This document shows positions 1 through 38,818 of a stretch of 38,818 nt of DNA, piece after piece (position 1 is the stretch's first letter; every line of letters begins with the position of its first letter). The notes beneath the pieces are model-generated. The model did not search any database. It was not told the origin of the DNA and worked only from the letters and a program-made list of their open reading frames with translations. The translations under genes and the position numbers were made by a program. Source of the stretch: a virus; the IMG/VR virus record IMGVR_UViG_3300025430_000051, positions 1 to 38,818 of that record; one strand, 5' to 3'.

Positions 1-2
1 CA

Positions 3-353
3 TTAGAGGCGTTGAAATTGTGGCTCAATCATAAACTGGATGAAGATACCGCATGGGAGGCCCATAACGCCATTAAAGAAGCACTAAAAATAAAAGATGA
101 GCCTGTGGCGTGGGGCATGGAAAAAGACGGAGTTATCCTTGATGTAATCTGTCCTGACGAACATGAGCGTGAAGAAGGCGAATACACCATTCCTGTTTAC
201 ACCCAACCACAACGCACATGGGTAGGGCTGACTGATGAGGAAAAAGCGCAATTTGTTGTTGCGTATTACCCATCAAATTGGGACAGAAAAACAGCAGTAT
301 CTTTAATGAGCGACTACGAAAAATACCTCAAGGAGAAAAACAATGCCATTTAA
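3..353 (+). CDS. Hypothetical phage protein, 5' end probably outside the window
   Basis: I do not recognise a defined function. The reading frame is open to the window edge: codons at 3-11 are sense, so the first in-frame start I can see (TTG at 12) is probably internal. The N-terminal part (residues 14-26 counted from that TTG, AWEAHNAIKEALK) is helical and charged. It is followed by a PVAW motif and later a YTQPQ motif, a pattern I associate with small uncharacterised proteins of phages. The 3' end overlaps the next gene by 11 bases, and that gene's ribosome binding site (AAGGAG) lies inside this one, which suggests translational coupling. Cytoplasmic, no signal peptide or membrane segment seen. 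Confidence 0.6.
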   Translation, partial: LEALKLWLNHKLDEDTAWEAHNAIKEALKIKDEPVAWGMEKDGVILDVICPDEHEREEGEYTIPVYTQPQRTWVGLTDEEKAQFVVAYYPSNWDRKTAVSLMSDYEKYLKEKNNAI

Positions 354-624
354 ACCACATCCAACAGACCCAGACAAGGTGATTTTTGTAACTGACCGCT
401 ACGACTTGCAAAGCCATGCCAACGAATACGAGCGTGGCTTTATTGACGGAATGCAAAAGCAAATGCAATCAAGTGTAGATAAGGCAGTCAACTCAATGGG
501 CAAGCGTGAATGGGTAAACCTAACCAAAGATGAAATATTTGAAATTGCAAACTTTTGCAAGGGTCAGGACATATTTGCGTTGGCTAAAGAACTTGGACGC
601 AAGCTGAAGGAGCGCAATACATGA
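343..624 (+). CDS. Hypothetical protein, 93 aa
   Basis: No family recognised. ATG at 343 is preceded by a good AAGGAG ribosome binding site about 7 bases upstream. The protein is soluble and mixed in charge. A predicted helical C-terminal half contains the segment LTKDEIFEIANFC (about residues 60-72) and a Lys/Arg-rich end (GRKLKERNT). It overlaps the preceding gene by 11 bases and the following gene by 4 bases (ATGA), so it is part of a translationally coupled cluster of small genes upstream of the terminase. Small genes here in phages are often early or DNA-metabolism accessories, but nothing in the sequence shows that for this one. Confidence 0.6.
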   Translation: MPFKPHPTDPDKVIFVTDRYDLQSHANEYERGFIDGMQKQMQSSVDKAVNSMGKREWVNLTKDEIFEIANFCKGQDIFALAKELGRKLKERNT

Positions 625-869
625 GTAAACCAATGAGTGATTTTCAGCGTCAGTTCTTAGCTAGGGGAACTGGCCAACAATTATTCACCGAGAATGAGTT
701 TAACGAAAAGTTAAGCCTTAAAATAGCAGAAGTCATGGCAGTGGCAATTGATACATCAAAAACCGCAGTAATGATAGAGAGGCAAGCCTGTGCTGACATG
801 GTAAAGGAAGCAGGGCATGAAGAGTTAGCAGAGAAGATTATGAACCGTATTCCAACACAAAGGCATTGA
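621..869 (+). CDS. Hypothetical protein, 82 aa
   Basis: Unrecognised small soluble protein. The start ATG overlaps the stop of the upstream gene (ATGA), the classic arrangement for coupled translation. The N-terminus (MSKPMSDFQRQFLARGTG) is followed by a helix-rich stretch with alternating charged and hydrophobic residues (about 27-75). A single Cys sits at about residue 57 in RQACADMVKEAG. No transmembrane segment, signal peptide or known catalytic motif is visible. It belongs to the same tightly packed run as its neighbours. Confidence 0.6.
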   Translation: MSKPMSDFQRQFLARGTGQQLFTENEFNEKLSLKIAEVMAVAIDTSKTAVMIERQACADMVKEAGHEELAEKIMNRIPTQRH

Positions 870-870
870 T

Positions 871-1131
871 ATGACTACAAAAGTTCTAGCAAAAGCCCCA
901 AAAGGCATATTGAAAACAAAACAGAAGACCGTTCCTGTAGAGACTACAAAGGCACCAGACCCTAAACCGCCAAAAATAGAAGAGGTACAAGACTTAGAGT
1001 GGATGAACTGGGTAGAGTATGCTCAAAGCAGAATAAGATACTTAGAAAACCAAGTAGCAGAATACAAAAACAAAGTAGAAGAACTAAAAGCAAACAACAA
1101 AAGACTCAACGACAGAATCATGGCAGGATGA
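871..1131 (+). CDS. Hypothetical protein with C-terminal coiled coil, 86 aa
   Basis: No function recognised. The N-terminal half is basic and proline-rich (several Lys-Pro and Thr-Lys pairs), which looks disordered. Residues about 43-82 form a predicted coiled coil with repeating Leu/Val/Asn heptads (for example RIRYLENQVAEYKNKVEELK), so oligomerisation or pairing with another protein is plausible. The ATG lies two bases after the preceding stop. This is the last gene of the small upstream cluster. A 126-base gap follows before the terminase genes, holding an imperfect inverted repeat near 1189-1216 but no promoter or terminator I can defend. Confidence 0.55.
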   Translation: MTTKVLAKAPKGILKTKQKTVPVETTKAPDPKPPKIEEVQDLEWMNWVEYAQSRIRYLENQVAEYKNKVEELKANNKRLNDRIMAG

Positions 1132-1257
1132 CAAAACAATAGAACCTAAGTTAAACTACACATATGCATAAGACTTTAGATAGGGAATGCAACAATGACC
1201 TAAATGTTGTTAGCATCCACTAACTTGTCTGAACTAGATTAACTTAGAGGTAATGTT

Positions 1258-1602
1258 ATGGCAGTAGGTGTTAAAACAGGCGGTAGACAGGCAGGAACGC
1301 CCAATAAGGCCACGCAAGAGGCTAGGCAAGCTATAGCTACGTTTGTAGATGGAAACGCTCATAGGCTCTCTGAATGGCTCGATAGGGTCGCTGAAGGAGA
1401 TCCAACTCACGATATTAAGCCTAATCCTGCAAAAGCATTTGAGTTGTTTCAAAGCGTAGTTGAGTATCACATTCCTAAGCTTGCAAGAACAGAGATGGTT
1501 GGGGATGCTGAGAATCCTGTCATACACGAGCACAGGATCAAAGCCAAAGAGATGATGGACGAAGTCATGAAGAACATTGAGCTGAACTCAGTCAATGAGT
1601 GA
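1258..1602 (+). CDS. Putative terminase small subunit / DNA-packaging accessory protein
   Basis: Likely the DNA-recognition partner of the large terminase. The evidence is position (directly upstream of and overlapping it by 8 bases), length (114 aa) and the N-terminal GGRQAGTPNK motif (about residues 8-17), typical of short phage packaging proteins. After that comes a helical body (residues 20-80) and a charged C-terminal helix. The ATG is preceded by AGAGG about 8 bases upstream. I see no clear helix-turn-helix, so the assignment leans on gene order and the N-terminal motif rather than on a solved fold. It could instead be an uncharacterised head-module protein. Confidence 0.6.
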   Translation: MAVGVKTGGRQAGTPNKATQEARQAIATFVDGNAHRLSEWLDRVAEGDPTHDIKPNPAKAFELFQSVVEYHIPKLARTEMVGDAENPVIHEHRIKAKEMMDEVMKNIELNSVNE

Positions 1603-3016
1603 CGCCTTTTCAATTCTTGCTGACCCTGAAGTCCAAAAGGCTTTTGATCAGCTAGATGACTTAGATCAGATAGCGTACGCATCAAGACTCAAGTGGCTGA
1701 AGAATGCTCATAAGCATCAACTGCCACCTCAAGGGGATTGGTTCAGCATCCAATTGGTCTTAGCTGGTAGGGGTGCGGGTAAGACTAGACTGGCCAGTGA
1801 GCAGATATGGTGGTGGGCTTGGACCCAGCCTAAGACCAGATGGCTGATTACAGCTCCAACTTCTGCAGACATACGCGGAACTTGTATTGAAGGCGACTCA
1901 GGTTTGATCAACGTCATACCAGCGCCTTTGATTGCTGACTACAACAAAAGTATTAGTCAGATTACATTGGTCAATGGCTCAATCATTGGGGGGATACCAG
2001 CGTCTGAGCCTAACCGCTTTCGTGGACCGCAGTGGCATGGAGCGTGGTGTGATGAGCTGGCGGCGTACGATTATCTTCAAGAGACGTGGGACCAGATCAT
2101 GTTCTCTGTACGTTTGGGACAGAAGACCAGAATCATCTGTACAACAACTCCAAGACCCAAAGACTTGATCGTTGAGCTAGTAGGGCGGGAAGGACAAGAC
2201 GTTTTAGTGACTAGGGCTTCTACCTACGAGAACATCAAGAACTTGGCCCCTAGCTTTCAGAACCAGCTTCTTAGTTATCAAGGCACTAGATTGTTCGACC
2301 AAGAGGTGATGGGCGTGGTGCTCGACGCCGAGGACGTGGGTATCATCAAACGCTCGATGTTCAGACTCTGGCCTGCTGGAAAAGCATTCCCCAAGTTTGA
2401 ATACATTGTGCAAAGCTATGACTGCGCCTACACAGACAAGACGGTGAACGATCCTACAGCTTCCATTACATTTGGGATGTTCAAGCCTACAGACGGCCCT
2501 ATGAGTGTGATGGTGATAGATTGCTGGCAAGACCGCCTGCAGTATCCTGATCTACGCCCAAAGGTCAAAGAAGAATATGAGGTGGTGTTTGGGGATGGCA
2601 AAGAGAAAAAGCGCGTTGACCTTATCTTGATTGAAGACAAGTCAGCAGGCATTAGTCTTATACAAGACTTACAGAGGGCGCATTTGCCTGTGAGAGCGTA
2701 TAACCCCGGTCGTGCAGATAAAACTCAGCGCCTGAACATTGTCTCCAACATCATCGCCATGGGTCGCGTATGGATACCTGAAAGCTCGAACAACAAGGGG
2801 TACGTAAAGGACTGGGCTGAGGGCATGGTTAGTCAAGTGTGTAGCTTTCCTGAGTCAGCGCATGACGACTATGTGGATGCTATGACGCAGGCGCTGAGAT
2901 ATCTCAGAGATAGCGGCTGGTTAGACATTGATGGCCCAAGACCAGAAGCGTGGGACATGGACGACTATGTTGACTCTGGACGTTCAAGAAAGGCTGTAAA
3001 TCCTTATGCTCAGTAG
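1595..3016 (+). CDS. terL: Terminase large subunit (packaging ATPase and nuclease)
   Basis: This is the motor that drives DNA into the prohead and cuts the concatemer. The N-terminal ATPase domain shows Walker A GRGAGKT at residues 58-64, a Walker B region (HGAWCDE, 148-154, with Asp153/Glu154) and the coupling motif TTTPRP at 183-188. The C-terminal RNase H-like nuclease has candidate metal-binding acids in QSYDCA (Asp276), LILIEDK (Glu347/Asp348) and HDDYVDA (Asp424/Asp425/Asp428). The length of 473 aa is normal for the family. ATG at 1595 overlaps the end of the small-subunit gene. All catalytic motifs are present, so it should be active. It is the most secure marker of a tailed phage in this window. 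Confidence 0.95.
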   Translation: MSDAFSILADPEVQKAFDQLDDLDQIAYASRLKWLKNAHKHQLPPQGDWFSIQLVLAGRGAGKTRLASEQIWWWAWTQPKTRWLITAPTSADIRGTCIEGDSGLINVIPAPLIADYNKSISQITLVNGSIIGGIPASEPNRFRGPQWHGAWCDELAAYDYLQETWDQIMFSVRLGQKTRIICTTTPRPKDLIVELVGREGQDVLVTRASTYENIKNLAPSFQNQLLSYQGTRLFDQEVMGVVLDAEDVGIIKRSMFRLWPAGKAFPKFEYIVQSYDCAYTDKTVNDPTASITFGMFKPTDGPMSVMVIDCWQDRLQYPDLRPKVKEEYEVVFGDGKEKKRVDLILIEDKSAGISLIQDLQRAHLPVRAYNPGRADKTQRLNIVSNIIAMGRVWIPESSNNKGYVKDWAEGMVSQVCSFPESAHDDYVDAMTQALRYLRDSGWLDIDGPRPEAWDMDDYVDSGRSRKAVNPYAQ

Positions 3017-3071
3017 ACCCAAGCTCAAATCATGGGCATAATATGGTTAAATCCCCCCTTACGAGGTCACA

Positions 3072-6000
3072 ATGGCTGACGAATTAAAGGCTACGCCAGA
3101 GAACAAGTATCTTGCTGAACTATCTAAAGCTTTAGAGTGGATGGCGCATCCTACGGTTGACGGCAAAGAAATCAAATCCAGAGGTCCAACCATTGCTGAC
3201 CTTTTACCTTTTGAGTCGGCTGGTAAGTTCGCAGGCAGACTAGCAAGGGGTGAGCCTTTGACCACTGGAGCTGGTGGTATAGGTGGGACAACAAGACTCC
3301 AACCTGATGTAGCTGACTTTGCTTTGGACGTGGCCCCCTTTGCGGTAGACGTTGCTGGTTTAGCTGGTAGGGGCGCTAAGGGTGTGGCTAAGATTGCAGG
3401 CGAAGGCTTGAGCAGTGCGGCCATGGGTCAAGGACCAAACTGGTTGAAGTCTATCGTTCCCCAGCCGAACTTTGTGGTTAAGCCCAAAGGCGGCAACTGG
3501 TTAAAAGGTAATGTTGAAAAAAGTTTGGAGGGCTTGAAGTCCGAAACTCGTTTGGGAACACCTGACCAAATGATTGAGTTCATTGAAAGACAACTCAAAA
3601 ATCCAGATTTGGGAGAAGAAGGTAAAGAAGTTCTTAGACTTCAATTACCTCAATATAAAAAAGAAGCCGCCATCAACAATTGGGTTGACAAAAATCTGAC
3701 TAACTATATTAAAAATCAGATGGCCACGCCTGAAGACCCAGTTCGTAAGTTAGCAGAGAAGGGAATCATCCATATACCACCAGATCAGTTAGGATTGAAT
3801 AGACAATATGCAAGCGACAGGCGTCGTAGCATGGAAGGATCAAAGTTAGCTAACTCACCAGAGGCTCAAGCTTGGGAAGATGCTACTGATGTTGCGTTAT
3901 CACGATTTAAAGTTAAAAACATTGGTTTATTAGGCGATAGCTTCAAAGAGCCATGGCATGAAAAAGCTGATCCTGAAACTAATGTGTACTTTCCTGATTA
4001 TACTATGCGTCCCAATTATTTGGGTTTCGATCACATCATTGACGTTCTCAAAGAAGATTTAGCCAACGGTCGTCTTCGTCCTGAAAGCTTGAAGAATGTA
4101 AGCATGGAGCAAGCTGTAAGTCGTGCTCATGAGTACAACGAAGATAAAGCCAAAAAAATGGCAGAAGCCCAGATCAAGATGACTGAGGGTATGCCAACGG
4201 TTAAAGAGTATCCAACTGGCCACAAGTGGATTGAGTTGACCAGTCCAAAAACAGTACCTGAAGGTTATACTCTTCCAGAGGGCATGAAGCTAGATACTAT
4301 TGATCATCCAAGATATGGTCTTTTGCATACAGTTTCTGATCCTAAAGGCATTACACAAATTGAGGCAACCAATTCTCCAGAAAGTGCGCTTTTGCGTTTT
4401 TATAACAGAAAAGGTGGAGAAGGATATAAAGCTCTTGTAGACGCACTCAAGTACGAAGGCGATACGATGGGCCATTGCGTTGGTGGCTATTGCCCTGATG
4501 TTGTTTCTGGTGAATCACGCATCTTTAGTCTTAGGGATGCCAAGGGTGAGCCTCATGTGACGGTTGAAGTGGGCAAATCTGTTCCACAACCTCGTGGTTA
4601 TCAAGATTTACCAGAAGATGTTCAAGATGAAATACAAGATAAATCAATTAACGCAATTCGTCAAATTGACGATTCAAATTTATGGGATAAAGATGAGAAT
4701 TTATCTTTTCATGGTCACGATAAACTAAATGAATTAAAAGAACAATTTGCTAGTGATTGGTTAAAACAAAATCCACAAAATGAACTAGACCGAATTGTTC
4801 AAATTAAAGGCAAGCAGAATCGTGCTCCTAACGAGCAATACCTCCCTTTTGTTCAAGACTTTGTAAAGTCAGGTAGTTGGAGTGATGTTGGTGATTTACA
4901 AAATACTGGATTAAATAAAGTTGGAAATCAATATTTAACTACAGAAGAGTTAAAACCTAAAGTTGATGAAGCCAAAACTTTTTTAGACACACATCCTGCG
5001 TTTGAGCAACACAGACAAGCTAACAGAGATTATTTGGATGCCATCGGCAAAGAGTTTTCAACCAATGAGCCAGTCTATACGCGACATGAGATGGATGAGC
5101 TTGAACGTAGATCGGTACAGCCACTCCATCCAACTGTTCCCTATACTTTTAATGAAATGAAAGCAGGTCTTAATAACCCTGAAGAATATGACGCAGATAG
5201 TTTGGGTAGAAGACTTGCAGATATAGATAAACTTCGTCAAATACATGGCGATGTTCCACAACCTACAGTTGACTTGGGCACAGTAGGTGGAGCACCTGAA
5301 GAAGCACCAAAGATGAAGCGTGGAGGGAAAGTCCGTATATCTGACAACCCTGACGTCATGCAAGCAGAGATTATGCAACGTGGGTTTGCAGGTGGTGGAA
5401 CTGTAGCTAAGATGCTTGAGAGGGCCGCCCCCAAGACTTTGGAAGAGATCAGAGCGATTGCCGAACGCCTAGCCCCCCAAGTGACTGGGGAAGAGTTTAT
5501 TCGTGGAGCTGGCACTCAAAGCATTGCAGGCAAGACACAAAAGCAGTTTGCCCGTGAGAAAGACCTCCCTATTGACATCCGTCCTGACAAAGACTTGCCT
5601 CCTCCTGACATCGTTGATCTAGCCAAACACAAGGGCAAGGTCATGATTGGCATTAAAGGTGATCCAACGGTCTCTAACCAGACTTTGCACAGCGTGGGTG
5701 ACGTTACCCTTCAGTCGCCTTCTCCACAGCATGGCGGCCCAATGTATGGGCATGGAAACGATGCATTCTGGGCATCAGGCTTAGGAGCCGCCAAGAAAGT
5801 ACAGAACTTAGCCAAAGCCGCTTCAGAGCAATACAACGCTCCAGTGTTGGGCAATTACGTCATGATGGGACCAGATAGCTATTACTATGCACAGCACTTT
5901 GCTGACGCTAACCTGAACGCTATTGATCCATCCAAGATGACCAAGGCGCAGATGGAAGCGCTGAATGATGCCATCCGCAGGGGTGGACCGCTGTCTAATG

Positions 6001-6563
6001 GACCAAGACCCAACTTCCCCGGTATCGAGGATGTAGGCGATGCTTATCTCCAAATGCAGATGGACCCCGGTCTGCGTAAGCACTTCAACGAGCTGATGAC
6101 CAAAGCCAACACCAGCAAGATGTATGGCGTACCAAGTGGTCAAGACATCGCCCATGCAGTAACTGTGCCCAGCCTCAGAAACTTAGAGATAGGCGTGACT
6201 GGTCAAGGTATCGGAGAGATGTATCCTGACCAACCTTTGCCTTTGTCTACGCATCCTACGTACAGCCACGACATACCCGGCAAGTTCTTGGGTTCAACTC
6301 AATACCCAATTCCTTATGAGCTGTCCTTTCCTGATACCACACAAGCTATTAGGGCAAACCCTAAGCAGGGTGGATCACAAGAGTTTGGTTCGTTTGGGAT
6401 GGTTGGACCACGCCAGATCATTGACCAGCAGTTGATTGATGAGCTAGGTGAGTATCAGCGCCAGATGAAATCTTTGACTGGTAAAAAGAAGGGTGGAGCT
6501 GTTAAGACCACAGTGCATCACCTTGACGGCGAAGAAGTGCATATTGTTGAGAGGACTAGATAA
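3072..6563 (+). CDS. Large polyvalent-type protein with PcfJ-like motif, 1163 aa
   Basis: Function unknown. The N-terminus (residues about 35-115) has a Gly/Ala-rich segment with the signature EPLTTGAGG, which I associate with very large multidomain phage proteins. The middle carries MGHCVGGYC at residues 466-474 followed by SLRDAKGEPHVTVEV, matching the PcfJ-like family of plasmids and phages. A basic tag KRGGKV lies at 749-754 and FAGGGTV shortly after. The C-terminal 370 residues form another domain rich in Gly/Pro turns, and the protein ends with KKKGGAV plus about 20 residues. It sits between terminase and portal, where such proteins may be packaged and ejected; that role is inference. 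A ribosome site (GAGG) precedes the ATG, and the stop overlaps the next start. Confidence 0.75.
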   Translation: MADELKATPENKYLAELSKALEWMAHPTVDGKEIKSRGPTIADLLPFESAGKFAGRLARGEPLTTGAGGIGGTTRLQPDVADFALDVAPFAVDVAGLAGRGAKGVAKIAGEGLSSAAMGQGPNWLKSIVPQPNFVVKPKGGNWLKGNVEKSLEGLKSETRLGTPDQMIEFIERQLKNPDLGEEGKEVLRLQLPQYKKEAAINNWVDKNLTNYIKNQMATPEDPVRKLAEKGIIHIPPDQLGLNRQYASDRRRSMEGSKLANSPEAQAWEDATDVALSRFKVKNIGLLGDSFKEPWHEKADPETNVYFPDYTMRPNYLGFDHIIDVLKEDLANGRLRPESLKNVSMEQAVSRAHEYNEDKAKKMAEAQIKMTEGMPTVKEYPTGHKWIELTSPKTVPEGYTLPEGMKLDTIDHPRYGLLHTVSDPKGITQIEATNSPESALLRFYNRKGGEGYKALVDALKYEGDTMGHCVGGYCPDVVSGESRIFSLRDAKGEPHVTVEVGKSVPQPRGYQDLPEDVQDEIQDKSINAIRQIDDSNLWDKDENLSFHGHDKLNELKEQFASDWLKQNPQNELDRIVQIKGKQNRAPNEQYLPFVQDFVKSGSWSDVGDLQNTGLNKVGNQYLTTEELKPKVDEAKTFLDTHPAFEQHRQANRDYLDAIGKEFSTNEPVYTRHEMDELERRSVQPLHPTVPYTFNEMKAGLNNPEEYDADSLGRRLADIDKLRQIHGDVPQPTVDLGTVGGAPEEAPKMKRGGKVRISDNPDVMQAEIMQRGFAGGGTVAKMLERAAPKTLEEIRAIAERLAPQVTGEEFIRGAGTQSIAGKTQKQFAREKDLPIDIRPDKDLPPPDIVDLAKHKGKVMIGIKGDPTVSNQTLHSVGDVTLQSPSPQHGGPMYGHGNDAFWASGLGAAKKVQNLAKAASEQYNAPVLGNYVMMGPDSYYYAQHFADANLNAIDPSKMTKAQMEALNDAIRRGGPLSNGPRPNFPGIEDVGDAYLQMQMDPGLRKHFNELMTKANTSKMYGVPSGQDIAHAVTVPSLRNLEIGVTGQGIGEMYPDQPLPLSTHPTYSHDIPGKFLGSTQYPIPYELSFPDTTQAIRANPKQGGSQEFGSFGMVGPRQIIDQQLIDELGEYQRQMKSLTGKKKGGAVKTTVHHLDGEEVHIVERTR

Positions 6564-8053
6564 TGCCTTCGGCTAAACCACTTTATTCAGCATTTGATAA
6601 AGCGCTTGAGTCTTTGTTGAGAAACAAGGGCACAGGCTCAGAGTTCTTGGGTGAGCTGACAAAAAAAGCTGGCGTCAAGCAAGCAGAGATTCAAGAGCGT
6701 GGGTTGGATAAGGCTTTGGGTAGTTTACCCAAGGTTGACAAGGCTACGGTGCAAAAGGTTGTCCAAAAGAATCCGCCTGCTAGAGTTGAAGTCAAAACAA
6801 AATATAACGACCCTACAGAACATCCTGACTACGAAGACTTCTTAAAAGACGCATCAGAGCGTGAAGACTATCGTGGGCGTACTGTATACGTTGACCCTAT
6901 TCAAGCTCACCATGACGCTGTAGAAGCCTTAGGAGGCTATACAAAGTACCATGAGTATCAGTTGCCCGACAATGAAAACTATCGGGAAATGTTGTTAACT
7001 CTACCTAGTCATGAAGGCCCAGCTTTCCAATCTCAACATTGGGATGAACCAAACGTATTGGCCCATATGAGGATAAGCGATAGGATTGGTCCAAACAACG
7101 AGAAGGTATTGCACCTTGAGGAGTTGCAGTCAGATTGGCATCAGCAAGGAAGAGATAAGGGATATGGAAATCAACTGACACCAGAAGATGTAAAACGTAT
7201 AGAACAACTTCAAAAAATGTCAGTTAATGGAAATATTTCTATGGCTGATCGTGCTGAATGGGCTGGCCTGATAAAAAAGCGTGACGATTCAGTCCCTGAT
7301 GCACCTTTCAAAAAGAACTGGGAAGAACTTGCATTAAAGCACCTAGTAAACCACGCAGTGGAGAATGGGTATGACAAGATAGCGATTACGCCCGGAGCTG
7401 TTCAAGCTGATCGCTATGATTTGAGTAAAAAAATAAGCAAAGTTAAATACTTTGATGAGCCTAACTCAGATAAGGGTGTTCTTCATGCTTATGATTTACA
7501 GGGTAACAATGTCTTAAATCAATCTGTTCCTAAAGAAAAGGTGCAAGATTACATTGGTAAAGATGCCGCTCAAAAGCTATTAGATCAGCCCGCTGAAGGC
7601 CATGATCGTCCAAATGTTCCATCTCAACAAAGAACATTGTCTGGTTTAGATTTGCAAGTTGGCGGTGAGGGCATGAAGGCCGCATACGACCAGCGCATTC
7701 CAAGTGTTTTGAACAAGATTGGCAAACCTTATGGGGCACAAGTCCAGTTGAATGGCATGAACATAGCCACGCCACAGACTACCGACCTATCCATAACAGA
7801 TATGTTGCGTCAGACCAATACGCCTGAGCAAGCTTGGTTGGATATGCCTTATGAGCAAAAAGAATCCATGATGGATCAATTTTCTAAAGATAACGCAAAT
7901 AAAACAACTGCGTTACATTCTTTTGATATCACCCCAGAGATGAAGCAACAGGTTCAGACTGAGGGATTACCAAAATATAGACGTGGCGGTAAAGTCAATC
8001 TCAACACTAACCCAGACACTCATTGGGCAGAAACACAGTTTAAAAGGAAATAA
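6563..8053 (+). CDS. Large polyvalent protein-associated domain protein, 496 aa
   Basis: No biochemical function known to me. It resembles domains found in phage polyvalent proteins: a central LHLEELQSDWHQQGR motif (about residues 182-196), then a PFKKNWEELALKHLV helix and a YDKIAITPG strand (about 250-275), and QVGGEGMKAAYDQRIP (about 364-379). The C-terminus is YRRGGKV plus a short tail with NPDTHWAE, nearly the same tag found at residues 749-765 of the preceding protein. That shared tag and the one-base overlap of stop and start (TAATG) suggest the two proteins act together. His/Trp/Asp residues in the QSDWHQ motif could be catalytic, but that is speculation. Confidence 0.7.
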   Translation: MPSAKPLYSAFDKALESLLRNKGTGSEFLGELTKKAGVKQAEIQERGLDKALGSLPKVDKATVQKVVQKNPPARVEVKTKYNDPTEHPDYEDFLKDASEREDYRGRTVYVDPIQAHHDAVEALGGYTKYHEYQLPDNENYREMLLTLPSHEGPAFQSQHWDEPNVLAHMRISDRIGPNNEKVLHLEELQSDWHQQGRDKGYGNQLTPEDVKRIEQLQKMSVNGNISMADRAEWAGLIKKRDDSVPDAPFKKNWEELALKHLVNHAVENGYDKIAITPGAVQADRYDLSKKISKVKYFDEPNSDKGVLHAYDLQGNNVLNQSVPKEKVQDYIGKDAAQKLLDQPAEGHDRPNVPSQQRTLSGLDLQVGGEGMKAAYDQRIPSVLNKIGKPYGAQVQLNGMNIATPQTTDLSITDMLRQTNTPEQAWLDMPYEQKESMMDQFSKDNANKTTALHSFDITPEMKQQVQTEGLPKYRRGGKVNLNTNPDTHWAETQFKRK

Positions 8054-8055
8054 CT

Positions 8056-10608
8056 ATGGCTACACAGATGCCAATTGAACAAGACTATGGACGTTTCGTC
8101 GATGGTATGTCTGACCCAGATGAGGACGGAAACATTCACGTTGAGATGCCAGAAGATGATTCTGATGTCATAGAGCAACCTGATGGTTCAGCCATTGTGG
8201 TGATGAATGACTTTGATGGTCCTATGGAAGACGAAGACTTCTACCAAAACTTGGCAGAGGTGTTTGATCCATATGACTTGAACAGAGTGGCCATGCATTA
8301 CCTAGACTTGATCAAGAACGACAAGACTAGCCGTGAGGAGCGTGACAAGAAGTATGAAGAGGGTTTGAAGAGGACGGGATTGGGGAATGATGCCCCCGGT
8401 GGTGCCAATTTTATGGGTGCATCCAGAGTTGTACACCCTGTTATGGCCGAGGCTTGCGTAGACTTTGCTTCTAGAGCTATCAAGGAGATGTTCCCACCTG
8501 ATGGCCCAACCCGTACAAAGATTATTGGCGACGTTGACAAAGAGAAGATCGAAGTAGCAGAGCGTAAGCGAGACTACATGAACTGGCAGTTGACCGAGCA
8601 GATCGAAGAGTTCAGGGACGAACAAGAGCAGTTACTGACCCAACTTCCTCTTGGTGGCTCACAATACCTCAAAATGTGGTACGACGAGAACAAAAAACGT
8701 CCCTGTACTGAATTTGTGCCTATTGATAAGATTTATCTGCCCTTTGAGGCGGCTAACTTCTATACAGCCCAGCGTGTAACTGAAGTCAACACGATCAGTT
8801 CATGGGAGTTTAACAATAGGGTTAGAGCTGGTTTGTATAGAGACATCAATTTAATTCGTGCTTCTGCTGAACCTGAGCAAAGCTTTGCAGAGAAGGCAAA
8901 CGCCAAGATCGAGGGTAAACGCTATGAAGACAATGATGATGGCGTCAGGAACGTCTATCACATATACACATGGCTAGAGTTAGATGAAGACAAAAGAACT
9001 GGCGGCGAGTCAGCACCTTACATTTTGATGGTTGATGAATTAGACCAAAAGGTGGTTGGTTTGTACCGTAACTGGGAGGAAGGTGATGAAACTCTTACAA
9101 AATTGGATTGGCTCATTGAGTTCAAGTTCATACCTTGGAGGGGAGCGTATGCGATTGGTCTCCCTCATCTCATTGGCGGATTGTCCGCCGCCCTCACTGG
9201 TTCATTACGTGCACTATTAGACTCGGCGCACATTAACAACGCCGCGACAATGCTCAAGCTCAAGGGAGCTAGGATGTCGGGTCAGACTGATCAAGTTGAG
9301 GTGACACAGATTGCGGAGATCGAGGGCGCTCCCGGTGTAGACGATGTTCGCAAGATCGCCATGCCTATGCCTTTCAATCCCCCATCTCCTGTGCTTATGG
9401 AGCTATTGGGCTGGTTAACAGACGCCGCTAAAGGGGTTATAACAACTTCTGAGGAGAAAATTGCTGACGTCAATGCCAATATGCCAGTTGGAACAACGCA
9501 AGCTCTAATCGAGCAGGGTGCGGTTGTGTTCTCAGCAATCCATGCTAGGTTGCACGAGAGCCAAGGCAGGGTCTTGAAGGTGCTTGGACGCCTCAACAGA
9601 TGGTACTTGGACGAGCAAAGACGTGGTGAGTTAGTGGTTGACCTTGATATCCATAAGGATGACTTCAAGCGCAACACTGATGTTATCCCAGTTTCTGACC
9701 CACATATCTTCTCTGAGACGCAGAGGATGGCTCAAACGCAAGCTGTGATGCAAATTATGGCGGCAAACCCTGATTTGTTTGACAGAAAAGCGGTTATTGA
9801 GCGGTTCATGAAGCAAATGAAGGTGCCTCAGATCAATGAGTTGCTCCTTCAAGAGCCAGAAGACGACATGGTGAACTCCGCTAAGGAGAACTTTAATCTG
9901 TTGAAGGGTGAGCCAGCTAAAGCTTATGACGAACAAGACCATTTGGCCCACATTCAAAGCCACATTGACTTCTATCGCAACCCAATGTTTGGTTCTAATC
10001 CGCTTTTCATGCCTAAATTCTTGCCTGCTGGCATAGATCACATCCAACAACACTTGGGTATGTGGTATGAGCAGACCATGAACTTGTATGCTGAGAGCGG
10101 ATTGAAAGAGCGTGGCTTGGATTATGACGATCCATTGAATACAAAACGCATAGATGAGCAGTATGCCAAGGCTTCTATTGCTGTTTTCAAGGAATCTCAA
10201 CAGACTTTCCAGCAGATCATGCCAATTTTGGGTGAGATGCAACAGCAATTAGACGCTCTGAAGAAACAACAACAGCCTATGGACCCAGATGCTCAGGCTT
10301 TGATCCAGACTTCTATGGCTGAAACCAACCGTAGGGCACAAAGAGACAAAGCTGAGATGGCAATCAATCAGCAAAGGCTACAGCAAGACGGACAACTTGA
10401 GTCTTCTAGGATTCAAGCTGACTTAGCCAAGTCTAATGCTGACAATCAGTTGAAAGTTGCGTTGGATTCCACCAATAACATTACAAAACAGAACATTGAA
10501 TCAGCAAAAATATCCCATGATGCGGATATTTTGCGACATGAGCAGGCGAAAACTGCACTGGAGCTACAAAATCGTGCCCAGTCTTACTTAGGAGGACAAA
10601 ATGTCTAG
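8056..10608 (+). CDS. Portal protein
   Basis: Forms the dodecameric ring at the capsid vertex through which DNA enters and leaves. Support comes from its place downstream of the terminase, its large size (850 aa, as in short-tailed phages) and characteristic stretches. These include a helical N-terminal clip/wing region with GGANFMGASRVVHPVMAEA (about 115-133), FIPWRGAYAIGLPHLIGG (about 358-375), and the crown helix region LIEQGAVVFSAIHARLHESQ (about 484-503). The first 70 residues are strongly acidic. The last 150 residues are Gln-rich and coiled-coil (QQQLDALKKQQQPMD and onwards), like the barrel extension of podovirus portals. ATG at 8056 follows two bases after the previous stop. Confidence 0.85.
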   Translation: MATQMPIEQDYGRFVDGMSDPDEDGNIHVEMPEDDSDVIEQPDGSAIVVMNDFDGPMEDEDFYQNLAEVFDPYDLNRVAMHYLDLIKNDKTSREERDKKYEEGLKRTGLGNDAPGGANFMGASRVVHPVMAEACVDFASRAIKEMFPPDGPTRTKIIGDVDKEKIEVAERKRDYMNWQLTEQIEEFRDEQEQLLTQLPLGGSQYLKMWYDENKKRPCTEFVPIDKIYLPFEAANFYTAQRVTEVNTISSWEFNNRVRAGLYRDINLIRASAEPEQSFAEKANAKIEGKRYEDNDDGVRNVYHIYTWLELDEDKRTGGESAPYILMVDELDQKVVGLYRNWEEGDETLTKLDWLIEFKFIPWRGAYAIGLPHLIGGLSAALTGSLRALLDSAHINNAATMLKLKGARMSGQTDQVEVTQIAEIEGAPGVDDVRKIAMPMPFNPPSPVLMELLGWLTDAAKGVITTSEEKIADVNANMPVGTTQALIEQGAVVFSAIHARLHESQGRVLKVLGRLNRWYLDEQRRGELVVDLDIHKDDFKRNTDVIPVSDPHIFSETQRMAQTQAVMQIMAANPDLFDRKAVIERFMKQMKVPQINELLLQEPEDDMVNSAKENFNLLKGEPAKAYDEQDHLAHIQSHIDFYRNPMFGSNPLFMPKFLPAGIDHIQQHLGMWYEQTMNLYAESGLKERGLDYDDPLNTKRIDEQYAKASIAVFKESQQTFQQIMPILGEMQQQLDALKKQQQPMDPDAQALIQTSMAETNRRAQRDKAEMAINQQRLQQDGQLESSRIQADLAKSNADNQLKVALDSTNNITKQNIESAKISHDADILRHEQAKTALELQNRAQSYLGGQNV

Positions 10609-10756
10609 CGATAACGAGCAAAAGTCTGTGGAAGTTCCACAGCACAAGCGTATTGCCCAAGGAGTTCCACTTGATGGTACATCTATGGGCGGTAAAACCC
10701 AGTCAGAACCCAAAAAACAAGGAGGTTTAGCACAAGCAGAGCAAAAAAAGAAATAA
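10601..10756 (+). CDS. Small basic protein, 51 aa
   Basis: A short gene overlapping the end of the portal gene by 8 bases. Its ATG at 10601 has a near-ideal ribosome site (GGAGG at 10591-10595, five bases of spacer), which is the main reason for accepting it. The product is hydrophilic, Gln/Lys/Gly-rich and probably disordered, with MGGKTQ in the middle and KKQGGLAQAEQKKK at the end. The Gly-Gly-Lys and Lys-Gln-Gly-Gly pieces loosely resemble the basic glycine tag seen in other proteins here. Function unknown; it may be a minor head protein because it lies inside the head module. Confidence 0.55.
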   Translation: MSSDNEQKSVEVPQHKRIAQGVPLDGTSMGGKTQSEPKKQGGLAQAEQKKK

Positions 10757-10951
10757 ATGGTTTTAATTTCACAGGTTATCGGCGCTATTAAGAAAAGACA
10801 AGCAGACGTTGCGTACTCATTAGCAGAAGGCAATGCATCGACTTGGGAGTCTTATCAGCGCATGGTAGGAGTCTACATGGGCCACCAAGAGGTCATAGAC
10901 TTCATTAACAAATTATTAACTGAAGAAGAGGAAAAAGATAATGACAGATAG
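10757..10951 (+). CDS. Hypothetical protein, 64 aa
   Basis: Unrecognised. The ATG follows directly on the stop codon of the preceding gene with no spacer, so translation is probably coupled. The product is a small helical protein: an N-terminal hydrophobic patch (VLISQVIGAI), a middle segment around ASTWESYQRMVG, and an acidic C-terminus (LLTEEEEKDNDR). Small genes of this shape often follow portal genes in phages of this type; the composition suggests a helical bundle. It overlaps the co-chaperonin-like gene by 11 bases. Confidence 0.55.
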   Translation: MVLISQVIGAIKKRQADVAYSLAEGNASTWESYQRMVGVYMGHQEVIDFINKLLTEEEEKDNDR

Positions 10952-11363
10952 CACAACTGGCGCAGATTTAGATTGGGCGTTCCCTAATGTAGATCCGCAA
11001 GCCAAACCGCTTGGCGCAAGGATTCTAGTGCAATTAAAACGCACAAAGAAGACAACAGCGAGTGGAATCGTTATGGTTGCTGAGACCAAAGAAACAGAGA
11101 AATGGCAGAACATGGTAGCCAAAGTGTTGATTATTGGACCTCTAGCGTTCAAGAATCGTGACACGATGCAACCTTGGCCTGAAGGTTCTTGGTGTCAAGT
11201 TGGGGATTATGTGCGAGTTCCCAAATGGGGTGGAGATCGCTGGGAAGTCCCAGTGCCCGGAGAGAGCGACTTAGAAGAACCAGCTCTTTTTATGATTCTC
11301 AACGATCATGAAGTTATCGCCACGGTAACTGGAGATCCCTTACAAATGAAAGCTTACATATGA
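10941..11363 (+). CDS. GroES-like co-chaperonin
   Basis: A 140-aa protein whose core (about residues 22-132) follows the GroES pattern. It has PLGARILVQLKRTKKTTASG as the first strand pair with a Ser/Gly turn, then IVMVAE, the conserved VAKVLIIGP strand, VGDYVRVPKWGG, and a terminal FMILNDHEVIATV strand. GroES proteins cap the GroEL cage, and phage versions (such as T4 gp31) adapt the host chaperonin to fold the phage capsid protein. The gene lies between portal and scaffold, in line with a role in capsid folding. Compared with GroES (about 97 aa) it has an N-terminal extension and a longer middle loop (residues 72-100). The GroEL mobile-loop contact is not obvious by eye. Confidence 0.75.
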   Translation: MTDSTTGADLDWAFPNVDPQAKPLGARILVQLKRTKKTTASGIVMVAETKETEKWQNMVAKVLIIGPLAFKNRDTMQPWPEGSWCQVGDYVRVPKWGGDRWEVPVPGESDLEEPALFMILNDHEVIATVTGDPLQMKAYI

Positions 11364-12304
11364 ACACAGAAAAGAAAGTCGAAGAACCGATTGACATGAA
11401 CGTCAATGAGGAACTGGATGGATCTGCAACGGTAGAACTACCTGAAGATTTAGTGCCTCAACAAGAAAATGAGGACAAACACGAAGTTAAAACTGAAGAA
11501 CACGATGACCATCACGACGATGACCCATCGGAATCTAAAGTTCAGCGCAACAGGCGCAAACAAAAGAGAGAACTGGCTAAAGCTGTTTCCTCTGAAAAAG
11601 AACTCCAATTGAACCTTCTGAGGAAGCAAAACGAAGAGTTAATGGCTAGGCTTGCAGTGGTGGAGAAAAAGACCCACAACGCTGATTTAGCCCGTATAGA
11701 CAAGGCAATTGAGGACCAAGAGACTCGCGTTAACTATGCCAAGATCAAGATGGCTGAGGCTATGTCTGCTGGAGACGGCGAGACTTATAGCCAAGCGCAA
11801 GAAATTTGGTTGGAGGCTAGAAACCAAGTTGCCGCTCTGAAAAATTCAAAAGAGCAAGCAAGTCGTCCTCAAGTACAGAATAACATTCCAGACCCACGCT
11901 TACAGCGTCATGCTAGCGAGTGGATGGAAAGAAATCCATGGTACAACCCAAATGGCGGTGACATTGATAGTCGGATTGCCAAGATCGTGGATGAAGAACT
12001 TGTTAAAGAGGGTTGGAACCCCAACGATTCAGATTATTGGGACGAACTCGATAACAGGTTGTCAAAACGAATTAACCATAGATATAATGACTCTATGGAC
12101 GTAAAACCGTCTTCTAAGGGACCAAGGAGTGTTGTCACAAGCTCTGGACGTGAAAGCGTCAATGGCAATAGCAACCGAAGTACTTTTACGCTACAGCCCG
12201 AACAGGTTAGAGCTATGAAAGACGCAGGTATGTGGGATGATCCCGCAAAGCGAGCCAAGATGATCAAGCGTTATGCAATGAGCGCCCGTAACAACCAATA
12301 CTAA
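11360..12304 (+). CDS. Capsid scaffolding protein
   Basis: Probable internal scaffold that guides assembly of the capsid and then leaves. It has the usual composition: a very acidic disordered N-terminus with a His/Asp cluster (DDHHDDDP, about residues 48-55), then a basic stretch (VQRNRRKQKRELAK) and a long coiled coil (about 65-160). A C-terminal helical region contains RHASEWMERNPWYNPNGGD (about 178-196), a motif I associate with scaffold proteins of short-tailed phages. It ends basic (KRAKMIKRYAMSARNN), the type of end that binds coat protein. The position just upstream of the capsid genes agrees. The start overlaps the co-chaperonin-like gene by 4 bases. Confidence 0.75.
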   Translation: MNTEKKVEEPIDMNVNEELDGSATVELPEDLVPQQENEDKHEVKTEEHDDHHDDDPSESKVQRNRRKQKRELAKAVSSEKELQLNLLRKQNEELMARLAVVEKKTHNADLARIDKAIEDQETRVNYAKIKMAEAMSAGDGETYSQAQEIWLEARNQVAALKNSKEQASRPQVQNNIPDPRLQRHASEWMERNPWYNPNGGDIDSRIAKIVDEELVKEGWNPNDSDYWDELDNRLSKRINHRYNDSMDVKPSSKGPRSVVTSSGRESVNGNSNRSTFTLQPEQVRAMKDAGMWDDPAKRAKMIKRYAMSARNNQY

Positions 12305-12316
12305 GGAACTAAGAAA

Positions 12317-12871
12317 ATGGAATCACGTTTAAAAAAATCTCTAAATGCTGGTGGTCGTGAAAGTCGTGCTAGTCAGGATATCACTAGACAACCGCCCGAA
12401 GAGAAGTTCATGAATTCGCAGGAACGTCCAACTAGGAAGATGTGGAGCGAGGAGTGGACACAGAGTGCTTTACCCAAAGTACCTGAGATACCCGGATGGC
12501 ACGTATGCTGGTTGTCAACAACCAATGGTTACGACACGATTGATAAACGTATGCGCTTAGGCTATGTACCTGTTCCACGAGAAGAGGTTCCAACGTACTA
12601 TGAGCAACACAAAGTCAAGAGTGCTGAAATCACTGGATATGTTAGTTGCAACGAAATGGTTTTGTACAAAATTCCTATGGATATGTATCAAGACGTTATG
12701 TTGCATATGCACCATGAGTTGCCCAACGAAGAGGCTGAGAAAATCAAAGTCCAAGTTGAGCAGTTACAAGGCGCACAAGACAGTTCTGGCAGACACCTTG
12801 CGGATATCGAAGGCGATGGTCTAAGGCAATTAAGTCGAAAAAATGTTCCTGATCCCATCTTTCACGGGTAA
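12317..12871 (+). CDS. Conserved head-module hypothetical protein, 184 aa
   Basis: Function unknown. The N-terminal 45 residues are basic and probably disordered (KKSLNAGGRESRASQD). The central part holds a compact domain with WHVCWLSTTNGYDTIDKRMR (about residues 56-75), LGYVPVPREEVP and a short beta-strand set. The C-terminus is acidic and helical with a Gln-rich piece. I associate the Trp-rich central motif with uncharacterised proteins encoded beside capsid genes in phages, so a minor head protein or assembly factor is plausible. It starts 13 bases after the scaffold stop with AAGGAACTAAG upstream. Confidence 0.6.
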   Translation: MESRLKKSLNAGGRESRASQDITRQPPEEKFMNSQERPTRKMWSEEWTQSALPKVPEIPGWHVCWLSTTNGYDTIDKRMRLGYVPVPREEVPTYYEQHKVKSAEITGYVSCNEMVLYKIPMDMYQDVMLHMHHELPNEEAEKIKVQVEQLQGAQDSSGRHLADIEGDGLRQLSRKNVPDPIFHG

Positions 12872-12877
12872 GGATAT

Positions 12878-12892
12878 TTAACAAGGAGTTAA
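12878..12892 (+). promoter_or_regulatory. Small hairpin presenting the ribosome binding site of the 200-aa capsid-region gene
   Basis: TTAAC at 12878-12882 and GTTAA at 12888-12892 are perfect complements around the loop AAGGA (12883-12887), and the loop plus the next G form the Shine-Dalgarno AAGGAG for the ATG at 12895. The stem is short and AT-rich, so it would be weak. It could present the ribosome site in a loop. Chance occurrence is quite possible. Confidence 0.3.
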
Positions 12893-12894
12893 CT

Positions 12895-13497
12895 ATGTCA
12901 GCAACTAGTGCTCCATTTGGCTTGAGACCTGCGTTCCACCCTTCTGGTTTGGATCGTGCACAGGCTCTTGCTGGTGGAATTGCATCAGGATACGCTACGG
13001 CTATCCTCAAGGGTCAACCCGTCAAATACAGTACAGCCGCAGTTTTAACTGGTAGCCAAGGAACTATTGTTCCCGTGTCTGCCACTTCTGACTCATGGTC
13101 TGGCGCATTTGCTGGTGTTGAGTGGACCGATACAACTGGTCGTCGTCGTGTAAGTAACAATTGGCCTGCCAATACATCTTATGTGACTGGATCATGCGTA
13201 GCTTATTTCTATAACGACCAAAACATCGTTTATGAAATCCAAGCAGACGGTTCTATGGCTCAAACCACTATTGGTAATGAGTATAACTTCACTAACTTGA
13301 CTGCTGGTTCTACTACCACAGGTCTGTCACAATGTACTCTAGGGTACAACACAGCCCAAGGTAACACAGGCCAAGGTCAAATGCGTGTTGTCGATTTAGC
13401 CCCCTATGCAGACAATGCATGGGGAGATGCCTACACGGTCGTTCGTGTGGTTAACTCACAGTCACAGTTCTTCGGTTCTGTAACTGCTATTGCATAA
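12895..13497 (+). CDS. Putative capsid decoration / minor head protein, 200 aa
   Basis: Probable outer capsid protein. The composition is beta-rich with many Thr, Gly, Ala and Asn and few charges. It begins SATSAPFGLRPAFHPSG, a start I associate with virion proteins encoded next to capsid genes, and contains YATAILKGQPVKYST (about 41-55) and GAFAGVEWTDTTGRR (about 76-90). It lies directly before the major capsid gene, the usual place for decoration proteins. There is a strong ribosome site (AAGGAG) in a possible hairpin loop. No enzymatic motif is visible. It could also be a head-fibre base. Confidence 0.6.
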   Translation: MSATSAPFGLRPAFHPSGLDRAQALAGGIASGYATAILKGQPVKYSTAAVLTGSQGTIVPVSATSDSWSGAFAGVEWTDTTGRRRVSNNWPANTSYVTGSCVAYFYNDQNIVYEIQADGSMAQTTIGNEYNFTNLTAGSTTTGLSQCTLGYNTAQGNTGQGQMRVVDLAPYADNAWGDAYTVVRVVNSQSQFFGSVTAIA

Positions 13498-13510
13498 GGA
13501 GGCATAAACC

Positions 13511-14425
13511 ATGGCCGCACCAATGCGAAGTACGGACTTTAGAAGTATTGTTGAACCTATTCTTAACGAATGTTTCGACGGTGTCTATGACCTCCGTGAA
13601 GATGAATGGTCTCGTGTTTTCCGTGAACAAGAGGGCATTCCCCGTAACTACCACGAAGAGCCAGTCCTTTATGGATTTGGAGCCGCACCCCAGTTGCCTG
13701 ACGGTACACCCGTTAGCTACCAACAAGGTGGTGTACTCTTCCTCCAGCGCTATGTTTACAATGTGTATGGCTTGGCCTTCGCATTGACCAAAGTGTTGGT
13801 TGAAGACGGCGACCACATCCGTATTGGTCAAGTGTATGCTCGTCACCTCGCCCAATCATTGATTGAGACTAAAGAAACTCTCTGCGCTAACATTTTGAAC
13901 AGAGCCTTCAATAGTTCTTATGTCGGTGGTGATGGCGTGTCACTTGTTAACACAGCTCACCCAATCGTGAATGGTACATTTAGCAACCAATTGGCTACAG
14001 CCGCTAACTTGTCTCAAACATCTCTCGAACAGATGTTGATTCAAATTCGTCAAGCTGTGGACAACAATGGTAAGAAGATTCGTTTGGTTCCACGTCAATT
14101 GATTGTGGCTCCCGGCAACATCTTCCAAGCTGAAGTATTGTTGAAATCTGTTCTGCGTACTGGTACAGCAAACAATGACTTGAACCCTGTTAAGTCAATT
14201 GGTTTGTTGGATGAAGGTGCCGCAGTTATCTCTCGTTTGACATCAGCCACAGCATGGTGGGTTCAAACTGATGCGCCCGAAGGCATGAAGCTTTTGATGC
14301 GTCGTCGTTTGGAGAAAACCATGGAAGGTGACTTCGAGACTGACTCTATGCGTTACAAGGCTACTGAGCGTTACATCCCCGGATGGACCGACCCAAGAGC
14401 TATTTACGGTACCGCAGGCGTATAA
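13511..14425 (+). CDS. Major capsid protein (probable HK97 fold)
   Basis: Main shell protein of the head. The N-terminal helix (FRSIVEPILNECFDGVYD, residues 10-27) is followed by a strand region, then the long spine helix region (HIRIGQVYARHLAQSLIETK, about 101-120). The segment TLCANILNRAFNSSYVGGDG with LVNTAHPI (about 122-152) and the strand RLVPRQLIVAPG (about 191-202) are typical of capsid proteins in this superfamily. Length (304 aa), position after scaffold and decoration-like genes, and the strong terminator right after it all agree. The start ATG in ACCATGG has AAGGAGG upstream, suited to high expression. The fold assignment is inferred from pattern, not from an alignment. Confidence 0.82.
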   Translation: MAAPMRSTDFRSIVEPILNECFDGVYDLREDEWSRVFREQEGIPRNYHEEPVLYGFGAAPQLPDGTPVSYQQGGVLFLQRYVYNVYGLAFALTKVLVEDGDHIRIGQVYARHLAQSLIETKETLCANILNRAFNSSYVGGDGVSLVNTAHPIVNGTFSNQLATAANLSQTSLEQMLIQIRQAVDNNGKKIRLVPRQLIVAPGNIFQAEVLLKSVLRTGTANNDLNPVKSIGLLDEGAAVISRLTSATAWWVQTDAPEGMKLLMRRRLEKTMEGDFETDSMRYKATERYIPGWTDPRAIYGTAGV

Positions 14426-14432
14426 GCCTAAT

Positions 14433-14464
14433 GGGGAGGGGAAAAACCTCTCCCCTTTTTTTTT
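14433..14464 (+). terminator. Strong rho-independent terminator after the capsid gene
   Basis: A 9-bp GC-rich stem (14433-14441 pairing with 14447-14455, one G-U wobble) encloses an AAAAA loop and is followed at once by nine T residues (14456-14464). This is the best terminator in the window. It would end or attenuate transcription of the head operon after the most abundant product. The next gene begins 32 bases later, so read-through or a separate promoter must serve it. Confidence 0.9.
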
Positions 14465-14496
14465 AAACTGATCAAGCTTTTCATGGAGAAGATCAA

Positions 14497-15465
14497 ATGC
14501 CTCAATTTTCAGACGACCTATTTTTAGGCCCAGCCCAGACGTACATGGGTCTGGATCTCAGCCAGACAGAAGGTGTTTACACTGGTTCTGTTACTGGCAC
14601 AACAATGACCATTACTGCTCTTCAGAGCGGTGAGCCATTAACACTTGGACAATATGTAAGCGGAACAGGCATTACTGCTGGTTCTTACATTACAGCTTTT
14701 GTCTCTGGTTCTGGTGGTACTGGTACTTATACCCTTAGCGCTTCTTCAAGTGCTACTGGTTCAATCACAATCACATCTTCAGGTGATGCATACCTAGGTG
14801 ACCCCGCTCCTATGGATTTGGGTGTTGGTCCTTTGGGTCGTGTATACATTTGGGATTGTGTGCCACAAACATTGCAAACAGCCAATATTGCCGCATCACA
14901 AACAGCGACTGGATCTGGTGCTGTAACTTTGACTGCTGGAACTTCTGTTAAGACTGTTACTCGCGCTGATGGTACAACTGTTCTTCAATTGAACACACCT
15001 CGTGCATTGCAAATCAACACATCAACAACTGCCAGAACAATCACTGTTTCTGGTTATGATTACTACGGTCAGCCAATGACTGAGGCAATCACAGTTGCTA
15101 CTGCTGGTACTGCAAAGTCTGGTGCTAAAGCTTTCTATCAGATCGCTAGTGCAACGATCAACGGTTCTGCAACAGCAGTGACCATTGGTACTACAGACAT
15201 TTTGGGCTTGCCTGTTCGCTGTTTTGACGCTGGTTATGTTGTCAAAGTGGGCTGGAACAACACACTTGCTCAAGACACAGGAACCTTCACAGCCGCTGAT
15301 ATGACAAACCCAGCATCATCTATTACTGGTGATGTTCGTGGAACATATAAGCCCTCTACAGCATCTGATGGCACAAAGCGTTTAGTGATGACTATCGCCC
15401 TGCCCGGTATCGCTGTTGGTCCCAATGCTACCCGTATCGGTGCATTAGGCGTCACTCAAGCCTAA
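14497..15465 (+). CDS. Virion protein with inserted beta-rich repeat module, 322 aa
   Basis: Probable structural protein; no enzyme motif. Residues 29-93 form a self-contained Thr/Ser/Gly module ([11 protein letters not shown], then [12 protein letters not shown], then [11 protein letters not shown]). It breaks an otherwise continuous sequence that runs from [10 protein letters not shown] to [21 protein letters not shown] related module occurs in the nozzle-like protein encoded at 35540-37534. The remaining 220 residues are beta-rich with almost no charged clusters, as in capsid-bound or fibre-like proteins. The ATG has GGAGAAG upstream. The gene follows the capsid terminator, so its transcript level may differ from the head genes. 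Alternative: head-fibre or neck protein. Confidence 0.6.
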
Positions 15466-15478
15466 GGAGAAATAAACC

Positions 15479-17011
15479 ATGGCTAAATCAATGAAGGGTG
15501 CAGGCGGCTTCAGCCAAATGCCCAAAATGATGACAGATGAGCCTTCAGTTATTCTGAAACTCAAAAAAGGCGGTCACGTCTCCATGAAGCACAAGAAGGA
15601 AGAGCATGGTCACAAGACTATGGAACACCATCTTGACGGCGGAATGGCTGGCAATGCTATTCGTGGTTTGGTACCTGCTTTGGCTGGTGCCGCTCCCATG
15701 AAGCCTTCTATGGCTATGCGTCGCAAGGCCATGGCTACTCCTATGATGAAGAAGGGCGGAAAAGCTCACCACAAAGACGGTGGAGACATTGCTCAAGACA
15801 AAGCCATGATCAAAAAGGCTTTCAAAGAGCATGACGCCCAAGAGCACAAAGGTGGTAAGGGCACTAAGTTGACTCTCAAACACGGTGGTAAAGCTCATCA
15901 CAAGTTTGCCAAAGGTGGTTCAGTTGGTGATGGAATGGCTAAAGCTTTAGACAAGTTTGAAACCAAAACTACCATTGAGAACGACGAGAAGCCTTACGTT
16001 AACACTGAGATGCATGAAGCCAAGCGTGACAGAGTTCACGGTACTGGAGCTGTCAAAGAAGGTAATGCAGGTGGCTACAAGCATGGTGGAAAAGTTCACC
16101 ACAAAGCTGGTGGCAAAGTGCATCACGTTTCTGGACACCCAGAAGGCTCTATGGAGCACCACAAGCATATGGCTAAACACCACGCCAAAATGCACAAAGA
16201 AGGCGGTTCTGCTCATCACAAGAAAATGATGGAACACCACAAAGCTATGTGCAAAGGTGGTAAGTATGCTACTGGCGGTTCAGTTCCTGCTGAGACCAAC
16301 GAGAGCGATACAAGAGGTAGGATCGTAATGGGTGGAACCATTGAGGGCAATGAGCACGATTACGAAAATACTTTAGTTCACCAAGGTAGACGTGATACTG
16401 CTCACGGTACAGGTGGTGTGGATATGGCTAATGACGGTGGTTATAAGCATGGTGGCAAGGCACATCACAAGCGTGGTGGTAAACATCACTATGCTATGGG
16501 TGGTCGCGTCATGGGAGCTGAAGACAACGTCTCTACTACACCTAAGGGCAAAACACACACCAAGACTGGTGAAGTGATGGAGTCCAATGCTGGTGGTTTC
16601 AAGCGTGGAGGTCATGCCGTAAAAAAGCACTTCGCCACGGGGGGCGCTGTTAATAAACAGGGTTCTGCCGTGGTAATGCCCCAAGCTCACAAGCCTGCTT
16701 CTAGACCAGTTCACATCAACGAACTTTCTGGCACTTTCAAAAAAGGTGGCAGAGTAAAAAAGTTTGCTGAAGGGACAGATGAAAACGATTTGTCTCGTGG
16801 TGGATATGACTCTGTAGCAAAACAGGACACTGCTGATAACTTAGCGATGAGAAACATGATGTTAGACCCCATTAGAAAGGGTTACAACATGGTCAAATCA
16901 GCTATTGGTATGGGTAGCACTACACCGCCTGCTGGAAGCGTTACAAAGACTGTTAAACAAGTTTCTGTGACTCCTCCACAAAAGCGTCGTGGTGGCAGTA
17001 TCAAGCGTTAA
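15479..17011 (+). CDS. His/Lys/Gly-rich repeat protein, 510 aa
   Basis: No known enzyme domain. The protein is built from degenerate repeats around a basic glycine motif (KKGGK, KHGGK, KRGGK, KKGGR, ATGGSV). About 44 of its 510 residues are His, mostly as HH pairs (GGKAHHK, GGKVHHK). Three longer units share the order HGTG-x-V or TGEV, then N-x-GG-(Y/F), then K(H/R)GG: roughly residues 180-212, 308-335 and 360-390. It is highly cationic and likely disordered, which would fit binding of DNA or metal ions inside the virion; that is inference. It lies among structural genes and opens with AAGGAG spacing to ATG. The same short tag appears in several other proteins of this window. Confidence 0.65.
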   Translation: MAKSMKGAGGFSQMPKMMTDEPSVILKLKKGGHVSMKHKKEEHGHKTMEHHLDGGMAGNAIRGLVPALAGAAPMKPSMAMRRKAMATPMMKKGGKAHHKDGGDIAQDKAMIKKAFKEHDAQEHKGGKGTKLTLKHGGKAHHKFAKGGSVGDGMAKALDKFETKTTIENDEKPYVNTEMHEAKRDRVHGTGAVKEGNAGGYKHGGKVHHKAGGKVHHVSGHPEGSMEHHKHMAKHHAKMHKEGGSAHHKKMMEHHKAMCKGGKYATGGSVPAETNESDTRGRIVMGGTIEGNEHDYENTLVHQGRRDTAHGTGGVDMANDGGYKHGGKAHHKRGGKHHYAMGGRVMGAEDNVSTTPKGKTHTKTGEVMESNAGGFKRGGHAVKKHFATGGAVNKQGSAVVMPQAHKPASRPVHINELSGTFKKGGRVKKFAEGTDENDLSRGGYDSVAKQDTADNLAMRNMMLDPIRKGYNMVKSAIGMGSTTPPAGSVTKTVKQVSVTPPQKRRGGSIKR

Positions 17012-17015
17012 GTAA

Positions 17016-17041
17016 GGTGGGGGCTTAGGCTCCCACTCTTT
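17016..17041 (+). terminator. Probable weak rho-independent terminator
   Basis: An 8-bp stem (17017-17024 with 17029-17036, one G-U wobble) around a TTAG loop is extended by one possible wobble pair (17016/17037) and followed by TCTTT. The stem is strong but the T-run is short, so it may act as an attenuator after the repeat-protein gene rather than a full stop. It lies in the 42-base gap before the gene at 17054. Confidence 0.55.
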
Positions 17042-17053
17042 AAGGAATACATC

Positions 17054-17833
17054 ATGAGTAATGGAATTGTTGCTTCAGTAACACGAGCAGGTGCGTATGA
17101 GCCGTTTGACCTTCAAGTAGCAAGAGGTCAAATTTATGGGCACAGCGTTGTTAGCCTTTTTGGTTATCAATCTTCAGTAACCACAACTGCGATTCCTATT
17201 TGGGAAAATGCAACTACATACACATACATAACATCAGCATCAACTTTGTCGTTGGTGAGTACCTCTGCGTCTGATGATACGTCTGCAAAAATTTTAATCA
17301 GTGGATTGGATTCAAGTTTTAATCCAATTTCTGAAACATTGGCAATGAATGGAACTGGTGCAGTTACAACTGTAAACAGTTACTTTAGAGTTAATAGTTT
17401 GTTGATGGTCTCGCCCGGCACTGGGCAAAACACCAATGTTGGAACCATCACATTGAAACAATCTTCAAACATTGTTGCCCAAATCAATGTTGGTATTGGC
17501 AAATCACAAAGCACTATTTACACAGTTCCTGCTGGTTACACTTTCTATTTAGACCTTGCTGAAGTTAATAGTTCAAATAGCTATACTGGAAGCACGATCA
17601 TCACTTACAGAGTGCAAGCAATCAACAATGCAACTGGCGTTAAATTGGCTGTTCTACAACAACCATTTGTTTCTATTTACACAGCTTCAAGAGCATCTGA
17701 TCCTTTTGCTTACGCAGAAAAGACAGATATTCAATGGCAGTTGAGCACAAATACTGGAACCATAGCCGCAGGCATTATTGTTACTGGTAAGTTGATTCAA
17801 AATAATAATGCTGTAACAGGTTCAGGTTCATAA
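17054..17833 (+). CDS. Conserved phage structural protein, 259 aa
   Basis: Probable virion protein of a family I associate with aquatic phage genomes; exact role unknown. The recognisable parts are FDLQVARGQIYGHSVVSLFG (about 18-37), a run with FGYQ, WENAT and ASDDTSAKILISGLD (about 72-86), and IYTVPAGYTFYLD (about 154-166). These look like beta-sandwich strands. The protein is Ser/Thr/Asn-rich with few charges and no membrane segment or signal peptide. Its last codon overlaps the ATG of the next gene (TAATG). It sits in a run of accessory structural genes between capsid and fibres. Confidence 0.62.
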   Translation: MSNGIVASVTRAGAYEPFDLQVARGQIYGHSVVSLFGYQSSVTTTAIPIWENATTYTYITSASTLSLVSTSASDDTSAKILISGLDSSFNPISETLAMNGTGAVTTVNSYFRVNSLLMVSPGTGQNTNVGTITLKQSSNIVAQINVGIGKSQSTIYTVPAGYTFYLDLAEVNSSNSYTGSTIITYRVQAINNATGVKLAVLQQPFVSIYTASRASDPFAYAEKTDIQWQLSTNTGTIAAGIIVTGKLIQNNNAVTGSGS

Positions 17834-18354
17834 TGCCTAGCAAATCGCCTGCTCAACATCGACTGATGGAAGCCGCCGCCCACACCAAGGGTGGCTTTGG
17901 TGGCGTTCCTCAAAAGGTTGGCAAAGAGTTCGTCAAAGCTGATGAGGGGAAGAAGATGGCAAAAGGTGGCTTGTATGCCAATATCCATGCTAAACAGGAG
18001 CGGATATCCCATGGATCAGGCGAAAAAATGCGTCGTGTCGGAGCTAAGGGTGCCCCAACCAAGGAAGCCTTTATTGAGTCAGCTAAAACTGCGAAGAAAA
18101 AAGATGGTGGTGGCGTCAACTTGGCTGTCAGTCGTGGTGAAAAATTATCGACAGACAGGGGTGCTGGACTAACTGCCAAGGGCAGAGAAAAGTACAATCG
18201 AGAGACTGGTAGCCATCTCAAAGCACCCCAGCCTCATGGTGGCTCAAGAAAAGATTCGTTTTGTGCAAGGATGTCTGGAGTAGTTAAACACGCCAAGGGT
18301 GATGCACCAAGAGCAAAAGCATCATTAAAGCGTTGGAACTGTTCTGGTTGGTAA
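17833..18354 (+). CDS. Basic protein with DUF6321-like C-terminal domain, 173 aa
   Basis: Function unknown. Three segments are visible. Residues 1-30 (SPAQHRLMEAAAH) form a short helix unit. Residues about 42-75 carry MAKGGLYANIHAKQER and GSGEKMRRVGAKGAPT, a signature I know from many phage proteins and one that includes the basic glycine tag. Residues about 110-173 match the DUF6321 pattern, with LTAKGREKYNRETGSHLKAP, RKDSFCARMSG and the ending KRWNCSGW. The conserved Cys/Trp/Arg residues of the last segment are intact. It is strongly cationic, so nucleic-acid contact is plausible but not shown. It starts on the stop codon of the previous gene. Confidence 0.65.
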   Translation: MPSKSPAQHRLMEAAAHTKGGFGGVPQKVGKEFVKADEGKKMAKGGLYANIHAKQERISHGSGEKMRRVGAKGAPTKEAFIESAKTAKKKDGGGVNLAVSRGEKLSTDRGAGLTAKGREKYNRETGSHLKAPQPHGGSRKDSFCARMSGVVKHAKGDAPRAKASLKRWNCSGW

Positions 18355-18363
18355 GGAAAAAAC

Positions 18364-19437
18364 ATGGCTTTCTCAGGAACCGTAAGCACCACAGTGATAA
18401 ATACGCAGACGGTCATTGACCATGCTGTGCGTCGCTGTGGAAAATTAGCTGAAGAGATCACTGACGAGCAACAACAGTTTGCAAGAGAAAACTTGTATTT
18501 TCTTTTGTCAAACATGATCAACCGTGGAATACAGTATTTTGCCATCCAAAAGACCGTTGTAGGCTTGATTGCCAACCAGTATGAGTATCTGCTACCCTTA
18601 GGTGCAAACGACGCTCTAAACGTCTTATATCGACAATTGGCAAGACCTTCTGGCTCATACACATCTGGTGCTGGTGGCGTTGTTGCCAACATCAGCGATG
18701 GAAACACATCGACTTACTGCCAGCAAACTAACCCCAATAGCTACTTTCAAGTTGATTATGGGACATCAAACCCCCAATACATTGGCTCAATAGGCATCAT
18801 GCCTTATGTGGCAAACTTTGGAACAGCAACTTGGAGCTACTATTTGCAAGCTTCGAGCGATGGGGTGAACTGGCAGACCATTTACACAGGTACAAATGTG
18901 ACTGTGACTGATGGGCAGTGGGTGTGGCAGGATGTGGACCCCGGCTTTAACGTCGAGTTCTACCGAATCCAAGCCTTCAATGGCACAACTTTGGCCCTTA
19001 GAGAGTGGTTTTTAGGCAATAACAGCACAGAAATTGAGATGTCTCGTCTAAATAGGGACGATTACACCAATTTGCCCAACAAAAATTTCACTGCTAACCA
19101 GCCTTTTCAATATTATTTTCAACGAACCATCAATCAGCCTACCATGACGCTCTGGCCTGTGCCAAATACGTCATTTGTGCAGATGACTGTGTGGTATTCA
19201 GCCCAGATTGAGGACGTTGGAACGCTTCAACAGCAGTTAGCCATCCCACAAAGGTGGTATGAAGCCACTATTTTCATGCTAGCTCACAGAATGAGCTTGG
19301 AGTTGCCACAAGTTGACCCAACTCGCATAGCTTATTTGGAGAAAATGGCTGACAAGTTCCTCTACGACGTCGAGCAAGAAGAGCGTGACAAGTCTCCTGA
19401 GTACTTCTCACCGAATATTTCAGTTTATACGAGGTAG
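18364..19437 (+). CDS. Head-tail adaptor-like protein with inserted discoidin-like domain
   Basis: Likely a portal-to-tail adaptor of the P22 gp4 / T7 gp11 kind. The N-terminal helices (residues 12-55, VIDHAVRRCGKLAEEITDEQ) and the C-terminal part (about 225-340: PTMTLWPVPN, IPQRWYEATIFMLAHRMS) make the adaptor. Between them, residues about 95-215 form an inserted beta-sandwich like F5/8 type C (discoidin) domains. It shows ISDGNTSTYC, YFQVDYG, a SWSYYLQASSDGVNW-like core (here WSYYLQASSDGVNW), FYRIQAF and then REWFLGN. Such domains usually bind sugars or other ligands, so this adaptor may display a binding surface on the neck. The start ATG has AAGGAAAAAAC upstream. Confidence 0.65.
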   Translation: MAFSGTVSTTVINTQTVIDHAVRRCGKLAEEITDEQQQFARENLYFLLSNMINRGIQYFAIQKTVVGLIANQYEYLLPLGANDALNVLYRQLARPSGSYTSGAGGVVANISDGNTSTYCQQTNPNSYFQVDYGTSNPQYIGSIGIMPYVANFGTATWSYYLQASSDGVNWQTIYTGTNVTVTDGQWVWQDVDPGFNVEFYRIQAFNGTTLALREWFLGNNSTEIEMSRLNRDDYTNLPNKNFTANQPFQYYFQRTINQPTMTLWPVPNTSFVQMTVWYSAQIEDVGTLQQQLAIPQRWYEATIFMLAHRMSLELPQVDPTRIAYLEKMADKFLYDVEQEERDKSPEYFSPNISVYTR

Positions 19438-19449
19438 AAAGTATTACTT

Positions 19450-19803
19450 ATGCCTATATTCATTGATACACGAGGGATGTCTGATATATCTATTGCGATA
19501 TGCGATAGATGTAAGATGAAGCGTCCCCATGCAGAGATGAGTATGGACTTTAACTTCCCCGGCCTCCGAGTGTGTGCCCAAGGCTGTAAGGATGAAAAGG
19601 ACCCATATAGGTTGGCGGCTCGGAAGACGGAACGCATCAACATTCGTTTTCCCAGACCTGATACCAACATTGACGTGGTGCCAGACGCAATCATTGAAAC
19701 TGGATATGGTCAATGGGCCTTGTCACCAGAAAATAATACACAAACACCATCAACAAATGGTAATCTAGATACACTAAGTCCAAGTCCACCTGAGAACCAA
19801 TAA
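19450..19803 (+). CDS. Small zinc-ribbon-like protein, 117 aa
   Basis: Residues 18-46 hold two Cys pairs (CDRC at 18-21 and CAQGC at 42-46) separated by 20 residues with SMDFNFPGLRVC between them. This spacing would form a zinc ribbon. After it comes KDEKDPYRLAARKTE and then a low-complexity Pro/Thr/Ser/Asn tail. Proteins of this kind occur beside tail-adaptor genes in short-tailed phages, but I know no defined role. Cytoplasmic or minor virion protein; DNA or protein binding is possible. ATG at 19450 is 12 bases past the adaptor-like gene stop, with only a weak ribosome site upstream. Confidence 0.6.
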   Translation: MPIFIDTRGMSDISIAICDRCKMKRPHAEMSMDFNFPGLRVCAQGCKDEKDPYRLAARKTERINIRFPRPDTNIDVVPDAIIETGYGQWALSPENNTQTPSTNGNLDTLSPSPPENQ

Positions 19804-19805
19804 CT

Positions 19806-20399
19806 ATGGCTAATGGCTTTACTTACTGCTGGTCAGATCATAAAACTGCAAAAGTTTATGTGGGAGTGCATCTTGGAAATACAGATGATGGATATGTTTG
19901 CTCATCCAAGTCTATGTTGAAAGAATATTCTGACAGACCAAGTGACTTTACTAGAGAAATTTTGTTTGAAGGTGACTATGACATTTGTGCAAGTTTTGAA
20001 AAAGCATTGATCTCTGGTTTGTTTAAGCAAGACAAAAATACTTTTTATAACAGGTCAAATGGCAAAAAAATTATTTTTGATGATGAGATTAAAAAGAAAA
20101 TAAGTGACAAACAAAAAGGCACAAAAATGCCAAATGGTCATTTAGAAAAAATGCTAAAGGCCAGAGAAGGATTGACTCCACACAGAAAGGGAGTTGTTTT
20201 AACTGATGAAATCAAGAGAAAAATCAGTGATTCAAAAAAGGGTTGTGTTGGTCCTAATAAGGGTCGAATAATGCCCGAAGAACAGAAATTGAAATTAAAA
20301 TTAGCACATCTTGGAAAGAAGCATTCTGAAGAACACAAAAAATCTGTGTCTTTAGCTGTGAAAGAAGTTTGGGCTAAACGCAAAAAACAAGGAGCCTGA
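19806..20399 (+). CDS. GIY-YIG-like endonuclease with NUMOD3 DNA-binding repeats
   Basis: Probable free-standing homing-type endonuclease. The N-terminal 90 residues look like a diverged GIY-YIG nuclease: a strand FTYCW (5-9), YVGVH (18-22) standing for the YIG strand, GYVCSSK, FTREILFEGDY, then a helix with a likely catalytic Glu in SFEKALI and a conserved YNR. The C-terminal half has NUMOD3-type repeats (KKISDKQKGTKMPNG, KRKISDSKKGCVGPNKGR, LAHLGKKHSEEHKKS) that bind DNA along the groove. It is AT-rich and Lys-rich compared with its neighbours and sits between intact structural genes, which suggests later insertion. No intron or intein is visible around it. Confidence 0.75.
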   Translation: MANGFTYCWSDHKTAKVYVGVHLGNTDDGYVCSSKSMLKEYSDRPSDFTREILFEGDYDICASFEKALISGLFKQDKNTFYNRSNGKKIIFDDEIKKKISDKQKGTKMPNGHLEKMLKAREGLTPHRKGVVLTDEIKRKISDSKKGCVGPNKGRIMPEEQKLKLKLAHLGKKHSEEHKKSVSLAVKEVWAKRKKQGA

Positions 20400-20400
20400 C

Positions 20401-22536
20401 GTGGCGAATGTGACGATTACACAATTACCAGTAGCAGGTGCCCTAACAGGCTCTGAGGCTGTTCCTGTTGTCCAAAATGGGGTGACGGTACAGACTACGA
20501 CAGGTGCTATTCAGGCTACCTCAAACCTGAGCACATATAGCTTTTTGACGGTCAATGCTACGCCTGCCTTGCCTTCATCACGTTATTTGACCACAGGTAC
20601 AGGTTTGGGATTGACTGATGGTGGAGCAGGGTCAAGCTATCAAATTTATTTGAATGGTACTTCTGGTTCCTTAGAGGCATCTGGTGTTGGCGTGATTGCC
20701 AAGACAAGTGCAGGAACCATTACACCAAGAACAATCACGGTCACAGGTTCTGGTTTATCAATTACAAATGGTAATGGAGTAGGTGGTAATCCAACAATTT
20801 CAACGAGTGGGGTGCTGGCAAACTTTGCCGCAGTCTCAGGCACTGGCCTTCTCTCAGTCAATGGCACCACCTTAGGCTACAAAACCATCACAGGAACCTC
20901 TGGTCAAATTGCTGTTACCAATGGCGATGCTTCGACTGGTAATCCCACAATTGGTTTGACCACAACTGCTGTAACTGCAGGCACCTATAACTACGCAACC
21001 ATCACCGTAGATGCTTATGGAAGATTGACCTCAGCTTCTAGTGGAACTGCTCCTTCTGGTGGTACGGTTTCTTCAATCACTGCTGGTGCTGGCCTAACAG
21101 GTGGAACAATCACCACTATTGGTACGATTGCTTTAGCGACCGTAGGAACTGCTGGAACATATGGTAGTGCATCTACTGTACCTGTCATCACAACAAACGC
21201 TTATGGGCAGATTTCAAGCGTTACAAACACAAACATAGCTATATCTGCATCTCAGATAACCAGCGGAACCTTACCAATCGCACAAGGTGGTACAAATTCC
21301 ACTGCATCTCCAACTTCTGGTGGTGTAGCGTATGGTAATGGTACTTCTTTTGCCTTTACATCTGCTGGTACATCTGGTCAAGTTTTGACAAGTAATGGAG
21401 CAAGTCCTCCAACATGGTCAAATGCCGCTGGTACAGGTACAGTTACAGCCGTTTCTGTGGTGTCTGCAAACGGTTTTGCAGGAACGGTAGCCAATAGCAC
21501 CACGACGCCTGCAATAACGCTTTCTACGACGATTACGGGGCTTTTGAAGGGTAATGGCACAGCGATAAGTGCCGCCACCTCAGGCACAGACTACGCTCCT
21601 CCCACTTCTGGAACCTCAATCCTTTATGGAAACGGTTCAGGTGGGTTCAGCAACGTCACAATTGGTACAAATTTGACCTTCTCTGGTGGCACATTGAACG
21701 CTACTGGTGGTGGCTCAATGGTTTATCCTAGTGCTGGTATAGCTAACTCCACAGGATCAGCTTGGGGAACATCTTATTCGACCACAGGATCAGGCACAGT
21801 CGTTGTTTTGGCTACTAGCCCTACCTTGGTGACTCCCAACCTTGGAACGCCTTCTGCGGCAGTTTTAACTAACGCCACAGGCTTGCCCATTTCCACTGGT
21901 GTAAGTGGCCTTGGAACAGGTGTTGCAACAGCTTTGGCAGTCAACACAGGGTCAGCAGGTGCAGTTGTTTTGTATAACGGTGCACTAGGAACTCCTTCAT
22001 CTGGTACTTTGACCAATGCTACAGGATTGCCTTTAACCACTGGTGTGACTGGTACTTTACCTATTGCCAATGGTGGAACAAACGCCATTACAGCTTCTGC
22101 AGGCTTCAATAACCTATCTCCAATCACCACAACTGGTGACTTGATCATTGGGAATGGTACAAACAGTGCCACAAGATTAGGTATTGGTACCAGTGGTTAT
22201 GTATTAACGTCAAACGGTACTACTGCAACGTGGGCGGCATCCACAGGTGGAGTGACTAGCTTTAGTGCTGGAACCACAGGATTTACCCCAAATACAGGAA
22301 CTACTGGAGCAATTACTCTAGCTGGTACTTTGGCAACCACAAATGGTGGAACTGGCATAACAACAACTCCATCAAATGGGGCTTTGCTCATAGGCAATGG
22401 AACTGGTTACACCAGTTCAACATTAACGGCAGGATCAAACATAACCATTACAAATTCAAGTGGTGGTATTACAATAGCATCCAGTGGAGGTGGTTCTACT
22501 TCTGCCTATGCGTATGCTTGGTTCATTTCAAGATAA
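20401..22536 (+). CDS. Tail fibre / appendage protein with repeated modules, 711 aa
   Basis: Probable long fibre. It starts with GTG at 20401 (AAGGAG upstream, just after the endonuclease gene). The N-terminus (VTITQLPVAGALTGSEAVPV, residues 3-22) is a common fibre attachment start. The body is a string of 15-40 residue beta-helix-like modules: TGLPISTGVSGL, TGLPLTTGVTGTLPIANGGT, PSNGALLIGNGTGY, GTSGQVLTSNG and similar. It is nearly free of charged residues, rich in Gly/Thr/Ser/Ala, and ends YAYAWFISR. No chaperone domain is visible at the C-terminus. The modules recur in the next gene and in the one at 28924, pointing to exchange of fibre segments. Confidence 0.75.
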   Translation: MANVTITQLPVAGALTGSEAVPVVQNGVTVQTTTGAIQATSNLSTYSFLTVNATPALPSSRYLTTGTGLGLTDGGAGSSYQIYLNGTSGSLEASGVGVIAKTSAGTITPRTITVTGSGLSITNGNGVGGNPTISTSGVLANFAAVSGTGLLSVNGTTLGYKTITGTSGQIAVTNGDASTGNPTIGLTTTAVTAGTYNYATITVDAYGRLTSASSGTAPSGGTVSSITAGAGLTGGTITTIGTIALATVGTAGTYGSASTVPVITTNAYGQISSVTNTNIAISASQITSGTLPIAQGGTNSTASPTSGGVAYGNGTSFAFTSAGTSGQVLTSNGASPPTWSNAAGTGTVTAVSVVSANGFAGTVANSTTTPAITLSTTITGLLKGNGTAISAATSGTDYAPPTSGTSILYGNGSGGFSNVTIGTNLTFSGGTLNATGGGSMVYPSAGIANSTGSAWGTSYSTTGSGTVVVLATSPTLVTPNLGTPSAAVLTNATGLPISTGVSGLGTGVATALAVNTGSAGAVVLYNGALGTPSSGTLTNATGLPLTTGVTGTLPIANGGTNAITASAGFNNLSPITTTGDLIIGNGTNSATRLGIGTSGYVLTSNGTTATWAASTGGVTSFSAGTTGFTPNTGTTGAITLAGTLATTNGGTGITTTPSNGALLIGNGTGYTSSTLTAGSNITITNSSGGITIASSGGGSTSAYAYAWFISR

Positions 22537-22545
22537 AGGTAAACC

Positions 22546-23151
22546 ATGTTAGTTTTAGACGCAACAACCAAATCAATAACGGTGCAGATGGGAGCTTCGG
22601 CTACCACTACGAACCCATCTTTTGTAACTGCTTACTCAGATGACACTGGAAGTAGTTTTGTAGAAGGTTCTAGTGATGGAGCATTGAATGGAACATCCCA
22701 AGTTACGCTTGTTTCAGCTCCAGCATCGTCAACTAGACGGTTAATCAAAACCATCTATATTGCAAATATTGACACTGTTGCCAACACATTAACCATTAGT
22801 TATAACGACAATTCAACTTTAAGAACAATTGTTAAAGTAACACTTCAAGTTGGAGATACTTGGTCAACTGATGGTACAACAGATACAAATGGTAATTTAA
22901 AAACAGTTATTGGTTCTGTTAATTTAGCAAATGTAACAGGAACATTGGCATATGGTAATGGTGGTACAAGTGGTACAGCTACTCCTACTGCTGGTGCTGT
23001 GGCATATGGAACAGGTAGTGCATATGCATTCACTTCTGCTGGCACATCCGGCCAAGCACTTCTTTCAAACGGTTCTGGTACTCCCACATGGGGCACAGCA
23101 GGTATTTCAACAGGTAAAGCCATTGCGATGGCTCTAATTTTCGGATTCTAA
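22546..23151 (+). CDS. Virion protein with fibre-type C-terminal module, 201 aa
   Basis: Two parts. Residues 1-115 form a beta-rich domain (LVLDATTKSITVQMG, STRRLIKTIYIANID, DTWSTDG) that I associate with structural proteins of aquatic phages. Residues 130-185 are a fibre module (GTLAYGNGGTSGTATPTAG, FTSAGTSGQALLSNGSGTP) closely matching part of the preceding fibre. The C-terminus is ISTGKAIAMALIFGF, a hydrophobic end. It lies 9 bases after the preceding gene. Probable minor tail or fibre-tip protein; exact role unknown. Confidence 0.6.
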   Translation: MLVLDATTKSITVQMGASATTTNPSFVTAYSDDTGSSFVEGSSDGALNGTSQVTLVSAPASSTRRLIKTIYIANIDTVANTLTISYNDNSTLRTIVKVTLQVGDTWSTDGTTDTNGNLKTVIGSVNLANVTGTLAYGNGGTSGTATPTAGAVAYGTGSAYAFTSAGTSGQALLSNGSGTPTWGTAGISTGKAIAMALIFGF

Positions 23152-23161
23152 GGAGCATTAA

Positions 23162-23566
23162 ATGGCAAATCCAAATATTGTTAACGTAACGAGTATTTAT
23201 GGAAATACGGCATATGTTATTCCAAGTACCACAGGTGCAACAACATCTTGGACTTATAACGGTACAACAACGCTGACAGGATTGACGCCTGCCACGAATA
23301 CCGTCAATAAGATCGACAACATTGTTGTGTCAAATACAACCTCAAGTGCGGCCACCTGTACTGTGGGTATTGGTAACAATGCCACCTTTGGTAGCGCAAC
23401 TGTAGTTTCATATTTGGCATATCAGATCAGTGTTCCACCAAATGCTTCAGTGATTGTGACCGATAAGACAACAGCGTTTTATTTGACAGAAAACCAATCA
23501 GTTGGCGTTACATCTGGTACTGCATCTGCTTTGACATACACAGCATCGTTTGAAGCAATTAGTTAA
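23162..23566 (+). CDS. Small structural protein, 134 aa
   Basis: A small beta-rich protein beginning MANPNIVNVTSIYGNTAYV, a start I associate with small virion proteins in aquatic phage fibre regions. Later parts (VNKIDNIVVSNTTSSAATCTV, VPPNASVIVTDKTTAFYLTE) look like alternating strands of a compact sandwich. It is rich in Thr/Ser/Asn, with no signal peptide or membrane segment. AAGGAG stands a few bases before the ATG. The position between fibres suggests a fibre adaptor or tip, but this is inferred from context alone. Confidence 0.6.
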   Translation: MANPNIVNVTSIYGNTAYVIPSTTGATTSWTYNGTTTLTGLTPATNTVNKIDNIVVSNTTSSAATCTVGIGNNATFGSATVVSYLAYQISVPPNASVIVTDKTTAFYLTENQSVGVTSGTASALTYTASFEAIS

Positions 23567-23575
23567 GGACTGACC

Positions 23576-24448
23576 ATGAGTTTGACTCATCAAGGCGGTT
23601 TCATCTCTGCTCAATACAATGGGCTGAACTACCCTGTTCAAACAGTAGAGTATCTTGTTGTCGCTGGAGGTGGTTCTGGTTCGTCTTATTGGGGTGGGGG
23701 CGGTGGCGCTGGTGGATTACTAACTGCAACAGGCTATTCTGTAACCATAGGATCATCAATTACTGTGACTGTTGGTGCTGGAGCATCTACTGCTTCTGCT
23801 GGGTCTGGTGGATCACAAGGAGCAAACTCTGTTTTTGGATCAATAACTGCAATTGGCGGTGGTGCTGGTGCATATGCTTCCAATAGCTCTGGTGGTGGTT
23901 CTGCTGGAGGAGCAGGAAGTTCTGGAACTGCACAAACTGGAGGCGCAGGAACATCTGGGCAAGGAAATGCAGGGGGTAATGCCTCAACATCTGGCAATGG
24001 GTATTCTTGTGGTGGAGGAGGCGGTGCAGGCTCTGCTGGTGGTAATGCTGGTGTAAATTTGGCTGGTAATGGTGGCGCAGGTTTGGGTAGTTCTATAACT
24101 GGTTCTCCTGCTATTTATGCGGCTGGAGGTGGCGGTGGTGTTCGCACAGGAACACCTGGTCTTGGTGGAGCATCAGGCTCTGGTAATAATGGTAATGGTG
24201 GCAACGGAGATTCTGGAAGCAATCCTGGAATCAATGGTCTTGCAAATACTGGCAATGGTGGTGGTGGAGGTGGTGGTTCAGGTAGTGGATCATCTGAAAC
24301 AGGTGGAGCAGGCGGTTCAGGAATCGTAGTCATCAGATACCCTTCCTATCTATCCCAAGCCACATCAACAACAGGCTCACCCACATATTATCAAGCTCTT
24401 GGTTATAACGTCTATGTTTTTAAAGCCAGTGGCACAATCACATTCTGA
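23576..24448 (+). CDS. Glycine-rich adhesin-like protein, paralogue A
   Basis: Probable receptor-binding protein. After a 23-residue N-terminus (LTHQGGFISAQYNGLNY) comes the signature VEYLVVAGGG (about 24-33) of the Gly_rich_2 type. It is followed by about 200 residues dominated by Gly, Ala and Ser (GGGGGAGGLL, TSGQGNAGG, YAAGGGGG), then GSGIVVIRYP and a terminal strand unit ending SGTITF. Glycine-rich blocks of this sort can fold as stacked polyglycine helices, as in T-even gp38 adhesin; that comparison is structural analogy. It is the first of four related domains spread over 23576-28914. Confidence 0.7.
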   Translation: MSLTHQGGFISAQYNGLNYPVQTVEYLVVAGGGSGSSYWGGGGGAGGLLTATGYSVTIGSSITVTVGAGASTASAGSGGSQGANSVFGSITAIGGGAGAYASNSSGGGSAGGAGSSGTAQTGGAGTSGQGNAGGNASTSGNGYSCGGGGGAGSAGGNAGVNLAGNGGAGLGSSITGSPAIYAAGGGGGVRTGTPGLGGASGSGNNGNGGNGDSGSNPGINGLANTGNGGGGGGGSGSGSSETGGAGGSGIVVIRYPSYLSQATSTTGSPTYYQALGYNVYVFKASGTITF

Positions 24449-24457
24449 GAACAAAAA

Positions 24458-26659
24458 ATGGCACAAGGTCTATTCACTCTCAAACAGCAGTTACAAGGCT
24501 TGATACAGAAGGCTTGGAGTAATCCATCTACTTATGCTGGTTCATTCCCAACAGGTAGCTTATCTCAATATTTGCAAGCAACATTGCCAGCAACTTTGTC
24601 TGGTCAATTTACAATTGAATTTTGGTACTATAGAAACACAACAGGCAACTCAAGTTATTTTACTTTGGGTGATGTTAATACTTCCACAGGATTAGAATTT
24701 TATATTGGTACAGGCGGTACGCTTAATCAACTTTATACCAATAATGCAACTTTATTGCAAAATACATCAACCAATCCTTATGTTTGGACTTACGTTGCTA
24801 TTACAAGGGATGCAAGTAACGTAATAAGAATGTTCATCAATGGCACATCAAATGGAACTACTGCAACAAATAGCAATGCTTTTTCAAGTACATTAAGACT
24901 TGGCGTTGAGTATTACAATGGAGCAATTGATGGTGGATGTAATGGTTTATTATCAAACTTTAGAATTTTAAATGGTACTTGCTTATACACATCTAACTTT
25001 ACTCCTTCATCATCTCCATTAAGCAATATTACAAACACAGCAATACTGACATTACAAAATTCAACAATTGTTGATAACTCAAGTAATGCTTTGTCAATTA
25101 CAAATAACGGTTCTGTTACTACTCAACAAGCATTTCCATTTACTGGCAATTCATCATACGCAACCCCCGCAGTTGAATACCTTGTTGTAGCAGGTGGTGG
25201 TGGGGGTGGATCAAATGATGGCTCTGGTGGAGGAGCTGGAGGATTGTTACAAGGAATATCAAATGTAACAGCAGGCGTATCTGTAACTGTAACTGTTGGC
25301 AGTGGAGGTGCAGGTGCAACTCCTAGCGGTACAGGAACCTCTGGTAACAATTCTGTTTTTGCAAATATTACATCTATAGGTGGTGGAGGAGGTTCTTCAT
25401 GGAACTCATCTACACCTACAAATGGATTAGCTGGTGGTTCAGGTGGTGGTGGCGGATTAAATGATAGTGGATCAATATCTGCGGTTGGTCAAGGTACTGC
25501 AAATCAAGGTAATGCTGGTGGGACTGGCTATGCTGGCGGTGGTAATGCGGGTATGGGTGGAGGTGGTGGAGGAGCAGGAACTGTCGGATTAAATGCTAGA
25601 TCGCTTGTGCCAGGTAACGGAGGCGCTGGTGTAGCATCGGCAATATCTGGAACAGTTACTACATATGCTGGAGGAGGTGGTGGTTCTCCATCAGCAAGTT
25701 CTTCAACTTTTGGTATTGGTGGTGTAGGTGGTGGTGGGACAGGAAATAATACTGCCGCTGGTGGTTCAGGAACTACTAATACAGGTGGTGGAGGAGGTGG
25801 CGGTGGATTTAATGGAACGGTTTGGGGTGGTGGCACAGGCGGATCAGGCATCGTCATCATTTCTTACCCAGATACCTATAACGCACCATCAGCATTGACA
25901 GGAACATATACTGCTTCTACAAGTGGCAGTGGTAGTATGAACTTTAATGGTTCTAGTAACAAAGTTACATATGCGTCATCATCTGCCATGAGTTTAAGTG
26001 GTCAATTTACAATTGAATGCTGGGTTTATTGGAATGGCTCATCTCCACCTTATCAAAATATTATTGGTTCAAATGATACTTTTTCTAATAATGCTTCTTT
26101 TATTAGAGTTTGGGGAACATCAGCTTTAAGTGCATTAGCAAGTAAAGTTGGAATTGGCAATGTTTCTCATGATAGTACATCAGCAGTTTATTCAACAAAT
26201 AATCTTATTGCAAATACATGGAATCACATAGCGGCAACAAGAGATAGTAGTAATATTATTCGTTTATTTATCAATGGTTTTTTAGAAAAAACAGGAACAA
26301 CTGATACAAGTTTATATGATTTTGGTCAAGGTGGGACTTGTGTAGGAGATTCACCTTGGGATGGAGCAAATGGCTGGTATTCTGGTTATATAACTAATTT
26401 AAGAATTATCAAAGGAACTTGTTTATATACAAGTTCTTTCACACCTAGCACAATTCCATTGACTTCTATTTCAGGAACATCGTTGTTATTGAATAGTGTA
26501 TCAGGAGCATATTTGCAAGATTCATCACCTAATTCTTTTTCCCCTACTTCTTCAATTTCTGTTTCAGCTCCTTGGAGCCAACTATCCCCATTTGCAACAG
26601 GACTAGGATACAAGAATCGTGTGTACACTTGGACTGGTAGCGGAACTGTGACGTTCTAA
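24458..26659 (+). CDS. LamG / glycine-rich / LamG adhesin-like protein, paralogue B
   Basis: A three-part, 733-aa surface protein. Residues about 30-215 form a concanavalin-like LamG sandwich: TIEFWYYRNTT, VWTYVAITRDASNVIRMFIN, LLSNFRILNGTCLYTSNFTP. Residues about 239-474 are the glycine-rich domain (VEYLVVAGGGGGG up to GIVIISYPDTY). Residues about 490-705 are a second LamG unit with the same landmarks (TIECWVYWNG, WNHIAATRDSSNIIRLFING, ITNLRIIKGTCLYTSSFTP). The end is again SGTVTF. The LamG units are paralogous to each other, which suggests duplication around the glycine-rich core. LamG folds often bind glycans, so a host-sugar role is likely but inferred. It starts 9 bases after paralogue A. 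Confidence 0.75.
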   Translation: MAQGLFTLKQQLQGLIQKAWSNPSTYAGSFPTGSLSQYLQATLPATLSGQFTIEFWYYRNTTGNSSYFTLGDVNTSTGLEFYIGTGGTLNQLYTNNATLLQNTSTNPYVWTYVAITRDASNVIRMFINGTSNGTTATNSNAFSSTLRLGVEYYNGAIDGGCNGLLSNFRILNGTCLYTSNFTPSSSPLSNITNTAILTLQNSTIVDNSSNALSITNNGSVTTQQAFPFTGNSSYATPAVEYLVVAGGGGGGSNDGSGGGAGGLLQGISNVTAGVSVTVTVGSGGAGATPSGTGTSGNNSVFANITSIGGGGGSSWNSSTPTNGLAGGSGGGGGLNDSGSISAVGQGTANQGNAGGTGYAGGGNAGMGGGGGGAGTVGLNARSLVPGNGGAGVASAISGTVTTYAGGGGGSPSASSSTFGIGGVGGGGTGNNTAAGGSGTTNTGGGGGGGGFNGTVWGGGTGGSGIVIISYPDTYNAPSALTGTYTASTSGSGSMNFNGSSNKVTYASSSAMSLSGQFTIECWVYWNGSSPPYQNIIGSNDTFSNNASFIRVWGTSALSALASKVGIGNVSHDSTSAVYSTNNLIANTWNHIAATRDSSNIIRLFINGFLEKTGTTDTSLYDFGQGGTCVGDSPWDGANGWYSGYITNLRIIKGTCLYTSSFTPSTIPLTSISGTSLLLNSVSGAYLQDSSPNSFSPTSSISVSAPWSQLSPFATGLGYKNRVYTWTGSGTVTF

Positions 26660-26668
26660 GGAATAAAA

Positions 26669-27535
26669 ATGAGTCAATCATATATCGGCGGAATCATCAC
26701 AGGAACATTAAACCCTTTGACATCTTTGCCTACTGCAACTGTAGAGTATTTGGTTGTGGCAGGTGGAGGTGGGGGTGGTGGCTATGATGGAGGTGGTGGA
26801 GCTGGTGGTTTATTAACTGCAAATAACTTTGCTGTAATCGCTGGTTCATCTTTAACTGTTACTGTAGGCAGTGGAGGTGCAGGAAGTTCTACTACTGGAG
26901 GTTCAGCATTAAATGGAACTAATGGTTCAAATTCAGTATTTTCATCTGTAACTGCAACTGGTGGTGGTGGCGGTGGTGGATTTTCTTCTGCTGGTTCATC
27001 AGGTGGTTCTGGTGGAGGTGGAGGTTATAGCGGTGGAGCATTTACTGCTGGTTCTGGAACATCAGGTCAAGGCTATGCAGGTGGGGTAGGTGGAACTTAT
27101 AGCGGGCCAACTTATGGTGGTGGCGGTGGTGGTTCTGGAAGTGTTGGTAGCGCAGCAACAACTGGACAACCTGGTAATGGAGGAGCAGGAACCTGCTCAA
27201 CAATTACAGGCTCAAGAGTTTTTTATGCAGGTGGCGGTGGCGGTGGTACTGATGGTGGAACTACCTTTGGGTTGGGGAATTCTGGTGGTGGTAATGGTGG
27301 CTGGAATACTACCTTGCTTGCTACAAGTGCTATTGCCAATACTGGTTCTGGAGGAGGTGCAGCAAGTGGAAATTTAGGACCTGCTGGCAATGGAGGATCA
27401 GGCATAGTCATTATTCGCTACCCTGCTAACTGTGCTCCTCCTTCCTCATTTGGTGGAGCGTCTACACCACAGGTTTATTACAATAATGGTTATCAAATTT
27501 ACGTCTGGACAAGTTCAGGCACAATTACTTTTTAA
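26669..27535 (+). CDS. Glycine-rich adhesin-like protein, paralogue C
   Basis: Close in layout to paralogue A (288 aa): a short N-terminus (SYIGGIITGTLNPLTSL), then VEYLVVAGGGGGGGYDG at about residues 26-42, a glycine-rich body with TSGQGYAGG and FYAGGGGGG, GSGIVIIRYP near residue 245 and a terminal YQIYVWTSSGTITF. The N-terminal 20 residues differ from those of its paralogues, so the shared unit is the glycine-rich domain plus the terminal strands. No charge clusters or catalytic motif. AAGGAAT precedes the ATG. Role inferred: alternative or additional receptor-binding tip. Confidence 0.7.
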   Translation: MSQSYIGGIITGTLNPLTSLPTATVEYLVVAGGGGGGGYDGGGGAGGLLTANNFAVIAGSSLTVTVGSGGAGSSTTGGSALNGTNGSNSVFSSVTATGGGGGGGFSSAGSSGGSGGGGGYSGGAFTAGSGTSGQGYAGGVGGTYSGPTYGGGGGGSGSVGSAATTGQPGNGGAGTCSTITGSRVFYAGGGGGGTDGGTTFGLGNSGGGNGGWNTTLLATSAIANTGSGGGAASGNLGPAGNGGSGIVIIRYPANCAPPSSFGGASTPQVYYNNGYQIYVWTSSGTITF

Positions 27536-27545
27536 GGAGTTTTAA

Positions 27546-28013
27546 ATGTCTCACTTTGCTCACGTTAATTCACAAGGTATCGTAGATAACGTCATTGTTA
27601 TCGAAGCAGAAACACTTGCACTTGGACACTGGGGTGACCCTTCTGAGTGGGTGCAAACAAGCTATAACACTCATGGTGGCGTACACAATGGTGGCGGTAC
27701 TCCTTTGAGAGCAAACTACGCTGGTATTGGTTACGTTTACGACAAAAACAACGATGTTTTCCATGCTCCACGTCCAGTAGACAGAAATGGTGTTACCTGT
27801 GATTCATTCACAATTGGCGCACCAACATGGCAATGGGTTAATCCTGTTGCTATGCCTGTCCATGAAGGCAAAATCTATGCATGGGATGAGCCTACAAAGG
27901 CTTGGGTTGATGTAACTCCTGTGGTTGAAGCCACTCCTACACCAACTCCTGAAGTTACACCCACCCCAACACCTACACCTGAAGTTACACCTACACCTTC
28001 AACTGGAGCCTAA
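27546..28013 (+). CDS. Fibre-region protein with Thr-Pro repeat tail, 155 aa
   Basis: The N-terminal 120 residues (HFAHVNSQGIVDNVIVIE, WVQTSYNTHGG, RANYAGIGYVYDKNNDVF, TWQWVNPVAMP) follow the pattern of a small protein I know from cyanophage and other aquatic phage tail-fibre regions. I do not know its activity. The last 35 residues are a low-complexity TPTPEVTP repeat, probably an extended flexible stalk. It lies between glycine-rich paralogues C and D, so it may be an assembly helper or small tail component. AAGGAG upstream of the ATG. The downstream gene starts two bases after the stop. Confidence 0.62.
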   Translation: MSHFAHVNSQGIVDNVIVIEAETLALGHWGDPSEWVQTSYNTHGGVHNGGGTPLRANYAGIGYVYDKNNDVFHAPRPVDRNGVTCDSFTIGAPTWQWVNPVAMPVHEGKIYAWDEPTKAWVDVTPVVEATPTPTPEVTPTPTPTPEVTPTPSTGA

Positions 28014-28014
28014 T

Positions 28015-28914
28015 ATGGCGCAGTATTCTGGAGTCTGGACGCTATCTCAAGTAAGTCAAGCTGTCAAAGCACAGAATTGGAGTGGAATTAGCCCTCCTGT
28101 TGTTGAGTACCTTGTGGTTGCTGGTGGCGGTGGTGGTGGTTATGCTAATGGCGGGGGTGGCGGTGCAGGTGGTTTGCTTTCTGGGTTTTCTTCCATAACG
28201 CAAGGAATTCAATGTTGGGTTACTGTTGGTGCTGGTGGCACAGGAGGAACTACAGCAAGTAATGCAGGTACTGGTGGAAATTCAGTTTTATTAGCTACAT
28301 CATCAAGCGCGACCACAGGAAATTTTGTAGCATCAGGTGGGGGTGGTGGGCAAGGTTATGCAACTGCTGGTAGCTCTGGTGGTTCTGGCGGAGGCGGTGG
28401 CAGATGGGATGCTGGACAAACATCTGGTGGTGCAGGTATTTCAGGCCAAGGAAACGCTGGCGGTACTGGTGGAAGTTCAAATAATTATGTAAATGGTGGT
28501 GGTGGTGGTGCTGGAACAGTTGGATTGCCAGCAACATCAATAGCTGGTAATGGGGGTGCAGGAATTGCAAGTTCTATTTCAGGCACAGTAACGGCTTATG
28601 CTGGCGGTGGTGGTGGAGGTATTGGAAATCAAACAACCACTTACGGAAGGGGTGGTGTTGGGGGTGGAGGTAATGGAGGTGGTGATTCATCTAATGCTAC
28701 TGCTGGAACTGCTAATACTGGAGGTGGTGGTGGTGGTTCAGGTGGGTTTAATGGGCCTGCAACAGGAGCCGCAGGTGGTTCAGGTATTGTCATAATCCGT
28801 TACCCCAACACCTATAAACTAGCCGCATCCACAACAGGTTCAGGAACAACACAAACCACGGCTAATGGGTATTACATCTACACATTCACAGCATCAGGTT
28901 CAATCACATTCTAA
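28015..28914 (+). CDS. Glycine-rich adhesin-like protein, paralogue D
   Basis: A 299-aa protein with N-terminus MAQYSGVWTLSQVSQAVKAQ, VEYLVVAGGGGGG at about residues 31-43, a glycine-rich body, GSGIVIIRYPNTY and a terminal YYIYTFTASGSITF. The frame is open further upstream through the Thr-Pro region of the previous gene, but ATG at 28015 is preferred. It lies immediately after that gene's stop and begins with a sequence resembling N-termini of other fibre-region proteins; the upstream extension would merely be a shadow of the repeat. Fourth copy of the glycine-rich unit; probable receptor-binding protein. Confidence 0.7.
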   Translation: MAQYSGVWTLSQVSQAVKAQNWSGISPPVVEYLVVAGGGGGGYANGGGGGAGGLLSGFSSITQGIQCWVTVGAGGTGGTTASNAGTGGNSVLLATSSSATTGNFVASGGGGGQGYATAGSSGGSGGGGGRWDAGQTSGGAGISGQGNAGGTGGSSNNYVNGGGGGAGTVGLPATSIAGNGGAGIASSISGTVTAYAGGGGGGIGNQTTTYGRGGVGGGGNGGGDSSNATAGTANTGGGGGGSGGFNGPATGAAGGSGIVIIRYPNTYKLAASTTGSGTTQTTANGYYIYTFTASGSITF

Positions 28915-28923
28915 GGACAAAAA

Positions 28924-30384
28924 ATGTCAGCATCAGGTTACACACCAATCATTCTTTATAACTCACCTACTGCTACAAATGTGCCTTCAAACGCCAATTT
29001 AGCTTTGGGTGAGCTTGCTATCAATACCACTGATGGCATTCTTTACTACAAAACCACTGGTGGAACAGTCACAGCTCTAGCAAAAGCTTCTTCTGTTGGT
29101 GGAAACTTTACCAACATTGTGGTGTCTGGTACATCCCAACTAGGTACAGTTTCTTCTGGAACATGGAACGGTTCTACCATAGGTGTTGCCTACGGTGGAA
29201 CTGGCCTTACCTCTACACCTTCTAACGGTCAAATTGACATTGGAAATGGTACAGGATTCACAAGAGCTACCTTGACTGCTGGAACTGGTGTTTCTATTGT
29301 CAACACCTCTGGTGGCATCCAAATCTCTGCTACTGGTACAGGTGGTGGTACGGTTACAAGCGTCTCAGGTTCAGGTGGCTCGACTGGTTTAACTTTCTCA
29401 GGAAGCCCAATCACTACCTCAGGCACCCTTACCCTTGGTGGCACATTAAACGTGGCTAATGGAGGCACTGGAGTGGCTTCTACGCCTGCCAACGGTCAAA
29501 TATTGATTGGCAACGGTTCAGGCTATACAGCCAATACTTTGTCTGCTGGATCAGGTATTACGATTAGTAATGGTTCTGGCAACATAACAATTTCGTCAAC
29601 TGGTGGCAGTTCTGGAGTTACAGGTATTTATGTTGGAAGTGGAATTTCAGCATCTTCGCCTACTGGTAATGTTACATTGAACAACACTGGTGTTTTGACA
29701 GTGAATGGATCAACAGGAAACATTACTAACGTAGCAATTACCTCTGCAAACAATACATTTAGTGGCTCAAACACTTTTAATACTGGAACAGTTACTGTAA
29801 ATAGTGTTATCACAGTAAATGGGTTGGCTGGTTTTGGAGCCACTAACCCCGGTTCCTCAATCAGTGGGGGTAGTTCTACTTATGCATATTTTAAAACTAC
29901 CTCAAACGCTTATTTCCCTGCACTTTTTGATTGCCAGTCAAACGCTAGTTCTGCGGCTACGTTTAATACTTTTTATACATCGTCTTCACTTATTTCGCTT
30001 TTTAGTGGAAACATTTCTAGTTACACCAATGTTGGAAGCATAACCACCAATGGAACTTCAAGTTTTTTCAATGGAACATCTGATAGAAGACTAAAAACCA
30101 ATATTACAAGTTTGTCATCAAGTGGTACATTTATTGATGCTTTACAACCTAGAATTTTTACTTGGATTAAAACTGGGTTACAAGATTCTGGTTTTATTGC
30201 TGATGAAATTCAACAAGTCATCCCAAATGCAGTTCATGGGGAACCAAATGCAGTAGATGAAAACGGAAATCCTGTTTACCAACAAGTTGACGCTTCATCT
30301 GCTGAAATGATTGCAAACATGATTGCTGAATTACAATCACTTCGCAAGCGTATTTCTGCGCTTGAATCTAACACAAAGGCGTAA
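28924..30384 (+). CDS. Tail fibre with C-terminal S74 intramolecular chaperone domain
   Basis: A 486-aa fibre. The N-terminus (SGYTPIILYNSPTATNVPSN, LGELAINTTDGILYYK, about residues 3-42) is typical of phage fibres that trimerise. The body has repeated fibre modules (GVAYGGTGLTSTPSNGQIDI, VANGGTGVASTPANGQILI). The C-terminal 100 residues are a Peptidase_S74 domain: SDRRLKTNI with the cleavage Ser at 386 and Lys at 391, then GFIADEIQQVIPNAV and a final coiled coil (MIAELQSLRKRISALE). This domain folds the trimeric fibre and then cuts itself off. All key residues are present. The ATG follows paralogue D by 9 bases with AAGGACAAAAA upstream. Confidence 0.85.
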   Translation: MSASGYTPIILYNSPTATNVPSNANLALGELAINTTDGILYYKTTGGTVTALAKASSVGGNFTNIVVSGTSQLGTVSSGTWNGSTIGVAYGGTGLTSTPSNGQIDIGNGTGFTRATLTAGTGVSIVNTSGGIQISATGTGGGTVTSVSGSGGSTGLTFSGSPITTSGTLTLGGTLNVANGGTGVASTPANGQILIGNGSGYTANTLSAGSGITISNGSGNITISSTGGSSGVTGIYVGSGISASSPTGNVTLNNTGVLTVNGSTGNITNVAITSANNTFSGSNTFNTGTVTVNSVITVNGLAGFGATNPGSSISGGSSTYAYFKTTSNAYFPALFDCQSNASSAATFNTFYTSSSLISLFSGNISSYTNVGSITTNGTSSFFNGTSDRRLKTNITSLSSSGTFIDALQPRIFTWIKTGLQDSGFIADEIQQVIPNAVHGEPNAVDENGNPVYQQVDASSAEMIANMIAELQSLRKRISALESNTKA

Positions 30385-30387
30385 CAA

Positions 30388-30564
30388 ATGGAAATCACAC
30401 TCAAATACACATTAGATGAAGTCAATGCTTTGTTGACTGCTTTAGGACAACTTCCTTTTAGCACTTCTGCAGGACTCATTAGCAACATTCAATTGCAAGC
30501 AACCCCCCAAGTTCAGGCTCAACAGCCTGCTGAAGCTACAGAAGAACCTAAGGAGCAATCATGA
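30388..30564 (+). CDS. Small hypothetical protein, 58 aa
   Basis: A short gene starting four bases after the S74 fibre stop, with its own stop overlapping the next start (ATGA). The N-terminal half reads EITLKYTLDEVNALLTALGQLP, an amphipathic helix unit that I have seen at the start of small phage proteins encoded near fibre and lysis genes. The C-terminal half is Gln/Ala/Pro/Glu-rich and probably disordered. Function unknown; no membrane segment. Coding status is supported by tight packing and amino-acid pattern. Confidence 0.6.
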   Translation: MEITLKYTLDEVNALLTALGQLPFSTSAGLISNIQLQATPQVQAQQPAEATEEPKEQS

Positions 30565-30734
30565 GTGAGAAGTGGATTCAAAAAGCGATTAAAAAGCCCG
30601 GCTCCCTGCATAAAGCCCTCCACGTCCCTGAAGGACAGAAGATCCCAACTAAGAAGTTAGCTGTCAAATCTACTGATTCACCCAAGATGGCAAAGCGTAA
30701 GACTTTAGCTAAGACTTTAAGAGGCTTTGACTGA
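30561..30734 (+). CDS. Small basic protein, 57 aa
   Basis: Starts on the stop of the preceding gene (ATGA). The sequence KWIQKAIKKPGSLHKALHVP (residues 4-23), then GQKIPTKKL and a basic end with KRKTLAKTLRGFD, is a recurrent small-phage-protein pattern. It is strongly cationic, so interaction with DNA or membranes is possible but not shown. No Cys, no signal peptide, no transmembrane segment. It ends one base before the ATG of the next gene at 30736. AAGGAG occurs about 8 bases upstream of its start. Confidence 0.6.
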   Translation: MSEKWIQKAIKKPGSLHKALHVPEGQKIPTKKLAVKSTDSPKMAKRKTLAKTLRGFD

Positions 30735-30735
30735 A

Positions 30736-30930
30736 ATGTCTGATACAGAAAAAGACTTAGCTGTTCATGTTGCTGTGTGTGATGAGCGATATAGGCAAAT
30801 AGCCCAATCTTTGAAAGAAGGAGAGCGGCGCATGACCAAGATAGAGTACTTGCTCTATGGGGTTATGTTAATGGTGCTCTTAGGGCCGGGAATCGCCGCT
30901 GAGTTCTTCAAGAAGTTCTTCGGGGTGTAG
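30736..30930 (+). CDS. Small single-span membrane protein, possible holin-related
   Basis: ATG at 30736 is preferred over an in-frame TTG at 30727 because it sits one base after the previous stop and gives MSDTEKDLAVHVAVCDERYR. The first 40 residues are a charged amphipathic helix. Residues about 41-57 (YLLYGVMLMVLLGPGIA) form one membrane segment, followed by a short tail FFKKFFGV. Small proteins with an N-terminal helix and a C-terminal membrane anchor are common in phage lysis regions, so a holin-like or holin-modulating role is possible. The location at the start of the lysis cluster supports this, but the sequence alone does not prove it. Confidence 0.6.
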   Translation: MSDTEKDLAVHVAVCDERYRQIAQSLKEGERRMTKIEYLLYGVMLMVLLGPGIAAEFFKKFFGV

Positions 30931-30932
30931 AA

Positions 30933-31649
30933 ATTGATCCGTTCACGCTGGTCGCTTTGGCTTCGGGGGCACTCAAGTTCATTAAAGACTCCTGCGAGAT
31001 GTACAAAGAAGGACGACAGCTTGTTACTGAAGCAGTCCATGAAGTTCAAGGCGTGGCCAAAGATGTACAGAATGTTAAAAAGTCAACGAAAGGCTTATTT
31101 GGCTTTTTTGCTCAGATCTTTGGACGTGAAGAGGAAAAGCATGAGGTACAGCCTCAACAGAATAAAACCGTTAAGCCAAAGAGAAAATCAGCCCTAGAGT
31201 TTGACGAAAACTTAATCTTCTCTCAAGTTGCAGAATCTTTGACTAAGTTTTTTCAAGCCTACAATGGGTTAAAGAATTATGTCAAAGAGCAAGAAGAGTT
31301 GGCCTTACACGCTGGAGATGACGAGGGACAGGACATTGCGATAAAATTGGTCATTGCCAATTTGCAAATGGAAAAGCTGAATACGGAGCTATCTGATTAC
31401 ATGGTCTACCATGTGCCAGCCGAGCTGAAGGATTTGTACAGCAGGGTTAACAACACGATTGGCGATATTGCGACCAAGCAAAGATTGGCAAGGAGGGAAG
31501 AACTGCTGAAACAACGGAGGGCGGCATGGCAACGAAGGCAAAAGCTGGATCAAATCAAAACCAGAGCCGTGGTCATAACGGTTACCCTTCTGATGATAGC
31601 GTGGACGTGGGCGATGATGATAAGTCTGACTCACTTTTCCTCGTATTAA
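30933..31649 (+). CDS. Helical protein with C-terminal membrane anchor; probable ATT start
   Basis: About 238 aa. No ATG or GTG exists at the 5' end. An ATT at 30933, two bases after the previous stop, would give an N-terminus reading (M)DPFTLVALASGALKF, which resembles the MDPF starts I associate with small phage proteins. The next option is TTG at 30957. The body is long alpha-helix with a basic linker (PQQNKTVKPKRKS, about 77-89) and a long coiled region to residue 200. Residues about 214-232 (VVITVTLLMIAWTWAMMIS) form one membrane segment. It overlaps the next gene by 124 bases in another frame. Function unknown; its place in the lysis region suggests a membrane-associated role. Confidence 0.6.
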   Translation: MDPFTLVALASGALKFIKDSCEMYKEGRQLVTEAVHEVQGVAKDVQNVKKSTKGLFGFFAQIFGREEEKHEVQPQQNKTVKPKRKSALEFDENLIFSQVAESLTKFFQAYNGLKNYVKEQEELALHAGDDEGQDIAIKLVIANLQMEKLNTELSDYMVYHVPAELKDLYSRVNNTIGDIATKQRLARREELLKQRRAAWQRRQKLDQIKTRAVVITVTLLMIAWTWAMMISLTHFSSY

Positions 31650-31768
31650 CAGTTCTTTTAATGTGCGTTTTGTTGTTATTGCTTCCTTTAATTGCTTGGA
31701 TGTATGTTGACATAAGGATGATGGAGATCAGGGTTGAGAAAGCCGTGAAAAAAGTGGATAACCAATGA
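31526..31768 (+). CDS. Small membrane protein overlapping the previous gene
   Basis: 80 aa. The start at 31526 lies inside the preceding gene in a different frame, but a strong GGAGG (31516-31520) with 5-base spacing supports it. The N-terminal 35 residues are hydrophilic and disordered (Asn, Gln, Asp). Residues about 37-59 (LFLVLTVLLMCVLLLLLPLI plus the following residues) form a single long membrane segment, and a basic/acidic amphipathic tail follows (MEIRVEKAVKKVDNQ). The 119 bases after 31649 belong only to this frame and keep the membrane pattern. Its stop overlaps the lipoprotein gene. Possible holin or holin-like protein; unproven. Confidence 0.6.
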   Translation: MATKAKAGSNQNQSRGHNGYPSDDSVDVGDDDKSDSLFLVLTVLLMCVLLLLLPLIAWMYVDIRMMEIRVEKAVKKVDNQ

Positions 31769-31998
31769 AATACGCTCTATTGTTAACCTCTGTGTTTCTT
31801 TTGTCGTCTTGTAACGATACCTATAGGTATTATTGTCAGGATCCAGATAACTTTGGCAAAGAGCGTTGTCAGAAACCAAGATGTGAATTCAATCAGGATT
31901 GTCCTGATTACTTAGTCGCCCCCATATTGGAGAAGAAAATTGAAGGAACTACTACTGCTCCTGCTCAACAGCCCCAAGGAACGCCTGTCTGCCGATGA
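31765..31998 (+). CDS. Small Cys-rich lipoprotein, 77 aa
   Basis: The N-terminus has a bacterial lipoprotein signal: positive Lys2, hydrophobic core (ALLLTSVF) and a lipobox LSSC at 13-16, so Cys16 should be lipidated after cleavage. The mature part holds four more Cys in a pattern (YYCQDPDNF, RCQKPRCEF, QDCPDY) that I associate with small lipoproteins of many phages. It ends with a Thr/Pro/Gln tail. Located in the lysis cluster, overlapping its neighbours on both sides (ATGA at the start, 59 bases with the next gene). A role in the periplasm or outer membrane at lysis is possible but unknown. Confidence 0.68.
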   Translation: MKYALLLTSVFLLSSCNDTYRYYCQDPDNFGKERCQKPRCEFNQDCPDYLVAPILEKKIEGTTTAPAQQPQGTPVCR

Positions 31999-32398
31999 GA
32001 TAGAAGTCCGTGTAAGGGCTTTTGTGATCATTATGGTGACGTTGATCTTTGCGTTTATTACATTTGCGCTATTGTATTCAGTGACGTTTGTGAGCCAGCC
32101 TATCAAACAGATGGCTCCAATAGATCAAGCCTATACTAAGATGCTCAACGACATTGTTTTGTTGATTGTGGGCGGTATCGGTGGTATTCTGACCAAAGGG
32201 CTGACCAACGAAGCCACCAATATGATGAACGCCGCAAAGTCGAATAAGGATGCTTATGTCGCACCGCCACCCCCACCACCTGCTCCTATTATTATGGCTA
32301 ATCCTAATTGGACTCCACCTCCTGCGCCAGTTAGTCCGCCGACGTTAGAATCAGATGCTGAGAGAGAAAGAATGGCAAGAGCTAGGGCGGGTTTGTAA
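31940..32398 (+). CDS. Putative holin, two membrane segments, 152 aa
   Basis: TTG start at 31940 with GGAG at 31929-31932 (7-base spacer); no ATG is available in frame. Two membrane segments are visible: about residues 27-49 (FVIIMVTLIFAFITFALLYS) and about 71-88 (DIVLLIVGGIGGILTKGL), separated by a short loop with PIDQAYTK. A Pro-rich segment and a charged C-terminus (ERERMARARAGL) follow. This layout fits a two-span holin, and the gene lies directly upstream of the spanin and endolysin genes. The Pro-rich extension is longer than in most holins. The start codon choice is the weakest part. Confidence 0.6.
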   Translation: MKELLLLLLNSPKERLSADEIEVRVRAFVIIMVTLIFAFITFALLYSVTFVSQPIKQMAPIDQAYTKMLNDIVLLIVGGIGGILTKGLTNEATNMMNAAKSNKDAYVAPPPPPPAPIIMANPNWTPPPAPVSPPTLESDAERERMARARAGL

Positions 32399-32866
32399 AT
32401 GTTTAGTTTGTTCAACCCTTGGTTAATCATCGGCGCGATTTGCGCTATTTTAGGAGTTTACTCATATGGACATCATTCAGGCTATCAAGAGCGCGTTGCA
32501 GAAGATCAAGCAGAAATTGAACGACTCAATACAGAAGCTCGTGCAAAAGAAGCAGAGCTAAGTGTCAAAGTAAAAAATTTGAGTAGTTCACTTCGGAAAG
32601 CAACTAATGAAATTATTTCAAACAAAACTAGCCTTAATGCTAGGATTGACGCTGGCGAGTTGCGCCTCCCCTCCAGTTGTTCCGTTCAAGCCAGTTCAGA
32701 TGCCTCCTCTAGCGGAGGAAATACAACCGATGCAGGCAAATCTGACCGACAGGCTATTAAAGATATTGTCGCCATCGCCGCAGACGGAGACACAGCCATC
32801 GTCAACCTCAACGCCTGCATCGCCCAGTACAACCAAGTAAGGGAAATGGTCAATGTTAAGCCCTGA
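32399..32866 (+). CDS. Rz: Inner-membrane spanin, Rz-like
   Basis: 155 aa. N-terminal membrane anchor at about residues 6-24 (PWLIIGAICAILGVYSYG), then a long periplasmic coiled coil (about 30-75, ERVAEDQAEIERLNTEARAK) and a second helical region with LRLPSSCSV, then VAIAADGDTAIVNLNACIAQ and YNQVRE, which matches the end of lambda-type Rz proteins. Spanins join inner and outer membranes and finish lysis in Gram-negative hosts. A lipoprotein gene is nested in the +1 frame (32607-32840), the classic Rz/Rz1 arrangement. ATG follows the holin-like stop directly; the 3' end overlaps the endolysin gene by 14 bases. Confidence 0.85.
   Translation: MFSLFNPWLIIGAICAILGVYSYGHHSGYQERVAEDQAEIERLNTEARAKEAELSVKVKNLSSSLRKATNEIISNKTSLNARIDAGELRLPSSCSVQASSDASSSGGNTTDAGKSDRQAIKDIVAIAADGDTAIVNLNACIAQYNQVREMVNVKP
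32607..32840 (+). CDS. Rz1: Outer-membrane spanin lipoprotein, Rz1-like, nested inside Rz
   Basis: A 77-aa frame wholly inside the Rz-like gene. It has a signal peptide with Lys2/Lys7, a hydrophobic core (LALMLGLTL) and lipobox LASC at 16-19, so Cys19 would be lipidated. The mature part is short and Pro-rich (PPVVPFKPVQMPPL), then Ser/Thr/Pro-rich, as expected for Rz1 o-spanins. Nested out-of-phase Rz1 genes are well documented in lambda-like lysis cassettes. Only a weak ribosome site (GGAAAG) precedes the ATG. The chance of a random frame showing signal, lipobox and Pro-rich tail at this exact place is low. Confidence 0.85.
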   Translation: MKLFQTKLALMLGLTLASCASPPVVPFKPVQMPPLAEEIQPMQANLTDRLLKILSPSPQTETQPSSTSTPASPSTTK

Positions 32867-33446
32867 AAAACTCCATGCTTTGGGGATTGGATCTGAATGG
32901 TCTGAGCCTTTAACTACCACCTTTTCTACGTTTGGAATTGATGATGTACGTAAGCAGGCTTCATTTATTGGGCAGTGTTCACACGAGTGCAACCACTTCA
33001 AAACACTGGAAGAAAATCTCAACTATCGACCAGAAACCCTTCAAGCCTTGTTTGGTCACAAGTTCAAACCAGAAGAGATACCTGTTTACGCCCATAAAGC
33101 AGAGAAAATTGCCAATCGCATTTATGCTAACCGAATGGGAAACAGAGACGAATCGTCAGGAGATGGATGGCGATTTCACGGCCGTGGATGTATTCAGTTG
33201 ACTGGACACGATAACTACTGGCATTTTGGTCAAAATATTAACCAAAATATGGTAGCTAAACCTGAGCTAGTGGCCACGCCTATGTTTGCCGCTCTTTCCG
33301 CAGGTTGGTTTTGGAAGACCCATGGGTGCAATGAACTTGCAGAAGCCGAGAATTGGGAAGGGTTAACAAAGCGTATTAACGGTGGAACCTTTGGTTTGCA
33401 AGAAAGAATCCACTTAATACAACAAGCACTTCAAGTCTTGTCATAA
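32853..33446 (+). CDS. Endolysin, glycoside hydrolase family 19 type
   Basis: Cuts the glycan strands of peptidoglycan at lysis. The 197-aa protein follows the phage GH19 (chitinase-like lysozyme) layout: AHECNHF-type motif, here QCSHECNHFKTLEENLNY, with the likely catalytic Glu45; YANRMGNRDESSGDGWRFHG (about 90-109) with Glu99 as second acid; then RGCIQLTGHDNY (110-121), SAGWFWKTHGCNELA and a closing RINGGTFGLQER. It has no signal peptide, so export would depend on a holin. ATG at 32853 overlaps the Rz-like gene by 14 bases. Length and motifs are complete, so it should be active. It is the last gene before the main intergenic region. Confidence 0.9.
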   Translation: MLSPEKLHALGIGSEWSEPLTTTFSTFGIDDVRKQASFIGQCSHECNHFKTLEENLNYRPETLQALFGHKFKPEEIPVYAHKAEKIANRIYANRMGNRDESSGDGWRFHGRGCIQLTGHDNYWHFGQNINQNMVAKPELVATPMFAALSAGWFWKTHGCNELAEAENWEGLTKRINGGTFGLQERIHLIQQALQVLS

Positions 33447-33461
33447 TTGTGCCTTTTATGT

Positions 33462-33497
33462 GCATTACCATCCGTGCAATCTAGCGGGGTAATGCAT
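33462..33497. repeat. Perfect 9-bp inverted repeat after the endolysin gene
   Basis: TGCATTACC at 33462-33470 and its exact reverse complement at 33489-33497 flank an 18-base spacer. In RNA the stem could gain one or two G-U pairs at its base. There is no T-run after it, so it is not a standard terminator. It could be a protein binding site, a processing structure or a structured 3' end of the lysis transcript. It lies in the only large non-coding gap (33447-33687). Confidence 0.6.
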
Positions 33498-33580
33498 GAA
33501 AATCAAGCAGATAGACACCACTGTTTCGTACTGCATGGAAAGCTCCTAGGTGGGTTGAAAACCTCATTTTGGATTAACTA

Positions 33581-33598
33581 TGTGACAATTGGGTCATA
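33581..33598. promoter_or_regulatory. Dyad symmetry upstream of promoter candidate, possible operator
   Basis: TGTGAC (33581-33586) and GTCATA (33593-33598) pair over six positions, one a G-T wobble, around a 6-base centre. The dyad lies about 30 bases upstream of the proposed -35 box at 33628. Such a site could bind a dimeric regulator, but a short imperfect dyad like this can also arise by chance. Confidence 0.3.
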
Positions 33599-33627
33599 AA
33601 TACTTGATTTTTTAAAAAATTTTATAG

Positions 33628-33656
33628 TTGCTTGGGTGTCTAACAGGGGATAAAAT
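33628..33656 (+). promoter_or_regulatory. Sigma-70-like promoter candidate for the second tail module
   Basis: TTGCTT (33628-33633), a 17-base spacer and TAAAAT (33651-33656) match the sigma-70 layout, with 3 of 6 and 5 of 6 consensus bases. Just upstream, 33608-33623 is a run of six T, six A and four T, like an UP element. The ATG of the adaptor gene is at 33688, leaving room for a short leader with a GATAAGGG-type ribosome site. This would drive genes from 33688 onwards. Confidence 0.5.
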
Positions 33657-33687
33657 CGACATATGCAACTGCTGATAAGGGCAAAGA

Positions 33688-34326
33688 ATGACTACGCCTT
33701 CTTACGTTCTAACTTACGATAATCTAACATCTTTAGTATTGCAATACTTAGAGCGTTCCGACACCGCTGTCGTTAACTTTATACCTACGGCCATTACTTT
33801 GGCAGAGTTTGAAATAGCTCAGGAAATCAAGACCTTAGGTCAAATGGTTGTTGTAGATGGCACCATGAATGCGGGTAATCCAGTGATTGCAAAACCTGCA
33901 AGATGGCGTAAAACAGTATCTATGACAATTGCAACTGCATCAGGCAAGCAACCAGTTTTACTTCGCAAGCTGGAGTATTTAAATGAATACTGGCCCAATG
34001 TATCCAACACATCTCAGCCTCTGTACTATGCAGACTATGACTGGGATCATTGGTTTGTTGCCCCTACGCCTGACCAAAACTACGCTTTTGAAGCTCTTTG
34101 CTATACCCGTTTACAGCCTTTGGCTTCTGACAATCAAACTAACTGGTTGACCCAAAATGCGCCAAATGCACTTTTGTTTGGAGTTTTGAAGCAAACCGCT
34201 CCTTTCTTGAAGGATGATCCACGTCTAGCCACTTGGAATGCGTTGTTTGACCAAGCAATGGCGGCTCTTAAAACAGAAGACACCCTACGTATTGGGGATC
34301 GTCAAACAGTTGTACAGGACTCTTAA
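33688..34326 (+). CDS. Head-tail adaptor protein, SU10-type
   Basis: A 212-aa protein resembling the adaptor of SU10-like podoviruses and many aquatic phages. It has VLTYDNLTSLVLQYLERSDT (about residues 7-26), FIPTAITLAEFEIAQEIK (about 31-48), AKPARWRKTVSM (about 69-80), PLYYADYDWDHWFVAPTP and the C-terminal helices LLFGVLKQTAPFLKDDPRLA and FDQAMAALK. Adaptors bind beneath the portal and carry the nozzle. First gene after the promoter candidate. A second adaptor-like gene occurs at 18364-19437, so which one forms the true portal adaptor is open. GATAAGGG precedes the ATG. Confidence 0.72.
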   Translation: MTTPSYVLTYDNLTSLVLQYLERSDTAVVNFIPTAITLAEFEIAQEIKTLGQMVVVDGTMNAGNPVIAKPARWRKTVSMTIATASGKQPVLLRKLEYLNEYWPNVSNTSQPLYYADYDWDHWFVAPTPDQNYAFEALCYTRLQPLASDNQTNWLTQNAPNALLFGVLKQTAPFLKDDPRLATWNALFDQAMAALKTEDTLRIGDRQTVVQDS

Positions 34327-34328
34327 TC

Positions 34329-35543
34329 ATGACTTCATACGTAAATCCGTTCACTGGGCAAACGATAAGCCCATCTTCTGTTAGCTATGAAAACATTACG
34401 ATCAATTCTAATACTGTTCTTCAATGGCCAATAAACGGTAACACCAATACTCCTGCCAGTTCAATCATTGACTGTACAGCGACAACAACAGGGTTATTGC
34501 TTGAGTTACCCCCAGCCGCGCAAGTATCTACTGGACAAACAGTCCTCGTTAGGAACATCGGTACGAATACTTTTACGGTCACGGATAACTCGGGCAATAC
34601 CATTATTGCTGTGACCTCTGGAGTGGCTCAGTTCATTTGGTTGACCGATAACACCACTACAAACGGCACATGGGCGTCTGTAACCTTTGGTGCAGGTACA
34701 TCCTCAGCCAATGCTTCTGCGCTTGCTGGGTTCGGTTTAACGGCTATTGGAACCACTCTAAACGCCGCCATCCCAGTCTCCAACATCTATTCAAACACCA
34801 CACTGACAACCAACAATAGGGCGTCATTCCAAGTTTGGTCGTCTGGTGTTGGTTCGATTACATTACCGTCATCTTCAACTGTTGGTGGTGGCTGGTTTGT
34901 CATTATCAGGAATGGTGGAACAGGTATTTTGACCTTGACACCTACTGGTACAGACACAATTGACGGAAACTCAACTCAACAGCTTCAGCTTACTGAGTCT
35001 TTGGTGGTTGTGTCAAACGGTAGCACTGGATACAACACCTATGCTTATGGCCGTTCAAACCAGTTTGCCTTCACTCAGTTGACCAAAACAATTACTGGTG
35101 GCACGATTACTTTGACCTCTGCTGAGGGTTCAAACGTCGTTCAAGAGTATTCAGGTACTCTGACCTCAAATGCAACAGTTATATTGCCCTCTACTGTTCA
35201 ACTGTACTCTTTACAGAACGGAACTACAGGTTCATACACAGTTACTTTTAAGACGGCAGGTTCAGGAACAACTTTGGTTGTCAACCAAGGATCTACGGCT
35301 TTTGCCATCTGTGACGGAACAAACGTCTACAGCACAACATCAAATACAGCCTCTTCAGGTACGTTTACCGCTAATGTGGGTTCGGCAACTGCGCCATCCA
35401 TTAACTTCTCAGGTAACACCAACACTGGCCTTTATTTGCCTGCTAGTAACACAATCGGTTTTACGGTGAATGGTGCACAAGCGGCGACATTAACTGCTAG
35501 TGGTTTGTATGTTGCCAATGGTATTTCTGGGGGAACATTTTGA
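34329..35543 (+). CDS. Tail appendage / fibre-like protein, 404 aa
   Basis: A beta-rich protein with few charges. It begins with [20 protein letters not shown] and contains [40 protein letters not shown] and a terminal [18 protein letters not shown] module (about 375-392), the latter common at the ends of fibre and tail-spike proteins before the trimerising part. I associate such proteins with the gene between adaptor and nozzle in aquatic podoviruses. Its role could be a fibre bound to the adaptor ring. The stop overlaps the next gene's TTG start. No enzyme motif visible. Confidence 0.62.
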
Positions 35544-37534
35544 CGGCTAAAGTCACTGCCCTACAGATACAACCCGGCATCCAGCGTGACGGGACGCAGT
35601 TTGACTCGCCTATATATATTGATGGTCAGTGGGTAAGGTTTCAACGTGGCAGGCCCCGTAAGATGGGAGGCTACAAAGCCATCTTCTTGAATGCATCAGG
35701 CGTATCACGCGGTATGTTGATGTCGTCCTCAAACGGCTTGAACTACCTTGTATCTGGTAACGCCAACGGATTAGAGCAGTGGGTAACTGGTAACAACGAC
35801 GGAACTGGTACTGGACCCTACGAATACTCTTTGAGTAACTTTACGTCAAACCTCAATAATTTGTGGCAGTTTGACATTGGTTACAACTCTTCGGGTAGTG
35901 GAGCGAATACTTTGGTGGCGCATCCCGGTCAAAACCTAAACGCTATCGACTCCACAGTTAATACGCCAGTCTTGTATGGCACGTTCCCCGGAAATCAATA
36001 TTCGCTTTCCATGTCTAAAGTTGGCGTGTTTACCCAATCTGCCACAGCCAATGGAACAACCACCTTAACTTTATCTGCATCTAACCTCAGAATTGCGGCA
36101 GGTCAAACTTTAACTGGAACATACATTGCCACGGGTGCATATGTGGTTTCCGTCAGTGGTACAACAGTGGTCATGAGTGCCGCCGCAACTGGCTCTGGAG
36201 CAACTACCGTCACTTTTGACAACAACATTGCTGTCTCTGGTGGTTGCGTGATGATTCACCCCTACCTTTTTGTCTATGGCAACAACGGATTGATCCAAAA
36301 TAGTGGATCTGGAGACTTTTCTGACTTTGGATCTGCTGTATCCAACGCAAATAACGTAGCCACAGGTAAGATTGTCAAGGGTTTGCCTATCCGTGGTGGT
36401 ACAACTTCTCCTAGTGGCCTATTTTGGGCCTTAGATGCGTTGATTAGGGTTGCTTATTCACCCCAAACCATCACAGTTGGTGGAACTTCTGTCACGTCTT
36501 ATTGGACATATGACTTGATTTCTAGTCAGACATCCATCATGTCTTCTAGTTCAGTTATTGAATATGATGGCATTTTCTACTGGGTTGGGATTGACCGGTT
36601 TTTGATGTACAACGGTCAAGTTATGGAAATCCCTAATTCTGTCAATCAGAATTACTTCTTTGACAACATCAACTTCTCACAAAGACAAAAGGTTTGGTGT
36701 ACCAAAGTTAGCCGTTATGGTGAGATTTGGTGGTTTTATCCTAGGGGTACAGCCACTGAGTGTACAGATGCCATTGTCTACAACGTTAGAGAAAAAACTT
36801 GGTATGACGCAGGTCAAGCGTTAGGCGCACAAAGATCAGCAGGCACCTATACAGAAGTTTTCCCCAAGCCTATTTGGGGTGATACAAATCCTGTTTTAGA
36901 GGCTACGTTTACAGGTTCAATCTCTGGTACAACATTGACAGTGACTGCTGTAACTTCAGGAACCATCAGTTTAGGCCAAGTCGTCACTTTTGCTGGTCAA
37001 ACAAACAATCCTTACCAAGCAAACACCTATATAACTGCATTGGGTACAGGAACTGGTGGTACGGGTACTTACACGCTGAATAACTCTTATACCTCGATTA
37101 CATCAACCACGATGAGCATTTATGTTTATCCATTGTGGCAACATGAATCAGGTGTAGATAGCGTTTATTTGACTCAAGTTGACGCCATACGCAGTTACTT
37201 TGAAACGCCTGCAATAGGTCCTTTGGGTAATTTGGTGGGCACAACCACACAGCCCGGCGAAAACTATTGGTCCAGAGTCGAGCGTGTTGAGCCTGACTTT
37301 ATTCAGAGCGGAACCATGCAGTTGATTGTGACTGGTAAGGGTTATGCAGACGACCAAGACCAGCCATCAGTTACATATAACTTTGATCCAACAACTCTCA
37401 AGATTGACATGAAAGAGCAACGCCGTGAGATGCGTTTGCACTTTGAGTCAAACACTTATGGTGGTAACTATCAAATGGGTAAGGTATTGGTCTCCTTCAC
37501 AGTTGGAGATGTCAGGTCAACGGGGAACCCGTAA
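35540..37534 (+). CDS. Tail nozzle / tubular protein B-like, 664 aa
   Basis: Probable nozzle that forms the short tail tube. It begins at TTG 35540 (GGGGG upstream, overlapping the previous stop by 4 bases). Landmarks are [20 protein letters not shown] (13-32) and [14 protein letters not shown] (33-46), typical of packaged-DNA stabilisation/nozzle proteins, then [48 protein letters not shown] and [20 protein letters not shown]. Two Thr/Ser/Gly modules seem to be inserted: about 168-230 and about 455-531. The second is related to the module at residues 29-93 of the protein encoded at 14497. The basic proteins of this family form a beta-propeller; that part is known of the family, not seen here. 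Confidence 0.72.
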
Positions 37535-37776
37535 TGGCAGTCACACTTGACCCAAGGAACTTTGAGTGGGATTTGTGGTGTGCTCGAACATCCGAGCAGT
37601 TCGCCGCCAATCAACTTGGGACAATTGAAGAGTCTAGATGGAGAGAGTGGGCAGATGCCATGAGTGGGATTGGATATTTCTCTCAATCCGGTGTACCTGA
37701 TTCAAGAGGATTTGAGACGTGGCAAGATTGGGCTTTTGCTTTAAGTAATACCATGGTTGTAAAGAGTTCATCATGA
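37534..37776 (+). CDS. Hypothetical protein, 80 aa, Trp-rich
   Basis: The start overlaps the stop of the nozzle-like gene by one base (TAATG). A small soluble protein with six Trp in 80 residues (FEWDLWCARTSEQ, RWREWADAMSG, WQDWAFALSN) and the turn PDSRGFETW. This composition suggests a compact helical domain with aromatic packing, maybe a minor tail component since it lies directly between nozzle and internal-protein genes. I know similar small proteins at this position in other aquatic phages but no function. Its stop overlaps the next ATG by 4 bases. Confidence 0.6.
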   Translation: MAVTLDPRNFEWDLWCARTSEQFAANQLGTIEESRWREWADAMSGIGYFSQSGVPDSRGFETWQDWAFALSNTMVVKSSS

Positions 37777-38818
37777 CTACAAATACATCCGTATCAGATC
37801 AGATCGCGCAGTATTTTGCGGACAACCCAAATGCCACACCAGATCAAGTGGCGGCTACGGTTCAGTCTGTAGGTGGACTCACGCCTGATATTACGTCTGC
37901 TTTGGCATCCCATTATGGCACTGATGTCACATCTATTCAAAATGCCTATAACGGTTACACAAGTTCACAAACACCCGCTCAAACAACTGCACCTTTGGGT
38001 GGCTCAACTGATGCTACAAGTTCAACAACTTCACAAACAACCGCTCCTTTAGGAGGATCCACCGACTCAACTTCTGCATCAACTACACCTGCGCCTTTGG
38101 CGGTTCAAAGTATAGGTGGCTCCAATTACCAAAGTATCATCAATTCTATTCAAAATGGTGGAGTTACTGCTAAGGTTGGGGCTGTACCAATGGGAAGTTC
38201 TGGTAGAACTAGTACTCAAACGGCATTGTATGATTCTAGTGGTAACCTGATACCTGCTAGTGCTTTGGCAAATATTTATCCAAATGGAGATGGAACATAT
38301 ACCATTCAAGTTGGTGCAGGTGATGGTGGTGTATTAAACATTGTTGCTCAAGCGGATGCTAATGGTGTTTTGTCACCCATTCAAAGCAACAGTCAGGTAG
38401 GTTATACAAAAGGAAGTGGGGGCGGTGTTTTAAGTTCTATTGCACCAGCAATTACACCTATTGTTGACATAGCCGCCGCCGCTACTGGTTTGGGTGAATT
38501 TGTTCCTTTAATCAATGCTGGAATATCTGTAGCTGAAGGAAAAAACATAGGGGATGTTGCTAAATCCTATGTTTTGGGAAGTGCCGCATCTGCGGTTGCA
38601 CCTGTTGTAAGTGATGCTGTTACTAATGCCTTAGCAGGTACGTTAGGGGATACCGCGGCAAGTGTTGCTTCTAATGCAATTACAAATGCAGTGACTTCTG
38701 AAGTTGCATCACAAGGCAAAGCAAATGCACTACAAGCTTTGACTGCTGGCGGTATAAGCGCCGCAGTTCCTGCTGTTGCAAGTCAAGTTGATGGATATAA
38801 CAACTTGTCTTCTGCTCA
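37773..38818 (+). CDS. Partial large protein, probable internal virion / tail-module protein
   Basis: ATG at 37773 overlaps the previous stop (ATGA), and the frame stays open to the window end (348 codons). The N-terminus reads TTNTSVSDQIAQYFADNPNA, then VAATVQSVGGLTPD, a helical unit typical of large phage proteins that follow nozzle genes. Residues about 70-105 are a Thr/Ser-rich linker with the 18-residue repeat TTAPLGGSTD. After it comes a small beta region, then from about residue 215 a Gly/Ala/Val-rich stretch (APAITPIVDIAAAATGLGEF, then SYVLGSAASAVAPVVSDAV) resembling amphipathic membrane-active segments of ejected internal proteins. This would fit a protein released with DNA into the cell envelope, but the C-terminus is missing. 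Confidence 0.6.
   Translation, partial: MTTNTSVSDQIAQYFADNPNATPDQVAATVQSVGGLTPDITSALASHYGTDVTSIQNAYNGYTSSQTPAQTTAPLGGSTDATSSTTSQTTAPLGGSTDSTSASTTPAPLAVQSIGGSNYQSIINSIQNGGVTAKVGAVPMGSSGRTSTQTALYDSSGNLIPASALANIYPNGDGTYTIQVGAGDGGVLNIVAQADANGVLSPIQSNSQVGYTKGSGGGVLSSIAPAITPIVDIAAAATGLGEFVPLINAGISVAEGKNIGDVAKSYVLGSAASAVAPVVSDAVTNALAGTLGDTAASVASNAITNAVTSEVASQGKANALQALTAGGISAAVPAVASQVDGYNNLSSA
37980..38087 (+). repeat. 54-base tandem repeat in the last gene
   Basis: Two units of 54 bases (18 codons), 37980-38033 and 38034-38087, the second more diverged towards its end, encode the TTAPLGGSTD linker. A shorter related piece (TPAPLAV) follows. The copies differ mostly at third codon positions in the first half. 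This looks like an in-frame expansion of a flexible linker and keeps the reading frame. Confidence 0.6.

Follow-up and report, generated by a model that had tools for sequence, protein, structure and literature searches.

Studies of phage host range usually deal with one or two fibres of phages that have been cultured. Among the described systems closest to the locus considered here is that of the cyanophage Pam3, whose gp24 is a tail fibre carrying a glycine-rich domain of which the stem is conserved and the tip hypervariable, served by the chaperone gp25; a likeness of the gp24 fold to ALK/LTK is stated in the same source (PMC9608196). In mycobacterial siphoviruses, polyglycine-rich 'brush' domains are presumed to make contact with lipid-rich walls (PMC13243795). 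The locus compared with these systems below lies in a 38,818-nucleotide virus record (IMG/VR IMGVR_UViG_3300025430_000051), which was analysed over its full length and is referred to as the window. By computation we describe its domain family, model fold, slot order, tag families, exchanged tracts and endonuclease insertions, and we infer receptor binding and a place in the virion for its glycine-rich proteins. We consider it likely that the genes of the array form a tail receptor-binding cassette of four slots, with fixed tags, exchangeable heads and a folding helper.

Four homologous glycine-rich genes

The array consists of four genes on the plus strand: GR1 (23576..24448, 290 aa, slot 1, A-type tag), GR2 (24458..26659, 733 aa, slot 2, B-type tag), GR3 (26669..27535, 288 aa, slot 3, A-type tag) and GR4 (28015..28914, 299 aa, slot 4, B-type tag). 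The start of GR4 is taken as the ATG at 28015, the TTG at 27925 of the open reading frame list being one that would overlap the preceding gene. As the preliminary description had reported, each gene holds one unit running from VEYLVVAGGG to GSGIV(V/I)I(R/S)YP, and all four proteins end in SG(T/S)(I/V)TF. It had also placed the four copies in tandem; the four genes are there, but g27546, which is not glycine-rich, interrupts them between GR3 and GR4.

All four proteins score above the curated Pfam gathering cut-off of 24.3 bits for PF21722 (Gly_rich_2), with 75.6, 76.8, 81.9 and 74.0 bits for GR1 to GR4 (E 2e-20 to 9e-23), and all match phrog_2295 (E 1e-42 to 9.8e-46); because of these scores we regard their likeness as homology, beyond low complexity. 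A low-complexity artefact is ruled out, since all four proteins pass the Pfam threshold and GR3 gave a confidently modelled fold. The Gly_rich_2 domain spans residues 21-255 of GR1 (nt 23636-24340), which ends in SGTITF, 236-470 of GR2 (nt 25163-25867), 23-251 of GR3 (nt 26735-27421) and 30-263 of GR4 (nt 28102-28803). A six-frame PF21722 search of the whole record listed only two of these four places, GR3 and GR4, and an NCBIfam search gave no useful match. A tblastn search of cultured phages with GR3 returned nothing, which is no evidence of absence because the low-complexity filter probably masks the query.

In GR2 the glycine-rich domain is preceded by a LamG-like region and followed by a LamG domain (residues 498-652, nt 25949-26413), the LamG-like signal (PF13385, 102 bits, E 4.5e-29) falling in two stretches that flank the glycine-rich domain, and the C-terminal SGTVTF is parted from the glycine unit by LamG. 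Below the Pfam threshold, GR2 also matches Toxin_R_bind_N and Sialidase in the LamG-like region; we read these matches as a shared lectin-like fold, and not as a toxin or an enzyme.

Alternating N-terminal tags

The N-terminal tags are slot-specific and belong to two families that alternate A-B-A-B over GR1 to GR4. By tag hidden Markov models (HMMs), the A-type tag of GR3 (26669..26737, plus strand; MSQSYIGGIITGTLNPLTSLPTA) is related to the tag of GR1 (23576-23641), and the B-type tag of GR4 (28015..28098, plus strand; MAQYSGVWTLSQVSQAVKAQNWSGISPP) to that of GR2 (24458-24520). Among slot proteins each tag HMM matches only its own slot or the alternate one (1 with 3, 2 with 4), and shuffled N-termini give 0 matches. 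The preliminary view that every N-terminus is different thus needs amending: they are not all unrelated, GR1 resembling GR3 and GR2 resembling GR4. The glycine-rich domains pair likewise, with identities of 57.1% for slots 1-3 and 57.4% for slots 2-4 vs 53.6-54.2% for the other cross pairs.

A conserved cassette

The cassette order is g23162-GR1-GR2-GR3-g27546-GR4. Its first gene, g23162 (23162..23566, plus strand, 134 aa), is conserved; relatives are encoded in at least 565 of 600 viral stretches among the matches listed. The complete order, with all four GR genes, occurs in 41 of 82 viral loci (those with a slot-labelled gene, near-identical relatives counted), and three long records (59, 89 and 164 kb) carry the cassette without a match to the capsid or terminase of the window. 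The array is a conserved cassette, not a loose reservoir. Adjoining GR4 is a tail fibre with a C-terminal S74 intramolecular chaperone (28924..30384, plus strand; PF13884, E 2e-10), which is variable among relatives. Phase variation by inversion was rejected, there being no inverted repeat of at least 20 bp in 22500-30500. As for a diversity-generating retroelement, no match to reverse transcriptase (PF00078) occurs in the 38.8-kb record, which is classed as linear and may be a fragment.

Predicted head fold and putative folding helper

One of the four GR proteins, GR3, was modelled as a single chain with AlphaFold2 (pLDDT 92.4, pTM 0.89). The model matches the Pam3 fibre (7ypx_A) with Z 13.2 over 166 residues at 2.6 A and the Bxb1 tail tip (9d93_Qa) with Z 13.4 over 169 residues at 3.1 A; after the entries for these two phages (Pam3 has two), ALK/LTK follow at Z of 5.5 or less. 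Foldseek TM-scores against the solved fibres are low (0.32-0.38), a family sequence profile reaches Pam3 only at E 0.07, and phmmer with GR3 alone finds nothing among PDB sequences. By the description of Pam3 gp24, the TNF-like plus glycine-rich head fold is present in the predicted GR3 model. S16 gp38, the T-even three-layer polyglycine sandwich, is absent from the fold-match lists of GR3, an absence that excludes nothing. In the GR heads, invariant glycine runs are separated by eight variable segments; by analogy, the variable loops would lie at the head tip.

The gene between GR3 and GR4, g27546 (27546..28013, plus strand, 155 aa), encodes a putative fibre-assembly chaperone (phrog_7759, E 2.6e-21) that ends in a Thr-Pro repeat tail. 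The best match of the N-domain of its model (pLDDT 91) is Pam3 gp25 (7ypx_a; 54 residues, 2.2 A). Its Z is 5.7, whereas models with no clear match typically reach a best Z of 7-8 with this tool; the next match is chain 5yvq_B of the Mu fibre-chaperone complex (Z 2.6), and none other of the 269 aligned chains reaches Z 2. The model consists of strands and a low-confidence Pro-rich tail, its sole helix of at least four residues being 21-24, and so has no C-terminal helical trimerisation domain like that of gp25. In 88 of 90 copies of a g27546-type gene, the nearest listed gene before it is one of the GR genes. A scan of genome contigs found 21 loci with a relative of this gene (20 in MAGs, one in a Pelagibacteraceae record), 19 of which have a glycine-rich open reading frame. 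We infer a chaperone role for g27546 from the model match, and the fold matches of GR3 together with this match lead us to the view that the GR proteins are most likely adhesins of the tail and have a helper for their folding. The preliminary suggestion of candidate receptor-binding domains is borne out to this extent: given the model fold, the genomic position and the chaperone-like neighbour, the GR units are very probably tail receptor-binding tips.

Exchange of heads and slots between phages

Exchange of heads between phages is real, as a comparison of GR4 among the window and two other phages (L096 and L097) indicates. A tract of GR4 (28096..28824, plus strand) is 99.0% identical to L096, with 7 mismatches in 729 bp, between flanks that are 75-76% identical. 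The tract starts immediately before the VEYLVVAGGG codons (28102-28131) and stops immediately after GGSGIVIIRYP (28774-28806). For the chaperone and tag next to this head, the window and L096 are 67-77% identical, whereas L096 and L097 are 93-98% identical; the right end of the tract is not explained by L097, the tail of GR4 in L096 being 80% identical to L097 and 81% to the window. The L096 type of GR4 is known from one 5.5-kb record, and no other viral contig contains a 77-bp exact pattern spanning its 5' junction, so the mosaic is possibly an assembly chimera, yet 7 sites separate its tract from that of the window. A second case is GR3: over 925 bp of it, L029-type and L097-type phages are 97.0% identical, but their GR1, g27546 and GR4 are only 65-71% identical at the DNA level. 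This case accounts for 15 of the 17 pairs found in a discordance screen of 66 loci, those 15 being drawn from near-identical loci. Because synonymous divergence is high, neither GR2 of L127/L135 (95% aa and 88% nt identity, dS 0.44) nor GR3 of L114/L118 (89% aa identity, dS 0.62) was counted as a recent exchange. Recombination at the locus, as had been proposed, therefore occurs; of the converse, that the copies would be conserved in number and sequence without exchange, the first half holds for number, and sequence is exchanged.

Homing endonucleases cluster at the locus: 8 of 15 sites fall inside the cassette, which makes up 9.9% of the bases, for families that were picked after being sighted in cassettes. 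In the window, a homing-endonuclease-like gene (NUMOD3; 19806..20399, plus strand; PF07460, E 1.3e-9; phrog_314 homing endonuclease, E 2.2e-15) sits in the tail-fibre region, 3.2 kb upstream of GR1. A part for such endonucleases in the exchange is plausible.

Proposed mechanism and alternative readings

In the four-slot cassette as we envisage it, each gene would encode a slot-specific short anchor tag, a TNF-like/glycine-rich head and a short C-terminal strand. On the Pam3 analogy, the glycine runs of the head would form its stem, and its tip would consist of the variable segments. The tag would dock the protein at a fixed tail site, the head would contact the host, and g27546, directly after GR3, would assist the folding of the glycine-rich heads. 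The four anchors would be retained while heads are exchanged by homologous recombination close to two conserved segments, VEYLVVAGGG and GSGIVIIRYP; by an alternative route, slots would be exchanged whole, close to the junctions between genes. Free-standing homing endonucleases located between slots may increase the rate.

The products are quite possibly four independent, unbranched adhesins at separate tail or baseplate sites, with different receptors or different jobs, such as primary and secondary binding, and no mutual contact: the slot tags are conserved separately, slots are exchangeable singly, and different jobs would fit the lengths of the proteins, 79 of 80 distinct A-slot proteins having at most 350 aa (single-headed) and 38 of 81 B-slot proteins exceeding this. 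The fixed order, the A-B-A-B pairing and 23 proteins in which a text pattern finds an A-like and then a B-like motif in one N-terminus (two being truncated versions of others) suggest instead a shared site. It is possible, then, that A and B are halves of an ancestral bipartite anchor in a branched or heteromeric complex, with GR1+GR2 and GR3+GR4 as pairs on one stalk. Two proteins of the annotated phage DSL-LC04 match both the A and B tag HMMs (i-E 0.05 or better), and Ackermannviridae offer a precedent in the two N-terminus classes among their four tail spikes (PMC11414711). However, only one protein passes both HMMs at i-E <0.01, so that the fused anchor would be supported mainly by the looser text pattern; the tags have only about 20-30 residues, and that of GR3 is modelled at low confidence (mean pLDDT 47-58 for residues 1-20, with no helix). 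No T4 gp10-like XD domain is matched by Pfam in GR1-GR4 at E up to 1 (XD may lack a Pfam model), and the PHROG matches of GR2 labelled baseplate wedge subunit fall on its LamG stretches. Rather doubtful is an extension in which the A+B anchor, fused in the fibres of other phages, was split and duplicated into A:B heteromeric pairs on one platform, with junction homing endonucleases driving single-head swaps; if true, heads could swap between phages with little else in common, leaving assembly undisturbed.

The use of a similar fold outside phages by ALK/LTK (Z about 5) would suit virion decoration or stabilising proteins that vary by chance and do not bind receptors, a reading we find unlikely given that the two close matches of solved structure are chains of a phage tail fibre and a tail tip, that the genes lie in the tail-fibre region next to the S74 fibre and that variation is concentrated between the glycine runs. 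Highly improbable is the proposal that the extra copies are donors that move between slots or increase in number through slippage. Different slots are slightly more alike within a genome than between genomes (56.2 vs 55.1% identity; none of 2000 random draws came as high), and the same direction holds for all six slot pairs (for example, 58.5 vs 57.1% for slots 1-3); concerted evolution between slots was rejected, the excess being small. Slot labels are nevertheless largely kept on the tree of glycine-rich domains (15 changes, the minimum being 3, vs 59-63 in the five shuffles printed), no cross-slot pair exceeds 67.3% identity, every copy has its own start codon and no slot label occurs twice in any locus; double glycine units occur inside slots 2 and 4. 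Shuffling between slots would thus be at most rare, and of the reservoir for recombination that the preliminary description envisaged, exchange between phages stands and slot copy-number change does not. Slippage in GGT/GGA repeats fares no better, the longest in-frame runs of a single Gly codon being 3, 3, 3 and 5 in GR1 to GR4 and the only two tandem arrays inside the GR genes being weak (74-78% matches), and codon slippage was rejected. Nor did positive selection in the loops emerge, pN/pS being 0.15 in loops vs 0.12 in the core when pooled over 9 close pairs, several of which share sequences, with loops set from the variability of a largely overlapping alignment.

Significance and comparison with known systems

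The four-slot format recurs in uncultivated-virus contigs, including the three long ones mentioned above, and in the best example only the head is swapped. Readable rules (a fixed tag, a free head and recurring boundaries) could help to predict the host-recognition-changing parts of uncultivated phage genomes, natural allele pairs are available for testing such changes, and a testable link is raised between homing endonucleases and the exchange of receptor-binding genes. A search of titles and abstracts, in a literature whose coverage excludes most subscription journals, found no description of the four-slot cassette; for PF21722, Gly_rich_2 and phrog_2295 it gave, among the 20 of 22 matches listed, only works with the phrase 'glycine-rich domain-containing protein', none of which is on phages by title.

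All four heads are members of PF21722/phrog_2295, a family label that covers neither the four-slot cassette nor the tags. The head fold of the GR3 model is shared with the tail-tip chain of mycobacteriophage Bxb1 (9d93_Qa), a phage of a different type. Like Pam3 gp24/gp25 (PDB 7YPX), the locus combines a predicted TNF-like/glycine-rich head, in which variable segments lie between invariant glycine runs, with a small gene, directly downstream of a head gene, whose N-domain as modelled is most like the gp25 beta-sandwich. Pam3, as described in PMC9608196, has a single fibre protein that docks by an alpha-helical shaft, whereas here there are four paralogues with very short tags and one helper gene for four heads. 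We rate the cassette as belonging to the multi-receptor-binding-protein arrays, which are already known as a kind. As with TSP1-TSP4 of the Ackermannviridae, there are four receptor-binding proteins (putative here) per locus, their N-termini fall into two classes, and variable receptor domains are replaceable with the N-termini kept (PMC11414711); unlike those tail spikes, the proteins described here carry glycine-rich heads on very short tags and showed no tail-spike folds.

Genomic setting and slot organization

The 38,818-bp IMG/VR record, classed as linear, encodes a terminase, a portal, a major-head-like protein and tail-fibre-like proteins. With its tail adaptor as query, the nearest annotated record is MW202545, a circular record of 57 kb from Manatee Spring, in which the matched protein is 55% identical and annotated as tail adaptor; the Caulobacter phages GB2A, RW, RLK and KcrB follow at 41%. 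The four Gly-rich adhesin genes (GR1, 23576-24448; GR2, 24458-26659; GR3, 26669-27535; GR4, 28015-28914; + strand) lie in the tail-fibre region, with two repeat-rich proteins and g23162 (23162-23566), the first gene of the cassette, upstream and an S74 tail fibre downstream; g27546 (27546-28013), a putative fibre-assembly chaperone, separates GR3 from GR4. The six junctions from g23162 through the S74 gene measure 9-10 nt each, but 1 nt before GR4, and at four of the six the stop codon merges into a ribosome-site-like TAAGGA. All four GR proteins match PF21722 and phrog_2295; besides its Gly domain, GR2 carries two LamG-like stretches matching several PHROGs, some labelled baseplate wedge subunit. 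Elsewhere in the window, the gene at 10941-11363 may, from its position equivalent to an MW202545 gene annotated 'chaperonin 10 kd subunit', encode a phage GroES-like co-chaperonin, and overlapping small ORFs ahead of the endolysin (31526-32398; one with a lipoprotein-like start, LLSSC) look by eye like a putative spanin pair.

Relatives were fetched through the tail adaptor (80), g27546 (56 loci) and g23162 (the best 80 of at least 565), with contigs partly overlapping between sets; ORFs were labelled by rule, five loci that were second on the same contig were dropped, and near-identical relatives were kept. The complete set, four GR genes with g27546 placed ahead of the last, occurs in 41 of the 82 loci having any slot-labelled gene. 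In part of these a tag escaped the text pattern, so that one slot is labelled 'GR-like' only, and in a few the contig ends within GR1 or GR4. Short or cut contigs probably make up many of the remaining 41. In L190 alone the chaperone follows GR4. The copy-number change that the preliminary description proposed to look for did not appear: no locus has the same slot label twice, and doubled Gly units lie inside slots 2 and 4.

Presence of the cassette does not track backbone similarity. At that place L014 and L015 (adaptor 89% identical) have a single, different Gly-rich gene with no blastp match to GR1-GR4 at 1e-4, and L020 and L021 (83% relatives) have no Gly-rich gene with the unit's start or end motif, whereas L080, a 63% relative, has GR1 and GR2 of the window type. 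The window's major-head-like protein is matched in 11 of 34 records (four at 89-95%, one at 68%, six at 39-43%) and its terminase likewise in 11 of 34, one of them only at E 4e-4. The cassette is present, with neither match, in L127 (58.8 kb), L193 (88.9 kb) and L204 (164 kb), records that may be fragments; the other non-matching records are often short, so their negatives weigh less.

In the 89-kb phage contig L193 (1358-6517 and 10374-15891) the four-slot cassette is accompanied by additional Gly-rich genes and another copy of g27546, and a single 1122-aa ORF in L075 (15882-19250) has four Gly-rich start motifs, that is, four heads in one polypeptide. The gene g23162 is very common in viral contigs, with at least 565 relatives among the matches listed, yet it has one tblastn match, annotated 'putative lectin', among 50,697 phage records.

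Head fold and variable segments

The GR3 model, built with 115 homologues, has a mean pLDDT of 92.4 and a pTM of 0.89, the tag excepted. Compared with PDB entries by VIA-align, it fits best to a Bxb1 tail-tip chain (Z 13.4 over 169 residues at 3.1 A) and to the Pam3 fibre (Z 13.2 over 166 residues at 2.6 A), followed by ALK/LTK at Z 5.5 and below; Foldseek TM-scores against the Bxb1 and Pam3 chains are 0.32-0.38. Gly-rich proteins of uncultured Caudovirales lead the BFVD matches, with a Pelagibacter phage HTVC025P protein at rank 8. The Gly-domain alignment contains eight variable segments between conserved Gly runs (GR3 residues 73-76, 103-109, 119-127, 141-149, 162-168, 195-201, 211-218 and 233-239). 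PMC9608196 describes the Gly-rich head of the Pam3 fibre as a conserved stem with a hypervariable tip, and by analogy the variable segments would lie at the head tip.

Two alternating tag families

We built one HMM for each slot's short N-terminus (tag), so that self-hits occur by construction, and accepted matches at i-E below 0.01, a threshold at which shuffled N-termini gave 0 matches. Beyond its own slot and non-slot proteins, each HMM matches the alternate slot only (tag 1, 12 slot-3 proteins; tag 3, 10 slot-1 proteins; tag 2, 9 slot-4 proteins; tag 4, 11 slot-2 proteins), so that two tag families alternate along the cassette as A-B-A-B. Identity among the Gly domains follows the same pairing (mean 57.1% for slots 1-3 and 57.4% for slots 2-4; 53.6-54.2% for the other cross pairs). 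A-slot proteins are short, with 1 of 80 distinct proteins exceeding 350 aa, a length that 38 of 81 B-slot proteins pass. By text pattern, an A-like and then a B-like motif stand within one N-terminus in 23 proteins, of which two are shortened forms of others; Gly-rich and other parts follow, some of which look FN3-like by eye. The L211 protein alone matches both A and B HMMs at i-E below 0.01, and two proteins of the annotated phage DSL-LC04, encoded near a g27546 relative, do so at i-E 0.05 or better. We read these A+B N-termini as a bipartite anchor that would have been split in the cassette.

A putative chaperone between the third and fourth slots

The best match of the g27546 model (pLDDT 91) is Pam3 gp25 (Z 5.7, 54 residues), and the only other chain at Z 2 or more among 269 aligned belongs to a Mu fibre-chaperone complex. 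Even models that match nothing clearly typically reach a higher best Z with this tool, and the weight of the match therefore lies in the identity of the two proteins found and in synteny. Upstream sequence of 1.5 kb or more is available for 90 g27546 copies; a GR gene is the nearest listed gene before the copy in 88 of them, and lies within 60 bp in 73. Of 21 relatives in bacterial-genome contigs, 19 are accompanied by a Gly-rich ORF within the sequence retrieved. Of the 23 annotated phage records with a match seven were examined, five of which have a protein of 18-33% Gly directly before the relative; in DSL-LC04 two genes intervene, and in Synechococcus phage S-SSM5 a distance of about 2.8 kb separates the relative from the Gly-rich gene. 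As g27546 does not have the helical domain of gp25, it may work like gp25 but is at most a candidate member of that family. A 30-bp tandem repeat (27931-27991; 87% matches) encodes its Thr-Pro tail, which is absent from several relatives.

Exchange of heads and slots between phages

Evidence for exchange is the discordance between neighbouring genes, not the number of shared tracts. In GR4, window positions 28096-28824 differ from L096 at 7 of 729 bp (99.0% identity); on the left side 22 of 91 bp differ, and on the right side 27 of 108. Identical over aligned bases for the pairs L096-L097, L096-window and L097-window, respectively, are 345/351, 234/351 and 234/351 in the chaperone gene; 81/87, 67/87 and 65/87 in the GR4 tag; 444/693, 698/705 and 447/693 in the Gly domain; and 84/105, 85/105 and 73/105 in the tail. 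L096 thus combines a chaperone and tag of the L097 lineage with a head of the window lineage. The tract starts just before VEYLVVAGGG and ends after GSGIVIIRYP, but the L096 tail resembles neither that of L097 nor that of the window closely. GR4 in its window form occurs in three further viral records (L084, L085, L086) and, with the 3' part covered, in L228; the L096 form occurs in one.

A second case is GR3, in which the L029/L087 and L097/L098/L101 types share a 925-bp tract at 97.0% identity, starting at codon 10 and reaching 13 bp beyond the stop; elsewhere the DNA identity of these lineages is 70% (GR1), 65% (g27546), 71% (GR4) and 56% (g23162). L032 and L089 fall in the same allele group (96-98% aa), giving three or more records per side, which may or may not be independent samples. 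The same lineages share the GR1 end and GR2 head (94.6% over 904 bp). The 27 rows of the tract screen reduce to these three cases and two short tracts (L025/L053, 599 bp, in phages also sharing 4.5 kb in all; L116/L125, 268 bp). Since the same rule returned 95 non-GR tracts, mostly, among the 25 listed, around the adaptor of related phages, counts alone are no proof of a hotspot.

Genes of the GIY-YIG, HNH or Endonuclease_VII type account for several of the insertions between slots: at GR1|GR2 in L108; GR2|GR3 in L029 and L118; the third GR|g27546 in L029 (GR3), L099, L114, L122 and L127; and g27546|GR4 in L118 and L127. Judged by similarity to these seeds, an endonuclease lies inside the cassette in 14 of the 70 loci that have two or more slots, near-identical loci included. 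The exchanged GR3 of L029 is flanked by two of these genes; L097 has no gene at those junctions. Across 24 whole records and three of the families (two near-duplicate records and one duplicate site omitted, positions compared by hand), 8 of 15 sites over the cut-off lie in the cassette, 9.9% of bases (binomial p 3e-5); the clustering is suggestive, because the families were picked after being seen in cassettes and the sites may share descent.

The exchange foreseen in the preliminary description is thus borne out between phages, in the discordant GR4, GR3 and GR1-GR2 tracts. Its further proposal, a reservoir shuffled between slots, is favoured by a small cross-slot identity excess within a genome (56.2 versus 55.1%; 0 of 2000 draws). 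Against it, the four slots keep a fixed order, the highest cross-slot pair reaches 67.3%, and the Gly-domain tree is mostly slot-faithful (15 label changes, minimum 3, versus 59-63 in the five shuffles listed). Against slippage in GGT/GGA DNA, Gly codons are heterogeneous, with runs of at most 3-5, and in place of the positive selection in loops that was to be looked for, loops and core both show purifying selection (pN/pS 0.15 and 0.12).

Comparison with known systems

The heads are members of a known family with a known fold. No entry listed in our literature search describes a four-slot Gly-rich cassette that combines alternating short tags, a single chaperone-like gene and endonucleases at the junctions. 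Among known designs, the Ackermannviridae four-tail-spike locus comes nearest; there, according to PMC11414711, two classes of N-terminus hold a branched complex together and the receptor domains are replaceable.
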